Assembly (NCBI GenBank): GCA_027484685.1
Contig: JAIXSO010000021.1
Span: 1-64,000 of the forward strand
Direction: 5' to 3'
From: Bacteroidota bacterium
Lineage (GTDB): Bacteria; Bacteroidota; Bacteroidia; UKL13-3
DNA length: 64,000 nucleotides
The notes under the pieces were generated by a model. The model did not search any database. It was given only the letters and a program-made list of their open reading frames with translations, and was not told the origin of the DNA. Below, one piece after another: positions 1 through 64,000 of the stretch. The position numbers and the translations under genes were made by a program. Each line of letters begins with the position of its first letter. The stretch's first letter is position 1.

Positions 1-118
1 AAGCCTCAAAACCCAAACGGTTTTGCACCGCCCTATCAATTCCTAAAATCCAAAATGGTTTGATAAGGAGGTTAACTCCCATCATAATGATTAGATTGAG
101 TACAAAGGTTTTTCTCAT
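1..118 (-). CDS. Probable polysaccharide/oligosaccharide flippase, 5' end only
   Basis: Only the first 39 codons are inside the window; the gene continues past the left edge. The peptide starts MRKTFVLNLIIMMGVNLLIK and continues with a PFWILGIDRAVQNR segment. That opening resembles the first membrane helix and following loop of Bacteroidota Wzx/MATE-type lipopolysaccharide flippases, which move lipid-linked sugar units across the inner membrane. The reading frame is open to the edge and begins at an ATG. The family call comes from this short N-terminus alone, so it is moderate. A generic multi-spanning membrane protein is the alternative. Confidence 0.5.
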   Translation of the reverse strand, partial: MRKTFVLNLIIMMGVNLLIKPFWILGIDRAVQNRLGFEA

Positions 119-172
119 TAGCTGCGCAAATATAGATTTATTCAGCAAAAAGAAGTTTGCACGTTATGTTTT

Positions 173-1006
173 CTACAAATTTCCAGACACCCAATTTGAC
201 CAATGGTTATTTGCTTTTAAATTTGGTTGCCATTTAGCAATATTTCTACTAGCTAAAACTTTAGCAATTAGTAAAAATGTTTCTTGTTTGCTTGGAGGTA
301 AATCTTTATTGTAGATGCTAGCATAATGATATTCATTTATAGTGGTTAAGTATGGAATATTTTTAGGAATATTTGCTTTCAATTCCTTTTGTGTGGCATT
401 TAAAACAGCAGGGTTAGTTTCTTGTAAATAGCGAATAAATTCACCTAAACTAATTTTCGAAGTATCGTTACTATCGTTAATTTTTATGCCTAGTTTCTCA
501 TACTTTTTATAATCATTTTCAAACCTAACATTCTTATTTCTTATTTTTATTAACTTATGGGATGTTTGTTTTTTTAATGTAATTTCATCTATAATAGGTA
601 AAAATTTCATATTTGAAATATACTCCAAGTTAGCGATTTTTTCTTTGGTATATTTAATACAATTTCCTACGTAAATTAGTTGAATTTGAGCCTGATTAAG
701 GCGGTTATTGTAACCATTTACTTCAAATATTATTGCCCATCTTTTTGAATCTGCAAATAAATGAATCTTGTTGCCAGCAGTTAGAAAATAACCATGTTCT
801 AAATCTATGAAAAAATTATATAAAACATTACTATCAGTTTTCTTAGGATAAAATTTACCAGCAACACCTAAAAATGATGAATCTAGTTCGCCTAAAATCT
901 CTTTTTCTAATTCCTCATTCATAGCCGTTTTGTTAGTTGACTGAAACGAAAGAATAACGATTGAACTAACAATCAGAAAATTTATTATTAGTTTATTTTT
1001 GGACAT
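173..1006 (-). CDS. Hypothetical exported protein
   Basis: I do not recognise this 277-residue protein. It begins with MSKNK and a hydrophobic stretch (residues 6-21), which reads as a signal peptide or N-terminal anchor, so the product is probably periplasmic or secreted. The rest is soluble, lysine-rich and of mixed alpha/beta composition, without an obvious catalytic motif. It is monocistronic: the flippase fragment lies 54 bases downstream on the same strand and a broken toxin gene lies upstream. Low GC and the absence of a family signature suggest an accessory gene. Confidence 0.6.
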   Translation of the reverse strand: MSKNKLIINFLIVSSIVILSFQSTNKTAMNEELEKEILGELDSSFLGVAGKFYPKKTDSNVLYNFFIDLEHGYFLTAGNKIHLFADSKRWAIIFEVNGYNNRLNQAQIQLIYVGNCIKYTKEKIANLEYISNMKFLPIIDEITLKKQTSHKLIKIRNKNVRFENDYKKYEKLGIKINDSNDTSKISLGEFIRYLQETNPAVLNATQKELKANIPKNIPYLTTINEYHYASIYNKDLPPSKQETFLLIAKVLASRNIAKWQPNLKANNHWSNWVSGNL

Positions 1007-1047
1007 GATTCCTGCGGAGTTATTTATTCGCTAAAAAGTATTTCTAT

Positions 1048-1341
1048 TTATTGCTTGAACCTTTTTAATGGATGGCGTTTTGCATGTATAAAACGTAAAA
1101 TAATTACTTCAAATTCTATTACTTCGAAAATTACGAGATAAGGGAATCTATCTAATTGGGCTTGTTTAAAATTAGCATGCTTACTCTCAAATGCCTTAGG
1201 ATTATTTCGAATAATATTTAGCGTATTTTCCCATTCATCAAGTAAGGAAATACCTAAGCCAGTTTGTCTTTGTTAGTAGTAAAGAACAGATTCATTGACT
1301 TCTTCATAAACCTGTTCTAAGACAATAATTTCAAATTTCAT
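1048..1341 (-). pseudogene. ParE/RelE-type toxin, broken by an in-frame stop
   Basis: Read on the minus strand from the ATG at 1341, the frame gives MKFEIIVLEQVYEEVNES, then VLYY, then TAA at 1273-1275. It resumes as QRQTGLGISLLDEWENTL and ends with FIHAKRHPLKRFKQ before TAA at 1048. This is the usual 97-residue ParE/RelE layout: an N-terminal strand, the YYxxQxxGLG segment and a C-terminal RFxHxxRxP strand. One nonsense codon after YY, where glutamate is common, removes most of the protein. The start overlaps the end of the antitoxin gene by 11 bases, as in intact modules. The toxin is almost certainly inactive unless the stop is read through. Confidence 0.8.
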
Positions 1342-1576
1342 TGCCAATATTTTTCAATATTTTTTCACGAACTTCTTGCATACTATACGTATTGGCTTTG
1401 CCACTTTCGTAAAGTTCTTTTCGCTCATTTAATAGTTGAATTTCATCCTCATTTAACTCGTAAGTTAGACCATTATTATGTTTGTTGATAATTACATAAA
1501 TTGCTTCTAAAAAAGATTTATCATCAATTTCGTTAACAGCTTTGGTTATTTTACTTTTCAAAAGAATTGTATCCAT
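1331..1576 (-). CDS. Antitoxin of a ParE/RelE-type toxin-antitoxin pair
   Basis: This 81-residue acidic protein has the usual antitoxin plan for ParE/RelE modules. Residues 1-30 form a helical N-terminal region (MDTILLKSKITKAVNEIDD). A charged C-terminal tail carrying the LNERKELYESGKANTYSMQE segment would wrap the toxin. It resembles the Bacteroidota addiction-module components that precede RelE/ParE toxins. It lies directly upstream of, and overlaps, the broken toxin, so the two were one operon. With the toxin inactive, this gene is probably a remnant that could still neutralise related toxins. Confidence 0.7.
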   Translation of the reverse strand: MDTILLKSKITKAVNEIDDKSFLEAIYVIINKHNNGLTYELNEDEIQLLNERKELYESGKANTYSMQEVREKILKNIGNEI

Positions 1577-1714
1577 ATGAACACTTATTTTTTATCAAAT
1601 GTAATTGAAAACTAAGACTTATACAAAAATTCAAATAATGCATTCACATCCTCAATTGCGCTCCTTATAAATTATATTATACAGACGGAAAATACAGCGA
1701 TGGCTAAATGATTT

Positions 1715-1969
1715 TTAAATAAATATTTCTTCAAATACTTTTTGAAACTCCTTAGCATCTTTAAATGTTTTTTTTGGAATAATATCAAACCAACTTGTAT
1801 TATCTGTATTTAAACTTAAACCTATTTCGTCTCCAAATATTTGAATCACATAAAACTTATCTTTGATATAGATATCTACCATAACTGCCCCTGAGTCAAA
1901 GTGATGAACATCGTACTTCACATTTTCAATATTTAGTTTATTGATGATATCAGGAACTAATTTTTTCAT
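1715..1969 (-). CDS. Small hypothetical protein
   Basis: This 84-residue protein starts MKKLVPDIINKLNIENVKYD. Alternating hydrophobic strands (VMVDIYIKDKFYVIQIF) and a C-terminal amphipathic helix (FKDAKEFQKVFEEIFI) suggest a small alpha/beta fold, such as those of some immunity or chaperone-like proteins. There is no signal peptide, membrane segment or catalytic signature. It sits alone, 138 bases from the antitoxin gene. I do not recognise the family and assign no function. Confidence 0.5.
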   Translation of the reverse strand: MKKLVPDIINKLNIENVKYDVHHFDSGAVMVDIYIKDKFYVIQIFGDEIGLSLNTDNTSWFDIIPKKTFKDAKEFQKVFEEIFI

Positions 1970-2131
1970 CTTCTTTTATCCGTAGTTGATTTCCTCACCA
2001 ATCCACTTTTTATTTCAAATAAACGAATTATAAATGAATAATATTTATCAAAAATTAGTTAGTAATTTGATTGCTCGAAATAGTTGAGTTGGTTTGTCAA
2101 CCGAATATAAATAACTGTTTGTAAACAAAAA

Positions 2132-2160
2132 AAATCCGTTACAAACTGCAACGGATTTTT
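2132..2160 (-). terminator. Rho-independent terminator of the HtrA gene
   Basis: Nine-base arms AAATCCGTT (2132-2140) and AACGGATTT (2150-2158) enclose a 9-base loop. An A-run on the plus strand gives a U-run on the minus-strand transcript. It lies about 55 bases after the HtrA stop codon. Confidence 0.8.
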
Positions 2161-2213
2161 TCAATATTTAGTTAAAAAATTTTCTAATTTTCTAATCTTT
2201 CAATTTTCTAATT

Positions 2214-3662
2214 CTAATAAACATAAGTACTAAACACCATTCGGCCTCCGTTTGGCATTATTCCTTCCATTACCACTTGGCCTCTTACTTGTTCAAAATC
2301 GGCTATCAGTTCTTCTGGTTTTTCGTATTGTTTTTTGTTTAATGCTATCAAAATAAATCCTTCGCTTAAGCCAATATTGGCAATTTTCCCGTTTCTAATA
2401 TTGTAAATTTTGATACCGTTTTTAATGCCTAATTTGTCCTTTTCTAACTTAGGTAACGCTTGAAAATCGGCACCTAAACTTTCAGAACTAACAGTTCCTT
2501 TTCGTAAAATAGCAGTATTGCCTTCTTTGTTAATTAAAGTAAAGCTAGTTTCAGTTTCTTTTCCACCGCGTAAGTAGGTAAATTTAGCTTTATCGCCCGG
2601 GCGCATATAAGCCAAATACTCATCAAAAATGGCTTTGCTGTCAATTCCTTTATCGTTAATTTTTACTATTACATCACCTGTTCTTATGCCTGCTTTATCT
2701 GCTGGACTTTCTGCCAATACTGAACTTACATATACGCCTAAATTATTGCTGATATTTAATTTTTGTGCCAAACGCGAATCAATATCGGCTATATCCATTC
2801 CAGTATAACCACGTTGCACTTCTTTAAAATCAATCAAATCTTTGATAATTTTTGAAACAATATTAGCAGGAATAGCAAATCCGTAACCAATATAACTACC
2901 TGTTTGACTAGAAATAGCAGTATTAATTCCAACCAATCGGCCTTCTAAATCAACCAAAGCACCGCCACTATTTCCAGGGTTAATAGCTGCATCGGTTTGA
3001 ATAAACGATTCAATTGGAAATTGATTATTTACAATATTGATATTGCGGCCTTTTGCACTTACAATTCCCGCAGTAACAGTTGAGGTAAGGTTAAACGGAT
3101 TTCCTACTGCTAACACCCATTCGCCAATTTGAACATTATCGCTATTGCCAAATACTATATGTGGCAATTGTTTGGCTTCAATTTTTAAAACGGCAATATC
3201 TGTTGATGGATCGCTACCAATCAACTTAGCTTGGTACGATTGTTTTTTATTGTTTAAAATAACCTCAATGGTATTGGCATCTTTAATTACATGGTAATTG
3301 GTAACTATATAACCATTTTCAGAAACAATAACACCACTGCCCGAACTTGCTACAGGCCCACGTTGACCAAAAAAATCGAAGCTGTTAAAAAAATCGAAAC
3401 TTGGGTCAATATAATTACGTTGGTTGCTTAAAGTTTTTATAAAAACCACACTTGGTGTGCTGCTAGCCGAAGCTTTAATAAAATCGGTATTGTTAATTGC
3501 TGCACCTTTGTAATTTACTGATTCTACATTGTTGCTATTTGATGAACTTCGTTCAGTAAAATCTTGAACCAATACAGTAGGGGAGTGCATTTTATAAAAT
3601 ACATACGAACCTACAATTCCACTAAAAAAACTAATTGCTACAAATGCTACTTTTTTTAACAT
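2214..3662 (-). CDS. HtrA/DegQ-like periplasmic serine protease
   Basis: This 482-residue protein is a trypsin-like HtrA (DegP/DegQ) protease of envelope protein quality control. An N-terminal hydrophobic helix (residues 4-23) anchors or exports it. The catalytic triad is visible as His124 in TNYHVI, Asp155 in STDIAVLK and Ser232 in NPGNSGGAL. A PDZ domain follows at about 285-375 (GVYVSSVLAESPADKAGI), and a weaker second PDZ-like region runs to the end. The length is usual for the family. It is probably cotranscribed with the DUF1573 gene, which ends 18 bases upstream, so the pair may be one envelope stress operon. Confidence 0.93.
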   Translation of the reverse strand: MLKKVAFVAISFFSGIVGSYVFYKMHSPTVLVQDFTERSSSNSNNVESVNYKGAAINNTDFIKASASSTPSVVFIKTLSNQRNYIDPSFDFFNSFDFFGQRGPVASSGSGVIVSENGYIVTNYHVIKDANTIEVILNNKKQSYQAKLIGSDPSTDIAVLKIEAKQLPHIVFGNSDNVQIGEWVLAVGNPFNLTSTVTAGIVSAKGRNINIVNNQFPIESFIQTDAAINPGNSGGALVDLEGRLVGINTAISSQTGSYIGYGFAIPANIVSKIIKDLIDFKEVQRGYTGMDIADIDSRLAQKLNISNNLGVYVSSVLAESPADKAGIRTGDVIVKINDKGIDSKAIFDEYLAYMRPGDKAKFTYLRGGKETETSFTLINKEGNTAILRKGTVSSESLGADFQALPKLEKDKLGIKNGIKIYNIRNGKIANIGLSEGFILIALNKKQYEKPEELIADFEQVRGQVVMEGIMPNGGRMVFSTYVY

Positions 3663-3680
3663 AATTATTTATCAATTTTT

Positions 3681-4811
3681 TTATCTCACAATGTTTGCTC
3701 TTATGGTAACGTTTAGTTCAGAATTATTAGGGTCGTTGCTAATTATTTTTATGCCTCTAATATCTAACCCTACCACGTTAAACGAAGTGTAATCAACGTT
3801 TAATTTTGCTTTTTTGCGCGGTTTAATAACCATGGTTTCCATTTCTACATTTACACAATTGCACGAAGGTTTAACTTTTCTAATAATTAAGTCAGTTTTA
3901 CCTTTATTGGTAATTATAAAATTAGTTACTGCGCTATCCTTATGGCCAATATCGCCAAAATCGTGCAAAACTTTATCAATGGTAATTTTTGGCGCTTTTT
4001 TAAGTTCTTTTGGCGTTAAATGTGAAAAATCTTCACGTACAGTAGCATTTACATAAATTAACTTAACGGGCAAAGAATCATCATTGGTGTAAATTTTTAT
4101 TTCTTGGCTAAAGTCTCCCAAATCGCCTTTATGGCGAGGCCAATATTTTATTTGTAAATCTAAATCAGTGTTAGGACGCATTTCATATTCTTGTCCTGTA
4201 ACTATAATGTTTGGTGGAGTTTCAATACGCTTAATTTGAATTTTTTTATTGCTTAAATTATACATTTTCAATAATGTGCTATCAGCATTTGAGCCATAAA
4301 CATTAAATTTAAATGTATTATTATTCACTGCTAAATAACCATATTGGTAAGTATAAGTTGAACCAAATTGATATTTAGATGGAGCAATGGTTCCTTTTAC
4401 AAATATTTGAACCTGTTCTCTTTCAGCATTCGTAAAAATGGTAATTGCTTTTCTAAATCCACCTGGGCGACCCATTGGGTTATACACCGCTTTTATATTA
4501 CCAACTGCACCCGGTGCTATTGGCTGCATGGTCCATTCTGTTCTAGTACAACCACATTCTGGCTGCACATCTTTTATTATTAATGGAATATTACCAGTGT
4601 TTTTTATTGGGAAATCGTGAATTAATAACCCGCCATTTTCATTCATTACGCCAAAGTCGTATTCCTTTTCTTCAAGTACGTATTTGGCAAATTTATCTAT
4701 TACCACTTCCTCTTCGGTAACTGCTTTTTGTTTTTTTGTTTTACTTTTTTGCGCTTTAGCTATATTTATTGATAAAGCCATACAAAGTGAAAATATAATT
4801 ATTCTATTCAT
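3681..4811 (-). CDS. Secreted protein with two DUF1573 domains
   Basis: This 376-residue exported protein has a signal peptide at residues 1-20 (ending NIAKAQ). Two DUF1573 modules, immunoglobulin-like folds common in Bacteroidota, lie at about 45-140 (EKEYDFGVMNENG...PECGCTRTEW) and 280-375 (KVLHDFGDIGHKD...KPSCNCVNVE). Both carry the conserved C-x-C pair after a proline. A non-canonical beta-rich stretch of about 130 residues lies between them. The cellular role of the family is unknown; such proteins are usually found at the cell surface. It directly precedes the HtrA gene. Confidence 0.85.
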   Translation of the reverse strand: MNRIIIFSLCMALSINIAKAQKSKTKKQKAVTEEEVVIDKFAKYVLEEKEYDFGVMNENGGLLIHDFPIKNTGNIPLIIKDVQPECGCTRTEWTMQPIAPGAVGNIKAVYNPMGRPGGFRKAITIFTNAEREQVQIFVKGTIAPSKYQFGSTYTYQYGYLAVNNNTFKFNVYGSNADSTLLKMYNLSNKKIQIKRIETPPNIIVTGQEYEMRPNTDLDLQIKYWPRHKGDLGDFSQEIKIYTNDDSLPVKLIYVNATVREDFSHLTPKELKKAPKITIDKVLHDFGDIGHKDSAVTNFIITNKGKTDLIIRKVKPSCNCVNVEMETMVIKPRKKAKLNVDYTSFNVVGLDIRGIKIISNDPNNSELNVTIRANIVR

Positions 4812-4914
4812 GATAAGTTGTTATTCGTTTGGTATTTTGACTGTATTTTTAACCTTTAAGTTGCTTATAAATATTATTTATTACAAAGGTTTCATTACTA
4901 GAAAATTAACAATG

Positions 4915-5709
4915 CTATTTTGATGTTATTTCAAAATTATCATCATCTAACCATACTGGAAATGCTTTTCGGTAAGTTTTTAGTTCGGGCAAATGTATGG
5001 TAAAAGTGGTTTCAAACTCTTCGTGAGTTAATTCATTTAATAATTTTCCTTGTGGGTTGTATAATGCTGATTGTCCGTTATAGTTTACTTGGTTTCCATC
5101 TTCGCCAACTCTGTTTACAGTGGCTATATAGCATTGGTTTTCAATGGCTCTAGCTTGGTTAAGCACTTGCCAATGAGTAATGCGTTTTTCAGGCCAACTT
5201 GCTACCACTAGCATTAAATCGTAGTCAAACGTTTCGGTACGTTTAAGCCAAATAGGAAACCTCAAATCGTAACATACAAATGGGGCTATTTTCCAACCTT
5301 TAAAATCAATTACAATTCTGCTAGTTCCAGCTGTATAATGTTTGTTCTCTTCACCCATTCTAAATAAATGAGCTTTATCGTAAAACTGAACATTTCCGTT
5401 AGGTTCCACAAATAAAAATCTATTATAGAATTGGTTATTTTCACTAATAATGAGGCTACCACAAACAGCAGCATTTTTAACCAAAGCCACTTCCTTCATC
5501 CAATTTACAGTAAAACCATCCATTGGTTCGGCTAGTTTGGCACTATTCATGGTAAAACCAGTAGAAAACATTTCAGGCAACACAATTAAGTCAGTTGGCT
5601 CTGAAATTTCGAAAATTCTATTGGTAAATTGTTGAATATTGGTTCGTTTGTCTTCCCAAAAAAGATTGCTTTGAATAAGTGTAATTCTTAACGAGTCGGC
5701 TGTAGACAT
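4915..5709 (-). CDS. Omega-amidase (nitrilase superfamily, YafV-like)
   Basis: This 264-residue cytoplasmic nitrilase-superfamily hydrolase has all three catalytic residues: Glu46 in VLPEMFSTGF, Lys112 in YDKAHLFRMGE and Cys146 in PFVCYDLRFPIW. The CYDLRFP context is typical of omega-amidases, which hydrolyse alpha-ketoglutaramate and alpha-ketosuccinamate to the oxo-diacid and ammonia. The aminotransferase gene lies 24 bases upstream on the same strand. This fits the known coupling of a glutamine/methionine transaminase with an omega-amidase, which makes transamination irreversible. Substrate choice is inferred from family and neighbour. Confidence 0.88.
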   Translation of the reverse strand: MSTADSLRITLIQSNLFWEDKRTNIQQFTNRIFEISEPTDLIVLPEMFSTGFTMNSAKLAEPMDGFTVNWMKEVALVKNAAVCGSLIISENNQFYNRFLFVEPNGNVQFYDKAHLFRMGEENKHYTAGTSRIVIDFKGWKIAPFVCYDLRFPIWLKRTETFDYDLMLVVASWPEKRITHWQVLNQARAIENQCYIATVNRVGEDGNQVNYNGQSALYNPQGKLLNELTHEEFETTFTIHLPELKTYRKAFPVWLDDDNFEITSK

Positions 5710-5733
5710 TTTGGGTTATTTTAAATGGTTAAC

Positions 5734-6888
5734 TTATATTTTCATCAGTTTTTCTGCTGCTTTTTCAAGTGTTTCGTTTTGCTTTGCAAAACAAAAACGC
5801 AGCAATTGATTATCAATTTGTTTATGGTAAAATACCGATACTGGAATACTTGCAATTTTATGTTCTTTGGTTAATCTTACCGCAAAATCAGTGTCTTTTT
5901 CTTGTGTAATTTTTCCATAATTCAATAATTGAAAATAACTTCCTTGGCAAGGCATTAATTTAAAGTTGGAGCCTTTAATTAATTTTCTAAAATAATCGCG
6001 TTTTTCTTGATAAAAATCCGATAATTCAAGGTAAACACTCTTTTCGTCAAAAAAATCAGCCATAGCATATTGAATGGGGGTATTGGTGCTAAATGCCATA
6101 AACTGGTGCACTTTTCGCAACTCTACAGTTAAATTGGCTGGTGCTAAAATATAGCCCATTTTCCAACCTGTGGTACTGTATGTTTTTCCAAACGATGAAA
6201 TGATAAAACTACGTTCAGCCAAAGCTGGGAAACGAGCCACACTTTGATGTTCTACTTTGTCAAAAACCATGTGTTCATATACTTCATCGCTACAAACAAT
6301 TACATCAGTTCCTTTAACTATTTTTTCTAATTTTTGTAAATCTTGAGCACTTAAAATACTGCCAGTTGGGTTGTGTGGCGTATTTATCAAAATCATTTTT
6401 GTTTTAAAATTAATCAGCTTTTTTACTTCGTTCCAATCAATTTTAAACTCAGGTAATTTTAACTCCACAAAAATGGCCCGGCCACCATTTAATTCAATAG
6501 AAGGGACATAACTATCGTAACAAGGTTCAATAACTATTACTTCATCGCCTTCTCTTACCATAGCGCTCATTACAGCGTAAATGCCATGTGTGGCACCAGG
6601 AATAATGGTTATTTCTGTATTTGGGTCGTATTGAGCTGAATATAATTCGTAGGTTTTTTGAGCAATTTTTTCACGCAAGCTAAGTAAGCCGGGCATGGGT
6701 GCATATTGGTTCATACCTGCTTTCATGTATTTATTTACTAGCTCAATTAACTTTGGCGAAACAGCAAAGTCAGGAAAACCTTGAGCTAAATTAATAGCTT
6801 GGTTTTCGTTGGCTAGTGCTGTCATAACAGCAAAAATACTTGTATTGGCTTTAGGGAGTTTTGATTTTATAGAACCATTAAATTGCAT
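5734..6888 (-). CDS. PLP-dependent aminotransferase, YbdL-like (methionine/glutamine)
   Basis: This 384-residue fold-type I class I/II aminotransferase resembles YbdL and kynurenine/glutamine transaminase K. Features seen are NLAQGFPDF near residue 35, a substrate loop YAPMPGLLSLREKIA, NTPHNPTG at 169-176, CSDEVYEHMVFD at 199-210, and the PLP-binding Lys235 in SSFGKTYSTTGWK. Such enzymes transaminate methionine and aromatic amino acids, with 2-oxo acids as acceptors. It is the first gene of a two-gene operon with the omega-amidase. The likely role is methionine salvage: 4-methylthio-2-oxobutyrate is converted to methionine with glutamine as donor. Confidence 0.9.
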   Translation of the reverse strand: MQFNGSIKSKLPKANTSIFAVMTALANENQAINLAQGFPDFAVSPKLIELVNKYMKAGMNQYAPMPGLLSLREKIAQKTYELYSAQYDPNTEITIIPGATHGIYAVMSAMVREGDEVIVIEPCYDSYVPSIELNGGRAIFVELKLPEFKIDWNEVKKLINFKTKMILINTPHNPTGSILSAQDLQKLEKIVKGTDVIVCSDEVYEHMVFDKVEHQSVARFPALAERSFIISSFGKTYSTTGWKMGYILAPANLTVELRKVHQFMAFSTNTPIQYAMADFFDEKSVYLELSDFYQEKRDYFRKLIKGSNFKLMPCQGSYFQLLNYGKITQEKDTDFAVRLTKEHKIASIPVSVFYHKQIDNQLLRFCFAKQNETLEKAAEKLMKI

Positions 6889-6972
6889 AGTGCAATATGC
6901 AAATATTGCTTTTATATCTCCAAACCTTTAAAAATATTGTGAATAAATTATTAATAAGGTACTTTAACAGTA

Positions 6973-8436
6973 CTATTTAAGTTTTTCATAATCAGCTAAT
7001 ATTATTTCTATTTGTTTATTAAGGGAGTCTATTTCAAATTTGTAATCATTGGTTTCTTCGTTTATTTGTTTGAATAAAAGTTGATTTAACTTTAATCTTA
7101 AATTACTGTAGTTTTTTAAAGGTTCTATTTTATTTTTTATTTCTGAAGGTAAGTCAAGTTTTTCAAGATCATTAATTATATTAACATTTTCTTTCCAACT
7201 ATAAATTCCTTTGTATTCAATAGCATTAAGAATCTGTTGCTTTGAGGCATTAGGATCAATTTTATAAATACCAAGCGATACTTCTTCTCTTTCTCCAAAT
7301 TCTTTCATTTTGCTCAAATAAATTCCAATATTGTTAGGAATAGAAATATAAACTAAGCTGGTTATTATTGCAGTAGTAACGGCTACCAAGCCAATTATTA
7401 AATGCTTTAATTTTAAATCGTTAATATTTCGTAAACTAGGTAAAAATGCATAACCTATTGCCATACCACTAATTAATCCTCCAATATGAGCAGCATTATC
7501 AACATTACCTTTTATTCCATTTAATAAATTATATCCTACAAAAATGCCAATACTGCTTAAAAAAACTTTACGAGCTGATTGCTCAATGTAATTAGTAGTT
7601 AGCAAAGCTAAAAATACACCATACATTCCAAAAATAGCACCCGAAGCACCTGCTCCAACAGAATTATCGTGCCACCATAAACTTATTAAACTAGCAAGTA
7701 ATCCTGAAAGCAAATAAGCTGATAAAAAGTGCATTTTACCTAAAATAGGTTCTAATAATAAACCAATATAAATCAGAGCGTACATGTTCATAAGTAAATG
7801 GAAAATACCTATGTGAATAAAACAGCTCGAAACCATACGCCACCATTCTCCATTTAAAGTAATTGCTTTATAATTGGCTCCCCAAGGTAATAAACTGTCT
7901 CCACTTGGTTCAAATAAATCAACCCCATTAAAAACCATTACTAAAAAGTATAATACATTTAAATAAATGATTATTGGTGTAATAAAATAACCTTTGCTTG
8001 GTTTTAAAATGGATAGAATTGAATTAAAGTTATTAGATTCAATAACTTTTGTATCTAATTTATTTTCAGTGCTTTGGGATAGTGCTTCATTGAAAAGTTT
8101 AATTTTCTCAATTATTTCACCTTCCGATAAGTTGTTTTTTAATTGTTCAAATTGGGTTATAAATAAGTTGATATTGTTCTTGTTTTTGCCAAAGTCTATA
8201 ATTTGATTTCCTGTGCATTCGCTTTTTAGTAATACTTTATTCTTTTCAACTTGTATAGTAACTTTTTCGCTCCATGAGTACAATGAAAATGAGGTGTAGG
8301 CAGATATTTCACTTGTAGTTACTTCACTAATTTGCCAATTTAAATTAGTAACTGTATTTAAAGCAATTGCTAAAAAAGTTTCAGTATTTAAATCTGTCAA
8401 TTCAAGTTCTTTTTTGTGTTTAGCTGTTATTCCCAA
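6973..8436 (-). CDS. Rhomboid-family intramembrane serine protease with long flanking domains
   Basis: This 487-residue integral membrane protein has a rhomboid core at about residues 150-365. The catalytic Ser265 lies in GAGASGAIFG and His317 in NAAHIGGLISG, and the HIGIFHLLMNMYAL segment (208-221) supplies the oxyanion-site His and Asn. The soluble N-terminal region of about 145 residues looks alpha/beta, and about 120 charged, helical residues follow the last membrane segment. Both extensions are longer than in minimal bacterial rhomboids. Family members cleave membrane proteins within their transmembrane segments; the substrate is not known here. It is monocistronic. Confidence 0.9.
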   Translation of the reverse strand: MGITAKHKKELELTDLNTETFLAIALNTVTNLNWQISEVTTSEISAYTSFSLYSWSEKVTIQVEKNKVLLKSECTGNQIIDFGKNKNNINLFITQFEQLKNNLSEGEIIEKIKLFNEALSQSTENKLDTKVIESNNFNSILSILKPSKGYFITPIIIYLNVLYFLVMVFNGVDLFEPSGDSLLPWGANYKAITLNGEWWRMVSSCFIHIGIFHLLMNMYALIYIGLLLEPILGKMHFLSAYLLSGLLASLISLWWHDNSVGAGASGAIFGMYGVFLALLTTNYIEQSARKVFLSSIGIFVGYNLLNGIKGNVDNAAHIGGLISGMAIGYAFLPSLRNINDLKLKHLIIGLVAVTTAIITSLVYISIPNNIGIYLSKMKEFGEREEVSLGIYKIDPNASKQQILNAIEYKGIYSWKENVNIINDLEKLDLPSEIKNKIEPLKNYSNLRLKLNQLLFKQINEETNDYKFEIDSLNKQIEIILADYEKLK

Positions 8437-8652
8437 TGTTTTTATGTTAAGGTTAGGTGGTAAAAGTATAAATAATTATTAAAATATAATATTGGTTTTT
8501 GAAAAATGTAAACTTAAATAATGTAAAATTATTTGATTAATTAGCAACTAAAGACTGTTTTAAATTATCATGCAACAAATTTGAATAAAATATTACACGT
8601 TTTAATAACATTGGTATAATTTTGGCAAGTTTAAAAATTTTATAAATTAAAA

Positions 8653-9426
8653 ATGAAATATAAAAGTAAGTTAAAAATTAGTATTTTTTGTTTGAGTTTT
8701 TTGTTTTTTGCTCAATTTAGTTTTGCTCAATTGCTTAAAAAACAAGAATCGAAAGGTTATATGCCTTTTGTAATTATTGAAAATTTTAGTTCTGAAGGAT
8801 GCAGCAGTTGTCCTGAAGCCGATAGGTTTTTAGGGGAAGTTATTCGTAGGTCAGATAGTGCATCACAACCTGTATATGTTATCGATTTTCATGTGGATGT
8901 TTGGAATAAAAGTGGTTGGGTAGATAAATATAGTGACTCAACTTACACTCACCGACAAATGAATTACCTTGGTAAACAAGCTGGAATACCCATGTACACA
9001 CCACAAAGTTTTTTAAACGGAATTTTATCAGTACCAGGTTCTGATAGAAAAAGTATTGGAAGTTTTATTCAAAAAACACTTTCAAAACCTAGTTCACATT
9101 TCTTAAAAACCAATGCTTATCAAACTACGGTTGATTCTGTAATTGTTGAATACGAAATATTTGGAAAAATAGATAGCACTATAATTAACTTTGCCATAGC
9201 TGATAATAGTATTACCACCAAAGTAACAGCTGGTGAAAATGCAGGTAAAACCTTGAACCACCATAATGTAGTAAGGGTTTTTAAAACCGAAACTGTTACT
9301 GCTAATAAAGGAAAAGTGTATTTGGCTGTTCCTAAAGGCCTTAATTTAAAACAAACTAGAATTGTAACCTATGTTCAAAATCAGAATTCTTGGTATGTTT
9401 TAGCAGCCGACCAATTAGTTAATTAA
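8653..9426 (+). CDS. DUF1223 secreted thioredoxin-like protein
   Basis: This 257-residue protein has a signal peptide (residues 1-25, ending FSFAQ). A DUF1223 domain starts at about residue 38 with VIIENFSSEGCSSCPEADRF. The CxxC pair in that motif sits where thioredoxin-fold proteins carry their redox cysteines, so a periplasmic disulfide or thiol role is likely; no substrate is known. VIDFHVDVWNKSGWVD and PQSFLNGI are further family motifs. A possible -7 box TAATTTTG lies at 8617-8624. It is followed 67 bases later by the universal stress protein gene, which has its own -7 box. Confidence 0.8.
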   Translation: MKYKSKLKISIFCLSFLFFAQFSFAQLLKKQESKGYMPFVIIENFSSEGCSSCPEADRFLGEVIRRSDSASQPVYVIDFHVDVWNKSGWVDKYSDSTYTHRQMNYLGKQAGIPMYTPQSFLNGILSVPGSDRKSIGSFIQKTLSKPSSHFLKTNAYQTTVDSVIVEYEIFGKIDSTIINFAIADNSITTKVTAGENAGKTLNHHNVVRVFKTETVTANKGKVYLAVPKGLNLKQTRIVTYVQNQNSWYVLAADQLVN

Positions 9427-9449
9427 TAGTAAATGTAAAAATTAAAAAC

Positions 9450-9457
9450 TACATTTG
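9450..9457 (+). promoter_or_regulatory. Bacteroidota -7 box upstream of the universal stress protein gene
   Basis: TACATTTG matches the Bacteroidota primary sigma -7 consensus TAnnTTTG. It lies 36 bases before the ATG at 9494. No clear -33 element can be seen. Confidence 0.45.
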
Positions 9458-9493
9458 TGATCAAAATATTTGATATAAATACTTTAAAATAAT

Positions 9494-10372
9494 ATGACTC
9501 AACCTCAAAAAAATGTAATGCTAGTTCCTGTTGATTTTAGTGAAATTAGCCTAAATGCTTTAGAACATGCTGCCCAAACAGCAAAACATTTCGATAACGA
9601 TTTAGTAATTTTAAGTATTGTTGAAGAAAACTTACTATCTTCTATTTTCAGCAATAACGAAGAAAAAGAAGCGCAAGCTAGAGAGAAAACTTTACCAGAA
9701 TTAGAAAAACTTGCTGATAACATTAAATCGAAATATGGTGTGATTTGCAAAACTGAGGTAAGGGTTGGTCGTATTTACAAAACTATTGTAGAAACAGCTG
9801 TTGAGTTCGGTTGCGATTGTATTATAATGGGTACTCATGGTGCTAGTGGATTTGCACGCATAGTAGGTAGTAATGCTGGTAAAGTTATTAATTACAGTAC
9901 CGTTCCAGTAATTGTGGTAAAAAGCAACAAACAAACCAATGCATATAAAAATATTGTGTTCCCATTAGATTTATCCGTTGAATCTAAACAGAAAGTAAAA
10001 ATGGCTATCCATTTAGGAAAAGCTTATAAATCAACTATTCATATTTTATACAATAAAGTAGATGATGAATTTTTAAATAATAAAATGACTGCTAATCTAC
10101 GTCAGGTTGAAAACATTTTTATTGAAAATAACATTGAGTTTACAGTAAAAGAAGTTGACGAATCGAGTAACGATTTTGCAGAAGAAACTTTAAAATTTGC
10201 AGAATATAGCCAAGCTGATTTAATTATGATTATGACTCAATCGGAAGATAAAGCCATCACCGAAATTTTAATTGATACCTATGCGCAAAGAATTGTTAAT
10301 GCCGAAGGCACGGTGCCTGTAATGTGCGTTAACCCTAACCGCGATGTATTTAAGGCCGAATTTGTAATTTAA
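9494..10372 (+). CDS. Universal stress protein, two tandem Usp domains
   Basis: This 292-residue cytoplasmic protein has two UspA domains. The first (about 7-150) starts VMLVPVDFSEISLNALEHA and ends with the nucleotide-binding signature GTHGASGFARIVGSNAGKV, followed by VPVIVVK. The second (about 155-290) starts KNIVFPLDLSVESKQK, but its ATP loop is degenerate (IMIMTQSEDKAITE instead of GxxGxxG), so probably only the first domain binds nucleotide. Tandem Usps of this length are common in Bacteroidota and respond to starvation or envelope stress. Nothing in the context shows a specific role. Confidence 0.9.
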   Translation: MTQPQKNVMLVPVDFSEISLNALEHAAQTAKHFDNDLVILSIVEENLLSSIFSNNEEKEAQAREKTLPELEKLADNIKSKYGVICKTEVRVGRIYKTIVETAVEFGCDCIIMGTHGASGFARIVGSNAGKVINYSTVPVIVVKSNKQTNAYKNIVFPLDLSVESKQKVKMAIHLGKAYKSTIHILYNKVDDEFLNNKMTANLRQVENIFIENNIEFTVKEVDESSNDFAEETLKFAEYSQADLIMIMTQSEDKAITEILIDTYAQRIVNAEGTVPVMCVNPNRDVFKAEFVI

Positions 10373-10481
10373 TAATTACAAAGTTTAAAAATTGAAAGAT
10401 TAGAAAGTTCGAATAAATTTAAAGAATCTTTTTAATTTTCCAACCTTGTAATCTTTCTAACTAAATAACAATATCAATCAC

Positions 10482-10498
10482 CAGGGCTATTTACCCTG
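10482..10498 (+). repeat. Small hairpin upstream of mnmA
   Basis: CAGGG (10482-10486) and CCCTG (10494-10498) form a 5-bp stem with a 7-base loop, ending 15 bases before the mnmA ATG. It may be a dispersed intergenic element or part of the mnmA leader. No riboswitch is recognised. Confidence 0.3.
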
Positions 10499-10513
10499 AA
10501 ATGTTTTGAAAAA

Positions 10514-11614
10514 ATGAGTAAACACGGAAAAATTTTAGTTGCCATGAGTGGCGGCTTAGACAGTACCGTAGCAGCTGTAATGCTACGCGAAGAAGGTTAC
10601 GAAGTAATAGGAGTAACCATGAAAACTTGGGACTACCAAAACAGCGGTGGATCCAAAAAAGAAACAGGCTGTTGTAGCCTCGATAGTATTAACGATGCAA
10701 GAACTATTGCCGTTAAACACGATATTCATCACATGATATTGGATATTAGAGATGAATTTGGTGATTTTGTAATCGATAACTTTATTGAAGAATATTTAGC
10801 AGGAAGAACTCCAAATCCTTGTGTGCTTTGCAATACCCATATTAAATGGGAAGCTTTATTAAAGCGTGCAAATATGCTTGATTGTGAGTTTATAGCTACA
10901 GGTCATTATGCGCAAGTTCGCTATGAAGATAACCGTTATGTTGTTAGCAAAGGACTTGATGATAACAAAGATCAATCTTATGTTTTATGGGGATTAACGC
11001 AACAAAGTTTAGCTAAAACGCGTTTTCCATTAGGTGGATTTAGGAAAACCGACATCAGGCAAATGGCTATTGATATGGGTTACCAAGAATTAGCCAATAA
11101 AAGTGAAAGCTACGAAATTTGTTTTGTGCCTGATAATGATTACAGAGGTTTTTTAAAACGCAAAGTTGATGGTTTAGAAGAACGTGTGGAGGGTGGAAAT
11201 TTTGTTACTGCCGATGGTAAAATATTAGGTAAACACAGAGGTTATCCGTTTTACACTGTTGGGCAACGCAAAGGTTTAGAAATAGCTTTAGGCGAACCTA
11301 TGTTTGTGTTAGAAATTAAACCTGAAACCAATACCGTAGTTCTTGGTCGTGAAAACGAGTTGAGTAAAAAAGGCATGTGGGTGCGTAATGTAAACATGGG
11401 TAAATTTGCTTCTATTGATAATCCAATTGAATCGCTTACTAAAATTAGGTATAAAGATGCTGGAAGTATTGCCATTATTGAACAAGAAGGCGATAGAATG
11501 AAAGTAATATTTAACAACCATGTAAAAGCTATTGCCCCAGGCCAAAGTGCAGTTTTCTATGATGGAAACGATGTAATTGGCGGTGGCTGGATTCAAAGTG
11601 GATTTGATGTTTAG
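10514..11614 (+). CDS. mnmA: tRNA-specific 2-thiouridylase MnmA
   Basis: This 366-residue enzyme adds the 2-thio group to U34 of Lys, Glu and Gln tRNAs, using ATP and a persulfide relay. The PP-loop is at residues 10-17 (AMSGGLDS). The catalytic cysteines are Cys103 in TPNPCVLCN and Cys203 in YEICFVPDNDY. The DQSYVLWGL segment, the family G[HQ]R-like central domain (VGQRKGLEIALGEP) and the C-terminal beta-barrel are all present. The length is normal. The gene stands alone after a low-complexity spacer. Confidence 0.96.
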   Translation: MSKHGKILVAMSGGLDSTVAAVMLREEGYEVIGVTMKTWDYQNSGGSKKETGCCSLDSINDARTIAVKHDIHHMILDIRDEFGDFVIDNFIEEYLAGRTPNPCVLCNTHIKWEALLKRANMLDCEFIATGHYAQVRYEDNRYVVSKGLDDNKDQSYVLWGLTQQSLAKTRFPLGGFRKTDIRQMAIDMGYQELANKSESYEICFVPDNDYRGFLKRKVDGLEERVEGGNFVTADGKILGKHRGYPFYTVGQRKGLEIALGEPMFVLEIKPETNTVVLGRENELSKKGMWVRNVNMGKFASIDNPIESLTKIRYKDAGSIAIIEQEGDRMKVIFNNHVKAIAPGQSAVFYDGNDVIGGGWIQSGFDV

Positions 11615-11736
11615 GTTTTTTGTTAATTGATTTGATTTGTTAATGAAGTTGATTGGTTGATAAGTTAATTGGGTTAATAAAGTTGATTTCGTAATTTAAA
11701 ATTTAACATTCAACATTCAGCATTCAAAATTTATTC
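11615..11736. repeat. Low-complexity intergenic GTTGATT/TTGTTAA words
   Basis: The spacer after mnmA is made of degenerate words such as GTTAATTGATTTGATT and GTTGATTGGTTGATAAG, then ACATTCAACATTCAGCATTC. Similar word-like spacers occur at 30305-30420, 46905-47140 and 52080-52385. No gene is seen here. Confidence 0.5.
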
Positions 11737-11744
11737 TACATTTG
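11737..11744 (+). promoter_or_regulatory. Bacteroidota -7 box upstream of a lipoprotein gene
   Basis: TACATTTG fits the TAnnTTTG consensus and lies only 5 bases before the ATG at 11750. Transcription would start close to the start codon, giving an almost leaderless mRNA, or the real start codon may lie further in. Confidence 0.35.
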
Positions 11745-11749
11745 TATAT

Positions 11750-12436
11750 ATGAGGACTATTTTAAAAGTTGTAGCTTGGGCTTTCATTTTAGCTTTTGCA
11801 TCTTGTAGTAAAAATAATACCGAAACTTTAATTATTGATAATGGTTACAGCTATTTTCCTATAGATTCTACTAAACAGTTTTTATACGCTGTTGATAGTA
11901 TTGCTTACGATAAAAATTTAAAACGAGTAGATACATTTAGCTTTAAAATAAAAACAGTTTTTACTGAAAGTTTTTTAGATTTAAATGGAATAAAAACTTG
12001 GCGATTGAGCAGGTACGCGCAGTATGCCGACTCATTGCCTTTTCAAGAAATACAAAATCATTTTGTGCAATTTTATAACAATAAATATTTGTACACCGAT
12101 GATAATTATGTATTGCTAAAGGCAGTTTTTCCAATTAAAAATGGCAATGTTTGGAATGGCAATTTATACAATGCATTAGATAAAATTAACTCCACTGTTG
12201 ATTATAAAAATGATACTTATTCGAATAAAGATACCTCATTTGAAAACACTATAAAAATAACCGAGTGGGATAACCTTGATTTTATTTTTGATAATAACCG
12301 ATTTTCGGTTTACCAAAATAATGTAGGATTGGTTTATTATCGAACCAAAAGTATAGAAACACAAACCAATCAAGGCAAGGACGAAGTATCAGGCTTTGAT
12401 GTAACTCAAAGGTTAATTGCCTTACAACCTCGATAA
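11750..12436 (+). CDS. Hypothetical lipoprotein
   Basis: This 228-residue protein has a lipoprotein signal peptide: a hydrophobic core at residues 5-16 and a FASC lipobox with the lipidated Cys at about 19, followed by SKNN. The mature part is beta-rich (YSYFPIDSTKQFLYAVDSIAYD) and resembles the small Bacteroidota lipoproteins that contain strands ending in a YY-x-x-K motif. No enzyme motif is seen. It is alone, converging with the gene at 12451. Confidence 0.65.
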   Translation: MRTILKVVAWAFILAFASCSKNNTETLIIDNGYSYFPIDSTKQFLYAVDSIAYDKNLKRVDTFSFKIKTVFTESFLDLNGIKTWRLSRYAQYADSLPFQEIQNHFVQFYNNKYLYTDDNYVLLKAVFPIKNGNVWNGNLYNALDKINSTVDYKNDTYSNKDTSFENTIKITEWDNLDFIFDNNRFSVYQNNVGLVYYRTKSIETQTNQGKDEVSGFDVTQRLIALQPR

Positions 12437-12450
12437 TTATATTGCTTTAA

Positions 12451-12882
12451 TCATTCGCTGCTATTAACTTTAGTTAGTTTAAAACAAGCTTCTTTGTTTT
12501 TAAAATCCTTTGGACGGACTCTATCTTCTGTATTTAAACAGATTTGTAATTTACTGTCGATAGTAAAATTATAAATGGCCAGCATACGCCTAATTTCCTT
12601 TTTGGTTTTGTAATCAAATAGTATCAAATCTAATTGGTAAGGATTTGCAAATAAATTGGTACTGCATTTCATATAGTATTTTTTGCCATCCATCAAAAAT
12701 ATTTCTTCGCCAATAGTTAGGCCATTGCATTTCAAGGTAGCTTCGCTAAGTGAATCAAAAACGAATCCAATTTCATTATCGTTAATTATAGTTTTCCATG
12801 AACCTCCCATATTTTGTGCTTTGCCAGCTAAACAAAATATAATTGTAAAAAATAAAATTGAAATGCCTCTTTTTATAAGTTT
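12451..12882 (-). CDS. Hypothetical exported protein with an unclear start
   Basis: The ATG-started frame covers 12451-12810 (119 residues, MGGSWKTIINDNEIGFVFDS). In the same frame, the 24 codons upstream of that ATG read KLIKRGISILFFTIIFCLAG then KAQN. This is a textbook signal peptide with a typical Bacteroidota A-x-A-Q cleavage site. No ATG, GTG or TTG opens it: TAG precedes it by eight codons. An ATG in another frame (near 12913) would need a one-base shift. The gene is therefore either started at a rare codon (ATA/ATT) or frameshifted at its start. The mature domain resembles small beta-sandwich proteins of unknown role. Confidence 0.45.
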   Translation of the reverse strand, partial: KLIKRGISILFFTIIFCLAGKAQNMGGSWKTIINDNEIGFVFDSLSEATLKCNGLTIGEEIFLMDGKKYYMKCSTNLFANPYQLDLILFDYKTKKEIRRMLAIYNFTIDSKLQICLNTEDRVRPKDFKNKEACFKLTKVNSSE

Positions 12883-12996
12883 ACTATAGTGTAAAAATAA
12901 CTATTCATTTTAATAAAACAGAAAGTTGATTTTAAAAATAATTTCATAATAAATTTATTATATTTATTTGCATCGTACAAAATATATAAAAACAAT

Positions 12997-14928
12997 ATGG
13001 GAGAATTTTTTGCTAATTATTGGTGGGTAATTTTATTAATAGTGAGCTTATTGCTATATAAAATTATTCTTAGATTTTTATTTGGAATGGTAATAGTTCC
13101 AGAAGATAAAATTGGTTTAGTAACTAAAAAGTTTGTGTTATTTGGCGAAAATAAAGAATTGCCTGATGGAAGAATTTTGGCAACCAAAGGTGAGGCTGGT
13201 TTTCAAGCTAAAACACTTGCTCCAGGCTTGTATTTTTGGATGTGGGTTTGGCAATACGATGTTACCATGGAAGGTTTTACCATTATTCCAGAGGGTAAAA
13301 TAGGTTTGGTATTGGCCAAAGATGGAGCTGAAATTCCTACAGGAAATATTTTAGGAAAACGTGTTGAATGTGATAATTTTCAAGACGCAGAAAAGTTTTT
13401 AAACAACGGTGGTCAGCGTGGAAGACAAACAGTTTATGTAACAGCTGGATCTTATCGTATCAATACATTTATTTTTCAGGTATCAGTTACCGATATGATT
13501 AGGATACAAGAAAGTATGGTAGGTATTGTTACCACTTTAGATGGTATGCCTATTGAAGCTGGACAAATAGCTGGTAAATTAGTGGATGGCCATAATAATT
13601 TTCAAGATTTTGATGCCTTTTTGCAACAAGGAGGAAATAGAGGTTTACAACCACAAGTTATTTTAGCTGGTTCATATAATTTAAATCCTTGGGCAGTGCA
13701 AATGGAAGAAATTCCTATGACTGAAATTCCAATTGGATATGTAGGTGTGGTAATTTCATATATTGGTCAAGAAGGAAGTGATTTAACAGGTTCTGAGTTT
13801 AAACATGGTAATATTGTAGAAAAAGGATTTAAAGGCGTATGGCTTGAGCCGCTTGGTCCGGGTAAATATCCAATAAATAAATACATTATGAAAGTGGAGT
13901 TGGTGCCAACTACTAACTTGGTTTTAAATTGGGCAGCAGCGCGTAGCGAAGCACATAATTTAGATAAAAATCTTTCAACCATTACAGTGCGTTCAAAAGA
14001 TGGTTTCCCTTTTAATTTAGATGTGGCGCAAATTATTCATGTACCAACTACTGAGGCTCCAAAAGTGATAGCGAGGTTTGGAAATATGGTTAACTTGGTT
14101 TCGCAAGTATTAGAACCAACCATTGGTAATTATTTTAGAAACTCAGCACAAGACAGTGATGTAATTGCCTTTTTAAGTACACGTAAAGAACGTCAAGAAT
14201 CGGCTAAAGGCCATATCAAAAAAGTATTAGATGAATATAATGTAAATGCTGTTGATACTTTAATTGGAGATATTGTTCCGCCTGAATCGTTAATGAAAAC
14301 ATTAACCGATAGAAAAATTGCTGAAGAACAAAAAGTAACTTACAATACGCAAAAACAAGCGCAAGAAACACGCCAAGGAATGGAGAAAGAAACTGCCATT
14401 GCCGATATGCAAAAAGATATTGTTAAAGCACAACAAAGTGTTGAAATAGCTGAACGTACTGCGAATGCTACAGTTAAAAAATCGGAAGGTGATGCGGCAA
14501 GTGTTAAACTTGCTGTAAGTGCCGAAGCCGAAGCAACTAAGTTAAGAGCGTTTGCCGAAGCCGAGGCTACCAAAGCAAGAGCTCAAGCAGAATCGGAAGC
14601 TATTAAACTAAAAGCAGCCGCTCAGGCTGAACAAATTGCTTTAACCGGTGATGCAGAAGCGGGTAAAATTTTGGCGGTTGGTAAATCTACGGCTGAGGCT
14701 TACGAATTAGCTGTTAAAGCTTTAGGTGGCGAGAACTTTACACGTTATAAAATTACAGAAGAGTTATCGAAAGGAAATATTAAGTTGATACCTGATGTAT
14801 TGATTGGTGGAAATAATAATGGAAGTGGCAATGCCATGGATGGTTTGTTAGGATTAAAGTTAATGGAAATGATGAACCCTGAGAAAAAGGATAATCCAAT
14901 AACTGAAACTAAACCTAACGAAGAATAA
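12997..14928 (+). CDS. SPFH (band 7/flotillin-like) membrane protein
   Basis: This 643-residue protein has one N-terminal membrane segment (about residues 7-35), a long SPFH/band 7 region (about 40-440) and an Ala/Glu/Lys-rich coiled coil (about 440-570), as in flotillins. Two related blocks sit in the N-terminal part: GKIGLVLAKDGAEIPTGNIL... and MVGIVTTLDGMPIEAGQIAG..., each followed by an NFQD..F...GG.RG....V.AGSY stretch. This suggests an internal duplication of about 95 residues. Family members form large oligomeric scaffolds in the membrane; a specific partner is not evident. A strong terminator follows. Confidence 0.85.
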   Translation: MGEFFANYWWVILLIVSLLLYKIILRFLFGMVIVPEDKIGLVTKKFVLFGENKELPDGRILATKGEAGFQAKTLAPGLYFWMWVWQYDVTMEGFTIIPEGKIGLVLAKDGAEIPTGNILGKRVECDNFQDAEKFLNNGGQRGRQTVYVTAGSYRINTFIFQVSVTDMIRIQESMVGIVTTLDGMPIEAGQIAGKLVDGHNNFQDFDAFLQQGGNRGLQPQVILAGSYNLNPWAVQMEEIPMTEIPIGYVGVVISYIGQEGSDLTGSEFKHGNIVEKGFKGVWLEPLGPGKYPINKYIMKVELVPTTNLVLNWAAARSEAHNLDKNLSTITVRSKDGFPFNLDVAQIIHVPTTEAPKVIARFGNMVNLVSQVLEPTIGNYFRNSAQDSDVIAFLSTRKERQESAKGHIKKVLDEYNVNAVDTLIGDIVPPESLMKTLTDRKIAEEQKVTYNTQKQAQETRQGMEKETAIADMQKDIVKAQQSVEIAERTANATVKKSEGDAASVKLAVSAEAEATKLRAFAEAEATKARAQAESEAIKLKAAAQAEQIALTGDAEAGKILAVGKSTAEAYELAVKALGGENFTRYKITEELSKGNIKLIPDVLIGGNNNGSGNAMDGLLGLKLMEMMNPEKKDNPITETKPNEE

Positions 14929-14955
14929 ATAATATCTAACTCAATCATTAACTTA

Positions 14956-14993
14956 AAAGCGCTTCTTTAAAAATAAGGAAGCGCTTTTTTTAG
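14956..14993 (+). terminator. Rho-independent terminator of the SPFH gene
   Basis: Perfect 10-base arms AAAGCGCTTC (14956-14965) and GAAGCGCTTT (14978-14987) are followed by a T-run, 28 bases after the SPFH stop codon. Confidence 0.9.
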
Positions 14994-15024
14994 GTTTTTT
15001 CATTTGCTTAAATATATTTGTTAT

Positions 15025-15540
15025 ATGCTAAAATATGTAATCTTATGTATCTGTTGTATTGGTTTTATGTCTGCCAATGCTCAACAAGTAATAACTTTTT
15101 TTACCAATAAAAAGCAGACGGAAACTATTGAATATACTTTACCTCATAAAGTAACTTGTAAAACCAATGAAGGTAAAAGATTACAGTTGATACTTGAAAA
15201 GGTTAATAACGATTCTTTTTATTTTTCGAGTTTGCAAAATTCTGATATGAAATACACAATACATTATCATGATTTGAAGTTTATTAAGTTTTATAAAAAG
15301 GGAGAAGTACCTTTAAAAGTTGGCCAATATTCATTTATAGTAATTGGTACATACTTTACTGCGTTCTCTGGATTCCTTATTACTCGTTCATTTATTATTA
15401 CTGAATGGGCTAAATTAAATAGAGAAGTTGGTTTGGCTTTGTTACTTCCTGCATCTTTAAGTTTTATTATTTCAACAAGTTTCAATAATAGCTTACCTCC
15501 TAAATTCAAATTTGCTAAAAATAAATATATTGTAAAATGA
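15025..15540 (+). CDS. Hypothetical exported membrane protein
   Basis: From the ATG at 15025 the 171-residue product begins MLKYVILCICCIGFMSANAQ, a good signal peptide; the ATG at 15004 would put seven extra residues in front of it. The mature N-terminus (about residues 19-85) contains FFTNKKQTETIEYTLPHKVT, which is repeated in the next, truncated gene. Two hydrophobic segments follow at about 101-120 (FIVIGTYFTAFSGFLITRSF) and 130-150 (LALLLPASLSFIIST), so it may sit in the inner membrane. The TGA overlaps the next ATG (ATGATG), showing an operon. The family is not recognised. Confidence 0.6.
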   Translation: MLKYVILCICCIGFMSANAQQVITFFTNKKQTETIEYTLPHKVTCKTNEGKRLQLILEKVNNDSFYFSSLQNSDMKYTIHYHDLKFIKFYKKGEVPLKVGQYSFIVIGTYFTAFSGFLITRSFIITEWAKLNREVGLALLLPASLSFIISTSFNNSLPPKFKFAKNKYIVK

Positions 15541-15692
15541 TGAAATGGATCTTTTTAGTTTTAATAATGACAACTGCTTTTATCAATCTTAAGGCACAAC
15601 AAGAACTTTTATTTACCAATAAAAAAACTAAAAAAGAGGTTACTTATAAATTACCCGTTAAAGTATCTATAAAACTGCCAAATGGTGAGTAA
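15537..15692 (+). pseudogene. Truncated paralogue of the preceding gene
   Basis: A 51-codon frame starts MMKWIFLVLIMTTAFINLKA, a signal peptide. The next 25 residues, such as LLFTNKKTKKEVTYKLPVKV, match the start of the mature part of the preceding protein (FTNKK, then TLPHKV). It then stops with TAA at KLPNGE, exactly where the neighbour continues with another 110 residues. The downstream sequence contains no trace of the missing part that I can see. The 3' end was lost, and the DRT-like module begins within about 60 bases, so the break may be the boundary of that insertion. Confidence 0.7.
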
Positions 15693-15744
15693 CAATAAAA
15701 TTAAATGCCCAACTGAAATTCAATTAGGCACTTAATAAAAAAAA

Positions 15745-15862
15745 TAGTAAATCCCCGCTATTTCTTTATATGGACCTCTGTTACCGAGTGTTGCCTCTGC
15801 AAGTGTGTGAAAATAATCATCTTAAAATTAAAAAATGACTTTGGGGATTGGCATTGGCATTA
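15745..15862 (-). ncRNA. Candidate structured ncRNA of the two-RT defence module
   Basis: Directly downstream of the second RT on the same strand there is a foldable element. AAUCCCC (complement of 15843-15849) pairs with GGGGAUU (15750-15756), closing about 85 nt. Inside are a 9-bp hairpin AGUCAUUUU/AAGAUGAUU (15832-15840 with 15815-15823, two G-U pairs), a single-stranded CACACAC (15803-15809), and an immediately adjacent hairpin UUGC-AGAG-GCAA (15791-15802). The proposed CACACAC template position, between two hairpins and inside a closing stem, fits a template RNA for a DRT3-type RT. Exact ends are not known; no promoter is seen, and it could be processed from the RT mRNA. Confidence 0.65.
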
Positions 15863-15865
15863 TCT

Positions 15866-18004
15866 TTAAGAGTATACTTCTTGACTCTTTTTATTTTCTA
15901 ATTCTTTGACTAAATTAAATCGTTCCCATTTCGTAAACCAATATTTATGGGTCTTATGAAATTTGAATAATTTCTTTGCATCCAACTTTGATTTTGTTAT
16001 TTCTGAAGCTGTTTCTTCTTGTCTATACAAAAGTAATATTTTTTCTTTAAAATCATAATCAACAAAAGGACAAGCAAACAAATCTAGCATTAAATGAGAC
16101 ATTTCGGACGATTTACCTCTTTTTTCTTTTGGATAGGTTTCAATATGATTAAAAATATAAAGTAATAAAGCTGATTTTAGATTAGGGTATTTTTTCGAAT
16201 GACCCATATAAAATAAAGTAACAACAATTGAAAAATAATTCAAGGTTTCTTTTTTTATTGTTAAGATATTACCATCATAAAATGTATTCATGTATTTGGA
16301 AAGTAATTGCTCTGAAAGTAAATATTCTTTACCTAAATCTTTTAGTACAGTCAAAAGATAAAGAGATTCAACTTGAGCATATGGATCTAAAACATTTTTA
16401 TTTAAAACAAAACTAGATTCATCAAGTATTTTCTTAAAGATACGTTCTCTGCAATTTTTTGAGTAGATAAACTCATTTGTGCCTTTTTTCTTTTCTTTAT
16501 AAAATCGAATTATTTTAGAAAGAATATGACTTGTTTTAATTGTTGAATTAACTCTTGGAGAAACTGAATAAATAAAAAATACAAAATCAATAAATCCTTC
16601 AATATAAGAAGCTAAAGAATCTTCAATATTATTTACTTCTAAAGAATCTGATTTGATAAGTTCACCTTTGTCTTTCTTGTTTAAATATTCTTTAAAAACC
16701 TTTTCAAATGTTAAAAGATTACTTTCGATTTTGTTGTTTAAAACAGCTAAACTGTAATTCAAAACATCTTTATAATCAATTTGTGATTCTTTAATTATTA
16801 TCTTGTATTTTGTTGCTAAAGAGTTTGAATCTATAATAAAATTGAAGCGGTGATTTATCAGTGAGTTTTTATGTTTTTTATCTAACGAATTTAATTCAAT
16901 TATTTCTAACTTAGGCTGATAATTAAATAAATCAATAATTCTATTTTTTGCAATCGTGATTTCTGTTACTATTGGTTTGTTGTATGTTAAGGATTTAGAA
17001 TTGTTTATTGCGAGTTTGTATTGTTTCAATTCATGTTTTAGTAGCATCAAAATTTCATCTTTTAAGACTTCATTATCGCAAAATAAAAAATAATCATCAA
17101 CATATCTATAAAGTTCATAGTGAGTTTTTAAAAAGATCTTTTTTTCTTTAAGTTTTTCTTCAATGTTTTTATCTATCCTCTGTAAAATAATTTCAGCAAA
17201 AATCCTAGAAAACTCTGGCCCAATTAATATTCCATTTGTTTCTCCATAATTCGTATATTGAATAAAATTATCAAATATTCCAGCAAATGTTTTTTTAGAA
17301 ATATTTACGTTTTCTTTAACTGTTTCAATTCCTAAAACCGCCCAAACTATAGAATGGGTGTAAATACTATCAAAACATTTTGTGATGTCAAATTTATATA
17401 AATGATTAAACTTTTTTTCTGCTCTTTGATATCGATAATCTTCATAAAATCTGTATATGTTTGTATATTTACTGTATGAAAAAAACGTTTTAAGATTTTC
17501 ATATTCTTTTCCACTTAACTCTAAAAAATCAGTTGTTTCTCCTTTGTTTGACTGATGAAGTTGATCATTGAAAAAAGTAAATCGTGCGATATTATCTGGC
17601 TTTCTTATGCTGTAATTGCTAATTGAACAATAATATATAATCAACTCTTTAAATTTATCATAGAATTCAATAATTTTCAACTGATTCATTGGATGAATCA
17701 ATGAAAGTTCTCTAAAGTCATTCTTTTTATGACTAATGCGATAATTGAATGGTATTTTTCTGAAATTTGGATTTATTAGGTTAGTAGAAAATAGCATTTT
17801 TAAAAGAATTTCAAATGCATCTTTATTAGCTCCTATATATTTAGATTCGTAACTTATGTAACCATTTATAAGTTCAATTTTATTATCTATTAGAAAGCTA
17901 TAAAAATACCTATTAGAAAATGTTATTGGAACTTCGAAAGGAAGTACATCCGAAAGTATTGTTCTTTCTTTTGGATAATTAATATGTTTTTTCTTTTTAC
18001 TCAT
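15866..18004 (-). CDS. Defence reverse transcriptase, Drt3b/UG8-like
   Basis: From the ATG at 18004 this is a 712-residue reverse transcriptase with a large C-terminal region; the codons before it begin at a TTG at 18013. Motif A is KFDITKCFDSI with Asp206. Motif B-like sequence is TNGILIGPEFSRIFAEIIL (256-274). Motif C is YRYVDDYFLF with the catalytic YVDD at 301-304. The N-terminal 200 and C-terminal 290 residues are helix-rich and unlike group II intron or retron RTs. Its start is two bases after the stop of the first RT. A long second RT translated right after a shorter one is the DRT type 3 (UG3 plus UG8) arrangement. RT chemistry is certain; the subtype is inferred. Confidence 0.85.
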   Translation of the reverse strand: MSKKKKHINYPKERTILSDVLPFEVPITFSNRYFYSFLIDNKIELINGYISYESKYIGANKDAFEILLKMLFSTNLINPNFRKIPFNYRISHKKNDFRELSLIHPMNQLKIIEFYDKFKELIIYYCSISNYSIRKPDNIARFTFFNDQLHQSNKGETTDFLELSGKEYENLKTFFSYSKYTNIYRFYEDYRYQRAEKKFNHLYKFDITKCFDSIYTHSIVWAVLGIETVKENVNISKKTFAGIFDNFIQYTNYGETNGILIGPEFSRIFAEIILQRIDKNIEEKLKEKKIFLKTHYELYRYVDDYFLFCDNEVLKDEILMLLKHELKQYKLAINNSKSLTYNKPIVTEITIAKNRIIDLFNYQPKLEIIELNSLDKKHKNSLINHRFNFIIDSNSLATKYKIIIKESQIDYKDVLNYSLAVLNNKIESNLLTFEKVFKEYLNKKDKGELIKSDSLEVNNIEDSLASYIEGFIDFVFFIYSVSPRVNSTIKTSHILSKIIRFYKEKKKGTNEFIYSKNCRERIFKKILDESSFVLNKNVLDPYAQVESLYLLTVLKDLGKEYLLSEQLLSKYMNTFYDGNILTIKKETLNYFSIVVTLFYMGHSKKYPNLKSALLLYIFNHIETYPKEKRGKSSEMSHLMLDLFACPFVDYDFKEKILLLYRQEETASEITKSKLDAKKLFKFHKTHKYWFTKWERFNLVKELENKKSQEVYS

Positions 18005-18006
18005 AA

Positions 18007-19491
18007 CTACCAAATTGATTTAATTACTTCAAGCTTGCTTATGTTTTTTTTAAACTTTTTTGAGTAAAATTTTGCTTCTCTCTCATTAAAATTGATGGAG
18101 TAAAAATTTTGCTCCTTTTCTAAAAAGCCTTTTCTAAAACTAAAGTTGTTTTTTATATGAATAATTATATTTTTCTTTTTTATTCCATTAGTTGGAGGGC
18201 TTATTGTTTTAATTATATTCATTAGACTTTTATCAAGTTTTTTAAGGCTTTCGATTTCATTTGTATTTAGCTTTAACATTTCATTTGAATAATAAATTCC
18301 TGCCTTCACATTTCTTTTATTATTACTTAGGTGGAAATTACCAGTTAGAAATTTTAGTCTTGAATATAACATATTTCTTGCCTCTTTTTCATTATAAAAA
18401 GAATCCTTATTATAAGCTAATATTGAAAGATTCAGCCGTTTATTATACCGCTCAATTTTATTCGGTGAAATTTCTAGTTGAGAATTAAAGTTTATATTTT
18501 TTTCTCCAGAATTATAAGTTTCACTTCGCTCAATTTGAAACAAATAGCCCAAAAAACTAAATGATTCTTTATAAGTTGTTTTATTTAACAAGTCTATTTC
18601 GAAAGTCTTGTTTTCTTCACCGTCAGAACCATCCTTTAATTGTAAATTATTTTTATTACAAATTATAAGTTCTATTTCTTTTAAATAATCCCCTTTGGTA
18701 CTAAAAGTTTTGGGTGAACACACAACAACAATATCATCAACATATCTTGCATAAAAAACAACATCTTGGATAGATTTTATTTCATTATCAATATCCTTCA
18801 TAAATAATTCTGATAAAAAAGCGCTAAGACCAATTCCTCTTGGAATACCTTTTAAGGGTTCTATCACTTCAGTATCTTTTTTGTTTTCAAACTCATAAAA
18901 TAATTTTCTAATAAGTTTTTTTGAATGGGGAGTAATCAATGTATTGTTTTCAATTTTATTAAACAGTTTATCTTGTGGAATAGATTCATAAAATGATTTT
19001 ATATCAGTTTTTATTACAACTTTTGGGAATCCATCCGATATAATATTATAAAGTTGTTTAATTATGTTGTTTCTATTTGATTGAATTACTTTGAAAGTTT
19101 TATTTATATTGAATTGCAATTGTTTGATGGCATAATAAGATGCCGCATCATCTTTTTGTAATTTATAAACTTCTTTTTCTGAATCATATTCAATATTAAA
19201 TTCAAAGTTTTTTGAATTAATTGTTTCAGATAGTTTTTCAAAAATTTCAAACCTTAACTCTTCTTTTTCTTTATTGATTATGTCAAGACGTTCTGAAAAA
19301 GAATCAAGTTCAGCTTTGGTGAGAGTACCTTTAGCTTTTTTTAGTTCAATTTTTTCGGAAACAATTTTTTTAAAAGCACTATTTTTATCAAGGTACGCTT
19401 TATCAAAATGCGATTTATTGAAATTTCCTTTTCTATTTTCTTTTAGAAACAAAATATTGAAATTTTTACTTGAAAAAGATTGGTCTAACAT
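18007..19491 (-). CDS. Defence reverse transcriptase, Drt3a/UG3-like
   Basis: This 494-residue RT is the first gene of the two-RT operon. It has about 140 charged N-terminal residues, then finger/palm motifs: KTDIKSFYESI (161-171, Asp163), GIPRGIGLSAFLSELFM (215-231), and YARYVDDIVVV (247-257) with catalytic YVDD at 250-253. SFSFLGYLF (310-318) comes next, then a C-terminal thumb-like region. No maturase, endonuclease or integrase domain is present, so it is not a mobile group II intron. In DRT type 3 the shorter RT (UG3) pairs with a longer one (UG8), as here. The product probably copies the RNA encoded downstream. Codon use is extremely A/T-rich, consistent with transfer. Confidence 0.85.
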   Translation of the reverse strand: MLDQSFSSKNFNILFLKENRKGNFNKSHFDKAYLDKNSAFKKIVSEKIELKKAKGTLTKAELDSFSERLDIINKEKEELRFEIFEKLSETINSKNFEFNIEYDSEKEVYKLQKDDAASYYAIKQLQFNINKTFKVIQSNRNNIIKQLYNIISDGFPKVVIKTDIKSFYESIPQDKLFNKIENNTLITPHSKKLIRKLFYEFENKKDTEVIEPLKGIPRGIGLSAFLSELFMKDIDNEIKSIQDVVFYARYVDDIVVVCSPKTFSTKGDYLKEIELIICNKNNLQLKDGSDGEENKTFEIDLLNKTTYKESFSFLGYLFQIERSETYNSGEKNINFNSQLEISPNKIERYNKRLNLSILAYNKDSFYNEKEARNMLYSRLKFLTGNFHLSNNKRNVKAGIYYSNEMLKLNTNEIESLKKLDKSLMNIIKTISPPTNGIKKKNIIIHIKNNFSFRKGFLEKEQNFYSINFNEREAKFYSKKFKKNISKLEVIKSIW

Positions 19492-19643
19492 GTTGAAAAT
19501 ATAAATTGTATTATTACAACATTAGTAGATTAATTTAAATTTTTATAGTTTTATTGGATTTATTCAATTACTGACATTTTTATCTGTGAGATCTGTGGTT
19601 AATTTTTATACTAATATTTTGCAATTCGTATTTATTATTGCAC

Positions 19644-22600
19644 ATGGCACAAACTAAAATTCCATTTATAGATTTACTCAATCAATTAAATACCAAACAG
19701 CGCGAAGCTGTTGAACAAATTGATGGTCCAATGTTGGTTATAGCTGGTCCTGGAACTGGTAAAACACAAATATTAGCTACACGAATTGCCAATATTTTAA
19801 CCCAAACCGATACCACTGCCGAAAGTATTTTATGCTTAACTTATACCGATGCAGGCACCATTGCCATGCGTAAACGTTTGTTGGATATTATTGGAACCGA
19901 TGCTTATAGAATTGATATTTTTACCTTTCACGCTTTTAGTAATTCAGTTATTCAACAAAACTTAGATTATTTTGGAATACGAAGTTTGGATGCAGTAAGC
20001 GAGTTAGAGCAAATAAAAATTGTACATGAAATAATTGACAATTTTACTGCTGAAAATCCTTTAAAACGTTACACAGGCGATATTTACTACGAAACCAGTA
20101 GGTTACTTAATTTGTATCAAGCCATGAAACGCGAAAACTGGAATGCCACTTTAATTAGCAATAAAATTGATGCCTATTTAGAAGATATAAAAACCCGCGA
20201 AGAGTTTGTTTATAAGCGCAAATACAAAGAGTTTAACGCAGGTGATTTAAAACAAGCTGCTTACGATAAAGAAGTGCAAAAAATGCAGTCGTTAAGAGCT
20301 GCTGCTGTAACTTTTGACAGCTACCAAGAAAAGTTAAAGCAAACCAATAGATACGATTTTGCTGATATGATTCTTTGGGTGATTGAAGCCTTTAATCAAA
20401 AGCCTGATATGTTAGCGCAGTACCAAGAAAAATATTTATACTTTTTGGTAGATGAGTACCAAGATACAAGTGGAGCTCAAAATGATTTGTTGTTTCAACT
20501 ATTAAAAAATAACGATAAGCCCAATGTTTTTGCCGTTGGCGATGATGATCAATCTATTTACAGGTTTCAAGGCGCTAATATTGAAAACATCAATTTATAC
20601 ATCAATAAATACCACGATCAGGATTTAACTACCATTTCGTTAGAGCAAAATTACCGCAGTAGTCAAGTTATTTTAGATGCCAGTAAAGCCTTAATTGGGC
20701 AAAATACAAGCAGACTTAATAACGATAAAACTTTATTGGCTAGCAATGCTCAATTCGCGCATTTAGGCATTGCTCCGCAAATATATGCTTACCAAAATGA
20801 GGCACATCAAAGTACGCATATTGCTATGCAAATAGCAGAATTGCACAAACAAGGTGTTCCTTTAAATGAAATAGCAGTTTTATTTCATAACCATAAACAA
20901 GCCGAAGATTTAATTACATGGCTTCAACAAAATAATATCAATATCAATACTCGTAAACGTGCCAATGCTTTTGACGAAATGTTGGTTAAAAAAATGGTGA
21001 CCATTTTACGTTATTTAAATGCTGAATTGACTAGGCCGCACAGTGGCGAGTATCTTTTATTCGAAATTTTGCATTATCATTTTTTTAATTTACCAAGTAT
21101 TGAATTGGCTCGTTTTGCCAATAAAATGAACGATTTGAATAATAAAATAGATGTGGCTTGGGAAAAGGTTGGTTGGCGCGAAGCACTTAAACAAAACTTT
21201 GCCGAACCCAAACCAAGTATTTTTATTGTTGATGAAAAAGTAAATCAATTATTTGTAAATGCTTCGCAATTGATTGAAAAATGGATTAAAGATGCTACCA
21301 ATTTAACATTGCAGCATTTAATTAAAGAAATAATAAACGACAGCGGTTTATTGTTTGAAGCATTACAAAGCGAAGAAAGAACTTATAACATGCAGTTATT
21401 GCATACCTTTTTCGATTTTATAAAAAATGAATGTGCTCGCAATACCAAAACAGCATTGAGGCATTTAATTCAAACCATTGATACCATGGAGCAAGAAGGA
21501 ATTCAGCTGCCTTCGCAACGTTTAATTTATAATACCGATGGCGTTAATTTTATTACCACTCACTCTTCAAAAGGTTTAGAGTTTGAGCATGTTTTTATAA
21601 TTGGTTGTAATGCCAATGTTTGGGAAAAAGCCCGTAAACATAGCAGTTATATATTGCCCGATACTTTATTTGAAATAAATAAAGAAAGCGAAATTGAAGA
21701 AAAAAGAAGGTTGTTTTATGTAGGTATGACTCGTGCTAAAAAGCAATTATACATTAGTTATTTAACCCACGATAACAATAGCAAAGAGCTAGAAAAAAGC
21801 CAGTTTGTTGCTGAGTTAGAAGAATTTGCTAAACTAAAAACAAGTGATTATGCTGTCAACGATAATGATTTAACCCAATTTGAGTTAACAGTTTGGCAAA
21901 CTCAAAAACATTTACCTCAAAATACATTGTTTAATAATGATTTTGTAAATGAATTGCTTGAAAAATACACTTTGAGTGTAACACATTTAAGCTCATATTT
22001 AAAATGCCCAACAGCGTTTTATTTTAACAGTTTAATTAAAGTTCCTGCCCCTTTAAGTGCCAGTATGACCTTTGGTAGCGCGGTGCATTATGCTTTAGAA
22101 AAACTATTTAGAAACATGAATAGTAGCGATGAAAAAGCTTTTGCCTCAACCGAAGAAATGATCAAAGATTTTGCTTGGTTTATGCGTAGAAATGAGCAAA
22201 ATTTTACACCACAGGAGTTTAAATTACGAATGGAATATGGCGAACAATTTTTGCCAAAATATTATGATAAATACATCAACGATTGGAATAAAATTACCAG
22301 TGTAGAGCGTAGTTTAAAAAATGTGGTGGTGAACAATGTGCCATTAAACGGAAAGCTAGATAAGTTAGAGTTTGATGGAAATATTGTAAATGTGGTAGAC
22401 TATAAAACTGGAAGTGTAGATAATGCACGCGAAAAGTTTAAAACGCCTAATCTAGAAAATGTAGCAAAAGACGAAGCAGAGCAAAAAGAACCTAAGTTTG
22501 AAGATAAATTTGGAGGTGATTATTGGCGCCAAGCTGTATTTTATAAAATATTAATGGATTACGATAAAGACCCCAAAACACAAAAATGGGAAATGCGTAC

Positions 22601-22850
22601 TTGTGAGTTTGATTTTGTAGAACCAGATAAAAAAACAGGAGAATTTACCAAAGTAAGGGTTCCAATTTCACCAAATGATGTAAACGTAGTTTTAGGGCAA
22701 ATAGATTATGCCTACGCTAAAATTAAAGCCAAAGAATTTAGCAATGGTTGCGGCAAAGAAGATTGCCATTGGTGTGAGTTTACCAAAAATTATTATGCTA
22801 GCAATAATTTTAAAATTGAAATGGATAAAGTTGGCGAGGAGGAAGAGTAG
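19644..22850 (+). CDS. UvrD-family DNA helicase with C-terminal PD-(D/E)XK nuclease domain
   Basis: The ATG at 19644 (MAQTKIPFID) is preferred over a TTG two codons earlier. The roughly 1068-residue protein has superfamily 1 helicase motifs in order: GPGTGKTQ (Walker A, about residue 35), VDEYQDTSGAQ (motif II), GDDDQSIYRFQGA (III), LEQNYRSSQ (IV), TTHSSKGLEFEHVF (V) and RRLFYVGMTRAKKQLYIS (VI). The C-terminal part contains a RecB/AddB-like nuclease (VNVVDYKTGSVDN) and four cysteines in LKCPTAF and CGKEDCHWCEF that could hold an Fe-S cluster. It probably acts in double-strand-break repair. It is divergent from the RT module upstream and not part of it. Confidence 0.92.
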   Translation: MAQTKIPFIDLLNQLNTKQREAVEQIDGPMLVIAGPGTGKTQILATRIANILTQTDTTAESILCLTYTDAGTIAMRKRLLDIIGTDAYRIDIFTFHAFSNSVIQQNLDYFGIRSLDAVSELEQIKIVHEIIDNFTAENPLKRYTGDIYYETSRLLNLYQAMKRENWNATLISNKIDAYLEDIKTREEFVYKRKYKEFNAGDLKQAAYDKEVQKMQSLRAAAVTFDSYQEKLKQTNRYDFADMILWVIEAFNQKPDMLAQYQEKYLYFLVDEYQDTSGAQNDLLFQLLKNNDKPNVFAVGDDDQSIYRFQGANIENINLYINKYHDQDLTTISLEQNYRSSQVILDASKALIGQNTSRLNNDKTLLASNAQFAHLGIAPQIYAYQNEAHQSTHIAMQIAELHKQGVPLNEIAVLFHNHKQAEDLITWLQQNNININTRKRANAFDEMLVKKMVTILRYLNAELTRPHSGEYLLFEILHYHFFNLPSIELARFANKMNDLNNKIDVAWEKVGWREALKQNFAEPKPSIFIVDEKVNQLFVNASQLIEKWIKDATNLTLQHLIKEIINDSGLLFEALQSEERTYNMQLLHTFFDFIKNECARNTKTALRHLIQTIDTMEQEGIQLPSQRLIYNTDGVNFITTHSSKGLEFEHVFIIGCNANVWEKARKHSSYILPDTLFEINKESEIEEKRRLFYVGMTRAKKQLYISYLTHDNNSKELEKSQFVAELEEFAKLKTSDYAVNDNDLTQFELTVWQTQKHLPQNTLFNNDFVNELLEKYTLSVTHLSSYLKCPTAFYFNSLIKVPAPLSASMTFGSAVHYALEKLFRNMNSSDEKAFASTEEMIKDFAWFMRRNEQNFTPQEFKLRMEYGEQFLPKYYDKYINDWNKITSVERSLKNVVVNNVPLNGKLDKLEFDGNIVNVVDYKTGSVDNAREKFKTPNLENVAKDEAEQKEPKFEDKFGGDYWRQAVFYKILMDYDKDPKTQKWEMRTCEFDFVEPDKKTGEFTKVRVPISPNDVNVVLGQIDYAYAKIKAKEFSNGCGKEDCHWCEFTKNYYASNNFKIEMDKVGEEEE

Positions 22851-22872
22851 GGGAGTTCTAGCAACCTACTAA

Positions 22873-22930
22873 GTCATGTCGAGCGTAGTCGAGACATAGT
22901 TAATTAGTTCTCGACTCCGCTCGAACTGAC
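22873..22930. repeat. Palindromic intergenic repeat
   Basis: Two imperfect 22-base arms face each other: GTCATGTCGAGCGTAGTCGA plus GA (22873-22894) and the TCTCGACT...CGAACTGAC arm (22909-22930), with a 14-base loop. This is a dispersed REP-like element of a type that occurs in many Bacteroidota genomes. It lies between convergent genes. Confidence 0.6.
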
Positions 22931-22970
22931 CTAATTATTGATTTTAACTAGATTTATTATATCAATAAAA

Positions 22971-22998
22971 AATCCGTAAAGTTTTAGCTCTACGGATT
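22971..22998. terminator. Bidirectional terminator between the helicase and RNase G genes
   Basis: AATCCGTA (22971-22978) and TACGGATT (22991-22998) form an 8-bp stem, with an A-run before and a T-run after. It can serve both the helicase gene and the convergent rng gene. Confidence 0.8.
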
Positions 22999-23061
22999 TT
23001 TCATTTAATGATGCCATTGTTCTTATTTACGCGCAAGGCACCAACATTAAAGAGTTGTTTT

Positions 23062-24618
23062 TTAAAAAACTACTGCTTCACCATCTTTATCTATAAATCG
23101 GTAATCCACCATTGAAAGGGTGTTTACTTTATTAATTTTTATCCAACGTTTGTATTTAATAAACCATTTCATACGAGGCGATTTTAAACCACCTTTGGTA
23201 AAATATGCTGCTAGATATGGGTTTAACTCTAAGCTAAATCCTTTATGATGTACATTTTCTATTAAATATTTTACTTGATTTTCAATTTCGTCAAGCAGCA
23301 CTACACTGTTTTGAATTTCGCCTGTTCCACTACAAGTTGGGCATTTTTCGGTAGTAACTACATTCATTTCTGGTCTTACACGTTGGCGTGTAATTTCAAC
23401 CAAACCAAAAGGACTCATAGGCAAAATTTTATGTTTTGCTCTATCGCTTTTCATTTCTTCTTTCAGCTTTTCGTAAACCAACTTGCGGTTTCCTGCAGTT
23501 TTTTGGTCAATAAAATCAACTACAATAATTCCACCTAAATCGCGTAAACGCAATTGGCGGGCTACTTCAGTTGCTGCCTCCAAGTTTATTCTTAAAGCAT
23601 TATCTTCCTGCGCTTCATTACGGGCACTAGTATTTCCGCTATTTACGTCAATAACATGCATGGCTTCGGTATGTTCTATAATTAAATAGCATCCGCCCAT
23701 AAAGTTAGCCTCTTTTCCAAAGCTAGCTTTAATTTGTTTTTCTACATCAAAATGCTCAAAAATGGAAGTTTTGCCTGTATAATGTTTTACAATTTTTTCA
23801 AGTTGAGGGCTTTTTGATTTAACATAGTTCTTTATTTCGCCATACAAGTAACTATCATTTACATGAATGCCAGTAAAATCTTCGTTCACCAAATCGCGCA
23901 CCAATGTTAAAGTACGTTCGCTTTCGCCAAGTAATTTTTGGGGAGGATTGGCATTTTTTAATTGAGTAAAAACTACTTCCCATTTGGCCATTAATTCTTC
24001 CAAATCTTTTTGTAATTCTTCTACACTAACGCCTTCGGCATTGGTTCTAATAATTACGCCAAAATTAGGTTGCTTAATGGTTTGCATCAGCTTTTTAAGT
24101 CTGTTGCGCTCATCGTGTTTTACTATTTTTTTCGAAATAGAAATATTGTTATCAAATGGAATTAATACTATAAAACGGCCCGGTAAGCTAATTTCGCTCG
24201 AAAGACGTGGTCCTTTGTTTGAAATAGGTTCTTTTACAACTTGCACCACAACTTGTTGGAAACGGTTAAGTAAAGTTCCAATTTTGCCATGTTTTTCTAT
24301 ATCTGGCTCCATTACATCGTTTTCAATAGCCGATGTAACTTTGCCATTTCTAACAAGTTTTATCCATTTTTGTAATGATTGAACCTGAGGTCCAAGGTCG
24401 TGGTAATGCAAAAAAGCATCTTTTTCGTGGCCCACATCAATAAAAGCCGAGTTTAAACCCGTCATTATTTTATTAACCGTACCAAAGTATATATCACCAA
24501 CCAAATAAGCGTTATCGGCCTTTTCGTGGTGAAGTTCTACTAGTTTTTTATCACGCATCATGGCAATATGAACATTGCCACTATTTGAATCTGCGTTAAT
24601 TATAATTTCGTTATTCAC
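23062..24618 (-). CDS. rng: Ribonuclease G/E family ribonuclease
   Basis: This 518-residue single-strand endoribonuclease of the Rne/Rng family processes rRNA precursors and mRNA in the cytoplasm. The protein starts MNNEIIINADSNSGNVHIAM, the usual family N-terminus, then has an S1-like domain (about 35-125, DIYFGTVNKIMTGLNSAFID). The RNase H-like catalytic core includes HVIDVNSGNTS and LGGIIVVDFID, and the Zn-link CPTCSGTG (about 425-432) ties the dimer together. The length matches Bacteroidota RNase G without the long RNase E scaffold tail. It lies downstream of the small ribosomal-type protein gene on the same strand, separated by 312 bases. Confidence 0.93.
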   Translation of the reverse strand: MNNEIIINADSNSGNVHIAMMRDKKLVELHHEKADNAYLVGDIYFGTVNKIMTGLNSAFIDVGHEKDAFLHYHDLGPQVQSLQKWIKLVRNGKVTSAIENDVMEPDIEKHGKIGTLLNRFQQVVVQVVKEPISNKGPRLSSEISLPGRFIVLIPFDNNISISKKIVKHDERNRLKKLMQTIKQPNFGVIIRTNAEGVSVEELQKDLEELMAKWEVVFTQLKNANPPQKLLGESERTLTLVRDLVNEDFTGIHVNDSYLYGEIKNYVKSKSPQLEKIVKHYTGKTSIFEHFDVEKQIKASFGKEANFMGGCYLIIEHTEAMHVIDVNSGNTSARNEAQEDNALRINLEAATEVARQLRLRDLGGIIVVDFIDQKTAGNRKLVYEKLKEEMKSDRAKHKILPMSPFGLVEITRQRVRPEMNVVTTEKCPTCSGTGEIQNSVVLLDEIENQVKYLIENVHHKGFSLELNPYLAAYFTKGGLKSPRMKWFIKYKRWIKINKVNTLSMVDYRFIDKDGEAVVF

Positions 24619-24930
24619 TATTTAAAGTTTCCCTTTTTTAAAATATTTTCAATTACCATAGGTTGAGGTTTTTTCGTTAGTTAAATTGATAATTGAAGGG
24701 GGATAAGTTTTAAATAAATACCATATTTACTTAAACATAAGTGATTAATTTAGTAAAGTATTTGTGTGTAAATACCTATAATTTAGCACTCGTTTAAAAC
24801 AATAAAACTTAATCAAAGGTACAGAAATACCCAATTGATTAAGTTTTAATGAATTGAAGCCTTTAACCGGTTTATCCGAAAGCGGTTGGCTTATTTAAGA
24901 TTACAAACGTAATTTAGTAGTTACACTAAA
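24619..24930 (-). other. 312-base spacer with a stable hairpin, between rng and the small basic protein gene
   Basis: No open frame of use is seen. A two-part hairpin lies at 24857-24892: AAGCC pairs with GGCTT and AACCG with CGGTT, with no U-run downstream. It may be a weak terminator after the small-protein operon or an mRNA-stabilising structure in the rng leader. The remaining sequence is A/T-rich and shows nothing that I recognise. Confidence 0.4.
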
Positions 24931-25020
24931 CTATTTTTTCTTATGTCTGTTTTTACGAAGACGTTTTTTACGTTTGTGCGTTGCAATCTTATGTCTTTTT
25001 CTTTTTTTACCGCTTGGCAT
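24931..25020 (-). CDS. 29-residue basic ribosomal-type protein (bS22/mS38, AURKAIP1/COX24-like)
   Basis: The frame reads MPSGKKRKRHK, then IATHKRKKRLRKNRHKKK, and stops at TAG (24931-24933). Eighteen of the 29 residues are Lys or Arg. The sequence matches the very short Bacteroidota proteins annotated as AURKAIP1/COX24-domain proteins, which correspond to mitochondrial mS38 and mycobacterial bS22 and are presumed to sit on the small ribosomal subunit. The ATG lies five bases after the stop of the TPR gene, so it ends the HU-TPR operon. It is easy to miss because of its size. Confidence 0.85.
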   Translation of the reverse strand: MPSGKKRKRHKIATHKRKKRLRKNRHKKK

Positions 25021-25025
25021 AGTTT

Positions 25026-25868
25026 TTATTTTGTTTGTTTAAGATTATCAATTAATTTTTTAATATCCTTTTTCGAATCTTCGTTAGGAATTAAATTCAT
25101 ACATGTTTCGTAGGCAATAATAGCTTCTTTTTTCATATTTAAGCTACTGTATGCTTCACCTAAGTAAAAATATGCTTCGCTGTTCAAAGGATCTAGCTGA
25201 GCTAATTTTTCGAAACGTATGCGTGCTTTGTCCCATTGGCCACTTCTTCTACTTAACATTCCTAATGTGTAATTTGCTTGCACATTATTAGAATCTCTTT
25301 TTATTACATCTTTTAAGAGTTGAACTCCAGCCATTACATCTAAATCGTTTTGAACATAACAAATAGCCATTGCGTTTTTAGCTTCTAGGTTGTGTTCATT
25401 AATAGCTACTACTTTTTCAAATGCAGCAATTGCTTTTTTCGATGCATAAATTTGAGCGCCTGTATCTGCGGTGTTAGCTGCAAAATCATAAAATTTAAAA
25501 CCAGCATTAAACCACGATCTCTCGTCATTTAGTCTTACTGCTATATCGTTTACATATTGCGCTGCAATTAATCCTAATTGAGCGTCATCGTATAAACGGG
25601 CAAGTAATACATGTGCTTGATAATTTCCTGTATCGCTTTTAATTAAACGTTCTAAACTATCAATTTTAAATTTTATTTCAGGTTTGATACTATCTCTTAC
25701 TTGCAAGAAATATTCATCATAATCAAAAGGTTTGGCTAAAGTTGATGTTGAATCAGCAGTTTCAATAGGAACTTCGCTACCACTTGAGTTAAAATTTAAA
25801 TAAGCAAGCCCAGTCGCTAGTAAAACAAGCGAAATAATTATAACTATATATGATTTATTGGTTTGCAT
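25026..25868 (-). CDS. Membrane-anchored tetratricopeptide-repeat protein
   Basis: This 280-residue protein has an N-terminal membrane helix (about residues 7-26) and at least four TPRs from about residue 75 on. They are seen as ALGL-type helices ending in NAMAICYVQNDLDVMAGVQL, VQANYTLGMLSRRSGQWDKA and SEAYFYLGEAYSSLNMKKEA. It probably mediates protein contacts in the periplasm or at the inner membrane; no partner is known. It lies 21 bases after the HU gene and 5 bases before the 29-residue protein, in one operon. This order resembles a conserved Bacteroidota cluster around rng and mutY. Confidence 0.85.
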   Translation of the reverse strand: MQTNKSYIVIIISLVLLATGLAYLNFNSSGSEVPIETADSTSTLAKPFDYDEYFLQVRDSIKPEIKFKIDSLERLIKSDTGNYQAHVLLARLYDDAQLGLIAAQYVNDIAVRLNDERSWFNAGFKFYDFAANTADTGAQIYASKKAIAAFEKVVAINEHNLEAKNAMAICYVQNDLDVMAGVQLLKDVIKRDSNNVQANYTLGMLSRRSGQWDKARIRFEKLAQLDPLNSEAYFYLGEAYSSLNMKKEAIIAYETCMNLIPNEDSKKDIKKLIDNLKQTK

Positions 25869-25889
25869 AATTTATATTTTTAGCTCAAA

Positions 25890-26231
25890 TTAGTCTTCTT
25901 TCATAGCTAATTTAGCTTCTCTTTCGCGTTTTGCAGCGTTAGTTTTTACTGATTCGCTTTTTTTAATTTTATCAGTAAAGCTTTTAGCTGGTTTGAAAGC
26001 AGGTATATAATGCTCATCAATAACCATTGCAGTGTTTTTTGAGATATTACGAGCAATTTTCTTAGCACGTTTTTTCAAAATGAATGAACCGAAGCCGCGG
26101 AAATACACGTTTTTTCCTTCAATCATATTATTACGTACTACTTTGAAAAACGACTCAACCGACTCTTGTACTTGTAATTTGTCAATTCCTGTTTTGTTTG
26201 AAATTTCTGTGATAATTTCTGCTTTTGTCAT
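25890..26231 (-). CDS. HU/IHF-family DNA-binding protein
   Basis: This 113-residue histone-like protein bends and compacts DNA as a dimer. The N-terminal helix pair is MTKAEIITEISNKTGIDKLQ. The family core reads VYFRGFGSFILKKRAKKIAR, followed by ISKNTAMVIDEHYIPAFKPA, which carries the IPxxxP-like arm. The length is about 20 residues over a minimal HU, with an extra Lys/Arg/Glu-rich tail (KKSESVKTNAAKREREAKLA), a common Bacteroidota feature. It is the first gene of the operon with the TPR and 29-residue proteins and is divergent from mutY. Confidence 0.93.
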   Translation of the reverse strand: MTKAEIITEISNKTGIDKLQVQESVESFFKVVRNNMIEGKNVYFRGFGSFILKKRAKKIARNISKNTAMVIDEHYIPAFKPAKSFTDKIKKSESVKTNAAKREREAKLAMKED

Positions 26232-26498
26232 GTTATTTATACTATTGATTTAATGAATTTTATGTTTTTTATTTAAACAAGGGCTGCAAATGTATAAAAT
26301 TGATATTTAATTTGTTGAAAAAAAATGAGATATTTTTAAAGAACTAATAAAAAGCAGCATTTGCCTGAATATTATCTACTTATAGATCAATAATTGCATT
26401 TTTTTTTCTAGATTTAAACAAAAATTTAACAATTTATCATTTTGTAAAACATTTTTGCACTCTAATTTTTTCTTAAATTACCTAATAATTACACGTTC

Positions 26499-27557
26499 AT
26501 GCACCAAAAACTGCACCATTGGTATCAATTAAACAAACGAGATTTGCCTTGGCGCAATACTAATAATCCTTATACTATTTGGTTAAGTGAGATTATTTTA
26601 CAACAAACTAGAGTAGAGCAGGGTTTACCTTATTTTGTAAATTTTGTAAAAAATTATGAAACCATCACTCAATTTGCTAATGCAGATATAAATGATATTT
26701 TAAAATTATGGCAAGGTCTTGGTTATTACAGCCGTGCTAGAAATATGCACAATACAGCTCAAATTATCAGAGATAACTATAATGGCGAATTTCCAAATAA
26801 TTATAATGAACTAATTAAGTTGAAAGGTATCGGGCCTTACACAGCTGCTGCCATTGCTTCGTTTGCATTTAACGAATCTAAAGCCGTGGTTGATGGAAAT
26901 GTTTATAGGGTTATAGCTCGTTTTGCGGGCATTTATACCGATATTAACTCAACCGAAGGAAAAAAAGAATTTGCTTTGGCTGCGCAAGAATTGTTGGATT
27001 CTGAAAACCCGGCTATGCATAACCAAGCCATGATGGAACTAGGTGCTATGGTTTGTAAGCCACAAAACCCTGATTGTATAAACTGCCCAATTCAAGAAAA
27101 TTGTTTTGCTTTTAGTAAAAAAGAACAAGGTAATTTACCTGTAAAAATTAAGAAACTTAAAACCAAAGAGCGTTATTTTAACTATTTTGTTTTTGAGTAT
27201 GGTAATAAAACTTACCTAAAGCAACGTGGTCCCAAGGATATATGGCAGGGTTTATTTGAGTTTCCAATGCTCGAAATGCCTTTGTTAAAGAATCCAACAG
27301 AGGTTTTGGATGAGTTGGTTAAAAATGAATTTATTTCGAAAACTGAAGAGGTTGAAATACAATTTTTAGAAAATTACAAGCATATTTTAACGCATCAAAA
27401 ATTATTTGCTTCGTTTTGGAAAATTAGCTGCCAAGCCAAGCCTAATTTGTCAAATGAGTGTATAGAAATAGAAATTGACGAAATAAATAAATATGCGGTA
27501 CCTAGATTACTTGAAAAATTGATTTCAAATGATAAATTGCAACATCAATTATTTTAA
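26499..27557 (+). CDS. mutY: A/G-specific adenine glycosylase MutY
   Basis: This 352-residue base-excision enzyme removes adenine opposite 8-oxoguanine. The catalytic Glu31 lies in WLSEIILQQTRVEQG. The helix-hairpin-helix is LKGIGPYTAAAIASFAF (about 107-123) with the following Asp in VVDGNVYRV. The 4Fe-4S ligands are in CKPQNPDCINCPIQENC (C-x6-C-x2-C-x5-C). A Nudix-like C-terminal 8-oxoG recognition domain ends the protein. The family length is normal. It is followed 26 bases later by ssb, so the two are probably cotranscribed. Confidence 0.95.
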   Translation: MHQKLHHWYQLNKRDLPWRNTNNPYTIWLSEIILQQTRVEQGLPYFVNFVKNYETITQFANADINDILKLWQGLGYYSRARNMHNTAQIIRDNYNGEFPNNYNELIKLKGIGPYTAAAIASFAFNESKAVVDGNVYRVIARFAGIYTDINSTEGKKEFALAAQELLDSENPAMHNQAMMELGAMVCKPQNPDCINCPIQENCFAFSKKEQGNLPVKIKKLKTKERYFNYFVFEYGNKTYLKQRGPKDIWQGLFEFPMLEMPLLKNPTEVLDELVKNEFISKTEEVEIQFLENYKHILTHQKLFASFWKISCQAKPNLSNECIEIEIDEINKYAVPRLLEKLISNDKLQHQLF

Positions 27558-27583
27558 AAACTAAATTTAAAAAGCTATAAACT

Positions 27584-28021
27584 ATGTCGTACAACAAGAT
27601 TATTTTGATAGGAAACTTAGGCCGCGATCCTGAGTTGAGACATTTAGACAACCAAAAAGTGGTTGCTTCTTTTTCGTTAGCTACCAACGAAACTACCACT
27701 GATAGAAATGGTGAAAAACGCACTGAAACTGAATGGTTTAACATAGAAATGTGGGATAACCAGGCTAAAATTGCGGAAAAATATTTGAAAAAAGGTAGTC
27801 AGGTTTATATTGAGGGGAAATTGAAAACTGAAACTTGGAAAGATAAAGAAGGTATAGAAAAATCGAGATTAAAGGTTCGTGTTCAAAATTTTACGCTTTT
27901 AGGTGGAACTAAAAATACCAATGAAGGCGGTGCCCCAATGCCTCCACAAAACAATAATCAGCCGAACAATACTGGAGCTCCAACTCCAACAGATAATTTG
28001 AGTGATGATTTACCTTTTTAA
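27584..28021 (+). CDS. ssb: Single-stranded DNA-binding protein
   Basis: This 145-residue SSB has one OB-fold (about 1-105), beginning MSYNKIILIGNLGRDPELRH and containing TEWFNIEMWDNQAKIAEKYL. A Gly/Pro/Asn-rich linker (about 106-135) ends with the acidic tip DDLPF, which recruits partner proteins. It forms tetramers that protect ssDNA in replication and repair. The length is slightly under E. coli SSB. It follows mutY closely and precedes a terminator. Confidence 0.95.
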   Translation: MSYNKIILIGNLGRDPELRHLDNQKVVASFSLATNETTTDRNGEKRTETEWFNIEMWDNQAKIAEKYLKKGSQVYIEGKLKTETWKDKEGIEKSRLKVRVQNFTLLGGTKNTNEGGAPMPPQNNNQPNNTGAPTPTDNLSDDLPF

Positions 28022-28047
28022 AAAATAAAATTACATTTGTAACTGAA

Positions 28048-28075
28048 AGCAGGATTTTAAATCCTGCTTTTTTTA
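28048..28075 (+). terminator. Rho-independent terminator of ssb
   Basis: AGCAGGAT (28048-28055) and ATCCTGCT (28061-28068) form an 8-bp stem followed by a T-run. A TACATTTG -7-like word lies just before it (28032-28039). Confidence 0.85.
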
Positions 28076-28085
28076 TATAAAATAC

Positions 28086-29315
28086 ATGGACGCTAGAGAA
28101 TTAAAAATTGCCGATTTTACTTACTATTTACCTGAATCAAAAATTGCTCAACATCCTTTAAAAGAAAGGGATAAAAGCAAATTGTTAATTTATAAAAACG
28201 GACAAATAACAGAAACAATCTTTAATAAATTACCTACTATTTTAAATGAAAATGATTGTTTGATTTTTAACGATACCAAGGTAGTTCATGCACGTATTTT
28301 GTTTCAAAAAGAAAGTGGTGCTCGTATTGAAATAATGTGTTTAGAACCTGTAAATCCTAACGATGCAGCCATTTGTTTTAAGCAAACTGAAACCTGCCAA
28401 TGGGCGGCTTTGGTGGGTAATAATAAAAAATGGAAAGAAGGTTTATTAACCAAAACCTTTGATATAAAAGGCGAACAGGTAACTTTAGTTGCTGAACGCG
28501 TTAAACAACATTTAGATTCATATTTAATAAAATTTACTTGGAATGGTGGTTTTACCTTTGCCGATGTAATTTATTATGCGGGTCTTTTACCTTTGCCGCC
28601 TTATATGAATCGTGAGGCTGACGAGGAAGATGAAAACCGTTATCAAACTGTTTATGCCAAATTTGAAGGCTCAGTTGCTGCTCCAACTGCTGGCTTACAT
28701 TTTACACAGCAAGTTTTTGAAAAATTAATACAGAAAAAAGTAAAAACAGATTTTGTTACTTTACATGTTGGAGCTGGAACATTTAAGCCTGTAAAAGCTG
28801 AGGTTATGGCCGATCATCAAATGCATGAAGAGCATGTAATTATTGAAAAAACGCTTGTTCAAAATTTGCTCAATTGTATTGAAAATAAAAACCGAATCAT
28901 TGTTGTTGGAACTACATCGCTAAGAACCATAGAAAGTTTGTATTGGTTTGGAGTTAAATTGTATAACCAAAAACAAAATTGGGTTAGCATAAACCAAATG
29001 GAAGTGCATCAATGGGAGCCTTATGAAATCGCATCGAATAATTTTTCAAATAGCATTGTGCTAAACACTGTTTTAGAATGGATGAATTTTAAGCAAATTA
29101 GCAAAATAACAGGAACTACTCAGGTAATGATTGCTCCGCCTTATCAAATTAAATTAGCAGATGCTATTATTACCAATTTTCATCAACCTGAAAGTACTTT
29201 GCTATTACTTATTTCTGCCTTTATTGGCGAGGATTGGAAAGATGTTTATTACTATGCTTTAAACAATAATTTTAGGTTCTTAAGTTATGGCGATAGTTCT
29301 ATTTTATTTAGGTAA
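28086..29315 (+). CDS. queA: S-adenosylmethionine:tRNA ribosyltransferase-isomerase QueA
   Basis: This 409-residue enzyme of queuosine biosynthesis transfers and isomerises the ribosyl part of SAM onto preQ1 at tRNA position 34. Family stretches include IADFTYYLPESKIAQHPL near the start, LIFNDTKVVHARIL, PLPPYMNREADEEDENRYQT, GSVAAPTAGLHFT and TLHVGAGTFKPV. The length is longer than the E. coli enzyme but usual for Bacteroidota. It starts just after the ssb terminator and is convergent with the phospholipase C-like gene at 29320, with only four bases between them. Confidence 0.93.
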   Translation: MDARELKIADFTYYLPESKIAQHPLKERDKSKLLIYKNGQITETIFNKLPTILNENDCLIFNDTKVVHARILFQKESGARIEIMCLEPVNPNDAAICFKQTETCQWAALVGNNKKWKEGLLTKTFDIKGEQVTLVAERVKQHLDSYLIKFTWNGGFTFADVIYYAGLLPLPPYMNREADEEDENRYQTVYAKFEGSVAAPTAGLHFTQQVFEKLIQKKVKTDFVTLHVGAGTFKPVKAEVMADHQMHEEHVIIEKTLVQNLLNCIENKNRIIVVGTTSLRTIESLYWFGVKLYNQKQNWVSINQMEVHQWEPYEIASNNFSNSIVLNTVLEWMNFKQISKITGTTQVMIAPPYQIKLADAIITNFHQPESTLLLLISAFIGEDWKDVYYYALNNNFRFLSYGDSSILFR

Positions 29316-29319
29316 AAGG

Positions 29320-30300
29320 TTATTTTTCGTCTCTTCCAATCATTCTGTTTTCGTTTAATAAACGTTGCTCTTCGGCTATTATTTGTTGCATTTCTTCATC
29401 GCTAGGTTTGGTTTGTTTTTTATCTTTTACCAAATCGTTTAAGTTTGGTTGCCCTGCATCAACCCAAGCTGTGTACCACATATTAGCCACTGTTAATATA
29501 CTTGCTTTTAACCTACGTTCTACTTGCCCTGCAAGCATTTGGTGGTAAGCAGCTGCATACTCTTTGCTGTAAACTTTAACTTGCGTTTGACCTCGGTATT
29601 CAATGCTGTATTTTTTGCTTTGATCAAACGATGCATTTAATTTTCTTTCAAAACCCAAAACAGTATCGAGGCCTGCAAAACTCCCTTCGCTAGCTTGCCA
29701 AGCTATTTCTAATGGGTTTTGTAAATAATAACATTTACCAACAAATAAATCGTAATTGGTACTAAATAATTCAGGTAACCTACTTTCCCAAAAACCATGA
29801 ATACCATGCTGATTGGTAAATTGACCATTGTAATTTTCTGATGCATGCAATGGCACATGGGCATCGGCTACATAATGACCTAATTCAGCTGAGATACGAA
29901 GAATTTTATCTAAATCTTTTTCTTTAAAAGCATAAGTTAATCGCTGCATCATAACCTGAATATGCCAAGGAACAATGCCATAAGCCAATAAAGTATCTTT
30001 AGACAGTTTGGTTACTGCATCGTTCCATTTTCTAGGAACTGTATCAATAGGTAAAAACTTTTCGTAATGGTCTAAATCAATATAATGACGGCAAGCTTCA
30101 GCAGTATCGCTATACCTGCGTTTATCGGGGTTTACCGAATTTTCTGTTAAGTAATCAATATTGGCTTTATAAAAAGCAAACATTTCTGGTGGCAAACTAA
30201 ATACAGCCAATCTATTCACCATTTTATGACCATAAAAACCCCAAGCAAAAACTACTTGAGTTAAAAATAAAAATGGAAATAAAAACTTAACTTTTTTCAT
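29320..30300 (-). CDS. Zinc-dependent phospholipase C/S1-P1 nuclease-like secreted protein
   Basis: This 326-residue protein has a signal peptide (1-19) and begins its mature part at Trp in FAWGFYGHKMVNRLAVF, which matches the N-terminal Trp/His zinc ligands of zinc-dependent phospholipase C and S1/P1 nuclease folds. Further metal-ligand-like stretches are HYIDLDHYEKF, ELGHYVADAHVPLHASENY and QHGIHGFWESR. It is probably a periplasmic or surface zinc hydrolase; substrate (phospholipid or nucleic acid) cannot be decided here. The last residues are a charged tail. It has its own transcription unit. Confidence 0.8.
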   Translation of the reverse strand: MKKVKFLFPFLFLTQVVFAWGFYGHKMVNRLAVFSLPPEMFAFYKANIDYLTENSVNPDKRRYSDTAEACRHYIDLDHYEKFLPIDTVPRKWNDAVTKLSKDTLLAYGIVPWHIQVMMQRLTYAFKEKDLDKILRISAELGHYVADAHVPLHASENYNGQFTNQHGIHGFWESRLPELFSTNYDLFVGKCYYLQNPLEIAWQASEGSFAGLDTVLGFERKLNASFDQSKKYSIEYRGQTQVKVYSKEYAAAYHQMLAGQVERRLKASILTVANMWYTAWVDAGQPNLNDLVKDKKQTKPSDEEMQQIIAEEQRLLNENRMIGRDEK

Positions 30301-30304
30301 AGGA

Positions 30305-30420
30305 CAATGATAAGAAAATTGTTGAATGGATGGGTTGTTGATTTAGAGATTTAAAGATTTGTTGACTTGATGATTTGTTGACTTGCCTATTGCGAATTGC
30401 CCATTGCATATTATTTATTG
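30305..30420. repeat. Low-complexity intergenic GTTGATTTGTTGACTTG words
   Basis: The spacer carries repeated GTTGATTT, GATTTGTTGACTTGATG and TTGTTGACTTGCC words, then ATTGCCCATTGCATATT. It belongs to the same type of simple-word spacer as 11615-11736. Confidence 0.45.
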
Positions 30421-30421
30421 C

Positions 30422-31315
30422 TTATTCTTTAATAATTTTTTGTTTATAAAATTCACTGTTTGACTTCACTTCTATGAAATAAATTCCAGTAGGAATATTA
30501 TGTAAATCGATTGCTGATTCTATTTGGTTTTTATGGTAAACTAATGCTCCAAATACATTATAAATTGAAATACTTTCAATTGGTGTTTTAGAATTTTTAA
30601 TATATAAAAAATTGGTAACCGGATTAGGATAAATTTCGAAAATAGTTTGTTCTACATTTTTTACTCCAACTTTGTTACAATCATCTACTAATTTAAAATT
30701 AAATCCAGTTTGTTCAGAATAGCATTTGAAAATTACATTACTTTCAAACTCTCGATTACCTAATAAATTGTAATTAAAAGGATAACTCATTAACCTTTGA
30801 TAAAATCCATTTCTGTAATCATAGTCACAATAATGAGTTAGGATTTTTTCAACAACTAAAAATTCGGCAATACTTTCACCTGTTGTAGAACGATTGGCAA
30901 CACAAATAATAGCTTTCAAACTATCATTTGTGATAGTATCTTTTATAAAAAACACATTGCGTATACAAACTGGATGTTTTTTTACAAGACTACTTCCAAT
31001 AGAATAATCTACTAATAATGTATCTCCTATTTTTACATCAAAGTCAAAAAACAACAATTTTTCTCCGTTTATGGTATAAAAAATTTTACTATTTTCTTTG
31101 GTATAAAATGCTTTACTAAAACCGTTTATTACAGAATAGGTTGTGCCGTTAATGATGGTATCTCCTTCAACTTTAAATTCCATTTTTCTGTAATAAGTTT
31201 TTGGCATATCATAAACCATACTTTCGTAAGTCCACTTGGTGCCAACAGGAGCTAATTGGGAATATACATTTATAACAAACACAATATAAATGAGTAATAT
31301 GAGTAGCTTTTTCAT
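30422..31315 (-). CDS. Secreted protein with T9SS type A sorting domain
   Basis: The ATG at 31315 (MKKLLILLIYIVFVINVYSQ) is preferred because it gives a signal peptide; an earlier ATG at 31390 adds 25 unlikely residues. The resulting 297-residue protein has a mature N-terminal domain of unknown type (WTYESMVYDMPKTYYRKMEF). A C-terminal T9SS domain of about 75 residues follows: IYPNPVTNFLYIKNS, ISIYNVFGALVYH and IPTGIYFIEVKS. It is thus exported by Sec and then passed to the surface by the type IX system. The function is unknown. Confidence 0.85.
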   Translation of the reverse strand: MKKLLILLIYIVFVINVYSQLAPVGTKWTYESMVYDMPKTYYRKMEFKVEGDTIINGTTYSVINGFSKAFYTKENSKIFYTINGEKLLFFDFDVKIGDTLLVDYSIGSSLVKKHPVCIRNVFFIKDTITNDSLKAIICVANRSTTGESIAEFLVVEKILTHYCDYDYRNGFYQRLMSYPFNYNLLGNREFESNVIFKCYSEQTGFNFKLVDDCNKVGVKNVEQTIFEIYPNPVTNFLYIKNSKTPIESISIYNVFGALVYHKNQIESAIDLHNIPTGIYFIEVKSNSEFYKQKIIKE

Positions 31316-31456
31316 CGTAACAATGTTAAGGAAAATTATTAAATTTAATATTAAGTTTATTGTGATATGGCATATTTTATCAATTATCAAATTACCAAAT
31401 TTATTTTAGCTAAAAAAAATTAGTAAAACTTTAGCAGTTTTAGAGGCATTTTACCT

Positions 31457-31464
31457 TACATTTG
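31457..31464 (+). promoter_or_regulatory. Bacteroidota -7 box upstream of pyrG
   Basis: TACATTTG matches the TAnnTTTG consensus, 88 bases before the pyrG ATG. An upstream TTTTAG stretch may serve as a weak -33 element. Confidence 0.45.
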
Positions 31465-31552
31465 CCATCCGTAAATACACTTTTTTGTTTACGGAAAACT
31501 TCTTAATTGGTTTTTAGTAAATACTTTAGCTGTATTTTTTCTCAACAAAACC

Positions 31553-33166
31553 ATGCAAACCAAATATATTTTCGTTACAGGCGGAGTTACCTCATCGTTA
31601 GGTAAAGGCATTATTGCTGCTTCATTAGCCAAATTATTACAAGCGCGCGGATATTCCGTAACCATTCAAAAATTGGATCCATACATTAACGTTGATCCAG
31701 GAACTTTAAATCCTTACGAACATGGCGAATGTTATGTAACCGAAGATGGTGCAGAAACCGATTTAGATTTAGGACATTACGAACGTTTTTTAAATGTGCC
31801 TACATCGCAAGCTAATAATGTAACTACAGGTAGAATTTACCAACACGTTATCAATCAAGAACGTCAAGGTGCATTTTTAGGAAAAACAGTTCAAGTTATT
31901 CCTCATATTACCGATGAAATAAAGCGTAGAATTAAACTTTTAGGCGAAACTGGTGAGTACGAAATTGTAATTACCGAAATTGGTGGAACCGTTGGCGATA
32001 TTGAATCATTGCCTTATATTGAAGCTGTTCGTCAGTTGCGTTGGGAATTAAAACAAGAAGATTGTTTAATTATTCATTTAACTTTATTGCCTTATTTGGC
32101 ATCTACCAAAGAGTTAAAAACCAAACCAACTCAACATTCAGTAAAATTATTATTAGAAAGTGGATTGCAGGCCGATATTTTGGTTTGTAGAACAGAACAT
32201 TCCATAAGTAAAGAGCAAAAACGTAAATTGGCATTATTCTGCAATGTGGCTCCAGAGGCTGTAATTGAAGCCTTAGATGTGCCAACTATATACGATGTTC
32301 CTTTGATGATGTTAAAGGAAAAATTAGATAAAACTACTTTAAATCGTTTAAAACTTTCGGCTAAAACTGAACCCGATTTAGATAGTTGGAAACAATTTTT
32401 AACCCGACATAAAAACCCTAAAAACGAATTGCAAATTGGTTTGATTGGGAAATATGTCGAATTGCCTGATGCTTACAAATCTATTATTGAAGCATTTATT
32501 CATGCAGGTGCAGCCAATGAATGTAGAGTTAGAGTGAACTATATTCACAGTGAATTAGTTTCAGACGAAAATGTAGAACAAAAATTAGGAGAATTAGATG
32601 GTATTTTGGTAGCTCCAGGCTTTGGCGATAGAGGAATTGAAGGAAAAATTACTGCCATAAAATATGCTCGCGAAAACAATGTTCCATTCTTTGGAATTTG
32701 TTTAGGAATGCAAATGGCAGTTATTGAATTTGCTAGAAATGTAATTGGTTGGAAAGATGCACATAGTGCAGAAATGAATGCCGAAACTTCGCACCCTGTT
32801 ATTGATATGATGGCTGATCAAAAGAATATTACAGCTAAAGGTGGAACCATGCGTTTAGGCTCGTATGTATGCGAGGTGAGTAAAGATAGTAAAGCTTATA
32901 AAGCTTATGAAAAAACTAAAATTACTGAGCGTCATCGTCATCGTTATGAATTTAACAATAAATATCAAAAAGATTTTGAAAAGCATGGTTTGAGCATTAC
33001 AGGCGTTAACCCTGAAACCAAATTGGCTGAAATAGTTGAAATTAAAACACACCCATATTTTGTGGCGGTTCAGTTTCACCCAGAATATAAAAGTACAGTA
33101 TTAAATCCACATCCATTATTCGTACGTTTTATAAAAGCTGCTTTGGCTAAAAGTTTAGGTAAATAA
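31553..33166 (+). CDS. pyrG: CTP synthase
   Basis: This 537-residue enzyme converts UTP to CTP with ATP and glutamine. The N-terminal synthase domain (about 1-270) starts KYIFVTGGVTSSLGKGI and contains QKLDPYINVDPGTLNPYEHG and EDGAETDLDLGHYERF. The C-terminal class I glutaminase (about 300-535) has the nucleophile Cys in PFFGICLGMQMAV and the His/Glu pair in VQFHPEYKS. The length is the family standard. It ends in a strong terminator. Confidence 0.97.
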   Translation: MQTKYIFVTGGVTSSLGKGIIAASLAKLLQARGYSVTIQKLDPYINVDPGTLNPYEHGECYVTEDGAETDLDLGHYERFLNVPTSQANNVTTGRIYQHVINQERQGAFLGKTVQVIPHITDEIKRRIKLLGETGEYEIVITEIGGTVGDIESLPYIEAVRQLRWELKQEDCLIIHLTLLPYLASTKELKTKPTQHSVKLLLESGLQADILVCRTEHSISKEQKRKLALFCNVAPEAVIEALDVPTIYDVPLMMLKEKLDKTTLNRLKLSAKTEPDLDSWKQFLTRHKNPKNELQIGLIGKYVELPDAYKSIIEAFIHAGAANECRVRVNYIHSELVSDENVEQKLGELDGILVAPGFGDRGIEGKITAIKYARENNVPFFGICLGMQMAVIEFARNVIGWKDAHSAEMNAETSHPVIDMMADQKNITAKGGTMRLGSYVCEVSKDSKAYKAYEKTKITERHRHRYEFNNKYQKDFEKHGLSITGVNPETKLAEIVEIKTHPYFVAVQFHPEYKSTVLNPHPLFVRFIKAALAKSLGK

Positions 33167-33190
33167 ATTATAAATACTTATAAAAGCAGA

Positions 33191-33232
33191 AAGCTCACAA
33201 AACTTAAATAGAAGTTTTGTGAGCTTTTTTGT
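33191..33232 (+). terminator. Rho-independent terminator of pyrG
   Basis: Fifteen-base perfect arms AAGCTCACAAAACTT (33191-33205) and AAGTTTTGTGAGCTT (33212-33226) are followed by a T-run. Confidence 0.93.
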
Positions 33233-33263
33233 TAAACGGAAACATTCTAGCAAATAAAAACTG

Positions 33264-33271
33264 TACTTTTG
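33264..33271 (+). promoter_or_regulatory. Bacteroidota -7 box of the histidine-rich uptake operon
   Basis: TACTTTTG fits TAnnTTTG and lies just before the TTG start of the first gene of the operon at 33282. No Zur-like operator was recognised by eye. Confidence 0.4.
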
Positions 33272-33281
33272 CAGTTCTTTT

Positions 33282-33686
33282 TTGAAAACTATTGTTAAAT
33301 ATTGCTCTTTGGTATTGGCGGCTATTTTTATAGCTACGCTAATTCCTTTCCATGCTTTTCATAAGCACATGGAAGAGGAGCATTTTGTGGCGATAAATAA
33401 TGGTTCAGAGAATCATCACCATCATTGTAAGTTAGACGAAAACTACTGCCAAGGCTTATTAATTAAGCATTGCGAGCACAAACAACATGTGGCTGAAAGT
33501 GCCGAAAAATGCTTTGTAAGTCAATATCATTTCATCAAAAACATTACTTTATCAAGTAGCTGTTTTTACTTTATTGAAGTATTTAAAACACATTATTTTG
33601 AACAAAAAATTACCAATGTTCAAAATCAAATTACCATACTTTTAAATAACAAAGGCCCACCTGCAAGTCCAATGTCATTAATTTAA
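33282..33686 (+). CDS. Small exported His/Cys-rich protein, first gene of a metal-uptake operon
   Basis: This 134-residue protein begins at TTG (33282); the next ATG would remove the signal peptide MKTIVKYCSLVLAAIFIAT. The mature part is dense in His and Cys: FHAFHKHMEEEH, then NHHHHCKLDENYC, then KHCEHKQHVAESAEKCF. This points to binding of a transition metal in the envelope. It ends with a hydrophobic/Pro tail. It precedes a TonB-dependent receptor and two lipoproteins on the same strand, so it is likely a periplasmic or surface metal binder in that uptake system. The family is not named. Confidence 0.65.
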   Translation: MKTIVKYCSLVLAAIFIATLIPFHAFHKHMEEEHFVAINNGSENHHHHCKLDENYCQGLLIKHCEHKQHVAESAEKCFVSQYHFIKNITLSSSCFYFIEVFKTHYFEQKITNVQNQITILLNNKGPPASPMSLI

Positions 33687-33692
33687 GCAAAC

Positions 33693-33807
33693 GACTCCAT
33701 CGGAGTCACATATTTATAGAAAAAATTTGCCATAAACATACGACCCCATCGGGGTCGAACCCGCGAATTAATTTTGATTGCTATAAACATTTGACCTTTT
33801 CAAGGTC
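33693..33807. repeat. Three short palindromic hairpins of one dispersed family
   Basis: GACTCCATCGGAGTC (33693-33707), GACCCCATCGGGGTC (33742-33756) and GACCTTTTCAAGGTC (33793-33807) are perfect inverted repeats, separated by 34-36 bases that contain ATAAACAT. A set of similar hairpins occurs at 49743-49995. They lie in the gap between the His-rich gene and the TonB receptor, so they may also influence that mRNA. Confidence 0.65.
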
Positions 33808-33918
33808 ATAAATTCCTTAACTTAATGACATTGCCTGCAAGCCCTTTTAGTTAATAAACTATTTAAAACATAAATTACTAATATTCAGTTTTTTGTGTTT
33901 AATAAATAGTTCAAGTAT

Positions 33919-36297
33919 TTGGATGTTATTGGCATCCTATCTTTAGTATTTTTTACTTTTTTTATTTTGATAAATTTAAAAGCATTTGTTGCCTTGTGCT
34001 TGTTTTTGCTTGTTTTTGCAGGTAAAAGTTTTGCGCAGCAACATAATAATTATAATATTAATGGGTTTATTATGGATAGTGTTTCCCAAAAACCTTTGGT
34101 TAATGCTAAGGTAGTTCTATTGCCTTCAAAAAACATAGTTTATACCAATGATAGTGGTTTTTTTCAGTTTAATAATTTAGCTAAAACAAACTATAAAATG
34201 GAGGTAAGCTATTTGGGTTATCACCCCATTGTGTTGAACTTAGTTTTACCTTTAAAAACCAGTTTGAGAATTGACTTAGCATCTGAAGAACATCATTTGC
34301 ATGATGTGGTTATTAACATTGACAAGAATTACAAACTAAGCGATTATAACCTACAAAATCATGTAACAATTGACAGTAAAAAACTGGATATTTTACGTGG
34401 ACAAACCTTGGGCGATATGCTTAAAAATACTGCTGGTGTAACTTTATTAAATAGCGGACCAAGTATTTCAAAGCCCGTAATTAGAGGTTTGCACAGCAAT
34501 AGAATTGTAACTTTAAATAATGGAGTTAGGCAAGAAGGGCAAAATTGGGGAGCAGACCATGGCCCCGAAATTGATCCATTTGCCATTAATAAATTAGAAG
34601 TTATTAAAGGTGCAAGTGGCTTGCAATACGGGCCAGAGGCAATTGGTGGCGTTATTAAAGTGTCGGCTAAAGATTTTAAAACTCAAAATGGAATTGCTGG
34701 TGTGTACAGTTTAAATGGTTTTAGCAATAATTGGCAATTAGCTAATAGTTTATTTTTAGAAGGCAATCATTTTAAAAAGCAAAACCTAAGTTGGCGTTTA
34801 CAAACCAGTTATAGAAAAGCAGGCGATTCACAAACGCCTGAATACGTGTTAAGCAATACTGCTTTTACAGAGTCTGACATAAATGCTGCTGTGCAATACC
34901 AATTAAAGCAAAATACATTTGAATACATGGCAAGTTATTTTCAATCGAGCTTGGGGATTTTACGTTCGGCACATGTGCATAACAGAACCGATTTAGAAAA
35001 TACCATTGCCAGAGGGAAACCAAGTGTAATTAATGATTTTACTTACGAAATTGGTCGCCCAAGGCAAGATATAACGCATTTTATTCAAGCTTTTAAATGG
35101 ATTTATTCATTTAAAAATGCCAATAAATTAAGTGTGGATTTTAGCCAACAAATTAATAACCGACAAGAGTTTGATGTGCTGAGTTTTTTAAATGCTAATA
35201 GTAATTTAAAAGATCAACCAACTTACAATTTAACTTTAACCACCAATCAGTTTAACTTAAAACTGGAGCATAAAAAAGTGTTTGGTTTCAAAGGTTTAGT
35301 TGGTTTTAGTTACGCCAATCAAGGAAATTATGCAACTGGAAAACAATTTTTTATTCCTAATTTCATCAGCAATAACTATGGTTTTTATGTAATTGAAAAA
35401 TGGAATAAAAAACATTGGCAAGCTGAAGCTGGTTTACGTTATGATTTGATGGATTTAACCCGTTATATCAATCAAAATAACCAAGTTTTGAGTAATGTTT
35501 TAAACTATAATAATACAGCAGGTTCAGTTGGTGTAAGCTATTTATTTAATACCAAATGGAAGTTAACAACTAACTTAAGTTCTGCTTGGCGCCCACCAAG
35601 TATAAATGAGTTATATGCTAACGGATTGCATGCTGCTGTAGCCACTTTTGAGCAAGGAAATGCTAACTTAAAACCAGAGCAAAGTTATAATGCTGAGGTT
35701 ACTTTAAAATATGTTGGAGCTAAATTTGATTTTGACTTTACAGCTTATAATAATTTAATAAATAACTTCATTTATAGGCTGCCAAGCAATACTTTTAATA
35801 CCAGCTTTAGAGGTGTTTTTCCTGTATTTAATTATGTGCAAACCAACGCGCTTTTGCAAGGTTTTGAAACCAATTTAAGTTATAAATTACGCACCAATTT
35901 AAGTATAAATGCTGCTTATACCTTTTTATATGCAAATGATATAAGTAAAAATTTGCCTTTAATTTTTATGCCAGCTAATAGAGTTAATAGTGGAATTGAA
36001 TGGCAATTAACCAAACTAAAAAAAGTAAAAAATGCTTTTGTACAAATCAATTACCAATATGTATTTAAGCAAAATAGAGTACCCGAAGGTATTGATTTTG
36101 CAGATCCTTCAGCTTCATACCAACTTTTTGATTTGGTATTTGGTGCGAGCCAATTTACCAAAGTTAAAATGAACTGGAGCGTTGGAGTTCAAAATATTTT
36201 CAATACCAGTTACCGAGATTACCTAAGTAGATACAGGTATTATGCTCTAGATACCGGAAGAAATATTTTTATAAAAATTAGTATTCCATTTGGATAA
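33919..36297 (+). CDS. TonB-dependent outer-membrane receptor, probable metal uptake
   Basis: This 792-residue receptor starts at TTG (33919), or at the TTG at 33967 which gives a tighter signal peptide ending KSFAQQ. A carboxypeptidase-like domain (about 45-120, GFIMDSVSQKPLVNAKVVLL) is followed by a plug (about 150-265, GDMLKNTAGVTLLNSG, PVIRGLHSNRIVTLNNGVRQ and GPEAIGGVIKV) and a 22-strand barrel ending FIKISIPFG. GQNWGADHGPEIDP lies in the plug and is common in receptors for zinc or other metals. His-rich partners in the same operon support a metal role rather than a glycan role (there is no SusD). Confidence 0.85.
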   Translation: MDVIGILSLVFFTFFILINLKAFVALCLFLLVFAGKSFAQQHNNYNINGFIMDSVSQKPLVNAKVVLLPSKNIVYTNDSGFFQFNNLAKTNYKMEVSYLGYHPIVLNLVLPLKTSLRIDLASEEHHLHDVVINIDKNYKLSDYNLQNHVTIDSKKLDILRGQTLGDMLKNTAGVTLLNSGPSISKPVIRGLHSNRIVTLNNGVRQEGQNWGADHGPEIDPFAINKLEVIKGASGLQYGPEAIGGVIKVSAKDFKTQNGIAGVYSLNGFSNNWQLANSLFLEGNHFKKQNLSWRLQTSYRKAGDSQTPEYVLSNTAFTESDINAAVQYQLKQNTFEYMASYFQSSLGILRSAHVHNRTDLENTIARGKPSVINDFTYEIGRPRQDITHFIQAFKWIYSFKNANKLSVDFSQQINNRQEFDVLSFLNANSNLKDQPTYNLTLTTNQFNLKLEHKKVFGFKGLVGFSYANQGNYATGKQFFIPNFISNNYGFYVIEKWNKKHWQAEAGLRYDLMDLTRYINQNNQVLSNVLNYNNTAGSVGVSYLFNTKWKLTTNLSSAWRPPSINELYANGLHAAVATFEQGNANLKPEQSYNAEVTLKYVGAKFDFDFTAYNNLINNFIYRLPSNTFNTSFRGVFPVFNYVQTNALLQGFETNLSYKLRTNLSINAAYTFLYANDISKNLPLIFMPANRVNSGIEWQLTKLKKVKNAFVQINYQYVFKQNRVPEGIDFADPSASYQLFDLVFGASQFTKVKMNWSVGVQNIFNTSYRDYLSRYRYYALDTGRNIFIKISIPFG

Positions 36298-36405
36298 GTT
36301 ATGGAAGATAAACTTTTATTTATCATCTCAATTTTTTAAAACAAACAATAATAATTAACTACAAAACTCCTATTAAATTAGGAATAATAATAACAACCAC
36401 AACAA

Positions 36406-37128
36406 ATGAAGAATAAAACATTAAAAACATTTACCAATGCAATAGTATTTTTATTTATGCTATTTGCTTTTGCCAGTTGCGATAAACATGACCACGATCA
36501 TAGCCATGCTCAGCCTTCTGTTAACTTTCTGTCACCAAGTCAAGGAGTTCAGTTAAAAGAAACAGATACCCTTTGGATTCGAATAAACATGTCCTCAGAG
36601 GATCATCTGCATGATTATGTGATAGAAGTTAATAAAGTTGCAGATGGAATGTCTGTTTATAAATACAACGGACATTCTCATAAGAATAATTTAAATACTA
36701 ATCTGTATTTTTTTCCGAATGTGTCAACAGATACAGAAATGAAATTATCTGTAAAAACTTTTGATCACGATGGGAATACATTTGAAAAAAGTATAACATT
36801 TACTGTTTTAAATACAAAGTCAGATACACTTCCAATCATAAACATTATTTCTCCTTCCTTAAGCACTGCAAATAATGGGCAAACCATTGATATTAGAGGT
36901 AATATTCAACATAATAAAAACTTAAAATCTGCTCGTATTTGGCTTATAAAAGGAAATGATATTGTTTTGGATTACGTTAAGGATAATTTGGATGTAAATT
37001 CAATTGATTTTGACACTAGCCATGTAATTAATACAACCACTCACGCTGATTATTTGCTTAATATAAGTACAACAGATGTTCTAAATTTAAATGCAACAAA
37101 ATCATTCAGTTTTCATGTTCACCCATAA
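36406..37128 (+). CDS. His-rich lipoprotein of the metal-uptake operon (DUF4625-like)
   Basis: This 240-residue lipoprotein has a signal peptide with lipobox AFASC (Cys at about 25), then a metal-binding-like cluster CDKHDHDHSHAQP. Two immunoglobulin-like modules follow: VNFLSPSQGVQLKETDTLWI to about 130, and PIINIISPSLSTANNGQTID to the end, resembling Bacteroidota DUF4625 proteins. More histidines (SSEDHLHDY, NGHSHKNN) occur in the first module. It may bind metal at the surface and deliver it to the TonB receptor upstream. The DUF assignment is by eye. Confidence 0.65.
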   Translation: MKNKTLKTFTNAIVFLFMLFAFASCDKHDHDHSHAQPSVNFLSPSQGVQLKETDTLWIRINMSSEDHLHDYVIEVNKVADGMSVYKYNGHSHKNNLNTNLYFFPNVSTDTEMKLSVKTFDHDGNTFEKSITFTVLNTKSDTLPIINIISPSLSTANNGQTIDIRGNIQHNKNLKSARIWLIKGNDIVLDYVKDNLDVNSIDFDTSHVINTTTHADYLLNISTTDVLNLNATKSFSFHVHP

Positions 37129-37152
37129 ATAATAACAATAAATATAAATCAA

Positions 37153-37737
37153 ATGAAAAATAAAATAATCATTGCCAGTATGCTTTTAGCAGCTATTTCA
37201 TCATGCAAAAAAGATGATCCTAAGAAGCCAGTAAAAATAAATTCACAAGAGGTTTTAACAACCGTGTTATTAACTGGATATAACTTAGATGATTCGCAAA
37301 ATGCTAAATATCAATTCAGTTATAAATGGGAAGATTTGGATGGTGATGGAGGCAATTCACCAATCATTGATACCATAGCATTAGATTCTGGAATCAGATA
37401 TAATTGTAAAGTTTTAATTTTAGATAAAACCAAAAGTCCGATTGATACAGTTTCTGTTGAAATAGAAAACGAAAAAAATGCCCATCAGTTTTTTTACACG
37501 CCAAGTACCAATTTGGTAGGGAAATTTAGCACCGAAATTTTAGATTTTGATGATAATAACCCAAAACTTCCTGTTGGTCTTGAGTTTAACATTCTAACCA
37601 AAAGTAATCAAACATATAATTTGCCTTTAATTGGTTCTTTAAACATTGTGCTAAGTCATTATGATGGAATACAAAAAACAACTTCAAAATCTGACGAAAG
37701 CGATATCGATATCAATTTTCCAGTTCGTTTAAAGTAA
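37153..37737 (+). CDS. Lipoprotein of the HQFFY type, last gene of the metal-uptake operon
   Basis: This 194-residue lipoprotein has a signal peptide with AAISSC (Cys at about 18) followed by KKDDPKKP. The mature domain carries LTTVLLTGYNLDDSQ, WEDLDGDGGNSP and KNAHQFFYTPS. That set of motifs occurs in a Bacteroidota family of outer-membrane lipoproteins often linked to TonB receptors and loosely named type 1 periplasmic binding fold proteins. It probably assists ligand capture. It follows the His-rich lipoprotein by 24 bases and precedes a terminator. Confidence 0.65.
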   Translation: MKNKIIIASMLLAAISSCKKDDPKKPVKINSQEVLTTVLLTGYNLDDSQNAKYQFSYKWEDLDGDGGNSPIIDTIALDSGIRYNCKVLILDKTKSPIDTVSVEIENEKNAHQFFYTPSTNLVGKFSTEILDFDDNNPKLPVGLEFNILTKSNQTYNLPLIGSLNIVLSHYDGIQKTTSKSDESDIDINFPVRLK

Positions 37738-37744
37738 AACTAAA

Positions 37745-37780
37745 AAGCCGCTAATCAATAAAGTTTAGCGGCTTTTTTTA
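37745..37780 (+). terminator. Terminator of the metal-uptake operon
   Basis: AAGCCGCTAA (37745-37754) pairs with TTAGCGGCTT (37765-37774), followed by T6. A nearly identical copy lies at 38311-38345. Confidence 0.9.
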
Positions 37781-37830
37781 TTTTATAGAGTGCTCAAATT
37801 GTTTTAGTTATTTTTTTCACAATCATTTGC

Positions 37831-37838
37831 TATTTTTG
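37831..37838 (+). promoter_or_regulatory. -7 box of the YoeB-type toxin-antitoxin operon
   Basis: TATTTTTG fits TAnnTTTG and lies four bases before the antitoxin ATG at 37843. Confidence 0.3.
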
Positions 37839-37842
37839 AAAT

Positions 37843-38052
37843 ATGAAGTATGTATTAGAAGTTCCTGACAATAAAAGTGATTTTGCTGAAGAGTTTTTCA
37901 AAACAATTTCGTTTGTAAAAAATATTAAACAAATCGCTTCAAATGAAATTACGAATCCACTGATATTGCAAAGTATTGATGATTATGAAACTGGGAAGTT
38001 AACTCCAACTCCATTAAGTTTAAAAGAATTAAAGGCCATGTTGAATGACTGA
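37843..38052 (+). CDS. Antitoxin of the YoeB/Txe-type pair
   Basis: This 69-residue acidic protein reads MKYVLEVPDNKSDFAEEFFK, then ITNPLILQSIDDYETGKLTP, and ends LKELKAMLND. It overlaps the toxin start by eight bases, which is the typical antitoxin-first layout. It would bind and neutralise the toxin and repress the operon. It lacks the classic YefM N-terminus and belongs to a short Bacteroidota antitoxin type. Confidence 0.7.
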   Translation: MKYVLEVPDNKSDFAEEFFKTISFVKNIKQIASNEITNPLILQSIDDYETGKLTPTPLSLKELKAMLND

Positions 38053-38308
38053 AATTGTATTTATGCCAAAAGCTTGGAGAGATTTAGGTTGGTGGTTTCA
38101 AAATGATATTAAGCAAGCAAAAAAGATTCATAAGTTACTTGAAAGTTGTGCTAAAACTCCATTTGAAGGTATTGGCCAGCCAGAACCATTAAAGGCTAAT
38201 TACAGCGGTTATTGGTCAAGAAGAATAAATTTAGAACATAGAATAATTTACAAAGTTGAAAAAAATCGAATAGTTGTATTTTCACTTTACGGGCATTATC
38301 AAAACTAA
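38045..38308 (+). CDS. YoeB/Txe-family mRNA-interferase toxin
   Basis: This 87-residue toxin of the RelE/YoeB superfamily cleaves mRNA on the ribosome. It reads MTEIVFMPKAWRDLGWWFQN, then KKIHKLLESCAKTPFEGIGQ, and PEPLKANYSGYWSRRINLEH. The last motif matches the YoeB signature PEPLK...WSRRI..EHR. The C-terminus VVFSLYGHY carries the His and Tyr of the active site. The module appears intact. It is flanked by near-identical terminators. Confidence 0.88.
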   Translation: MTEIVFMPKAWRDLGWWFQNDIKQAKKIHKLLESCAKTPFEGIGQPEPLKANYSGYWSRRINLEHRIIYKVEKNRIVVFSLYGHYQN

Positions 38309-38310
38309 AA

Positions 38311-38345
38311 AAGCCGCTAATCAATTAAGTTTAGCGGCTTTTCTT
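38311..38345 (+). terminator. Terminator of the toxin-antitoxin operon
   Basis: AAGCCGCTAA (38311-38320) pairs with TTAGCGGCTT (38331-38340). It is nearly identical in arms and loop to the terminator at 37745, differing by one loop base. Confidence 0.9.
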
Positions 38346-38362
38346 TATAAAAAATGGTTTAA

Positions 38363-39166
38363 TTAAAATCTACCAATTTTAAATACTTTTCCATTTACAG
38401 TGCAGGTTGCTTCATTATCGCATTCACCATTGCCAAAGTCTATAGTGCGCGTTTTTTTACCTTCTGGTGTAAGTTCTATAGTACCTTTAGTGATTCTGCG
38501 TAAATTGCAGCTTAAATCAACTAATAAAGGCGATGTAATATTACAAGTATAATTTACACCTTTGCGATTGACGCCCGAAGTTGTTCCGGTAATTTCATAT
38601 TTATCATCGGTCCAATCTTTAGGAGTACTTTCGCCTGCAATCCAGGTTCTATTTCTGGTTGAGTTCCACGAAATGGTTTGTCCACTTTCTAAAATAATAG
38701 CAGCATTTACTGTAATGGTCCAATTTAAAAATCCTGCTGCATTTCTGCCATTATTGGTAATGGTTTTGGTGCTCGAGTTACTAATTTGTTTGCCATTTTG
38801 AACAAAATTGTCAAAAGTTACATTAATTACCGCTCCTTCTTGGCGGTATTTTCCAGTGTAAGTAACAATTATTTTACCACTACGGGTTTTTAAATCGTTA
38901 CAAATAGTTCCAGTTCCGTAGTCAATTGTCATTTTTTTAGGAGTTGAAAGAGAGTCGATTGTAATAGCAGGACCCATTTTTCCAAGTGAGCTGTTGGTGG
39001 CAGCTTCATCCACTTGTTTAAATACTTGATCAAAACTTGATTCTGAATTACTCTGATCTACAGTACTTTCTGTGTCAAAATCGGTTTCGTTATTTTTTTT
39101 GCAAGAAGTGAAAATTAATGCCGAAGTTCCAATAGCCAAGGCGGCTAATAATAATTTACGTTTCAT
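38363..39166 (-). CDS. Hypothetical lipoprotein
   Basis: The ATG at 39166 (MKRKLLLAALAIGTSALIFTSC) is chosen because it gives a lipoprotein signal peptide with lipobox IFTSC; the longer frame adds 70 residues with no signal. The 267-residue product has an acidic Ser/Asp-rich linker (NNETDFDTESTVDQSNSESS), then a beta-rich domain with repeated phrases like KIIVTYTGKYR and TKTITNNGRNAAG, ending in CTVNGKVFKIGRF. It resembles Bacteroidota outer-membrane lipoproteins with no known role. The toxin operon converges with it. Confidence 0.7.
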   Translation of the reverse strand: MKRKLLLAALAIGTSALIFTSCKKNNETDFDTESTVDQSNSESSFDQVFKQVDEAATNSSLGKMGPAITIDSLSTPKKMTIDYGTGTICNDLKTRSGKIIVTYTGKYRQEGAVINVTFDNFVQNGKQISNSSTKTITNNGRNAAGFLNWTITVNAAIILESGQTISWNSTRNRTWIAGESTPKDWTDDKYEITGTTSGVNRKGVNYTCNITSPLLVDLSCNLRRITKGTIELTPEGKKTRTIDFGNGECDNEATCTVNGKVFKIGRF

Positions 39167-39321
39167 AATTTTATATTTTTTTATAATTAATTTTGAAGGT
39201 CTGATAGCAATTTTTGAAAATGGTTTAAAATAATAATAATATTTTTTTATATAAAAATTTTGTGGTTGCTTAAGTGCGAATAAAATATATTTTCGCATAA
39301 AATTTAAAAACGAATAATAAT

Positions 39322-39543
39322 ATGTATTGGACACTAGAACTTGCTTCCTATTTAGACGATGCACCATGGCCTGCAACCAAAGATGAGTTAATTGATTATG
39401 GTATTAGAAGTGGCGCTCCATTGGAGGTTATAGAAAACCTACAAGAAATAGAGGATGATGGCGAACCTTTTGAAGGTATTGAAGAAATTTGGCCTGATTA
39501 CCCTACTAATGATGATTATTTTTACAACGAAGACGAGTTGTAA
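39322..39543 (+). CDS. DUF2795 protein
   Basis: This 73-residue acidic protein matches the DUF2795 pattern: YWTLELASYLDDAPWPATKD, then ELIDYGIRSGAPLEVIENLQ, ending in an Asp/Glu/Tyr-rich tail. The family is small, cytoplasmic and uncharacterised, and in Bacteroidota it is very conserved. It is a single gene with a terminator immediately after it. Confidence 0.8.
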   Translation: MYWTLELASYLDDAPWPATKDELIDYGIRSGAPLEVIENLQEIEDDGEPFEGIEEIWPDYPTNDDYFYNEDEL

Positions 39544-39555
39544 TACTATAAAAAA

Positions 39556-39587
39556 AGGAACTTTAAATTTTAAAGTTCCTTTTTTTG
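39556..39587. terminator. Bidirectional terminator between the DUF2795 and Fic-like genes
   Basis: AGGAACTTTA (39556-39565) and TAAAGTTCCT (39571-39580) flank AATTT; an A-run precedes and a T-run follows. Confidence 0.9.
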
Positions 39588-39601
39588 TTTTACCTATAAT
39601 A

Positions 39602-40771
39602 TTATTCAGCCCCTAAATCTAAATTTTCATCGCTATTTTTTAAATAACTAGATTGGTATTGGTTAATAGGGTCTTGCTTATGATTATCTAAGTTTAACGA
39701 ATACTTTAAAGCGCTTCCTTGACCTATTACTTTTACTAAATTTAACTCCAGTAAATGGGTAAAATCGCGCTGAATGGTTTTACGGTTACATTCAAACTCG
39801 CTAACCAACTCCTTTGTGCTTACAAAACCCCTATGTTGAATAATGTACATAATTAACTTTTGGCGTTTGTTTAATATCGAATCATCAATTTCTTTCAGTT
39901 TGTAACCACGCTCAAACACAAAATTCATGATGTTTTTTTGACGTGGAGTTAACTTATCATAATCAACTTGCTTTCGGAAATACGATTGCAACAGTTGATA
40001 CATGCGAGTTAGTTGATTGGCATGTAATTTTAAACCAAAAGCTATTTGCTCATTTAAATGTTGGTCTTGAGGATTTTCATTATTTCTGTTTTCAATAAAA
40101 TAAGTAAAATACTCATTCTTTTTTATGTACAATTCGTGCTCAATACTTAATAAACCATTTAGGTCCATATTGTGCTTGCGCAACCAAAAGTTTTGTAATA
40201 ATGAGGCAAATTTGTTTTTTGATTCTGAAAACAATGGCAAAGCCAATATTTTAAAATGCAACATCCAACTTTGAATGATAGGATGAAACTCAGTATCTAT
40301 ATTTAAAAATTCAAATAAATTATCTAATTCCAACTCTGTTTCTGCATGCAGTTTTTCTGGTTGCTTAAATGATTTGTTGAATAAATTAGTATCTGTACTT
40401 TGGTTATATAAATCGGTTATCAATATTTTGTGTAACTGATAAACCATTGATAATGATAGTGGTTCGTTTAAAATACTAAATAAATATTCCTCTGCTTTTT
40501 GGTATTGAAAAATAGCTCTTTCGGCTGCACCAGTAGGGCGAATATTTTTATTTAAAATATACTTTACCGTTTTTACTTCTAGTAAATTATGGTCAATTGC
40601 ATTTGCATAATAGTTACGTAAAATGGCACTATTGGTTTGTTCTGTTTCAATTATTGTTTCTGGTAAATCAATAAAGCTGAAAATTTTCTTCAACTCTTCA
40701 TATTGATGTTGATATTGCACAAATGCTTCATCAATGTTTATTGCTGGCTCGTATTTATTTATCAGTATCAT
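39602..40771 (-). CDS. Fic-like protein with a degenerate active site and a C-terminal HTH
   Basis: This 389-residue protein has the Fic-family helical layout: N-terminal helices, YQLHKILITDLYNQ (111-124), then SWMLHFKILALPLFSESKNK at about 168-187. Against the Fic motif HPFxDGNGRxxR this last stretch reads PLFSESKNKFAS. Phe, Ser and the acidic residue are kept, but the His, both Gly, Asn and both Arg are lost, so AMP transfer is not expected. The C-terminal 100 residues contain LTPRQKNIMNFVFERG and FECNRKTIQRDFTHLLELNL, a DeoR-like winged helix. It is probably a DNA-binding regulator derived from a Fic enzyme. Confidence 0.75.
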   Translation of the reverse strand: MILINKYEPAINIDEAFVQYQHQYEELKKIFSFIDLPETIIETEQTNSAILRNYYANAIDHNLLEVKTVKYILNKNIRPTGAAERAIFQYQKAEEYLFSILNEPLSLSMVYQLHKILITDLYNQSTDTNLFNKSFKQPEKLHAETELELDNLFEFLNIDTEFHPIIQSWMLHFKILALPLFSESKNKFASLLQNFWLRKHNMDLNGLLSIEHELYIKKNEYFTYFIENRNNENPQDQHLNEQIAFGLKLHANQLTRMYQLLQSYFRKQVDYDKLTPRQKNIMNFVFERGYKLKEIDDSILNKRQKLIMYIIQHRGFVSTKELVSEFECNRKTIQRDFTHLLELNLVKVIGQGSALKYSLNLDNHKQDPINQYQSSYLKNSDENLDLGAE

Positions 40772-41052
40772 TACTACGAATATAAGTTGGGATTTTACTC
40801 TTAAAAATAGCAGTTTTGCTATTAAAAGTGGATAAGCTACCTTTTGTACTTTAAAATTGTAAACAATTTATTAAATCCTTTATTGGCAAAGGAGTTGAGT
40901 AGTTTTTGCAAAATAGACATACTTATATTTTGCTGTTAATAATTGTAAAACATTGCGACAACTTTGAATTATATAAAATATCAATGTCTCGTTTTTTGTA
41001 AAAATTAAACAGCCTATATTGCGCAGCAGCAATTAAACTTTATACTTATATA

Positions 41053-41754
41053 ATGAATAGTCATATAGCAACAATTTTTACCGAAATAGGAGGGCAGTTT
41101 TTAACCGATGTAAATTCCATTAGTACAAAAATGAAAGGTATAAAAGCATTTATTTTTGATTGGGATGGGGTATTTAATAATGCTGTAAAAAATGAGAATA
41201 AAAGTTCAAATTTTAACGAAGCTGATAGCATGGGTACTAATTTATTGAGGTTTAATTATTTTTTGCACCACAATAAAATGCCTGCTTGCGCCATTATTTC
41301 GGGCGAAAAAAATGAAATGGCTTTTTACTTTTGTACACGCGAACATTTTAGTGCATCATATTATAAAGTAGCCGATAAAATTATTGCTTTAGAGCATTTT
41401 TGTAAGCAAAATAATATTGAAAAAAGTGAAGTCTGCTATATGTTTGACGATGTGTTAGATTTAAGTATAGCAAAGGTTTGCGGCTTACGTATGATGGTGA
41501 ATCGCAAGGCAAATCCATTATTTAAAAACTATGTAATTCAAAATAATTTGGCCGATTATATTACTGCACACGAAAGTGGAAATTTTGCCGTTCGTGAGGT
41601 TTGTGAGTTATTAATTGGCTTAACAGAAACGTATAATGAGGTTATGGAACATAGAACAGCTTTTAGCCCAATTTATAAAGATTACATAACCCAACGCCAA
41701 GAAGCACCTACGGCCTTTTTTACAATTGAAAACAATGAAGTAGTGAATGGTTGA
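41053..41754 (+). CDS. HAD-superfamily phosphatase, KDO-8-phosphate phosphatase-like
   Basis: This 233-residue HAD-type phosphatase has motif I FIFDWDGVFNN (about 35-45, with the nucleophile Asp and the second Asp), motif II at IISGEKNE, a conserved Lys in KVADKIIALEHF, and motif III/IV DDVLDLSIAKVCGL. The pattern is KdsC-like. The DxD with Trp between is common in Bacteroidota members not involved in KDO synthesis. A 38-residue N-terminal extension precedes motif I. The substrate is unknown. Confidence 0.8.
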   Translation: MNSHIATIFTEIGGQFLTDVNSISTKMKGIKAFIFDWDGVFNNAVKNENKSSNFNEADSMGTNLLRFNYFLHHNKMPACAIISGEKNEMAFYFCTREHFSASYYKVADKIIALEHFCKQNNIEKSEVCYMFDDVLDLSIAKVCGLRMMVNRKANPLFKNYVIQNNLADYITAHESGNFAVREVCELLIGLTETYNEVMEHRTAFSPIYKDYITQRQEAPTAFFTIENNEVVNG

Positions 41755-41755
41755 T

Positions 41756-41939
41756 TCACGCCTAGCGTGATTTAGTTGGTGGTTGTCAGTTGATAGTGAA
41801 CAGACGATAGACCATAGTTAGTTGATGGATGATGGACCATAGACCATAGAACTTATTGTTTTAAAGAAAATAGATACAATAAACTATCCAACACGAACTA
41901 AGGTCTATCAGCCATGGTCCATGGACTATAAACTATCGT
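41756..41939. repeat. Intergenic hairpin and CCATAGACC-type words
   Basis: TCACGC-CTA-GCGTGA (41756-41770) follows the phosphatase stop directly. The rest is word-like: GATAGACCATAG, GGACCATAGACCATAG and, reversed, CTATCAGCCATGGTCCATGG. This gives diffuse inverted symmetry across the gap before cca. No gene is seen. Confidence 0.5.
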
Positions 41940-43343
41940 CTATAAACCAACTCCCAACTCAGCTGCAATGGTTTTCATGTAAGCGAATGCCTCATTGTAA
42001 TCGTTTTTTATTTTACCGTCTAAAATGGCTTCCCTTATTTGATTTTTTATTAAACCAACTTCTTTACATGGCTGTAAATTAAATGTTTCCATTATCATTT
42101 CGCCAGTAATAGGTGGTTGCCAATTGCGCAATTCATCGCGTTCTTCTACCTCTTTTACCAATTGTTGCACCTTGTTTAAATTACTTTTATACAAAGCAAT
42201 TTTTTCGGCAAAACGCGTGGTCATATCAGCTCTGCAAAGAATAAACAAATCAGCCAAATCATCGCCTGCATCAACAATTAACCTGCGAATGGCTGAATCT
42301 GTTACCCCATCTTCGGCCAATGCTTTCGGCCTATGATGCAAAGCAACTAGTTTTTGCACATAACGCATTTTTTCGTTTTGTGGTAGTTTTAAATTATTAA
42401 AAATGCCAGGAACCATGCGGCTTCCTTTATCTTCATGTCCATGAAATTTCCAACCACCTTCAGCTTCAATAAAACGTTTGGTGGCAGGTTTACCAATATC
42501 GTGCAATAAGGCTGCCCAACGTAACCAAAGGTTATTGGTTTCTTCACAAATATTATCTACTACATGTATGGTGTGGTAAAAATTATCTTTATGGGCTTTG
42601 CCATTTTTAACTTCTACACCATGCATGTTTTGCAGTTCTTTAAAAATAAGTTTTAACAAGCCACTTTCAAACAACAATTTGAGCCCAACTGATGGTTTTG
42701 GCGATAACAATATTTTGTTCAATTCCTCGCTGATGCGCTCGTATGAAATAATTTTGATACGTTCTGCATTGCGCTGTATAGCTTCAAAAGTTTCGGGTAA
42801 AATAGTAAAACCTAATTGCGAAGCAAACCTAATGGCACGTAGCATACGTAAAGGGTCATCGCTAAAGGTAATATCAGGTGCAAGTGGTGTTTTAATGAGT
42901 TGATTGTTTATATCTTCTAATCCTCCAAATGGATCTACAAATTGACCAAAAGTATTTTTATTAATACTTATGGCTAAAGCATTTATAGTAAAATCGCGCC
43001 TGTTTTGGTCATCGGCTAAAGTACCCGGACTTACAGTTGGTTTACGGCTATCGGTTCGGTAACTTTCTTTACGAGAACCCACAAATTCTACTTCCCAATC
43101 TGCTGTTTTTACCATGGCAGTACCAAAGTTTTTAAACACAGCAAAATCGCTTTGTTTGTGTAAATTAGCAAATGCTTTGGCTAAAGGTAATGCATCGCCA
43201 ACCACTACTACGTCAATATCTTTTGAGTTACGCTTAAGCACTAAATCGCGCACATAGCCACCAATAACATAAGCTTCTAAGCCAAGTTTATCGGCACACT
43301 GTTGTAACTCAGTAAATATAGGTAATTGTAAGGTTGGATTCAT
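41940..43343 (-). CDS. cca: CCA-adding tRNA nucleotidyltransferase with HD domain
   Basis: This 467-residue class II CCA/poly(A) polymerase-family enzyme adds or repairs the 3'-CCA of tRNA. The catalytic head has the GGYVRDLVLKR motif (about 27-37) and the carboxylates in KDIDVVVVGD, followed by RRDFTINALAI. The RRA-type segment DPLRMLRAIRFASQLGF is present. A C-terminal HD domain contains LLHDIGKPATKRF and HGHEDKGSRMVP, which suggests an additional phosphohydrolase activity. The length is typical for Bacteroidota. Confidence 0.93.
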   Translation of the reverse strand: MNPTLQLPIFTELQQCADKLGLEAYVIGGYVRDLVLKRNSKDIDVVVVGDALPLAKAFANLHKQSDFAVFKNFGTAMVKTADWEVEFVGSRKESYRTDSRKPTVSPGTLADDQNRRDFTINALAISINKNTFGQFVDPFGGLEDINNQLIKTPLAPDITFSDDPLRMLRAIRFASQLGFTILPETFEAIQRNAERIKIISYERISEELNKILLSPKPSVGLKLLFESGLLKLIFKELQNMHGVEVKNGKAHKDNFYHTIHVVDNICEETNNLWLRWAALLHDIGKPATKRFIEAEGGWKFHGHEDKGSRMVPGIFNNLKLPQNEKMRYVQKLVALHHRPKALAEDGVTDSAIRRLIVDAGDDLADLFILCRADMTTRFAEKIALYKSNLNKVQQLVKEVEERDELRNWQPPITGEMIMETFNLQPCKEVGLIKNQIREAILDGKIKNDYNEAFAYMKTIAAELGVGL

Positions 43344-43442
43344 TTGTAAAACGCCCGCAAATTATCAAAATTAAAGCAATTTTTGAGAGATAATGTAAAA
43401 AAGAAAATTGCTAAGGTTGATTAAACTATTAAGTTTCCTGCT

Positions 43443-44471
43443 TTAATAAGTGTATGTATATAATCGTTTACTCCTTATTTTATTAGTATTATCATATACT
43501 CTAACTTCAATAGGTAAGTTTTTTTCATTGTACAAATACACTGTTTTACTTAATAATTCCCCTGTTTTATCGTTTGATTTTATTAATACCTCTTTTGGTA
43601 GTCCGAAAGCATTGTAACTATAATGTTTTTTTATTAGTGGCTCTTCCTCAATCAAAGTCAACTTTCCGTTGGTATAAAAGTATTTTTTTTCAGGAATAAA
43701 TTTTGGTTTTATTAAACCTGAAAGTTCTAATTTGGCAAGGGAGTCTTTGGCAAACATGAAGAATGCTAATAAATTGTTTTGATCGCCTTTAAAATTATCT
43801 ATTAATTCTTCAAATCCCTTTTCATAGTTTAATTCACCTTCTTCGGTTAGTTGTTTAAATTTATTGTATTTATTATAATAGCTTCTTTGTTTTTCTATCA
43901 AAGTATCGGAGTTGTAATCAATATAACTAATAATTCTAAGGCTATCAGTAAAAGTTATTTTTATTTCAGAAATCCCGCGACCATATAAATGGTCAATTTC
44001 TTTAATGTAACTGACATTGTTATTGTAAGAATGGGTATTGCTTGTCACTAGTTGTAAAGTATCATTTATTACTTGCTCGGTCTTTACACTTTGCCCTAAT
44101 GAATCAAACCAATGAATATAAATATCATTGGCTTTTGCTGTATCGGCTAAGTTGATAGTTGAATATATTATTTGTTTAACAATTCTTTCTTTATTATAAA
44201 TTTGAACGTAGGTATGTTTATTACCTTCATTTTGAGTGATTACCTCAAGTCCTAAATCATTAAACCAACGGGTTTGTAATAAATATTGTTTTGTATTTTG
44301 AACATCAATTTCCTTAATTGATTTTACGCGTTTTTCTTTTGCTAGCCTTACTAAAAGTGTGTCTGGAAAGGTATCTTCATTTTCCTGAACATTACCATAA
44401 GCATGCGTAAAAATAACACTGACTAAAACCAATAATAGTTTCATATTAATTAATAAAATTTTATTACTCAT
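43443..44471 (-). CDS. Secreted hypothetical protein, paralogue 1
   Basis: This 342-residue protein has a signal peptide (core at about 11-24, MKLLLVLVSVIFTHAYG). A repeated motif reads LAKEKRVKSIKEIDVQ and QTRWFNDLGLEVITQ; RHS/YD-like units such as TYVQIYNKERIVKQIIYSTI follow. The C-terminus TKSKRLYTYTY-like ending matches paralogue 2. YD-type beta-strand repeats suggest a surface or periplasmic beta structure. It lies 71 bases after paralogue 2 (upstream on this strand), pointing to tandem duplication. The function is unknown. Confidence 0.65.
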   Translation of the reverse strand: MSNKILLINMKLLLVLVSVIFTHAYGNVQENEDTFPDTLLVRLAKEKRVKSIKEIDVQNTKQYLLQTRWFNDLGLEVITQNEGNKHTYVQIYNKERIVKQIIYSTINLADTAKANDIYIHWFDSLGQSVKTEQVINDTLQLVTSNTHSYNNNVSYIKEIDHLYGRGISEIKITFTDSLRIISYIDYNSDTLIEKQRSYYNKYNKFKQLTEEGELNYEKGFEELIDNFKGDQNNLLAFFMFAKDSLAKLELSGLIKPKFIPEKKYFYTNGKLTLIEEEPLIKKHYSYNAFGLPKEVLIKSNDKTGELLSKTVYLYNEKNLPIEVRVYDNTNKIRSKRLYTYTY

Positions 44472-44542
44472 CGTTCAATGTTAGTTTATAAATTACCACC
44501 ACAAAATATCAAATTATTATTGAAAACTAAATGTTAGTCATC

Positions 44543-45574
44543 TTAAAAAGTATATTTAAATAAACGTTTACTAATTATTTTATTTTGGCTATTATATACT
44601 TGTACTTCTTTTGGTAGATTGTTTTCATCATACAAATATAAAGTTTTGGTATTCAGTTCTTCATCTAAATGTTTTTGTGAGACTTCTTTTGGTAAACCAA
44701 AATTATCATAAACAATTTGCATTTTATAATAATTCAATTCATCCTCTACCGAGACTAATTTATTTTCAACATAACTATAAATTACTTTAGGAAAAAATGT
44801 AGGTTTTATGATACCTGAAAGTATCATTTTGTTTAATGAATCTTGATTCATAAATACAAAATAGGCTTTAGTATTTTTATTGCCGGGGTAATTATCTATA
44901 AACTCTTTAATTCCATCATCGTAAAGTAAATCTCCATCTTCTGTAGGTTGACCAAGTTCATTGTATTTGCTGTAATAACTTGTAATTTCCTTAATTAAAT
45001 TATTCTTATGGTACCTGATTTCATTAGTTATTTTGAGCTTCTTGCTTTGAACAGTTCTAGTTCCTGAAATTATTTTTTCATTTTCATAAAAATTTTCAGT
45101 AAAGTAACAAGTGTCATTTATACAATAATTAGTCGATTTAGAGTTTTCTAATTTCCCATCTATAAAATACTTTCTATTAATAATTTGTCCTAGCGAATTA
45201 TACAAATTAGAAATAACATGTTTTGCATTAGAGGTATCTGCCAAACTTACAGTTGAATACGTGATTTGTTTTGTTATTTTACCGTTATTGTAATAATTTA
45301 CTTGAGTTTCATAGTTTGATATTTGGGTAATTGTTTCTAAGCCAGACTCATTGAACCAGCGAGTTTTTAATACTTTTTCAGTTGAATCTTTAACTTCAAT
45401 TTCTTTTACTGATTTGACATGCTTTTCTTTTATCAATTTTAATAGATATGCATCAATGAATGAACTTTCGCTATCCTGTGCAATGCTGTAAACAGGTATA
45501 AAAATAAAACTGACTAAAACGCAAAATAGTTTTTTGCTAATGGAGAAAATTTTATCGTTCATAGCGTTATTCAA
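44543..45574 (-). CDS. Secreted hypothetical protein, paralogue 2
   Basis: This 343-residue protein carries a signal peptide ending VYSIAQD. It matches paralogue 1 throughout: LIKEKHVKSVKEIEVKD aligns with LAKEKRVKSIKEIDVQN, LKTRWFNESGLETITQ with LQTRWFNDLGLEVITQ, and LYDENNLPKEVQVYNSQNKI with LYNEKNLPIEVRVYDNTNKI. The start could be either of two nearby ATGs (MNNAMNDK). It may form part of the same mRNA as paralogue 1. The role is unknown; a paired surface-protein family is likely. Confidence 0.65.
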   Translation of the reverse strand: MNNAMNDKIFSISKKLFCVLVSFIFIPVYSIAQDSESSFIDAYLLKLIKEKHVKSVKEIEVKDSTEKVLKTRWFNESGLETITQISNYETQVNYYNNGKITKQITYSTVSLADTSNAKHVISNLYNSLGQIINRKYFIDGKLENSKSTNYCINDTCYFTENFYENEKIISGTRTVQSKKLKITNEIRYHKNNLIKEITSYYSKYNELGQPTEDGDLLYDDGIKEFIDNYPGNKNTKAYFVFMNQDSLNKMILSGIIKPTFFPKVIYSYVENKLVSVEDELNYYKMQIVYDNFGLPKEVSQKHLDEELNTKTLYLYDENNLPKEVQVYNSQNKIISKRLFKYTF

Positions 45575-45601
45575 AATAAAATATTAGGCAATAATAAGAA
45601 A

Positions 45602-46819
45602 CTATCCTTTTACCATTAAAGCCATGTAAAAACCATCAAATCCAGTTGCTGATGGCAATACTATTTCTTCTTTTTCTAGAGTAAAATGGGTGTTATTGGC
45701 CAAAAATGTAGCTACTTGATTTTGGTTTTCGCTAGGCATAATGCTGCAAGTTACGTACAACATTTTTCCGCCTTTTTTTACCATTACATGGTATTTATCT
45801 AAAATTTCTTGCTGTGTTTTTTTGATATTTTCAATAAAATCAGCTTGTAGTTTCCATTTAGCATCGGGGTTACGTTTTAATACACCTAAACCGCTGCAAG
45901 GCGCATCAATCAATAACCTATCGGCAAAGTCTTTTAATTCATTCACTGTATTGGCTTCAATCAAACGTGTTTCTACATTGCTTACACCCGCTCTGCGTGC
46001 ACGTTTGCGCAATTCATCTAACTTCCATTGCTCCACATCCATGCTAATCAGTTTACCTTTGTTTTGCATCAATGCAGCTACATGTAAACTTTTTCCTCCT
46101 GCACCCGCACATGCATCAATTACACGCATATTAGGTTCATTCAAATCTAAAAAAGCGGCTACTTTTTGGCTCGAAGCATCTTGCACTTCAAAATGTCCTT
46201 CTTTAAAAATTTCGGTTTTAAATAAATTAGTTTTGTTTAAAACCAACAAAGCATCTGGGTATCCTGCTATTTCTTCTGTTTCTACTTTTAAATCGGTTAG
46301 GTTTTTAACTAATTCTCTTTTGGTGGATTTTAAAGTATTTATCCTAATTACAAAAGGTGCTTTTTGGTTTAAAGCAGTCATTTCTGTTTGCCAGTTTTCA
46401 CCTAACTCTGCCATACCCATATTATCTAACCAATTAGGTACCGATTGATTAATTTTAGGAATATCAAGTGCTTGTTGTCTGCGCTGCATTACCACGTGGT
46501 AATTGATGCCATCAAACTCAGGCCAAGCTGGTAAATCAACTCCTTTAATCATAAAATGAATGGCTAAAATAGCAAACATTTGATGTTGTTTTAAAGGGCG
46601 CATGTCTTCATGACCAGTTAAACAAAATTGATACAAACGTATCCAACGCACAATATCGTAGGTGTTTTCGGCAATAAAAGCCCTGTCGCGTGCACCCCAA
46701 GTATGGTTTTTGCGTAAACTTTGTTCTATTACTTTATCAGCATATTTTTTTTGATTGAATATAACATTTAAGTTAGTAACCACTTCATTAACTAAAGGGC
46801 GATGTAATTTTTGATTCAT
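45602..46819 (-). CDS. RsmB/NOP-family RNA cytosine-C5 methyltransferase
   Basis: This 405-residue SAM-dependent enzyme has an N-terminal NusB-like helical domain (about 1-140), then a Rossmann domain with motif I VIDACAGAGGKSLHVAAL. The two catalytic Cys sites are RLLIDAPCSGLGVLKRNP (motif IV) and LYVTCSIMPSENQNQV (motif VI). It methylates C5 of a cytosine in rRNA (RsmB) or a related RNA; the exact site cannot be read from the sequence. The length fits RsmB. It is a single gene facing the hpt region. Confidence 0.88.
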   Translation of the reverse strand: MNQKLHRPLVNEVVTNLNVIFNQKKYADKVIEQSLRKNHTWGARDRAFIAENTYDIVRWIRLYQFCLTGHEDMRPLKQHQMFAILAIHFMIKGVDLPAWPEFDGINYHVVMQRRQQALDIPKINQSVPNWLDNMGMAELGENWQTEMTALNQKAPFVIRINTLKSTKRELVKNLTDLKVETEEIAGYPDALLVLNKTNLFKTEIFKEGHFEVQDASSQKVAAFLDLNEPNMRVIDACAGAGGKSLHVAALMQNKGKLISMDVEQWKLDELRKRARRAGVSNVETRLIEANTVNELKDFADRLLIDAPCSGLGVLKRNPDAKWKLQADFIENIKKTQQEILDKYHVMVKKGGKMLYVTCSIMPSENQNQVATFLANNTHFTLEKEEIVLPSATGFDGFYMALMVKG

Positions 46820-47143
46820 GTAATTTTTGTTTGTTGAAGATTAGCTGACCCCATAGCCAACCAAATTTATAAAGCGCCAAAGGTAAGTAAAAGCCCCATG
46901 ATTTTGAAAGTTAATTAGTTTGGTGAGTTTGTGGGTTGATTATGTTTGCGAGTTGACGAGTTTACGGGTTTGTGAGTTAATAAGTTGATTGGTTAACGAG
47001 TTTATAGGTTGACGGGTTGCGTGTTTACGAGTTGATTGGTTAATAAGTTAATAGGTTTATGAGTTGATTAAGGAAACAGTCCAGCAATCCAACAATCTAA
47101 CAATTCAACAATTAAACAATTCAGCAATCCAACCATCTAACAA
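46820..47143. repeat. 324-base word-repeat spacer
   Basis: No gene is seen. The left part repeats GAGTTGACGAGTTTACG, GTTGATTGGTTAACGAG and similar words. The right part switches to CAGCAATCCAACAATCTAAC and ACAATTCAACAATTAAAC words. The two halves are roughly complementary in style, giving weak inverted symmetry. There are no fixed-length spacers, so it is not CRISPR. Confidence 0.6.
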
Positions 47144-47674
47144 CTAAACCACCACATAAATCTGATCCAAGTTTCGGCCATAGCCATCGTAATCCAAGCC
47201 ATAACCAACCACAAATTTGTTTTCAATTTCAAAGCCAACATAATCAATTTCAAAATCCTCTTTAAAAGCTTCGGGTTTAAAAAGTAAAGTTAATATTTGG
47301 ATACTTGCAGGTTTATGGTCTTTTACCAATTCTAATATTTTTTTTACGGTATTGCCTGTATCTACTATGTCTTCTATAATAATTACATGGCGATTTTCAA
47401 TGCTATTATTTAGCCCAATAAGGGTTTGAACTTGGCCTGTACTTTCTGTACCTTGGTAACTTGCTAATTTTATAAACGAAATTTCGCAAGGCGAAAGAAA
47501 CGCTTTCATTAAATCGGACGTAAACATAAACGAACCATTCAATACCGATAAAAACAACGGATTTTTGCCATGAAAATCAACAGTTAATCTGTTTGCCAAC
47601 TCAATAACGCGGGCTTCAATGCTGTGGTGGCTAATAAATGGCTCAAATTGTAGGTCTTTAACTTTGATGGTCAT
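47144..47674 (-). CDS. hpt: Hypoxanthine phosphoribosyltransferase
   Basis: The ATG at 47674 (MTIKVKDLQFEPFISHHSIE) gives a 176-residue protein of the usual length; the longer frame from 47719 adds 15 unlikely residues. The PRPP-binding motif is HVIIIEDIVDTGNTVKKI (about 95-112), and the substrate-contacting loop is FLSVLNGSFMFTSDLMKA. It salvages hypoxanthine and guanine to IMP and GMP. The C-terminal VGYGLDYDGYGRNL matches the Asp-x-x-Arg/Tyr tail of the family. Confidence 0.92.
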   Translation of the reverse strand: MTIKVKDLQFEPFISHHSIEARVIELANRLTVDFHGKNPLFLSVLNGSFMFTSDLMKAFLSPCEISFIKLASYQGTESTGQVQTLIGLNNSIENRHVIIIEDIVDTGNTVKKILELVKDHKPASIQILTLLFKPEAFKEDFEIDYVGFEIENKFVVGYGLDYDGYGRNLDQIYVVV

Positions 47675-47878
47675 GTTTGGTAAAATGCTTAAAATAAAAA
47701 GTTTGCAATAATATATCAAAACAACAAAGGTTCTATGTTTTTTGAGAGAAAAAACCTTTGTTAGTTTTGATTATGGTGCCACATAAAAATTCTTTAAATG
47801 TTTCAATAGCACCATAGTTTTCCTTTAGTTGAATTAAAAGCTACTATAAATATTTAAAATAAAGTATTTTTGGCCACT

Positions 47879-48982
47879 ATGAATGTGCTTGCCATTGTAT
47901 CTTATCCTTTTTTACCCGCTACCACAGGTGGAGAAATTTGCACTTTTGGGCTGCACAATGAGTTGGCTAAAACCAATGAAGTTACCGTATTTACAGTGGA
48001 ACCTTATAGCGAAAAATTTAGTAAACCTAATTTTGAACTATTGGCTAAAATGCCCTTTAAGCCAAGTAGGTATATCAATATTTTTGTTTTTTTTACCATT
48101 AAAAAGTTAATCAAAGAAAAACACATTGACTTACTTTTTTTTGAGCAAACTTGGTATGGTTGGTTACTATGGTTGTTGAAAATATTTACCGATAAAAAAA
48201 TATACATCAGGGCTCATAATATTGAACATTTAAGGTTTAAAAGCATTGGTAAAACTTGGTGGAAACTATTATTTTACTACGAAAAATGGACTTATAACAC
48301 AGCAGATAAAGTGTTTTTTTTAACAGAAGAAGACAGGCAAAAGGCGGTGGAGGTTTTTCAATTAGCTGTTAATAAAACACAAGTAATTCCTTATGGCATT
48401 GATTTAGCACAAATTCCTTTAAAAGAAGCAAATGCAGTTGACAATGTAAAACAACGCCATCTCATCAAACCAGAAGAAAATATATTGTTATTTTATGGCA
48501 CCATGGGTTACAAACCTAATAATGATGCCGTTTTATACTTATTAGAAAAATTGCAACCTGCCTTGCAAAAACATCCGCAGTTTCATTATAAAATAGTGGT
48601 TTGTGGTAAAAATTTGCCATTAACCATTGAGCAAAAAATCAAAGCCAATCCAAGTATTATTTATGCGGGATTTGTTGAAAATTTGAATGAATACATTGAT
48701 GCAGCTAAAGTGGTGTTAAATCCTGTTATAACAGGTGGTGGCGTTAAAACCAAAGCCATTGATGCTTTGGCAAGAAATGCCAATTTAGTTTCAACCGAAA
48801 GTGGGGCCATTGGAATTGAGAAAAGTGTTTGTGGCAATAAGTTAATTATAGTTCCTGATAATGATGTGAACATATTTGCGCAAGCTATTATCAAAACGTG
48901 TGATGCGCCTTTAACCAATATTCCCAATCAGTTTTACCAAACTTATAATTGGGGTAATATTATTAAGCGATTGGAGTTGTAA
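47879..48982 (+). CDS. Glycosyltransferase (family 4-like)
   Basis: The ATG at 47879 (MNVLAIVSYPFLPATTGGEI) is preferred over a TTG three codons before. The 367-residue GT-B enzyme has an N-terminal domain with the PATTGGE motif, then HNIEHLRFKS, and a C-terminal donor-binding domain with NILLFYGTMGYKPNNDAVLY and IDAAKVVLNPVITGGGVKTK. The last motif is where retaining GT4 enzymes bind the sugar-nucleotide. The product is probably added to a surface glycan. Its stop overlaps the next ATG by one base (TAATG), so the following lipoprotein is in the same operon. Confidence 0.85.
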   Translation: MNVLAIVSYPFLPATTGGEICTFGLHNELAKTNEVTVFTVEPYSEKFSKPNFELLAKMPFKPSRYINIFVFFTIKKLIKEKHIDLLFFEQTWYGWLLWLLKIFTDKKIYIRAHNIEHLRFKSIGKTWWKLLFYYEKWTYNTADKVFFLTEEDRQKAVEVFQLAVNKTQVIPYGIDLAQIPLKEANAVDNVKQRHLIKPEENILLFYGTMGYKPNNDAVLYLLEKLQPALQKHPQFHYKIVVCGKNLPLTIEQKIKANPSIIYAGFVENLNEYIDAAKVVLNPVITGGGVKTKAIDALARNANLVSTESGAIGIEKSVCGNKLIIVPDNDVNIFAQAIIKTCDAPLTNIPNQFYQTYNWGNIIKRLEL

Positions 48983-49725
48983 TGGCTAAAAATTGTTTAA
49001 TTATTGTATTGCTATTGATTGTATTTGTTTCATGTAACGACCAAGACATTCAAGTAAATATTCAAACCAATGGCAAAATAGTGTTGATAGATTCCACCTT
49101 ATTGACCAATAATTTTGAAAACTATAATTCTGAATATATACAAAGTGGTTATTTTCCGGTCTATTATATTGGCAAAAAGGCAGATACTTTTTATTTAAAA
49201 CGCGAGCCTTTTCAATATGACGATTTTTTGTATTTGGATAAAAAAATGGAAATTTATTTGGCTAACGAAAAAAATATTTCCATTAAAGTAGATACCAATT
49301 TTAAAACTAGCATTGATATACAATATAAACATTACGATTTAAATGATGATTTAGCGCAAATAGACTCGGTTTATTGCAATGCAGCTTTTCCTTTTTTTAT
49401 TGAAAATTTAAGCGACTCATTAATATATGTTGGCGAAGGTAAAATGGGTATACATAACCTATACTTACAAGCTATCAATGCAAAAGGCGATTGGGTTGAT
49501 ATTGAAAAACCATTTAAAATATCGTGTGGTAATGGTTATCAATATATAGTTTTACCTCCTAAACATTTATTGCTTGGCAAATTAATGCGTAAAAGAGGCG
49601 ATTACAAAGCAATATGCAGGCTAAAACTTAAATACAGAAACAACACCATTTACTCCAATATTTTTGAAGATTGGATTGATAAGAAGTTGTTAGATTTAAA
49701 ATTTGATAGTAATTACGAAAATTAA
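48982..49725 (+). CDS. Hypothetical lipoprotein
   Basis: This 247-residue protein has a lipoprotein signal with lipobox VFVSC (Cys at about 19), then NDQDIQ. The mature domain is beta-rich: TLLTNNFENYNSEYIQSGYF, later SCGNGYQYIVLPPKHLLLGK. No known family or active site is seen. It is translationally coupled to the glycosyltransferase upstream, so it may work in the same surface-glycan step. Confidence 0.6.
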   Translation: MAKNCLIIVLLLIVFVSCNDQDIQVNIQTNGKIVLIDSTLLTNNFENYNSEYIQSGYFPVYYIGKKADTFYLKREPFQYDDFLYLDKKMEIYLANEKNISIKVDTNFKTSIDIQYKHYDLNDDLAQIDSVYCNAAFPFFIENLSDSLIYVGEGKMGIHNLYLQAINAKGDWVDIEKPFKISCGNGYQYIVLPPKHLLLGKLMRKRGDYKAICRLKLKYRNNTIYSNIFEDWIDKKLLDLKFDSNYEN

Positions 49726-50006
49726 AATCATTATCAATTGTTATTCAACACCTTTGGAGTTGTTGTTGTGGGTTTGTTTTATAACCCTGCATTTCATGCA
49801 GGGCTATTGTTATTTAACTCCTTCGGAGTTTTGATTGGTGGTCAATTGCCAATCATTTTGATTCTATTTTAAACCACAAATTTAATTTTCTGTAAAAAAC
49901 CAAACTCCGAAGGAGTTTAATTTGAATAGCACCGGGTGCAACTCGGTGTAACGGATGGTTATTTAATTAACCAAACTCCAAAGGAGTTGAATAAGGCAAA
50001 AAAAAA
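49726..50006. repeat. Cluster of short palindromic hairpins
   Basis: Between the lipoprotein gene and the ABC-F terminator, five small inverted repeats lie in a row: AACACCTTTGGAGTT-like, CCTGCATTTCATGCAGG, AACTCCTTCGGAGTT, AACTCCGAAGGAGTT and AACTCCAAAGGAGTT, plus CACCGGGTGCAACTCGGTG. They have the form of those at 33693-33807 and belong to one dispersed hairpin family. No gene is seen in the 347-base gap. Confidence 0.6.
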
Positions 50007-50043
50007 CACCAATACAAAATTTAATAAACTTTTTGTATTGGTG
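50007..50043 (-). terminator. Rho-independent terminator of the ABC-F gene
   Basis: Thirteen-base perfect arms CACCAATACAAAA (50007-50019) and TTTTGTATTGGTG (50031-50043). The plus-strand A-run before them gives a U-run on the minus-strand transcript. Confidence 0.93.
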
Positions 50044-50072
50044 CTTTGGGTATTAATATACTTGAAATAATA

Positions 50073-52022
50073 TTACGATTCCAATTCCATCATGGCTTCA
50101 AAAGCCCTTTCGTAAATGTTTTCTTGCTCCGCAATTTGTTTTTTCAAAACACTTAATTCCAATTGTTTTTTATTTAACTCGGCTGCATTACTTGCTACTT
50201 CAGGTTTTGCAAAACTTTCCTCTACCGCTGTTAACTGTTGTTTTAGTTTTTCCAACTGCTTTTCGGCTTGTTCAAAATCGGTTTTAATTTTTTGAATTTG
50301 GTTATTGCTTAACTTGGGTTTGTTATCATTAACCACAGTTTTTACTTCAACTGGCTTAGCTACTGGAGCAGGTTCAGCTTTTTTAGGTGCTTTTGCAGCA
50401 TCTTTATTGGCTGCCAAATTCAATGCTTCGTTTTTTAAGCGCCATTCTTCGTATTCAGCGTAAGTTCCTGGATATTCTTTCAATTCTAAGTTTTCTATAT
50501 ACCAAATTTTATTAGCTATTTGGCTTATAAAATGCCTATCGTGACTTACCGTAATAAAAGTTCCTTCATAAGCTTGTAATGCTTGGCTTAATATATTAAT
50601 GCTTCGCATATCCAAGTGATTGGTAGGCTCATCTAGCAATAAAAAATTAGCTTCGGTTAGTAACGTTTTAGCCAATGCCACACGTGCTTTTTCACCTCCA
50701 CTCAGTACTTTTATTTTTTTAAACACATCATCACCCGCAAATAAAAAACAACCCAAAACTGTTCTTAATTCAGTTTCTGGTCTATCGGTAGCATGGTGCG
50801 CTAGTTCTTCTAAAATTTCGTTTTGTTGGCCTAAACTTTCTAATTGATGCTGCGCATAAAAAGCCTCCTTTACGTTAAAACCAATTTTAGCCTCACCTTC
50901 ATATTTTTCAGCACCAGCAATAATGCGCAATAAGGTAGATTTACCTTTTCCGTTAGCACCAATCAAGGCTATTTTATCGCCACGTTCAATACGCGCATTG
51001 GCATTTTTTACAATATCAATATCGGGGAACGATTTAGAAACATTATTAATTTCGGCAACCAAACGGCTACTTTGCTGACCAATTCTAAACTGAATATTGA
51101 TAGCAGAATTATCATCCTCAGGCGCTTCAATTTTATCTAATTTATCCAACATTTTAACCCTACTTTGAGCAGCAGTAGCCTTACTGGCTTTAGCCTTAAA
51201 ACGCGCTATGAAACGTTCTTGCTCACGTATAAATTGTTGTTGGTTATCGAATTGGCGTTGTTGTAAATCCATTCGCTCATCTTTAGCTTCTAAGTAAAAA
51301 CTATAGTTTCCGCTGTATTCGTATATTGATTGATTAGCTACTTCTACGGTTTTGTTGGTCATTTTATCTAAAAATTCCATATCGTGACTTACCACTATAA
51401 CCGTGCCTGGGTAACCAATTAAATATTCCTCTAACCATTTAATGGTAGGTAAATCCAAGTGATTCGTTGGCTCATCCAGCATTAGTAAATCAGGATTTTG
51501 TAATAAAAGTTTGGCAAGCATTACACGCATACGCCATCCTCCCGAAAACTTTTTGTAAGGCTGCTGTAACTGAGCAGTAGTAAAACCAAGTCCTTCTAAT
51601 ACCTTTTCGCACTTATGTTTCATGTTATAACCATCTAGCCTGTCAAATTCCTCTTGGGCATCGCTCAGTTTGGTAATAATTTCCATGCTATAGTCGGTTT
51701 CCATTTTGGCCAAAATTTCTTCAATTTCTTTTTCCAAAAACAGCGCGCGACTAAAAGCCTGCATGGTTACATTTAAAATGGTATCTTCCGTTTCAAAACT
51801 TAAATTATCTTGATTTAAAAACCCAATAGTCAGGTCTTTAGGTTTGCTAATGGTACCTTCGCTTAAACCATACTCACCATTAATTACACGCAATAAAGTA
51901 GACTTTCCGGTTCCATTACGGCCCACCAAAGCTATACGTTCATTAGGTTTTATGTGCCAATTTGCATTGCGGTAAAGGTATCGTCCACCAAACTCAAAGG
52001 CTATATTAGTTAAAGCAATCAT
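50073..52022 (-). CDS. ABC-F family ATPase (Uup/YheS-like)
   Basis: This 649-residue soluble protein has two ATP-binding cassettes and no membrane domain. Cassette 1: Walker A GRNGTGKST (36-44), signature KFSGGWRMRVMLA and Walker B PDLLMLDEPTNHLD. Cassette 2: GANGKGKST, LSGGEKARVALA and FLLLDEPTNHLD. A charged P-site tRNA-interaction motif linker lies between, and a coiled-coil C-terminal tail (about 560-649) follows an Ala/Pro/Lys-rich stretch. ABC-F proteins act on the ribosome to rescue stalled complexes or give antibiotic resistance; the Uup/YheS group is housekeeping. Confidence 0.93.
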   Translation of the reverse strand: MIALTNIAFEFGGRYLYRNANWHIKPNERIALVGRNGTGKSTLLRVINGEYGLSEGTISKPKDLTIGFLNQDNLSFETEDTILNVTMQAFSRALFLEKEIEEILAKMETDYSMEIITKLSDAQEEFDRLDGYNMKHKCEKVLEGLGFTTAQLQQPYKKFSGGWRMRVMLAKLLLQNPDLLMLDEPTNHLDLPTIKWLEEYLIGYPGTVIVVSHDMEFLDKMTNKTVEVANQSIYEYSGNYSFYLEAKDERMDLQQRQFDNQQQFIREQERFIARFKAKASKATAAQSRVKMLDKLDKIEAPEDDNSAINIQFRIGQQSSRLVAEINNVSKSFPDIDIVKNANARIERGDKIALIGANGKGKSTLLRIIAGAEKYEGEAKIGFNVKEAFYAQHQLESLGQQNEILEELAHHATDRPETELRTVLGCFLFAGDDVFKKIKVLSGGEKARVALAKTLLTEANFLLLDEPTNHLDMRSINILSQALQAYEGTFITVSHDRHFISQIANKIWYIENLELKEYPGTYAEYEEWRLKNEALNLAANKDAAKAPKKAEPAPVAKPVEVKTVVNDNKPKLSNNQIQKIKTDFEQAEKQLEKLKQQLTAVEESFAKPEVASNAAELNKKQLELSVLKKQIAEQENIYERAFEAMMELES

Positions 52023-52079
52023 GTATTTTAATCAAAATTTTGAGGCGCAAATATAGGCGATTTTTTTAGTTTACAGTTT

Positions 52080-52388
52080 GTTTATTCGATGTTAGTTATT
52101 TCGAGTTGCGAGTTGGTTGCTGTTGCGGGTTACGAGTTTGTTATTCGTTGTTACGAGTTACGAGTTGGTTTTTGTTACGGGTTGCGAGTTGGTTATTCGA
52201 TTTTCGTTATTCGTTGTTCGATGTTCGTTGTTCGATTTCCGATTTTCGATGTTCGAAGTTAATTCTTACAAGTTGCCTTTTGGCCCATTGCTTATTGTCA
52301 ATTGCTTATTTAATAAATCAACCCAATTAACCATTCAACCATTCAACAAATCAACAATTCAATTAATCAACCAGTCAACAAATAACAT
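52080..52388. repeat. GAGTTGCGAGTTGG and TTCGTTGTTCGATG word-repeat spacer
   Basis: Long low-complexity intergenic sequence: repeated ACGAGTTACGAGTTGG and GTTCGATGTTCGTTGTTCG words, then AATCAACCCAATTAACCATTC-like words. It is joined directly to the dispersed repeat that starts at 52389. Frames through it are artefacts of the repeat. Confidence 0.6.
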
Positions 52389-52636
52389 GGGCGTTCGAGC
52401 GGGCTATTCGTTCCAATCTTTTTTACCCAACCCAAAGCCTAGCACAAAAAAGGATTTCCACTGCTATCCCTAACGCGAAATTGGAGGGGAGTTAAAATTT
52501 AGAAGTTAAAGGTGGCCTTTTGCCGATGGTTGGAGTTTTCGCAGACTATTTTAGTAATCTTATAAAAGCAATAATTTCAAACAAAAAAACCAAGTCATGC
52601 TGCAAGCATTTCCTTGGCTTTAAATGATTGTTTTCA
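52389..52636. repeat. Dispersed 250-bp intergenic repeat, copy 1
   Basis: Starts GGGCGTTCGAGCGGGCTATT and ends near CTTGGCTTTAAATGATTG. It contains a nested hairpin, CCAAG...CTTGG enclosing ATGCT-GCA-AGCAT, which would also work as a terminator. Copy 2, about 88 percent identical by eye, is at 60763-61012. I know the GGGCGTTCGAGCGGGCTATT start as a widely repeated Bacteroidota intergenic element. It does not code for protein. Confidence 0.75.
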
Positions 52637-52717
52637 TGGTAGGTGTTTTCACCGACTAGTTAAGAAAAAGGTTGTTAAAAACCTCAAGCAAATAGCTATT
52701 TGTTAATTATCATGATT
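52637..52717. other. Short spacer before the DUF488 operon
   Basis: Contains TTTTCACCGACTAGTTAAG, similar to a segment of the hairpin at 61981-62017. No gene is seen. Confidence 0.35.
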
Positions 52718-53530
52718 TTAAAATAACTTGCCTTGTAATTCTATTTTTGGATGAAAAGTTCCAATAATCATAAATGGATTATGCGAAACATGATGATGAG
52801 CTTGAGTAGTTCCAAAGAAAAAATGTAGGTCTTTTGTTTTGGCAAAGTCATCAAAGTATTTTTTGCGAACATCTGTAATTGCCTTTTGCTCGTCTCCTTC
52901 ATATTTCGCAAGTTGTCTCCAGTAAAGTTGTCCTGTTTCCCAATCCTCAATCATCATGCGGCTTTCAGAGCCTTGATTGTCTTTGAAATGGAATTTGAAT
53001 TTATAAGGTAGCTTTTGCACCACTTCAAATTTACCTTCTTTGTTAGTTTCAAAAAGGTTGAGTTGATTCAATCTTGCTATTTTATCTTTATCCCACTCCC
53101 TTTCCACCTTTTCAGCTGTGAAATCTAAAATTTCTGTTGGTTTGAAAACAGCTAATGAAGTACAGATTTCTTTGTTTTTAGCTTCTGAAATCAGTTCAGT
53201 TAAATTATAATATATTTTCCCTAAGCAAATTTTCTTGCGTTGTTCCCAATTGTTACTGGTATCAATATGTCCAACAACTTTTATTTCGCTTTCAAGTGTT
53301 TTTGGTCTAAAGCTATCAGGTCTGAAATCACTTGTATTTTTTACCAAATCAACTTCTATCCAATCGTATTTTTTGTATTGTTCGTTGTAAGATTTTTTAC
53401 GGAAAGGAACTGGATAAAGTCTTATCCAAGAACCATCTTCTTTAAAACCTGCTGTACAAACAAGTTCATCGTACTTTGCTGAAAGTGTAGGGTATGTTTT
53501 TACAGTTATTAATACTTTGGTTAAAGCCAT
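52718..53530 (-). CDS. Uncharacterised protein coupled to the DUF488 gene
   Basis: I do not recognise this 270-residue protein with certainty. It starts MALTKVLITVKTYPTLSAKY, and the next stretch, DELVCTAGFKEDGSWIRLYP, looks like the opening of dual-OB-type domains (Cys-x-Ala-Gly...Trp-Ile-Arg). Later it has EDWETGQLYWRQLAKYEGDE and FFGTTQAHHHVSHNPFMIIG, a His-rich C-terminal patch. No signal or membrane segment is present. Its start is three bases after the stop of the DUF488 gene, so the two are one operon, probably a defence or toxin-antitoxin type module. Confidence 0.55.
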   Translation of the reverse strand: MALTKVLITVKTYPTLSAKYDELVCTAGFKEDGSWIRLYPVPFRKKSYNEQYKKYDWIEVDLVKNTSDFRPDSFRPKTLESEIKVVGHIDTSNNWEQRKKICLGKIYYNLTELISEAKNKEICTSLAVFKPTEILDFTAEKVEREWDKDKIARLNQLNLFETNKEGKFEVVQKLPYKFKFHFKDNQGSESRMMIEDWETGQLYWRQLAKYEGDEQKAITDVRKKYFDDFAKTKDLHFFFGTTQAHHHVSHNPFMIIGTFHPKIELQGKLF

Positions 53531-53533
53531 ACT

Positions 53534-54418
53534 TTATATATGTTTTACTTCATAATTGAACTCGGGTAAGGTTTCAATTGCTTCAGCTAAGTGTTTTCTA
53601 TGGCATTGGCAAATATTGGCTTCAAAACAAGTTAACGCTATTCGTTTGTGTTGTTTTAGTAAGTTTAAAATTTCGTTTTGAGATTTACTTGTTTGAGTTA
53701 ATTTTTTTTCTCTATAGTTAACAAATAAGTTATCATAATCGCTTTGCGAGTTTAGTTCTTGACGTTGGTCAGAATGTATTCCAACATCTGGAATATGAAT
53801 ATATTCAATACCTAAACTTGAACAGTATTTTTTTAATTGGCTTTTGCTAAAACCATATTTCATACTCAATGGATTATAGCGAACATCTACTAAAACCTTT
53901 ACATCGTTTTTTATTAAACGTACTAAATATTCTTCCAACGAAATTCCTTCATAACCAATAGTAAAAAGTACTATTTTATCTCCTTTTGGATGCGCTTTAA
54001 TTACTTTTTCTAATTCTACTTTGGTTAAAATAGTTTCAGCTACTTCACTTTTAATAGCATAAAATGGAAAGTTTATATAAGTGTGTTTCATCAAAGCATT
54101 TGCACTCATATTTCCATAGTTTGTTTTTATTTCTTGCAAAAATTTAAGGTCAGCAGGTTTTAGCTGTTTAAGGTAGTCTATATTATCTTTCTTTTCAAAC
54201 CACTTTTCATCTTCGGTTAAAAAACCCCTTGTAACCATTGCTGTCATATCAGCATTTGCAGAATAGGAATAGCAACCAAATTTATAAGGAATAAAATCAT
54301 ATTCCGATTTTGTTTGCCTTTTTGTAAACAGGAAAAGCAGTTTTTGAAGGCGTATTTTGTCCAATTTCCCTTCAAAAAGTTGCAACAAGGCAAGTATTAT
54401 TTTTCTTCTATAAAACAC
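53534..54418 (-). CDS. Panacea-like N-terminal domain fused to a DUF488 domain
   Basis: This 294-residue protein has two parts. Residues 1-145 resemble SocA/Panacea (DUF4065) antitoxin domains: KLDKIRLQKLLFLFTKRQTK and YDFIPYKFGCYSYSANADMT. Residues about 150-294 are a DUF488 domain: IVLFTIGYEGISLEEYLVRL, VLVDVRYNPLSMKYGFSKSQ and ALTCFEANICQCHRKHLAEA. The Cys and His residues in the last segment are the usual conserved DUF488 residues. Panacea domains act as antitoxins in known systems and DUF488 occurs in defence-island genes. The function of this fusion is inferred, not shown. Confidence 0.65.
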   Translation of the reverse strand: MFYRRKIILALLQLFEGKLDKIRLQKLLFLFTKRQTKSEYDFIPYKFGCYSYSANADMTAMVTRGFLTEDEKWFEKKDNIDYLKQLKPADLKFLQEIKTNYGNMSANALMKHTYINFPFYAIKSEVAETILTKVELEKVIKAHPKGDKIVLFTIGYEGISLEEYLVRLIKNDVKVLVDVRYNPLSMKYGFSKSQLKKYCSSLGIEYIHIPDVGIHSDQRQELNSQSDYDNLFVNYREKKLTQTSKSQNEILNLLKQHKRIALTCFEANICQCHRKHLAEAIETLPEFNYEVKHI

Positions 54419-54806
54419 AATGCGAAAGTAAAAAATAAAAATTAATTAATTGGTTGCTTTAGTCCACAATAAATTTATGATTCCATTTTTGAATAAAAAA
54501 TACGACAATTTAATTTTTAAAGTTGCAGGCTTCAATTTCGCTACTAAATTTAAAGCTTTCAAAACACTCCAAGTATTTGTAATAAAAAGTAGTTTTTGAA
54601 GCTAAATAACAAAAAATCTAATGTGCTGCAAAAAAAATTATTTCACTTTAAAACTAATTGAATAACAATATTCAAAACTGTATGTAAAAGTATGGTTATA
54701 ATAATGGCATTCTTTATTGGATAACAGATGTTTAAATTGTTTTTTAAATAATTTTAATTGTTATTCGCAATAAATAACCCGAATAAACATTAATCAATCA
54801 TTTCAG
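54419..54806. other. 388-base spacer between the DUF488 operon and the T9SS giant gene
   Basis: A/T-rich, divergent intergenic region holding promoters for both neighbours. A sequence ATAATGGCATTC and a TAATTGTTATTCGC stretch lie near 54700-54770, but no consensus -7/-33 pair is convincing. No gene, RNA or repeat is seen. Confidence 0.4.
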
Positions 54807-57800
54807 ATGGAATTTAAATCAATAAAATTAGTGCTTGCAGTACTGCTTGTGTTTGTGTTAAACATCAATGCTCAAAATTTGAAAGTTGAAACCAATTGGT
54901 GGCAACCAAATGGAAAAATCAATACGGTTATAAATGATTCTATTAACAACCTTTTATATGTAGGTGGCAAGTTTGATTATGTGGGTCCTAGTAGCCCATT
55001 TGGCAATGAAATTAACCACAATACGGGTTTAATAAATACTACTTTTCCAAAACCCAATGGCAAAATTAAAACAGCAGTTTCTGATGGAAAAGGAGGTTGG
55101 TTTATTGGTGGTGAATTTACAAAAGTGGGTGAGTTTAATCGCAATAGAATTGCGCATATCAATAGCCTAGGTAATGTATCCGATTTTTTTGATAAAAAAG
55201 GATTTAACCGAACTGTTAATTCCATTTCATTTTTAAATAATGTATTATATGTTGGTGGCAATTTCAATACTTTTGGCGAAACAAAAAACTATGGTTCCGT
55301 TTTTGATTTAAATGCTCAAAAATTAAAAACTACAGCACCAACGCCTAATGCTACTGTAAGAACTTCTATTCCCGATGGCAAAGGTGGTTGGTATATTGGT
55401 GGCGATTTTACCATGATAGGCGATAGTGTTAGAAATAAAATTGCGCATATTGATAGTTTAGGAAATGTAAATGCCACTTTTGGTAGTAATGGATTTAACG
55501 CTAGTGTAAATGCACTCATTTTAAAAAATAATACGCTGTATATTGGTGGTAATTTTACGGGCTATGGTGTAACTAAAAAGAATGGTGCTTTACTCAATTT
55601 ATTTAACAATACAGCGGTTGATAAATTTGAAGAACCTAACGGCAAAGTTTGGGCCTCTATTTCAGATGGAAAAGGCGGTTGGTATATTGCAGGCGATTTT
55701 ACTAAAATAGGCAATATTAATAGAAATTATTTGGCGCAATTGGATTCAAATGGAAAAGTTACCAATTGGAATCCAAGTCCTAATCTTCCAGCATTAAGTC
55801 TTTTGCTTGATGGCAATATATTATATGTTGGTGGGTTATTTACCAATATTGACGGACAAAACAGAAATCGTTTGGTAGCATTTAATATAACTAATGGAAG
55901 CATCACAAGCTGGAATCCTAATGTAAATTCTGTTGGTGTAACTTGCATGGCATCAAACGCCAATACACTTTTTATAGGAGGAAAATTTACAACAGTTGGT
56001 AGCAATTTTCGTGATAATTTAGGTGCTATTGATAAGGTTACAGGTATTGCAACTGCTTTAAATATTTCAACCAATAATACCATTAACGATATGGTTTTGG
56101 ATGGAAATAGCTTATATATAGCAGGAGATTTTACCGCTGTTAATAGCATTACAAGAAATTACCTAGCCGAAATAAATATCATCTCAAATCTGATGACTAG
56201 TTGGAACCCTTCAGCAAATGCTAGTATCAAATCAATAGCTGTAAAAGATAGCATAGTTTATGTGGGTGGCTCCTTTGCTTCAATTGGTTCCCTTTCGCGT
56301 AAAATATTTGCAGGCATTAATAAAATTTCAGGCTTAGCTAATAGTTTAAATATTTCCGATTTTACCTTTTTTGATGAACTTCATATTCAAAACAATGATT
56401 TGTATTTGGCAGGAAGAACAATTGCCGGTGGTACTATTTGTAAAATTAATTTAGCAAATGGAATAATTGATAAGGATAGAATTCCCTATTTAGGTTCAAT
56501 CAATGTTTTGTTATCAAATAATAACCAATTGTATGTGGGTGGAAGTGCTTTAACAATTGGAGGTATTGTCAGAAATAGGCTTGCCGCTATTGATGTTTTA
56601 AGCCAAGAAATTTCTAATTGGAATCCAAATGTAAATGGCATTATCAATACCATGACACTTTTAGGAAATACCTTATACGTTGGTGGGAATTTTTCTGCAA
56701 TAAACAATTTAGGAAGAGGGAGATTGGCTAGTTTTAATTTAGAGTCAGGTACTTTAAATTCATGGAATCCAATTGTAGACAATACAATTAATGCCATATC
56801 AGCTACAAATAATTCAATTATAATTGGTGGTCCATTTTTAATGGTTAACAATACTCCAAAACGATATTTAGCCAGTTTAGATACCTTAAATGGAAGTTTA
56901 ACTAATTGGAGTCCCACTTATTTCTCAAATGTAAGATCATTATTGGTTCACCAGAATACGGTATTTGTTGGAGGTGTTGAAGGGTTATCTGCTTTTAATA
57001 CAAGTACAGGACAGCAAACATCATGGAGCCCCAAAGCAACTACATTAAATGTTTTGTCCATGTCTATCGTTGGCAATACCATTTACGCTGGAGGTATAAA
57101 TACAGATGCAGGTTCCTCAGGTACCATTGTTTTAGGTCGTGTTGAGGCATACAATTTAACTACTGGTGCTAAACTTAACTTTGCAACAGAAACCGATGCT
57201 GAAGTATTTACTGTGTCTGCGAACACAAATTCAATTTATGTAGGTGGTAATTTTTTAATTGCAGCTGGAAAATTATGTAATAAAGTAGCTTCCATTAATT
57301 TGCTAACAGGTGAATTAAATAGTTTACCTATTGCGATAAACAATGAAGTTTACACCATTGCAGTTAATGCAAATATCTTATACGTAGGAGGAAATTTTAA
57401 TATAGCCAATAACGAAAATAGGCGTTATGCAGCTGCATTTTCATTGTTCGATGGCAGCTTACAGGCTTGGAATCCCGATGCAAATGATAAGGTTTTTACC
57501 ATTGTTATTAGCGGAAATATAGCCTATGTTGGTGGAAGTTTTAGTAGAATTGGCACACAAGCCCGAAACAATATTGCAGCATTGAATTTAACTGATGGAA
57601 AAGCCACCACTTGGAATGCAGATGCAGATAACGTTGTTTTTTGTTTAGCAATTAACAATGGTATAATGTATGCTGGTGGGCAGTTTAATAATATTGGCGG
57701 ACAAGCATCTTATAATTTGGCCGCCATTAATTTATCTACCAGTAGGGCTTTAAGTTGGAACCCAATGCCCGATGGTAAAGTTTATGCATTGGCATTAACC

Positions 57801-59912
57801 AATACCATGGTTTATGTTGGTGGATCATTTAATACTATTGCTGGTGTAAACCGCAAATCAATTGCTTCATTCGATTTAACCAATAATAGATCGTTAATTT
57901 ACGATTATAGTGCTGATGATACCGTTTTTTGTTTAGCTGTGTCTTCAAAAGGTTTGTTTGTTGGTGGCACATTTAACAGTGTAGGTGGTAAAACAAGAGA
58001 ACATTTAGCTGTTTATAATACCAATAATGGGCAATTAACCAATTGGAAATTAAATAGCATAGGCGGAACATCAAGTGCCGAAATAAAAACACTCATTTTA
58101 AAAAACGAACAACTTTTTATAGGGGGTAATTTTTCGGGCATTAATGGAACTTCGGCCGAAGATATTTGTGCTATCAACATTTTAACTAATGTAGTTACTG
58201 CATGGCCTTATAGGTTTAATAACACCATCAATACCATGGCAATTTTTAACGATACCATTTATATAGGAGGAGAATTTACACAAATTAATAGTACCACTCA
58301 AAATAGGTTGGCAGCATTTACCATTTCTACCTTAACCAAACTAGCTTGGAATCCAAATGTAAACAATTCAGTAAACGATATGGTTATTTATAATAACAAT
58401 TTATATGTAGCAGGTCAGTTTACAACTATTGGTTCTCAAAGCCGGAATAACTTGGCAGCTTTCAATTTATTAACTCATAATATCAATACTTGGAACCCCG
58501 ATGCAAATGGTTCAGTAAGAACAATAACTCAAAAAAATAATATATTATTTGTGGGTGGCGATTTCACCGCCATTGGTGCTTTAGATAGGTTTAAATTAGC
58601 TGCAATATCACCCATAACAAGTTTGGCAAATGGTTGGAATCCAACTGCTAATGGCAGTGTAAATAGCATTGTTTTTAACGATAGTTTGGCTTATATTGGT
58701 GGTTCATTTAATCAATTAGGCGGACAAACCAGAAATAAATTGGGTGCGGTAAATTTGTATTCTGGTCTATTAGATAATTGGAATCCTGATTTAGATATTG
58801 ATGTGAATGATTTAACTTTTTCATCCAAATCGTTGTTTGTGGGTAGTGAATTTAATGATCGTAAAATGATGGTATACTCATTTAATAAAATGTGTGCTAA
58901 TACCATAAATGCAACTATTACCACACTCGATTCGCTCAATATTTGTGAAGGAAAATCTGCTTTATTATTTCCAACAACTGCTAGCATTTATAATTACCAA
59001 TGGTATAAAAATGGTAATTCTATACTCAATGCTACCGATTCAGTTTTAAATGTAACAAGTAGTGGAACGTATAGCTTGGTTTTAACCAATTATCCTAGTT
59101 GTAGAAATGAATCAAATGCTATAACATTTAATGCTACACCAAAGCCAGTAATACTCGATATTTTATCTAATGTATCGCCAATTAATAATACCACAGTAAT
59201 TTATAGTGTGAACCCAAATAGTGGTTCAACTTACCGTTGGTTTGTAAATAATATGAATCAAGATTCGATAAGTAAAAGCAATTTATTGCCAGTTTTATGG
59301 AAAAATTTTGGTCCAAATAAAGTGGAAGTAATTGAAACAAATGTGTTAGGATGTGTAAGCGATACCACTAGTAAAATAATTCAAGTATTGCCCGAAACCC
59401 TTCAATTTTCGGTTGATACACTTAGATTTAACTTAACCACTTTTTCAAGAACTATATTTGTAAATACCAATACCAGTTGGGTTGGCAGCCCTGCCGATTC
59501 TTGGTTATCGTTAAGTCCAAATTCTGGTAAAGGTAATAGTGCTACAGTAATTTCGGTTCTAGCCAATAATTCAGGGCCTAAAAGGCTGTCTTATATAAAT
59601 GTTACTGCTGGTTCAATTACAAAATCTTTAGTAGTAATACAAGATGGTACAGTGGGTTTATTAGAACAAAATGTATTGGATGCGGTTACTCTTTCGCCTA
59701 ATCCAACCAATGGTTTGATACAAATAAATAACCAATCGAAACAAAATTTAGATATGGAAATAACAAATATTTCGGGACAAACTGTGTTTAAAAATCAAAT
59801 ATTGTTTTCACAAAATATAGTTGACATAAACTTAGCACTAGAACAAGGAATTTATTTTGTAAAGATTAATTCGCAACAAGCTCAAAAAGTAATAAAGTTA
59901 GTGGTTAATTAG
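54807..59912 (+). CDS. 1701-residue secreted T9SS protein with many beta-propeller repeats
   Basis: A signal peptide at residues 1-22 (ending NINAQ) is followed by about 30 repeats up to roughly residue 1350. Each has a motif of the type LYVGGNFT.IG...RN.LAAI....G....WNPN..G.V, as in DUF5122 (delta-60) beta-propeller modules. Then come an Ig-like domain (about 1355-1450, ICEGKSALLFPTTAS), a further region (1450-1515) with YRWFVNN, and a BACON-like domain (about 1525-1610, FSVDTLRFNLTTFSRT, SPADSWLSLSPNSGKG). The T9SS type A sorting domain ends the protein (LSPNPTNGLIQINNQ...ITNISGQTVFKNQ...GIYFVKINS). It is thus a surface or secreted adhesin-like or glycan-binding protein. Internal near-repeats may vary in number. 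Confidence 0.9.
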   Translation: MEFKSIKLVLAVLLVFVLNINAQNLKVETNWWQPNGKINTVINDSINNLLYVGGKFDYVGPSSPFGNEINHNTGLINTTFPKPNGKIKTAVSDGKGGWFIGGEFTKVGEFNRNRIAHINSLGNVSDFFDKKGFNRTVNSISFLNNVLYVGGNFNTFGETKNYGSVFDLNAQKLKTTAPTPNATVRTSIPDGKGGWYIGGDFTMIGDSVRNKIAHIDSLGNVNATFGSNGFNASVNALILKNNTLYIGGNFTGYGVTKKNGALLNLFNNTAVDKFEEPNGKVWASISDGKGGWYIAGDFTKIGNINRNYLAQLDSNGKVTNWNPSPNLPALSLLLDGNILYVGGLFTNIDGQNRNRLVAFNITNGSITSWNPNVNSVGVTCMASNANTLFIGGKFTTVGSNFRDNLGAIDKVTGIATALNISTNNTINDMVLDGNSLYIAGDFTAVNSITRNYLAEINIISNLMTSWNPSANASIKSIAVKDSIVYVGGSFASIGSLSRKIFAGINKISGLANSLNISDFTFFDELHIQNNDLYLAGRTIAGGTICKINLANGIIDKDRIPYLGSINVLLSNNNQLYVGGSALTIGGIVRNRLAAIDVLSQEISNWNPNVNGIINTMTLLGNTLYVGGNFSAINNLGRGRLASFNLESGTLNSWNPIVDNTINAISATNNSIIIGGPFLMVNNTPKRYLASLDTLNGSLTNWSPTYFSNVRSLLVHQNTVFVGGVEGLSAFNTSTGQQTSWSPKATTLNVLSMSIVGNTIYAGGINTDAGSSGTIVLGRVEAYNLTTGAKLNFATETDAEVFTVSANTNSIYVGGNFLIAAGKLCNKVASINLLTGELNSLPIAINNEVYTIAVNANILYVGGNFNIANNENRRYAAAFSLFDGSLQAWNPDANDKVFTIVISGNIAYVGGSFSRIGTQARNNIAALNLTDGKATTWNADADNVVFCLAINNGIMYAGGQFNNIGGQASYNLAAINLSTSRALSWNPMPDGKVYALALTNTMVYVGGSFNTIAGVNRKSIASFDLTNNRSLIYDYSADDTVFCLAVSSKGLFVGGTFNSVGGKTREHLAVYNTNNGQLTNWKLNSIGGTSSAEIKTLILKNEQLFIGGNFSGINGTSAEDICAINILTNVVTAWPYRFNNTINTMAIFNDTIYIGGEFTQINSTTQNRLAAFTISTLTKLAWNPNVNNSVNDMVIYNNNLYVAGQFTTIGSQSRNNLAAFNLLTHNINTWNPDANGSVRTITQKNNILFVGGDFTAIGALDRFKLAAISPITSLANGWNPTANGSVNSIVFNDSLAYIGGSFNQLGGQTRNKLGAVNLYSGLLDNWNPDLDIDVNDLTFSSKSLFVGSEFNDRKMMVYSFNKMCANTINATITTLDSLNICEGKSALLFPTTASIYNYQWYKNGNSILNATDSVLNVTSSGTYSLVLTNYPSCRNESNAITFNATPKPVILDILSNVSPINNTTVIYSVNPNSGSTYRWFVNNMNQDSISKSNLLPVLWKNFGPNKVEVIETNVLGCVSDTTSKIIQVLPETLQFSVDTLRFNLTTFSRTIFVNTNTSWVGSPADSWLSLSPNSGKGNSATVISVLANNSGPKRLSYINVTAGSITKSLVVIQDGTVGLLEQNVLDAVTLSPNPTNGLIQINNQSKQNLDMEITNISGQTVFKNQILFSQNIVDINLALEQGIYFVKINSQQAQKVIKLVVN

Positions 59913-59946
59913 AGGTTCATTAGTTTTGATTTTTTAACCTTTACTA

Positions 59947-60047
59947 TCTTTAAAGTTAGCGAAGCGCTCTATGTATTTGTAATGAAATGTAGTGTCCGAT
60001 AGCTATCGCAACCCCACTGCCTTGCTCACAGGACTACGAATAGTGGG
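59947..60047. repeat. Dispersed GAAGCGCTCTATG element, copy 1
   Basis: Segment CTTTAAAGTTAGCGAAGCGC then ATTTGTAATGAAATGTAGTG and GATAGCTATCG, followed by TGCCTTGCT and GACTACGAATAGTGGG. It is repeated at 60598-60763. GATAGCTATCG is an 11-base near-palindrome. It lies after the T9SS giant gene. Confidence 0.65.
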
Positions 60048-60141
60048 TACAAACTTCTTTTGATGATTTGGATTGATAAGAAAAAATTATATTTGAAAAG
60101 TAACCAAAAAGGCAATCATATTAACAAGTAGCAAAGATAAA

Positions 60142-60546
60142 ATGAGTAGAAATATTCTTACATTTATTTTATTCTTCGGAATAAGCACAATTGTTTTTTC
60201 GTTAGATACGCTAATAAACAACACTAATCATTTGCCTATAAGCAGTATTGCATTCTTTCGTTCGGACACAGTTTTTTATGCAGATAATAAAATTAATTAT
60301 ATAATTTTATATTATAAACCTGTGAGTATAAATGAAAATAGACTGAAGTCGAGTTTTGAATTGCAAAAATAAGTGTTTCAATATGATAAATGTGGGAATA
60401 TTAGAAATATTACAAAAATAAGCAGATATATAGGACAAATTACCTCATGTAATGACTATTATTTTAAGCATCCTTATCTAGTAAAAGACAGTTTTATTTC
60501 AAATATAGAATGCATAGAACCATGGTCAAAACCTATAATATATTAA
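60142..60546 (+). pseudogene. Small exported protein broken by an in-frame TAA
   Basis: The frame from ATG 60142 gives a signal peptide, MSRNILTFILFFGISTIVFS, and ends at TAA 60370-60372 after SSFELQK. The same frame stays open beyond that stop for 58 more residues (VFQYDKCGNIRNITKISRYI... to KPIIY) up to TAA at 60544. A single base change, for example from GAA, would restore a 134-residue protein. It lies between two copies of a dispersed repeat. The short product may still be made, but the gene looks recently inactivated. The family is not recognised. Confidence 0.65.
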
Positions 60547-60597
60547 AGTTTACGTTTGTTAACGCGACTTTTGCTTCTTGTGAGGTGAGGTGCTACC

Positions 60598-60763
60598 ATC
60601 TTTAAATTTAGTGAAGCGCTCTATGGATTTGTAATGAAATGTAGTGTCAGATAGCTATCGAACTCTGACATGGGCTAATTCGAACGAGTTACAAACTCTT
60701 TTTCATTTATTAATTCGTAGTCAGCAACGCTAATGCCTTGCTAATAAGACTACGAACAGTGGG
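60598..60763. repeat. Dispersed GAAGCGCTCTATG element, copy 2
   Basis: Repeats the segments at 59947-60047: GTGAAGCGCTCTATGGATTT, GTAATGAAATGTAGTGTCAG, GATAGCTATCG and, after a longer gap, TGCCTTGCTAATAAGACTAC. The end runs without a break into copy 2 of the 250-bp repeat. Confidence 0.65.
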
Positions 60764-61012
60764 GGCGTTCGAGCGGGCTATTCGTTCCAATCTTTTTTAC
60801 CCAACCCAAAGCCTAACACAAAAAAAGGATTTCCACTGCTATCCCTAACGCGAATGGGAGGGGAGTTAAAATTTGGAAGTTAAAGGAGGTTTTTTCCCGA
60901 TTGTCGGAATTTTCACAAACTATTTTAGTAATCTAATTGAAAGCAATAATTTAAAACAAAAAAACAAGTCATGCTGCAAGCATCTCCTTGGCTTTAACTG
61001 ATTGTTTTTCAT
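60763..61012. repeat. Dispersed 250-bp intergenic repeat, copy 2
   Basis: Matches 52389-52636 from GGGCGTTCGAGCGGGCTATT to CTTGGCTTTAACTGATTG with about 88 percent identity by eye, in the same direction. It includes the nested hairpin ATGCT-GCA-AGCAT. Together with 60598-60763 it fills most of the 500-base gap after the broken gene. Confidence 0.75.
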
Positions 61013-61046
61013 TAGCGATAACAATAGTCCTCGGATAGTGTCACAT

Positions 61047-61931
61047 TTAGTCTATTCCTAACCTTTCATGCATAGCTTGCAACCCTTTTCCAAATTCAAT
61101 TTTTTCTCGTGCAGCATTCTGCTTCTCTTCAGGCAAACACTGAATGCAGGTTGCATATTGAATACCTTTATAATTTTCTTTGCATTTTGGACATAGTTCC
61201 ATGTTTTTTATATCAAAGTTAAATGCACATTTTTTACAAGCAGTTATTGTGTCCTCAAAGGAAAGATATTTAATGTTATCATTTAAATAAAGCAAAAACG
61301 ACTCTTTAGTAATCGTTTCAACGTTTTTATGCTTTACCTGTTCTCTCTGCAGCCAATACCTAATATTTGATAAGTTATTTTTATTTCTCCATTTATCATT
61401 TGATACAAAGCATTTATCTCGAACTTCTGTTGCTTCTTCATTTTCATAAAAAGTTGAAATAAGCTCATCAACGGATTTGTAAACTGGGTTATCAAATTCG
61501 TGCCGACATGCTGTGCAAAGATATTGAGGGACTTTTCTCATTCTTTTGTTAGGGTTTCTACTCTTACAATTGGGACACAAAGGAATGGGGTTATAATCAT
61601 AATTTTTTAGAATGTGATTACTAAACTCACTTCTATCAATGTCAGGATTAGTTTGGATATAATCTTTAGTGTATGCGCTAGTTATGTCTTTTGAATATTC
61701 GAAGAGTTTTCTAGGGTGAGAAAAATGCTGAAGTGTTAACATATCTTTGCTGCTACATATTTCACATTTGTCTTTAATGAATTTAGCCCTTCTTTCTTTC
61801 CAGTCTTTTGTATGCCAAGATCGTTGCCCTTCTTCAAAACTATTCCAATATGCTGCTTTAGCTAATTCTAATTCAATTTCGCCATTTGCCAATTTATCCC
61901 TTAGCTGTATAAGTTCGTTATATGTCAACAT
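61047..61931 (-). CDS. Multi-zinc-ribbon protein with an HNH-like N-terminus
   Basis: This 294-residue protein has at least five Cys pairs. KCEICSSKD plus LTLQHFSHPRK (about 55-80) looks like a degenerate HNH nuclease start. LCPNCKSRNP and YLCTACRHEF (about 120-150), then CKKCAFNFD, LCPKCKENYK and CIQCLPEEK follow, as zinc ribbons. A central helical stretch (about 180-230) separates them. It reads as a nucleic-acid-binding protein; without a clear HNH triad I do not assign nuclease activity. It follows the restriction-modification operon on the same strand but is separated from it by a hairpin and may be independent. Confidence 0.6.
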   Translation of the reverse strand: MLTYNELIQLRDKLANGEIELELAKAAYWNSFEEGQRSWHTKDWKERRAKFIKDKCEICSSKDMLTLQHFSHPRKLFEYSKDITSAYTKDYIQTNPDIDRSEFSNHILKNYDYNPIPLCPNCKSRNPNKRMRKVPQYLCTACRHEFDNPVYKSVDELISTFYENEEATEVRDKCFVSNDKWRNKNNLSNIRYWLQREQVKHKNVETITKESFLLYLNDNIKYLSFEDTITACKKCAFNFDIKNMELCPKCKENYKGIQYATCIQCLPEEKQNAAREKIEFGKGLQAMHERLGID

Positions 61932-61980
61932 ATCAATTTAAGTTTTATTTGTTTTTACCTAGAATGTTTTTTTTATCTTA

Positions 61981-62017
61981 GTTTTCACCGACCAGTTTAG
62001 TTAAGGTTGGTGAAAAC
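61981..62017 (-). terminator. Hairpin downstream of the restriction-modification operon
   Basis: GTTTTCACCGACC (61981-61993) and GGTTGGTGAAAAC (62005-62017) form a 13-bp stem with one G-U pair. No strong U-run follows, so it is either a terminator or a dispersed hairpin; part of it resembles 52645-52665. Confidence 0.5.
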
Positions 62018-62087
62018 ATAAACCTCGGGTAAATGAACTCTGAAAGTAAACCCTAATTTAGTCAATAAAAATTTTGGCTTATTATTC

Positions 62088-62702
62088 TTATTCCATACTA
62101 AACTCTAAAAACAAATGGTAGATATGAATTACCTCTTTATTTTCACGATTATGTGAGGTAATAAAAGAAGTTTCGGAAGTATTAACTTTTGAACGAACAA
62201 ATTCACTTTCACAATAATTTACTTGCTTACATTTCTCCAATAAAGACGAACAAATGCTTTTAATATTGCCACCAACAACAAATCCCATCATTCCTGAATA
62301 GGTTTCATTCTCGGAGTATTCTTTATTGATAAAACGATATAATCCTTCATCAATGTATTGAGAACTAACATTTTTTAACCTCTTACATTCCATTACAAAT
62401 TCAAACCCGGAAATGGCAAAAGATAAATCTGTTCTACCTTGTTCATTATTATTCTTAAAGACCCATCTTTCTTTATTGACAAAAACAATATTACTTTGGA
62501 TTAAACCTTTCAGCAAGTTGCTTTCAAAGTAGAAATCTCTTATGAATCGATCTCGAATTTCATTCTCAGAGCCTTGCACTTTATCGATTCTTAGATATGA
62601 ATCGTAAATTGATTTAATGAAAAGGTTTTCGATCAAATCGAGTTTTGATTGATACCTTAAAAGTCCTAATCCAAACTGTACAAATTGATTTTTCTTACTC
62701 AT
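62088..62702 (-). CDS. Probable PD-(D/E)XK restriction endonuclease
   Basis: The ATG at 62702 (MSKKNQFVQFGLGLLRYQSK) is chosen because it overlaps the methylase stop by eight bases (ATGAGTAA); the longer frame from 62750 is less likely. The 204-residue protein contains the stretch GRTDLSFAISGFEFVMECKR. Asp-x(n)-Glu-x-Lys there fits the PD-(D/E)XK nuclease core, with a hydrophobic strand before the E-x-K. Position right after a DNA methylase supports restriction endonuclease. The recognition site is not readable from sequence. Confidence 0.7.
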   Translation of the reverse strand: MSKKNQFVQFGLGLLRYQSKLDLIENLFIKSIYDSYLRIDKVQGSENEIRDRFIRDFYFESNLLKGLIQSNIVFVNKERWVFKNNNEQGRTDLSFAISGFEFVMECKRLKNVSSQYIDEGLYRFINKEYSENETYSGMMGFVVGGNIKSICSSLLEKCKQVNYCESEFVRSKVNTSETSFITSHNRENKEVIHIYHLFLEFSME

Positions 62703-64000
62703 TTGTATCAGGTAGGTTTGAGAGTAATAAATCAATTTCTTCTTTAGCATCTTTATATGCTTGGCGTTTGGTCCAGTCTTTAAACTGGTTACTTTTTATA
62801 AGATAAAAATGAGTTGGTTCATATAATTTTATTTTTTCTTCCTTCAATAGTTTTTCTGTCTCACTAATCTGTTTGGTTTTTACAAATTGCAATACTTGCA
62901 TAGTATTATCCTGCTCAATCTCTTTCTCTGAATTCTCTTCAACTATTGAAATTTTTATTATTGCTCCAATATTAGGCGATATACTATAAGAAGCATTTAG
63001 CTTATGATTGGAAGATAAAATGAGCTCAAACATATCTTTGAAGGCTTCAAAATAAACCTGTATATCTCTTGGCTGAACAAATTTTAATTTTTCGTTTGCT
63101 CTTTCAACTTTTATCTGGTAGAACTCGTTGATGATTTCTTTTTCATAATCGGTTAAGTAGTAAGCGTTAAATAAAACCTCATTTAATTCCTGTTCCAATT
63201 CTTTTGAACTGTCTTTATTTTCAAGTGTAGAAACAATTTTTTTTATTTTTTCTAGCAGTTCACTATTAATTTCCTTGAAAGGTAATTTTTGTGTATCAAC
63301 ATTACGAATTGATTCCCTTTTTCCATCGCCTACTCCCCATTGTGAGGAAATTTGAAATAGAAAATAACTAAATAATTTAGAATTCAACAAGCCTAAATAT
63401 GCTTTTTCCATTTGGATTTCTTCTCTTTCTGCTTTTTTAAGTTTGATGGAGATAATGTTGTCTTTATGAAGTATCTCATTTTCTAATAAAATACCTTTTA
63501 TTAGAAAATTATCTTTCTTTAATGGACGAACAGGAAATATCAATCTATTTCCTTGAAATACACTAAATTCAGTTCTCCTTCGAACTTTCTGATTCCAATT
63601 GAATAGAGATAATGTTTTGGTTATTAATCTATAGCGAATAAAATCATTTGGTTCAATTAATTCTATAAAATGGGGATTCTCATAAATTTCTTCAATTTTA
63701 CTTGGTTGAAAGCCGACCCTAGAGTCAACAGTAAGATTTTTTTGATTAGAAAGCTTATTTACCAATTGAAATGTTTCTGTATCCCCCTTAACTAATACTC
63801 TCCAAAGTAAATCATCCTTTAAAAACTCAGATTTATCAACAAAAAACGATTCATTGCTTGTATATTGAATAATTTCAAAATGTTCAGCAAGTGTTGTCAG
63901 CTTTGGAGCAATGTAATTGATTTTGTAATCTGAGTTATCTGCATTCGGTTTAAAAATAACAATAGCACAAGGTTCACTTGCTCCTATTTCAATATTTACT
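62695..64000 (-). CDS. N6-adenine DNA methyltransferase, C-terminal part (Eco57I/TaqI-like)
   Basis: The frame is open from 62697 to the right edge, so the gene starts outside the window; 434 codons are seen. The segment nearest the edge reads EPCAIVIFKPNADNSD, then YIAPKLTTLAEHFEI, then LLWRVLVKGDTETFQLV. This matches the region following the catalytic NPPY motif of Eco57I-type N6 methylases. AYLGLLNSKLFSYFLFQISS and NVDTQKLPFKEIN are the TaqI-like C-terminal target-recognition signature. The catalytic part is not in the window. The next gene overlaps its stop by eight bases and is probably its restriction partner. Confidence 0.8.
   Translation of the reverse strand, partial: VNIEIGASEPCAIVIFKPNADNSDYKINYIAPKLTTLAEHFEIIQYTSNESFFVDKSEFLKDDLLWRVLVKGDTETFQLVNKLSNQKNLTVDSRVGFQPSKIEEIYENPHFIELIEPNDFIRYRLITKTLSLFNWNQKVRRRTEFSVFQGNRLIFPVRPLKKDNFLIKGILLENEILHKDNIISIKLKKAEREEIQMEKAYLGLLNSKLFSYFLFQISSQWGVGDGKRESIRNVDTQKLPFKEINSELLEKIKKIVSTLENKDSSKELEQELNEVLFNAYYLTDYEKEIINEFYQIKVERANEKLKFVQPRDIQVYFEAFKDMFELILSSNHKLNASYSISPNIGAIIKISIVEENSEKEIEQDNTMQVLQFVKTKQISETEKLLKEEKIKLYEPTHFYLIKSNQFKDWTKRQAYKDAKEEIDLLLSNLPDTNE

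What the first reader, a model, noticed from the sequence alone, without database searches (positions are those of the whole stretch)
15745..15862. Structured RNA next to the RT operon with an exposed CACACAC between two hairpins
On the RT strand a 7-bp closing stem, a 9-bp hairpin, a free CACACAC and a 4-bp hairpin follow each other within 120 nt. My recollection of recent DRT3 work, unverified here, is that the first RT copies an ACACAC stretch of a system ncRNA into alternating GT DNA while the second RT makes the AC strand without a nucleic-acid template. If so, this element supplies that template and lies downstream of the second RT here. The sequence elements are directly visible; the function is inference.
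Basis: partly seen in the sequence, partly recalled or inferred. Interest (0 to 1): 0.88.

Follow-up and report, generated by a model that had tools for sequence, protein, structure and literature searches.

The report
Pseudoknotted template RNA of DRT3 defence
Just after a pair of anti-phage reverse transcriptase genes lies the small RNA that one of the enzymes probably copies into a repeating DNA, and comparison with relatives indicates that this RNA is tied into a pseudoknot.

Summary
The operon is DRT3 (Drt3a 18007-19491, Drt3b 15866-18013, minus strand) and the stretch after drt3b is its template RNA. A CA run of at least 6 nt follows the drt3b stop within 260 nt in 80 of 80 Drt3b loci taken from genome contigs, 79 within 100 nt; 1.2% of control stretches hold one. 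Drt3b keeps the published base-selecting (E27, R270) and priming (Y714) residues. The "7-bp closing stem" pairs, but its 3' strand lies in the loop of a further hairpin: a pseudoknot. The helix that closes the template loop (P1) starts 2 nt 3' of the template. In 41 non-redundant loci the pseudoknot helix averages -9.93 kcal/mol against -4.95 (sd 0.50) for permuted partners, 0 of 10,000 as good. Compact-RNA Drt3b proteins form one side of a fully supported branch; both solved DRT3 systems lie outside it. The mechanism is published for E. coli. A DRT3 RNA pseudoknot was not found in the papers searched; the primary Science paper could not be read. Verdict: new variant of a known kind.

The parts
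18007..19491 (-). drt3a: RNA-templated reverse transcriptase of DRT3 (494 aa, TTG/ATG start as listed by the ORF tool)
   Evidence: PADLOC Drt3a 5.4e-100; Pfam RVT_1 2.5e-15; R249, V251, D252, D253 of the YVDD motif invariant in 5 aligned Drt3a
15866..18013 (-). drt3b: protein-primed, protein-templated reverse transcriptase of DRT3 (715 aa)
   Evidence: PADLOC Drt3b 3.4e-190; E27, R101, D209, F214, R270, Y304-D307, Y714 (numbering) correspond to published E22, R71, D182, F187, R241, YVDD, Y666
15738..15865 (-). DRT3 template RNA, P1 to P5; true 5' and 3' ends unknown
   Evidence: Comparative; covariance model R1 hit at 15738-15865, only good match in the genome (5.8e-22, next 0.45)
15851..15858 (-). 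P1 5' strand GCCAATGC (3 + 3 bp around a 2 x 2 internal loop)
   Evidence: Pairs GCC/GGC and TGC/GCA with P1b; changes on both sides at 2 of 6 pairs in ten aligned loci
15843..15849 (-).
   Evidence: Pairs with the P5 loop
15815..15840 (-). P2, 9-bp hairpin between PK and template (optional in the family)
   Evidence: no stable hairpin in this place in 20 of 76 loci with a PK helix
15803..15809 (-). Template CACACAC
   Evidence: CA/AC run of >=6 nt in 80 of 80 genome-contig loci
15793..15800 (-). P1 3' strand GCAGAGGC, 2 nt after the template
   Evidence: cells paired 100% and 92.6% in its two halves
15776..15788 (-). P4, 3-bp hairpin CTC/GAG
   Evidence: 100% of cells paired, one pair changed on both sides
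15738..15767 (-). P5, terminator-like hairpin AAAGAAATAG / CTATTTTTTT with loop CGGGGATTTA
   Evidence: 4 of 10 pairs with changes on both sides, 90.9% of cells paired; chosen blind to PK
15750..15756 (-).

Best explanation
It is the non-coding template RNA of a DRT3 anti-phage system. Shown here by comparison: the drt3a-drt3b-RNA layout; a conserved CA run; a helix (P1) that closes the template loop; a second helix (PK) between nucleotides just 3' of P1's 5' strand and the loop of a terminator-like hairpin (P5), which crosses P1 and P5 and so makes a pseudoknot; a Drt3b with the published gating and priming residues. Inferred from the E. coli systems: Drt3a binds this RNA and copies CACACAC again and again into poly(GT), slipping back by dinucleotides; Drt3b, primed on Y714 and with E27 and R270 selecting the base, makes poly(CA) with no nucleic-acid template; the strands pair into double-stranded DNA that leads to abortive infection when the host nuclease that removes it is blocked. 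Inferred here: P1 and PK (with P2 where present) present the template single-stranded and limit reading past its 5' end, and P5 also ends the transcript.
For: Drt3a and Drt3b by profile; key residues; published mechanism; CA run in 80 of 80 genome-contig loci against 405 of 33,128 control stretches; P1, P4, P5 compensatory changes in the window's clade, 7 of 19 pairs, reached by 0 of 500 shuffles; PK own against permuted partners in 81 loci and in 41 non-redundant loci; P1 own -11.03 against permuted -7.60, sd 0.28.
Against: Single-sequence folding is not significant for the element. PK helix at -7 kcal/mol or better is missing in 7 of 41 non-redundant loci under the fixed rule, and 4 of 81 loci fall short of -6 in the free search. 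68.7% of mismatched pairs also reach -6 in the free search, so single helices prove little and the case rests on the ensemble. The window itself has no P1 of 4 contiguous bp and is not in the test. Model R1 recognises few loci outside its training set. No Rfam family. No expression data; promoter-like matches are no more frequent than in shuffles.
Confidence: 0.88

Rival explanations
1. A DRT3 template RNA: the 7-bp helix is an ordinary outer closing stem, P5 and P1 do not form, and there is no pseudoknot.
For: The pseudoknot-free minimum-energy fold contains that helix and not P1 or P5. In E. coli F404 (L095) a plain outer stem GTTAAAAGG/CCTTTTAAC can be read and the terminator is separate.
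Against: P1 and P5 have compensatory changes of their own in the clade, P1 has them across 81 loci, and the PK partner was sought only inside the loop of a hairpin chosen blind to it.
Confidence: 0.07
2. PK and P5 (or P1) are alternatives of a switch: PK formation melts the terminator hairpin, so the RNA controls its own 3' end or the operon's read-through and does not hold a static pseudoknot.
For: PK uses the terminator loop in the loci listed; P5 is followed by a T run in many of them.
Against: PK pairs loop nucleotides only and leaves the P5 stem free, so the two need not exclude each other (sequence reading); P1, PK and P5 are kept together.
Confidence: 0.1
3. Merely the 3' untranslated end and terminator of the RT operon; the CA run is a coincidence.
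For: No expression data; no Rfam family here.
Against: 80 of 80 loci keep the CA run against 1.2% of control stretches, in line with the published template.
Confidence: 0.02
4. The locus is a true DRT3 RNA by descent but the system is silent or unable to work in this host.
For: None of the 9 other genomes of the genus that were searched has a Drt3b match, so it is a recent accessory insertion.
Against: Both genes are open with intact catalytic, gating and priming residues, and the RNA keeps template, P1, PK and P5.
Confidence: 0.08

Closest known systems
EcoDRT3 of preprint PMC13174585 (Drt3b matches PDB 26cz; E. coli F404 locus L095 used here as relative)
   Same: Drt3a + Drt3b + RNA downstream of drt3b; ACACAC template; E22/R241/Y666 equivalents
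   Different: In L095 the template lies 129 nt after drt3b behind several hairpins, the outer stem is plain, and the terminator loop has 4 nt, too small for the PK helix seen here; Drt3b falls outside the compact branch
DRT3 system of Deng et al. 2026, Science (not held); Drt3a/Drt3b of PDB 9z6y, 9z6z taken to be it because its Drt3b has E at 26, the residue a review cites
   Same: Same two enzymes; reviews describe a 6:6:6 complex with ncRNA and an ACACAC template
   Different: Drt3b groups with long-RNA systems and outside the compact branch in a quick tree; its RNA could not be seen here
DRT10 (PMC12632851, passages)
   Same: RNA-templated tandem-repeat synthesis; template just 3' of a stem-loop
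   Different: One RT with a SLATT gene, variable A-B-A' template; here two RTs and a CA template
DRT2 ncRNA (PMC12596737, passages)
   Same: Structured RNA with a pseudoknot (5 Watson-Crick pairs) bound by a defence RT
   Different: Other RT family, other product, other template; no homology tested
Telomerase RNA (as described in PMC12632851)
   Same: Short repeat template whose 5' end is set by a stem-loop or pseudoknot
   Different: Likeness of design only; no homology tested or claimed

Membership tests
DRT3 | Adjacent Drt3a (UG3) and Drt3b (UG8) reverse transcriptases | tested here: met
   PADLOC 5.4e-100 and 3.4e-190; genes overlap by 7 bases
DRT3 | Intact catalytic YVDD in both | tested here: met
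DRT3 | Drt3b base-selecting E22 and R241 and C-terminal priming Tyr (Y666) | tested here: met
   E27, R270, Y714; across 92 Drt3b: E 91 and D 1, R 92, Tyr among the last four residues 92
DRT3 | Structured ncRNA downstream of drt3b with ACACAC in a loop next to a stem-loop | tested here: met
   Sequence and covariation only; expression not testable
DRT3 | Same RNA fold as EcoDRT3 (published covariance model; not taken here as defining the system) | tested here: inconclusive
   The published model was not available; compared by reading with L095 only
DRT3 | Poly(GT) and poly(AC) synthesis; phage defence | not testable with these tools
   Needs bench work
DRT9 / DRT10 template RNAs | Poly-U template (DRT9), or A-B-A' template with a SLATT gene (DRT10) | tested here: not met
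   Template is CACACAC and the enzymes match Drt3a/Drt3b; family features from passages; neighbours were looked at in the ORF list and, for two of them, by Pfam

The most novel reading that the evidence does not exclude
DRT3 has two RNA architectures. In the compact one (Bacteroidota, Pseudomonadota, Nitrospirota and probably others) the template RNA is a conserved pseudoknot in which the loop of the transcript's own terminator-like hairpin pairs beside the template-closing stem. The pseudoknot sets the 5' template boundary, and does so alone where the usual stem-loop is missing (no stable hairpin between PK and template in 20 of 76 loci): a telomerase-RNA-like design that couples the end of transcription to assembly of the active complex.
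Probability: 0.4. Interest if true: 0.75.

Novelty: new variant of a known kind. Interest (0 to 1): 0.6.

Why it matters
DRT3 is the system in which one DNA strand is templated by RNA and the other by a protein. In the papers I could read, its RNA is described from E. coli only. This locus leads to a compact class in which template, closing stem and pseudoknot fit into about 130 nt. That offers a small RNA for reconstitution and structures, a direct test of what fixes the template boundary, and a rule (CA run plus P1 plus PK after drt3b) for finding such RNAs. That the CA run is kept in all 80 loci examined suggests that the GT/AC product is general in this part of the DRT3 family and no peculiarity of E. 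coli.

Tried and rejected
Single-sequence folding is not significant for the element, so the case rests on comparison. Rfam: no family here at gathering scores; at E up to 1 three chance-level rows. Viral contigs: no stretch matched the patterns. Phage records: 9 with a match, none covering 80% of Drt3b. Alignment A3 misaligned L015 and the P5 ends of L012-L014, and A5 is out of register for PK (seen), so PK was tested by free helix search with permuted partners and not by column counts. A first hairpin pick chose the wrong hairpin for the window and L055; the zone was then limited to 15-95 nt after the template, still blind to PK. Promoter scan no better than shuffles. The helicase-nuclease gene beside the operon suggested a link to the published RecBCD guard model; it is present in 10 of 10 genomes of the genus, so adjacency says little. 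Orders: of 64 genomes of the order, only the window's own has a full-length Drt3b; one other has a distant RT hit.

Rows dropped before counts. From the 94-locus table the 81-locus set leaves out eight with the template more than 90 nt after the stop (L007, L018, L091, L095-L099), L088, L089 and L094 as near-copies of L020, L035 and L083, and L038 and L040 for lack of a hairpin under the rule. Not in the table: L002, L003 (distant RT hits), L001, L090 (the window itself), L005 (frame-broken copy like L094), L093 (IS1 beside drt3b). 8 of 81 loci, the window among them, had no P1 of 4 contiguous bp within 3 nt of the template and are not in the test. The 80 genome-contig loci are the best 80 of 305 relatives, so distant DRT3 are under-represented; further distant ones were seen only as L007, L091, L095-L099, L118 and L122. 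Tree 81 used 40 of the 92 Drt3b; L018 counts there as compact by its protein although its template is 130 nt from the stop. In the 20 loci without P2 some PK helices may be mis-assigned (L061, L064, L072, L086 are doubtful).

Full report
What is there. On the minus strand two overlapping genes, 18007-19491 and 15866-18013, match the PADLOC models of Drt3a (5.4e-100) and Drt3b (3.4e-190), and both carry a reverse transcriptase domain. CACACAC is at 15809-15803; no other copy of that 7-mer lies on either strand of the window.

What is known of such systems. Of the preprint PMC13174585 I read the abstract, the first two of three parts of the Results, the Discussion, one methods section and passages, among them the covariance-model methods; of two reviews I saw passages. 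The Science paper of Deng et al. is not held. The preprint reports a ncRNA downstream of DRT3b with a conserved ACACAC in a loop; DRT3a copies it into poly(dTdG); DRT3b, primed on Y666 and steered by E22 and R241, makes poly(dCdA); the two form double-stranded DNA, which RecBCD keeps in check.

Does this locus fit? In an alignment of 92 Drt3b proteins the E22 column is E in 91 and D in 1, the R241 column R in 92, both aspartates of YVDD D in 92, and a Tyr is among the last four residues in 92. In the window these are E27, R270, D306-D307 and Y714 (numbering). The numbering was anchored on E. coli F404 (L095), whose 667-aa Drt3b has the published residues at the published places and matches the 26cz chain over all 667 residues.

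Is the CA run conserved? A scan of genome contigs gave 305 relatives, of which the best 80 were kept. All 80 have a CA/AC run of at least 6 nt within 260 nt of the drt3b stop, 79 of them within 100 nt; of random 100-nt stretches of the fetched loci, 405 of 33,128 (1.2%) have one. With the window, L004 and L006 added (83 loci) the run lengths are 6 (4 loci), 7 (23), 8 (43), 9 (9) and 10 (4).

What is the fold? Reading the loci side by side showed two things that a pseudoknot-free fold cannot draw together. First, 0 to 2 nt after the template in many loci begins a strand that pairs with sequence near the drt3b stop: P1, with quite different letters in different loci (AGGACGC/GCGTTCT, GCATAGGGT/ACCCTATGT, GGTGCAGTGC/GTGCTGCACT). 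Second, nucleotides just 3' of P1's 5' strand pair with the loop of a terminator-like hairpin (P5) further down: PK (CGCTCA/TGAGCG, CTGAC/GTCAG, CAAATCAC/GTGATTTG). PK crosses P1 and P5, so this is a pseudoknot.

Controls for PK. P5 was chosen without reference to PK; then the best helix between a locus's 5' region and its own loop was compared with the loops of other loci. 81 compact loci, duplex energy: own -8.57, permuted -5.28, sd 0.19, best of 2,000 permutations -6.01. Contiguous helix: own -11.09, permuted -7.12, sd 0.27, best of 5,000 -8.16. At -8 kcal/mol or better: 73 of 81 own pairs, 35.0% of mismatched ones; at -6: 77 of 81 and 68.7%, so a single helix proves little and the ensemble is the evidence. 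With PK sought only in the 15 nt after P1 and one locus per 60%-identity Drt3b cluster (41 of 43 clusters; 2 without a P1 under the rule): own -9.93, permuted -4.95, sd 0.50, 0 of 10,000 as good; at -7 or better 34 of 41 own, 30.3% of mismatched. The seven that fail are L006, L016, L031, L039, L050, L064 and L085. For L016 I see by eye another hairpin with a fitting loop, and for L031 and L085 the free search does find a helix (-9.7, -13.0); these are readings after the fact. P1 by the same kind of test: own -11.03, permuted -7.60, sd 0.28.

The window's own clade. The window and nine close loci (best segments 55-74% identical in Drt3b) were aligned (A5). P1, P4 and P5 have 19 pairs, 94.0% of cells paired, 7 pairs with changes on both sides (13 cells), reached by 0 of 500 shuffles; sliding the partners by 1-3 columns drops pairing to 39.8-57.2%. 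PK in these ten is AATCCCC/GGGGATT (window), ATCCCC/GGGGAT (L008), AATCTCCA/TGGAGATT (L009, L010), AATCTTC/GGAGATT (L011), ATCTCC/GGAGAT (L012-L014) and AATCCTC/GAGGATT (L015, L055): two positions change in step. A covariance model without PK (R1) finds in 777 kb its ten training rows and twelve other matches at E up to 1: ten at the expected place (best 0.0042) and two on the opposite strand. In the window's genome the locus scores 5.8e-22, the next match 0.45. The sequence evolves fast; layout and pairing hold the class together.

Relation to the described systems. In a tree of 40 Drt3b the 33 from compact-RNA systems are one side of a branch with 100/100 support, in 100% of 200 bootstrap trees; several rows outside are on long branches. 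A quick tree of 23 rows with the 9z6y Drt3b puts that protein with long-RNA systems, outside the compact branch (SH-aLRT 100). In L095 the template is 129 nt after drt3b, an outer stem GTTAAAAGG/CCTTTTAAC can be read, and the terminator has a 4-nt loop. I did not establish whether other long-type RNAs have a pseudoknot. The preprint's covariance model came from relatives of EcoDRT3 (32 unique hits in the methods, 41 systems in the legend), and a search of its main text found no mention of a pseudoknot. Papers holding DRT3 and pseudoknot: 2, on DRT2 and DRT10; defence-associated RT and pseudoknot: 3, of which the DRT1 paper means protein knots. The 9z6y RNA and the Science paper were not seen, so priority for the pseudoknot is open.

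How it most likely works. Drt3a reads the template 3' to 5', makes GTGTGT, slips back and repeats. Something must keep it from running into the RNA 5' of the template; the preprint reports that run-through into the neighbouring stem-loop goes with truncated products. In 56 of 76 loci with a PK helix a hairpin (P2) can form between PK and template; in 20 no stable hairpin does, and in 16 of these PK ends 5-10 nt from the template (four assignments doubtful). I therefore infer that PK beside P1 is boundary or scaffold, and that P5 also ends the transcript. Six or seven pairs in a loop of 7-10 nt is within what kissing loops do (general knowledge). None of this is tested at the bench.

Place in the genome. 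None of the nine other genomes of the genus that were searched has a Drt3b match. In one of them, G044, both flanks are kept (window 15064-15540 and 19632-19759) and 1.5 kb with three small ORFs stands where the window has 4.1 kb with DRT3. The operon with its RNA looks like an accessory insertion at a variable site.

Noticed in passing
window 19638-22850 (+): UvrD-type helicase fused to a PD-(D/E)XK nuclease (1070 aa) lies divergent from the DRT3 operon. Published DRT3 is restrained by RecBCD; but the gene is in 10 of 10 genomes of the genus, so the adjacency may mean nothing.
   Followed up: partly
window 15540-19632; L112 4957-6473: Variable site: DRT3 in the window, three small ORFs of a secreted-protein-like family in G044, with both flanks kept.
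   Followed up: partly
window 52393-52481 and 60767-60856 (-): Two Flavo-1 RNAs (RF01705), function unknown.
   Followed up: no
window 15736-15700 (-): Strong 17-bp hairpin with T tail just after the RNA, between convergent genes; probably a terminator of its own.
   Followed up: no
L093 5463-6400 (E. coli MS 145-7): An IS1 transposase gene begins 18 nt after drt3b; the template segment of the E. coli RNA is found about 900 nt after the stop, so the RNA may be cut off from the operon.
   Followed up: partly
L064, L079, L086, L092: A Bacteroidales subgroup whose CA run is conserved (33 nt after the stop) but for which the P1/PK rules give no convincing helices.
   Followed up: no
G000:C23:53754-54149 (L002): A second, distant reverse transcriptase in the window's genome (35% over residues 206-349 of Drt3b, 510-aa open frame).
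   Followed up: no
L096 (Vibrio coralliilyticus plasmid): The one Drt3b of 92 with D in the E22 column still has an ACACACAC run 157 nt after its stop.
   Followed up: no
L122 (E. coli A287) 5401-5730: Long-type RNA with ACACAC 236 nt after drt3b, followed by a short tandem repeat CCCATGCTT.
   Followed up: no
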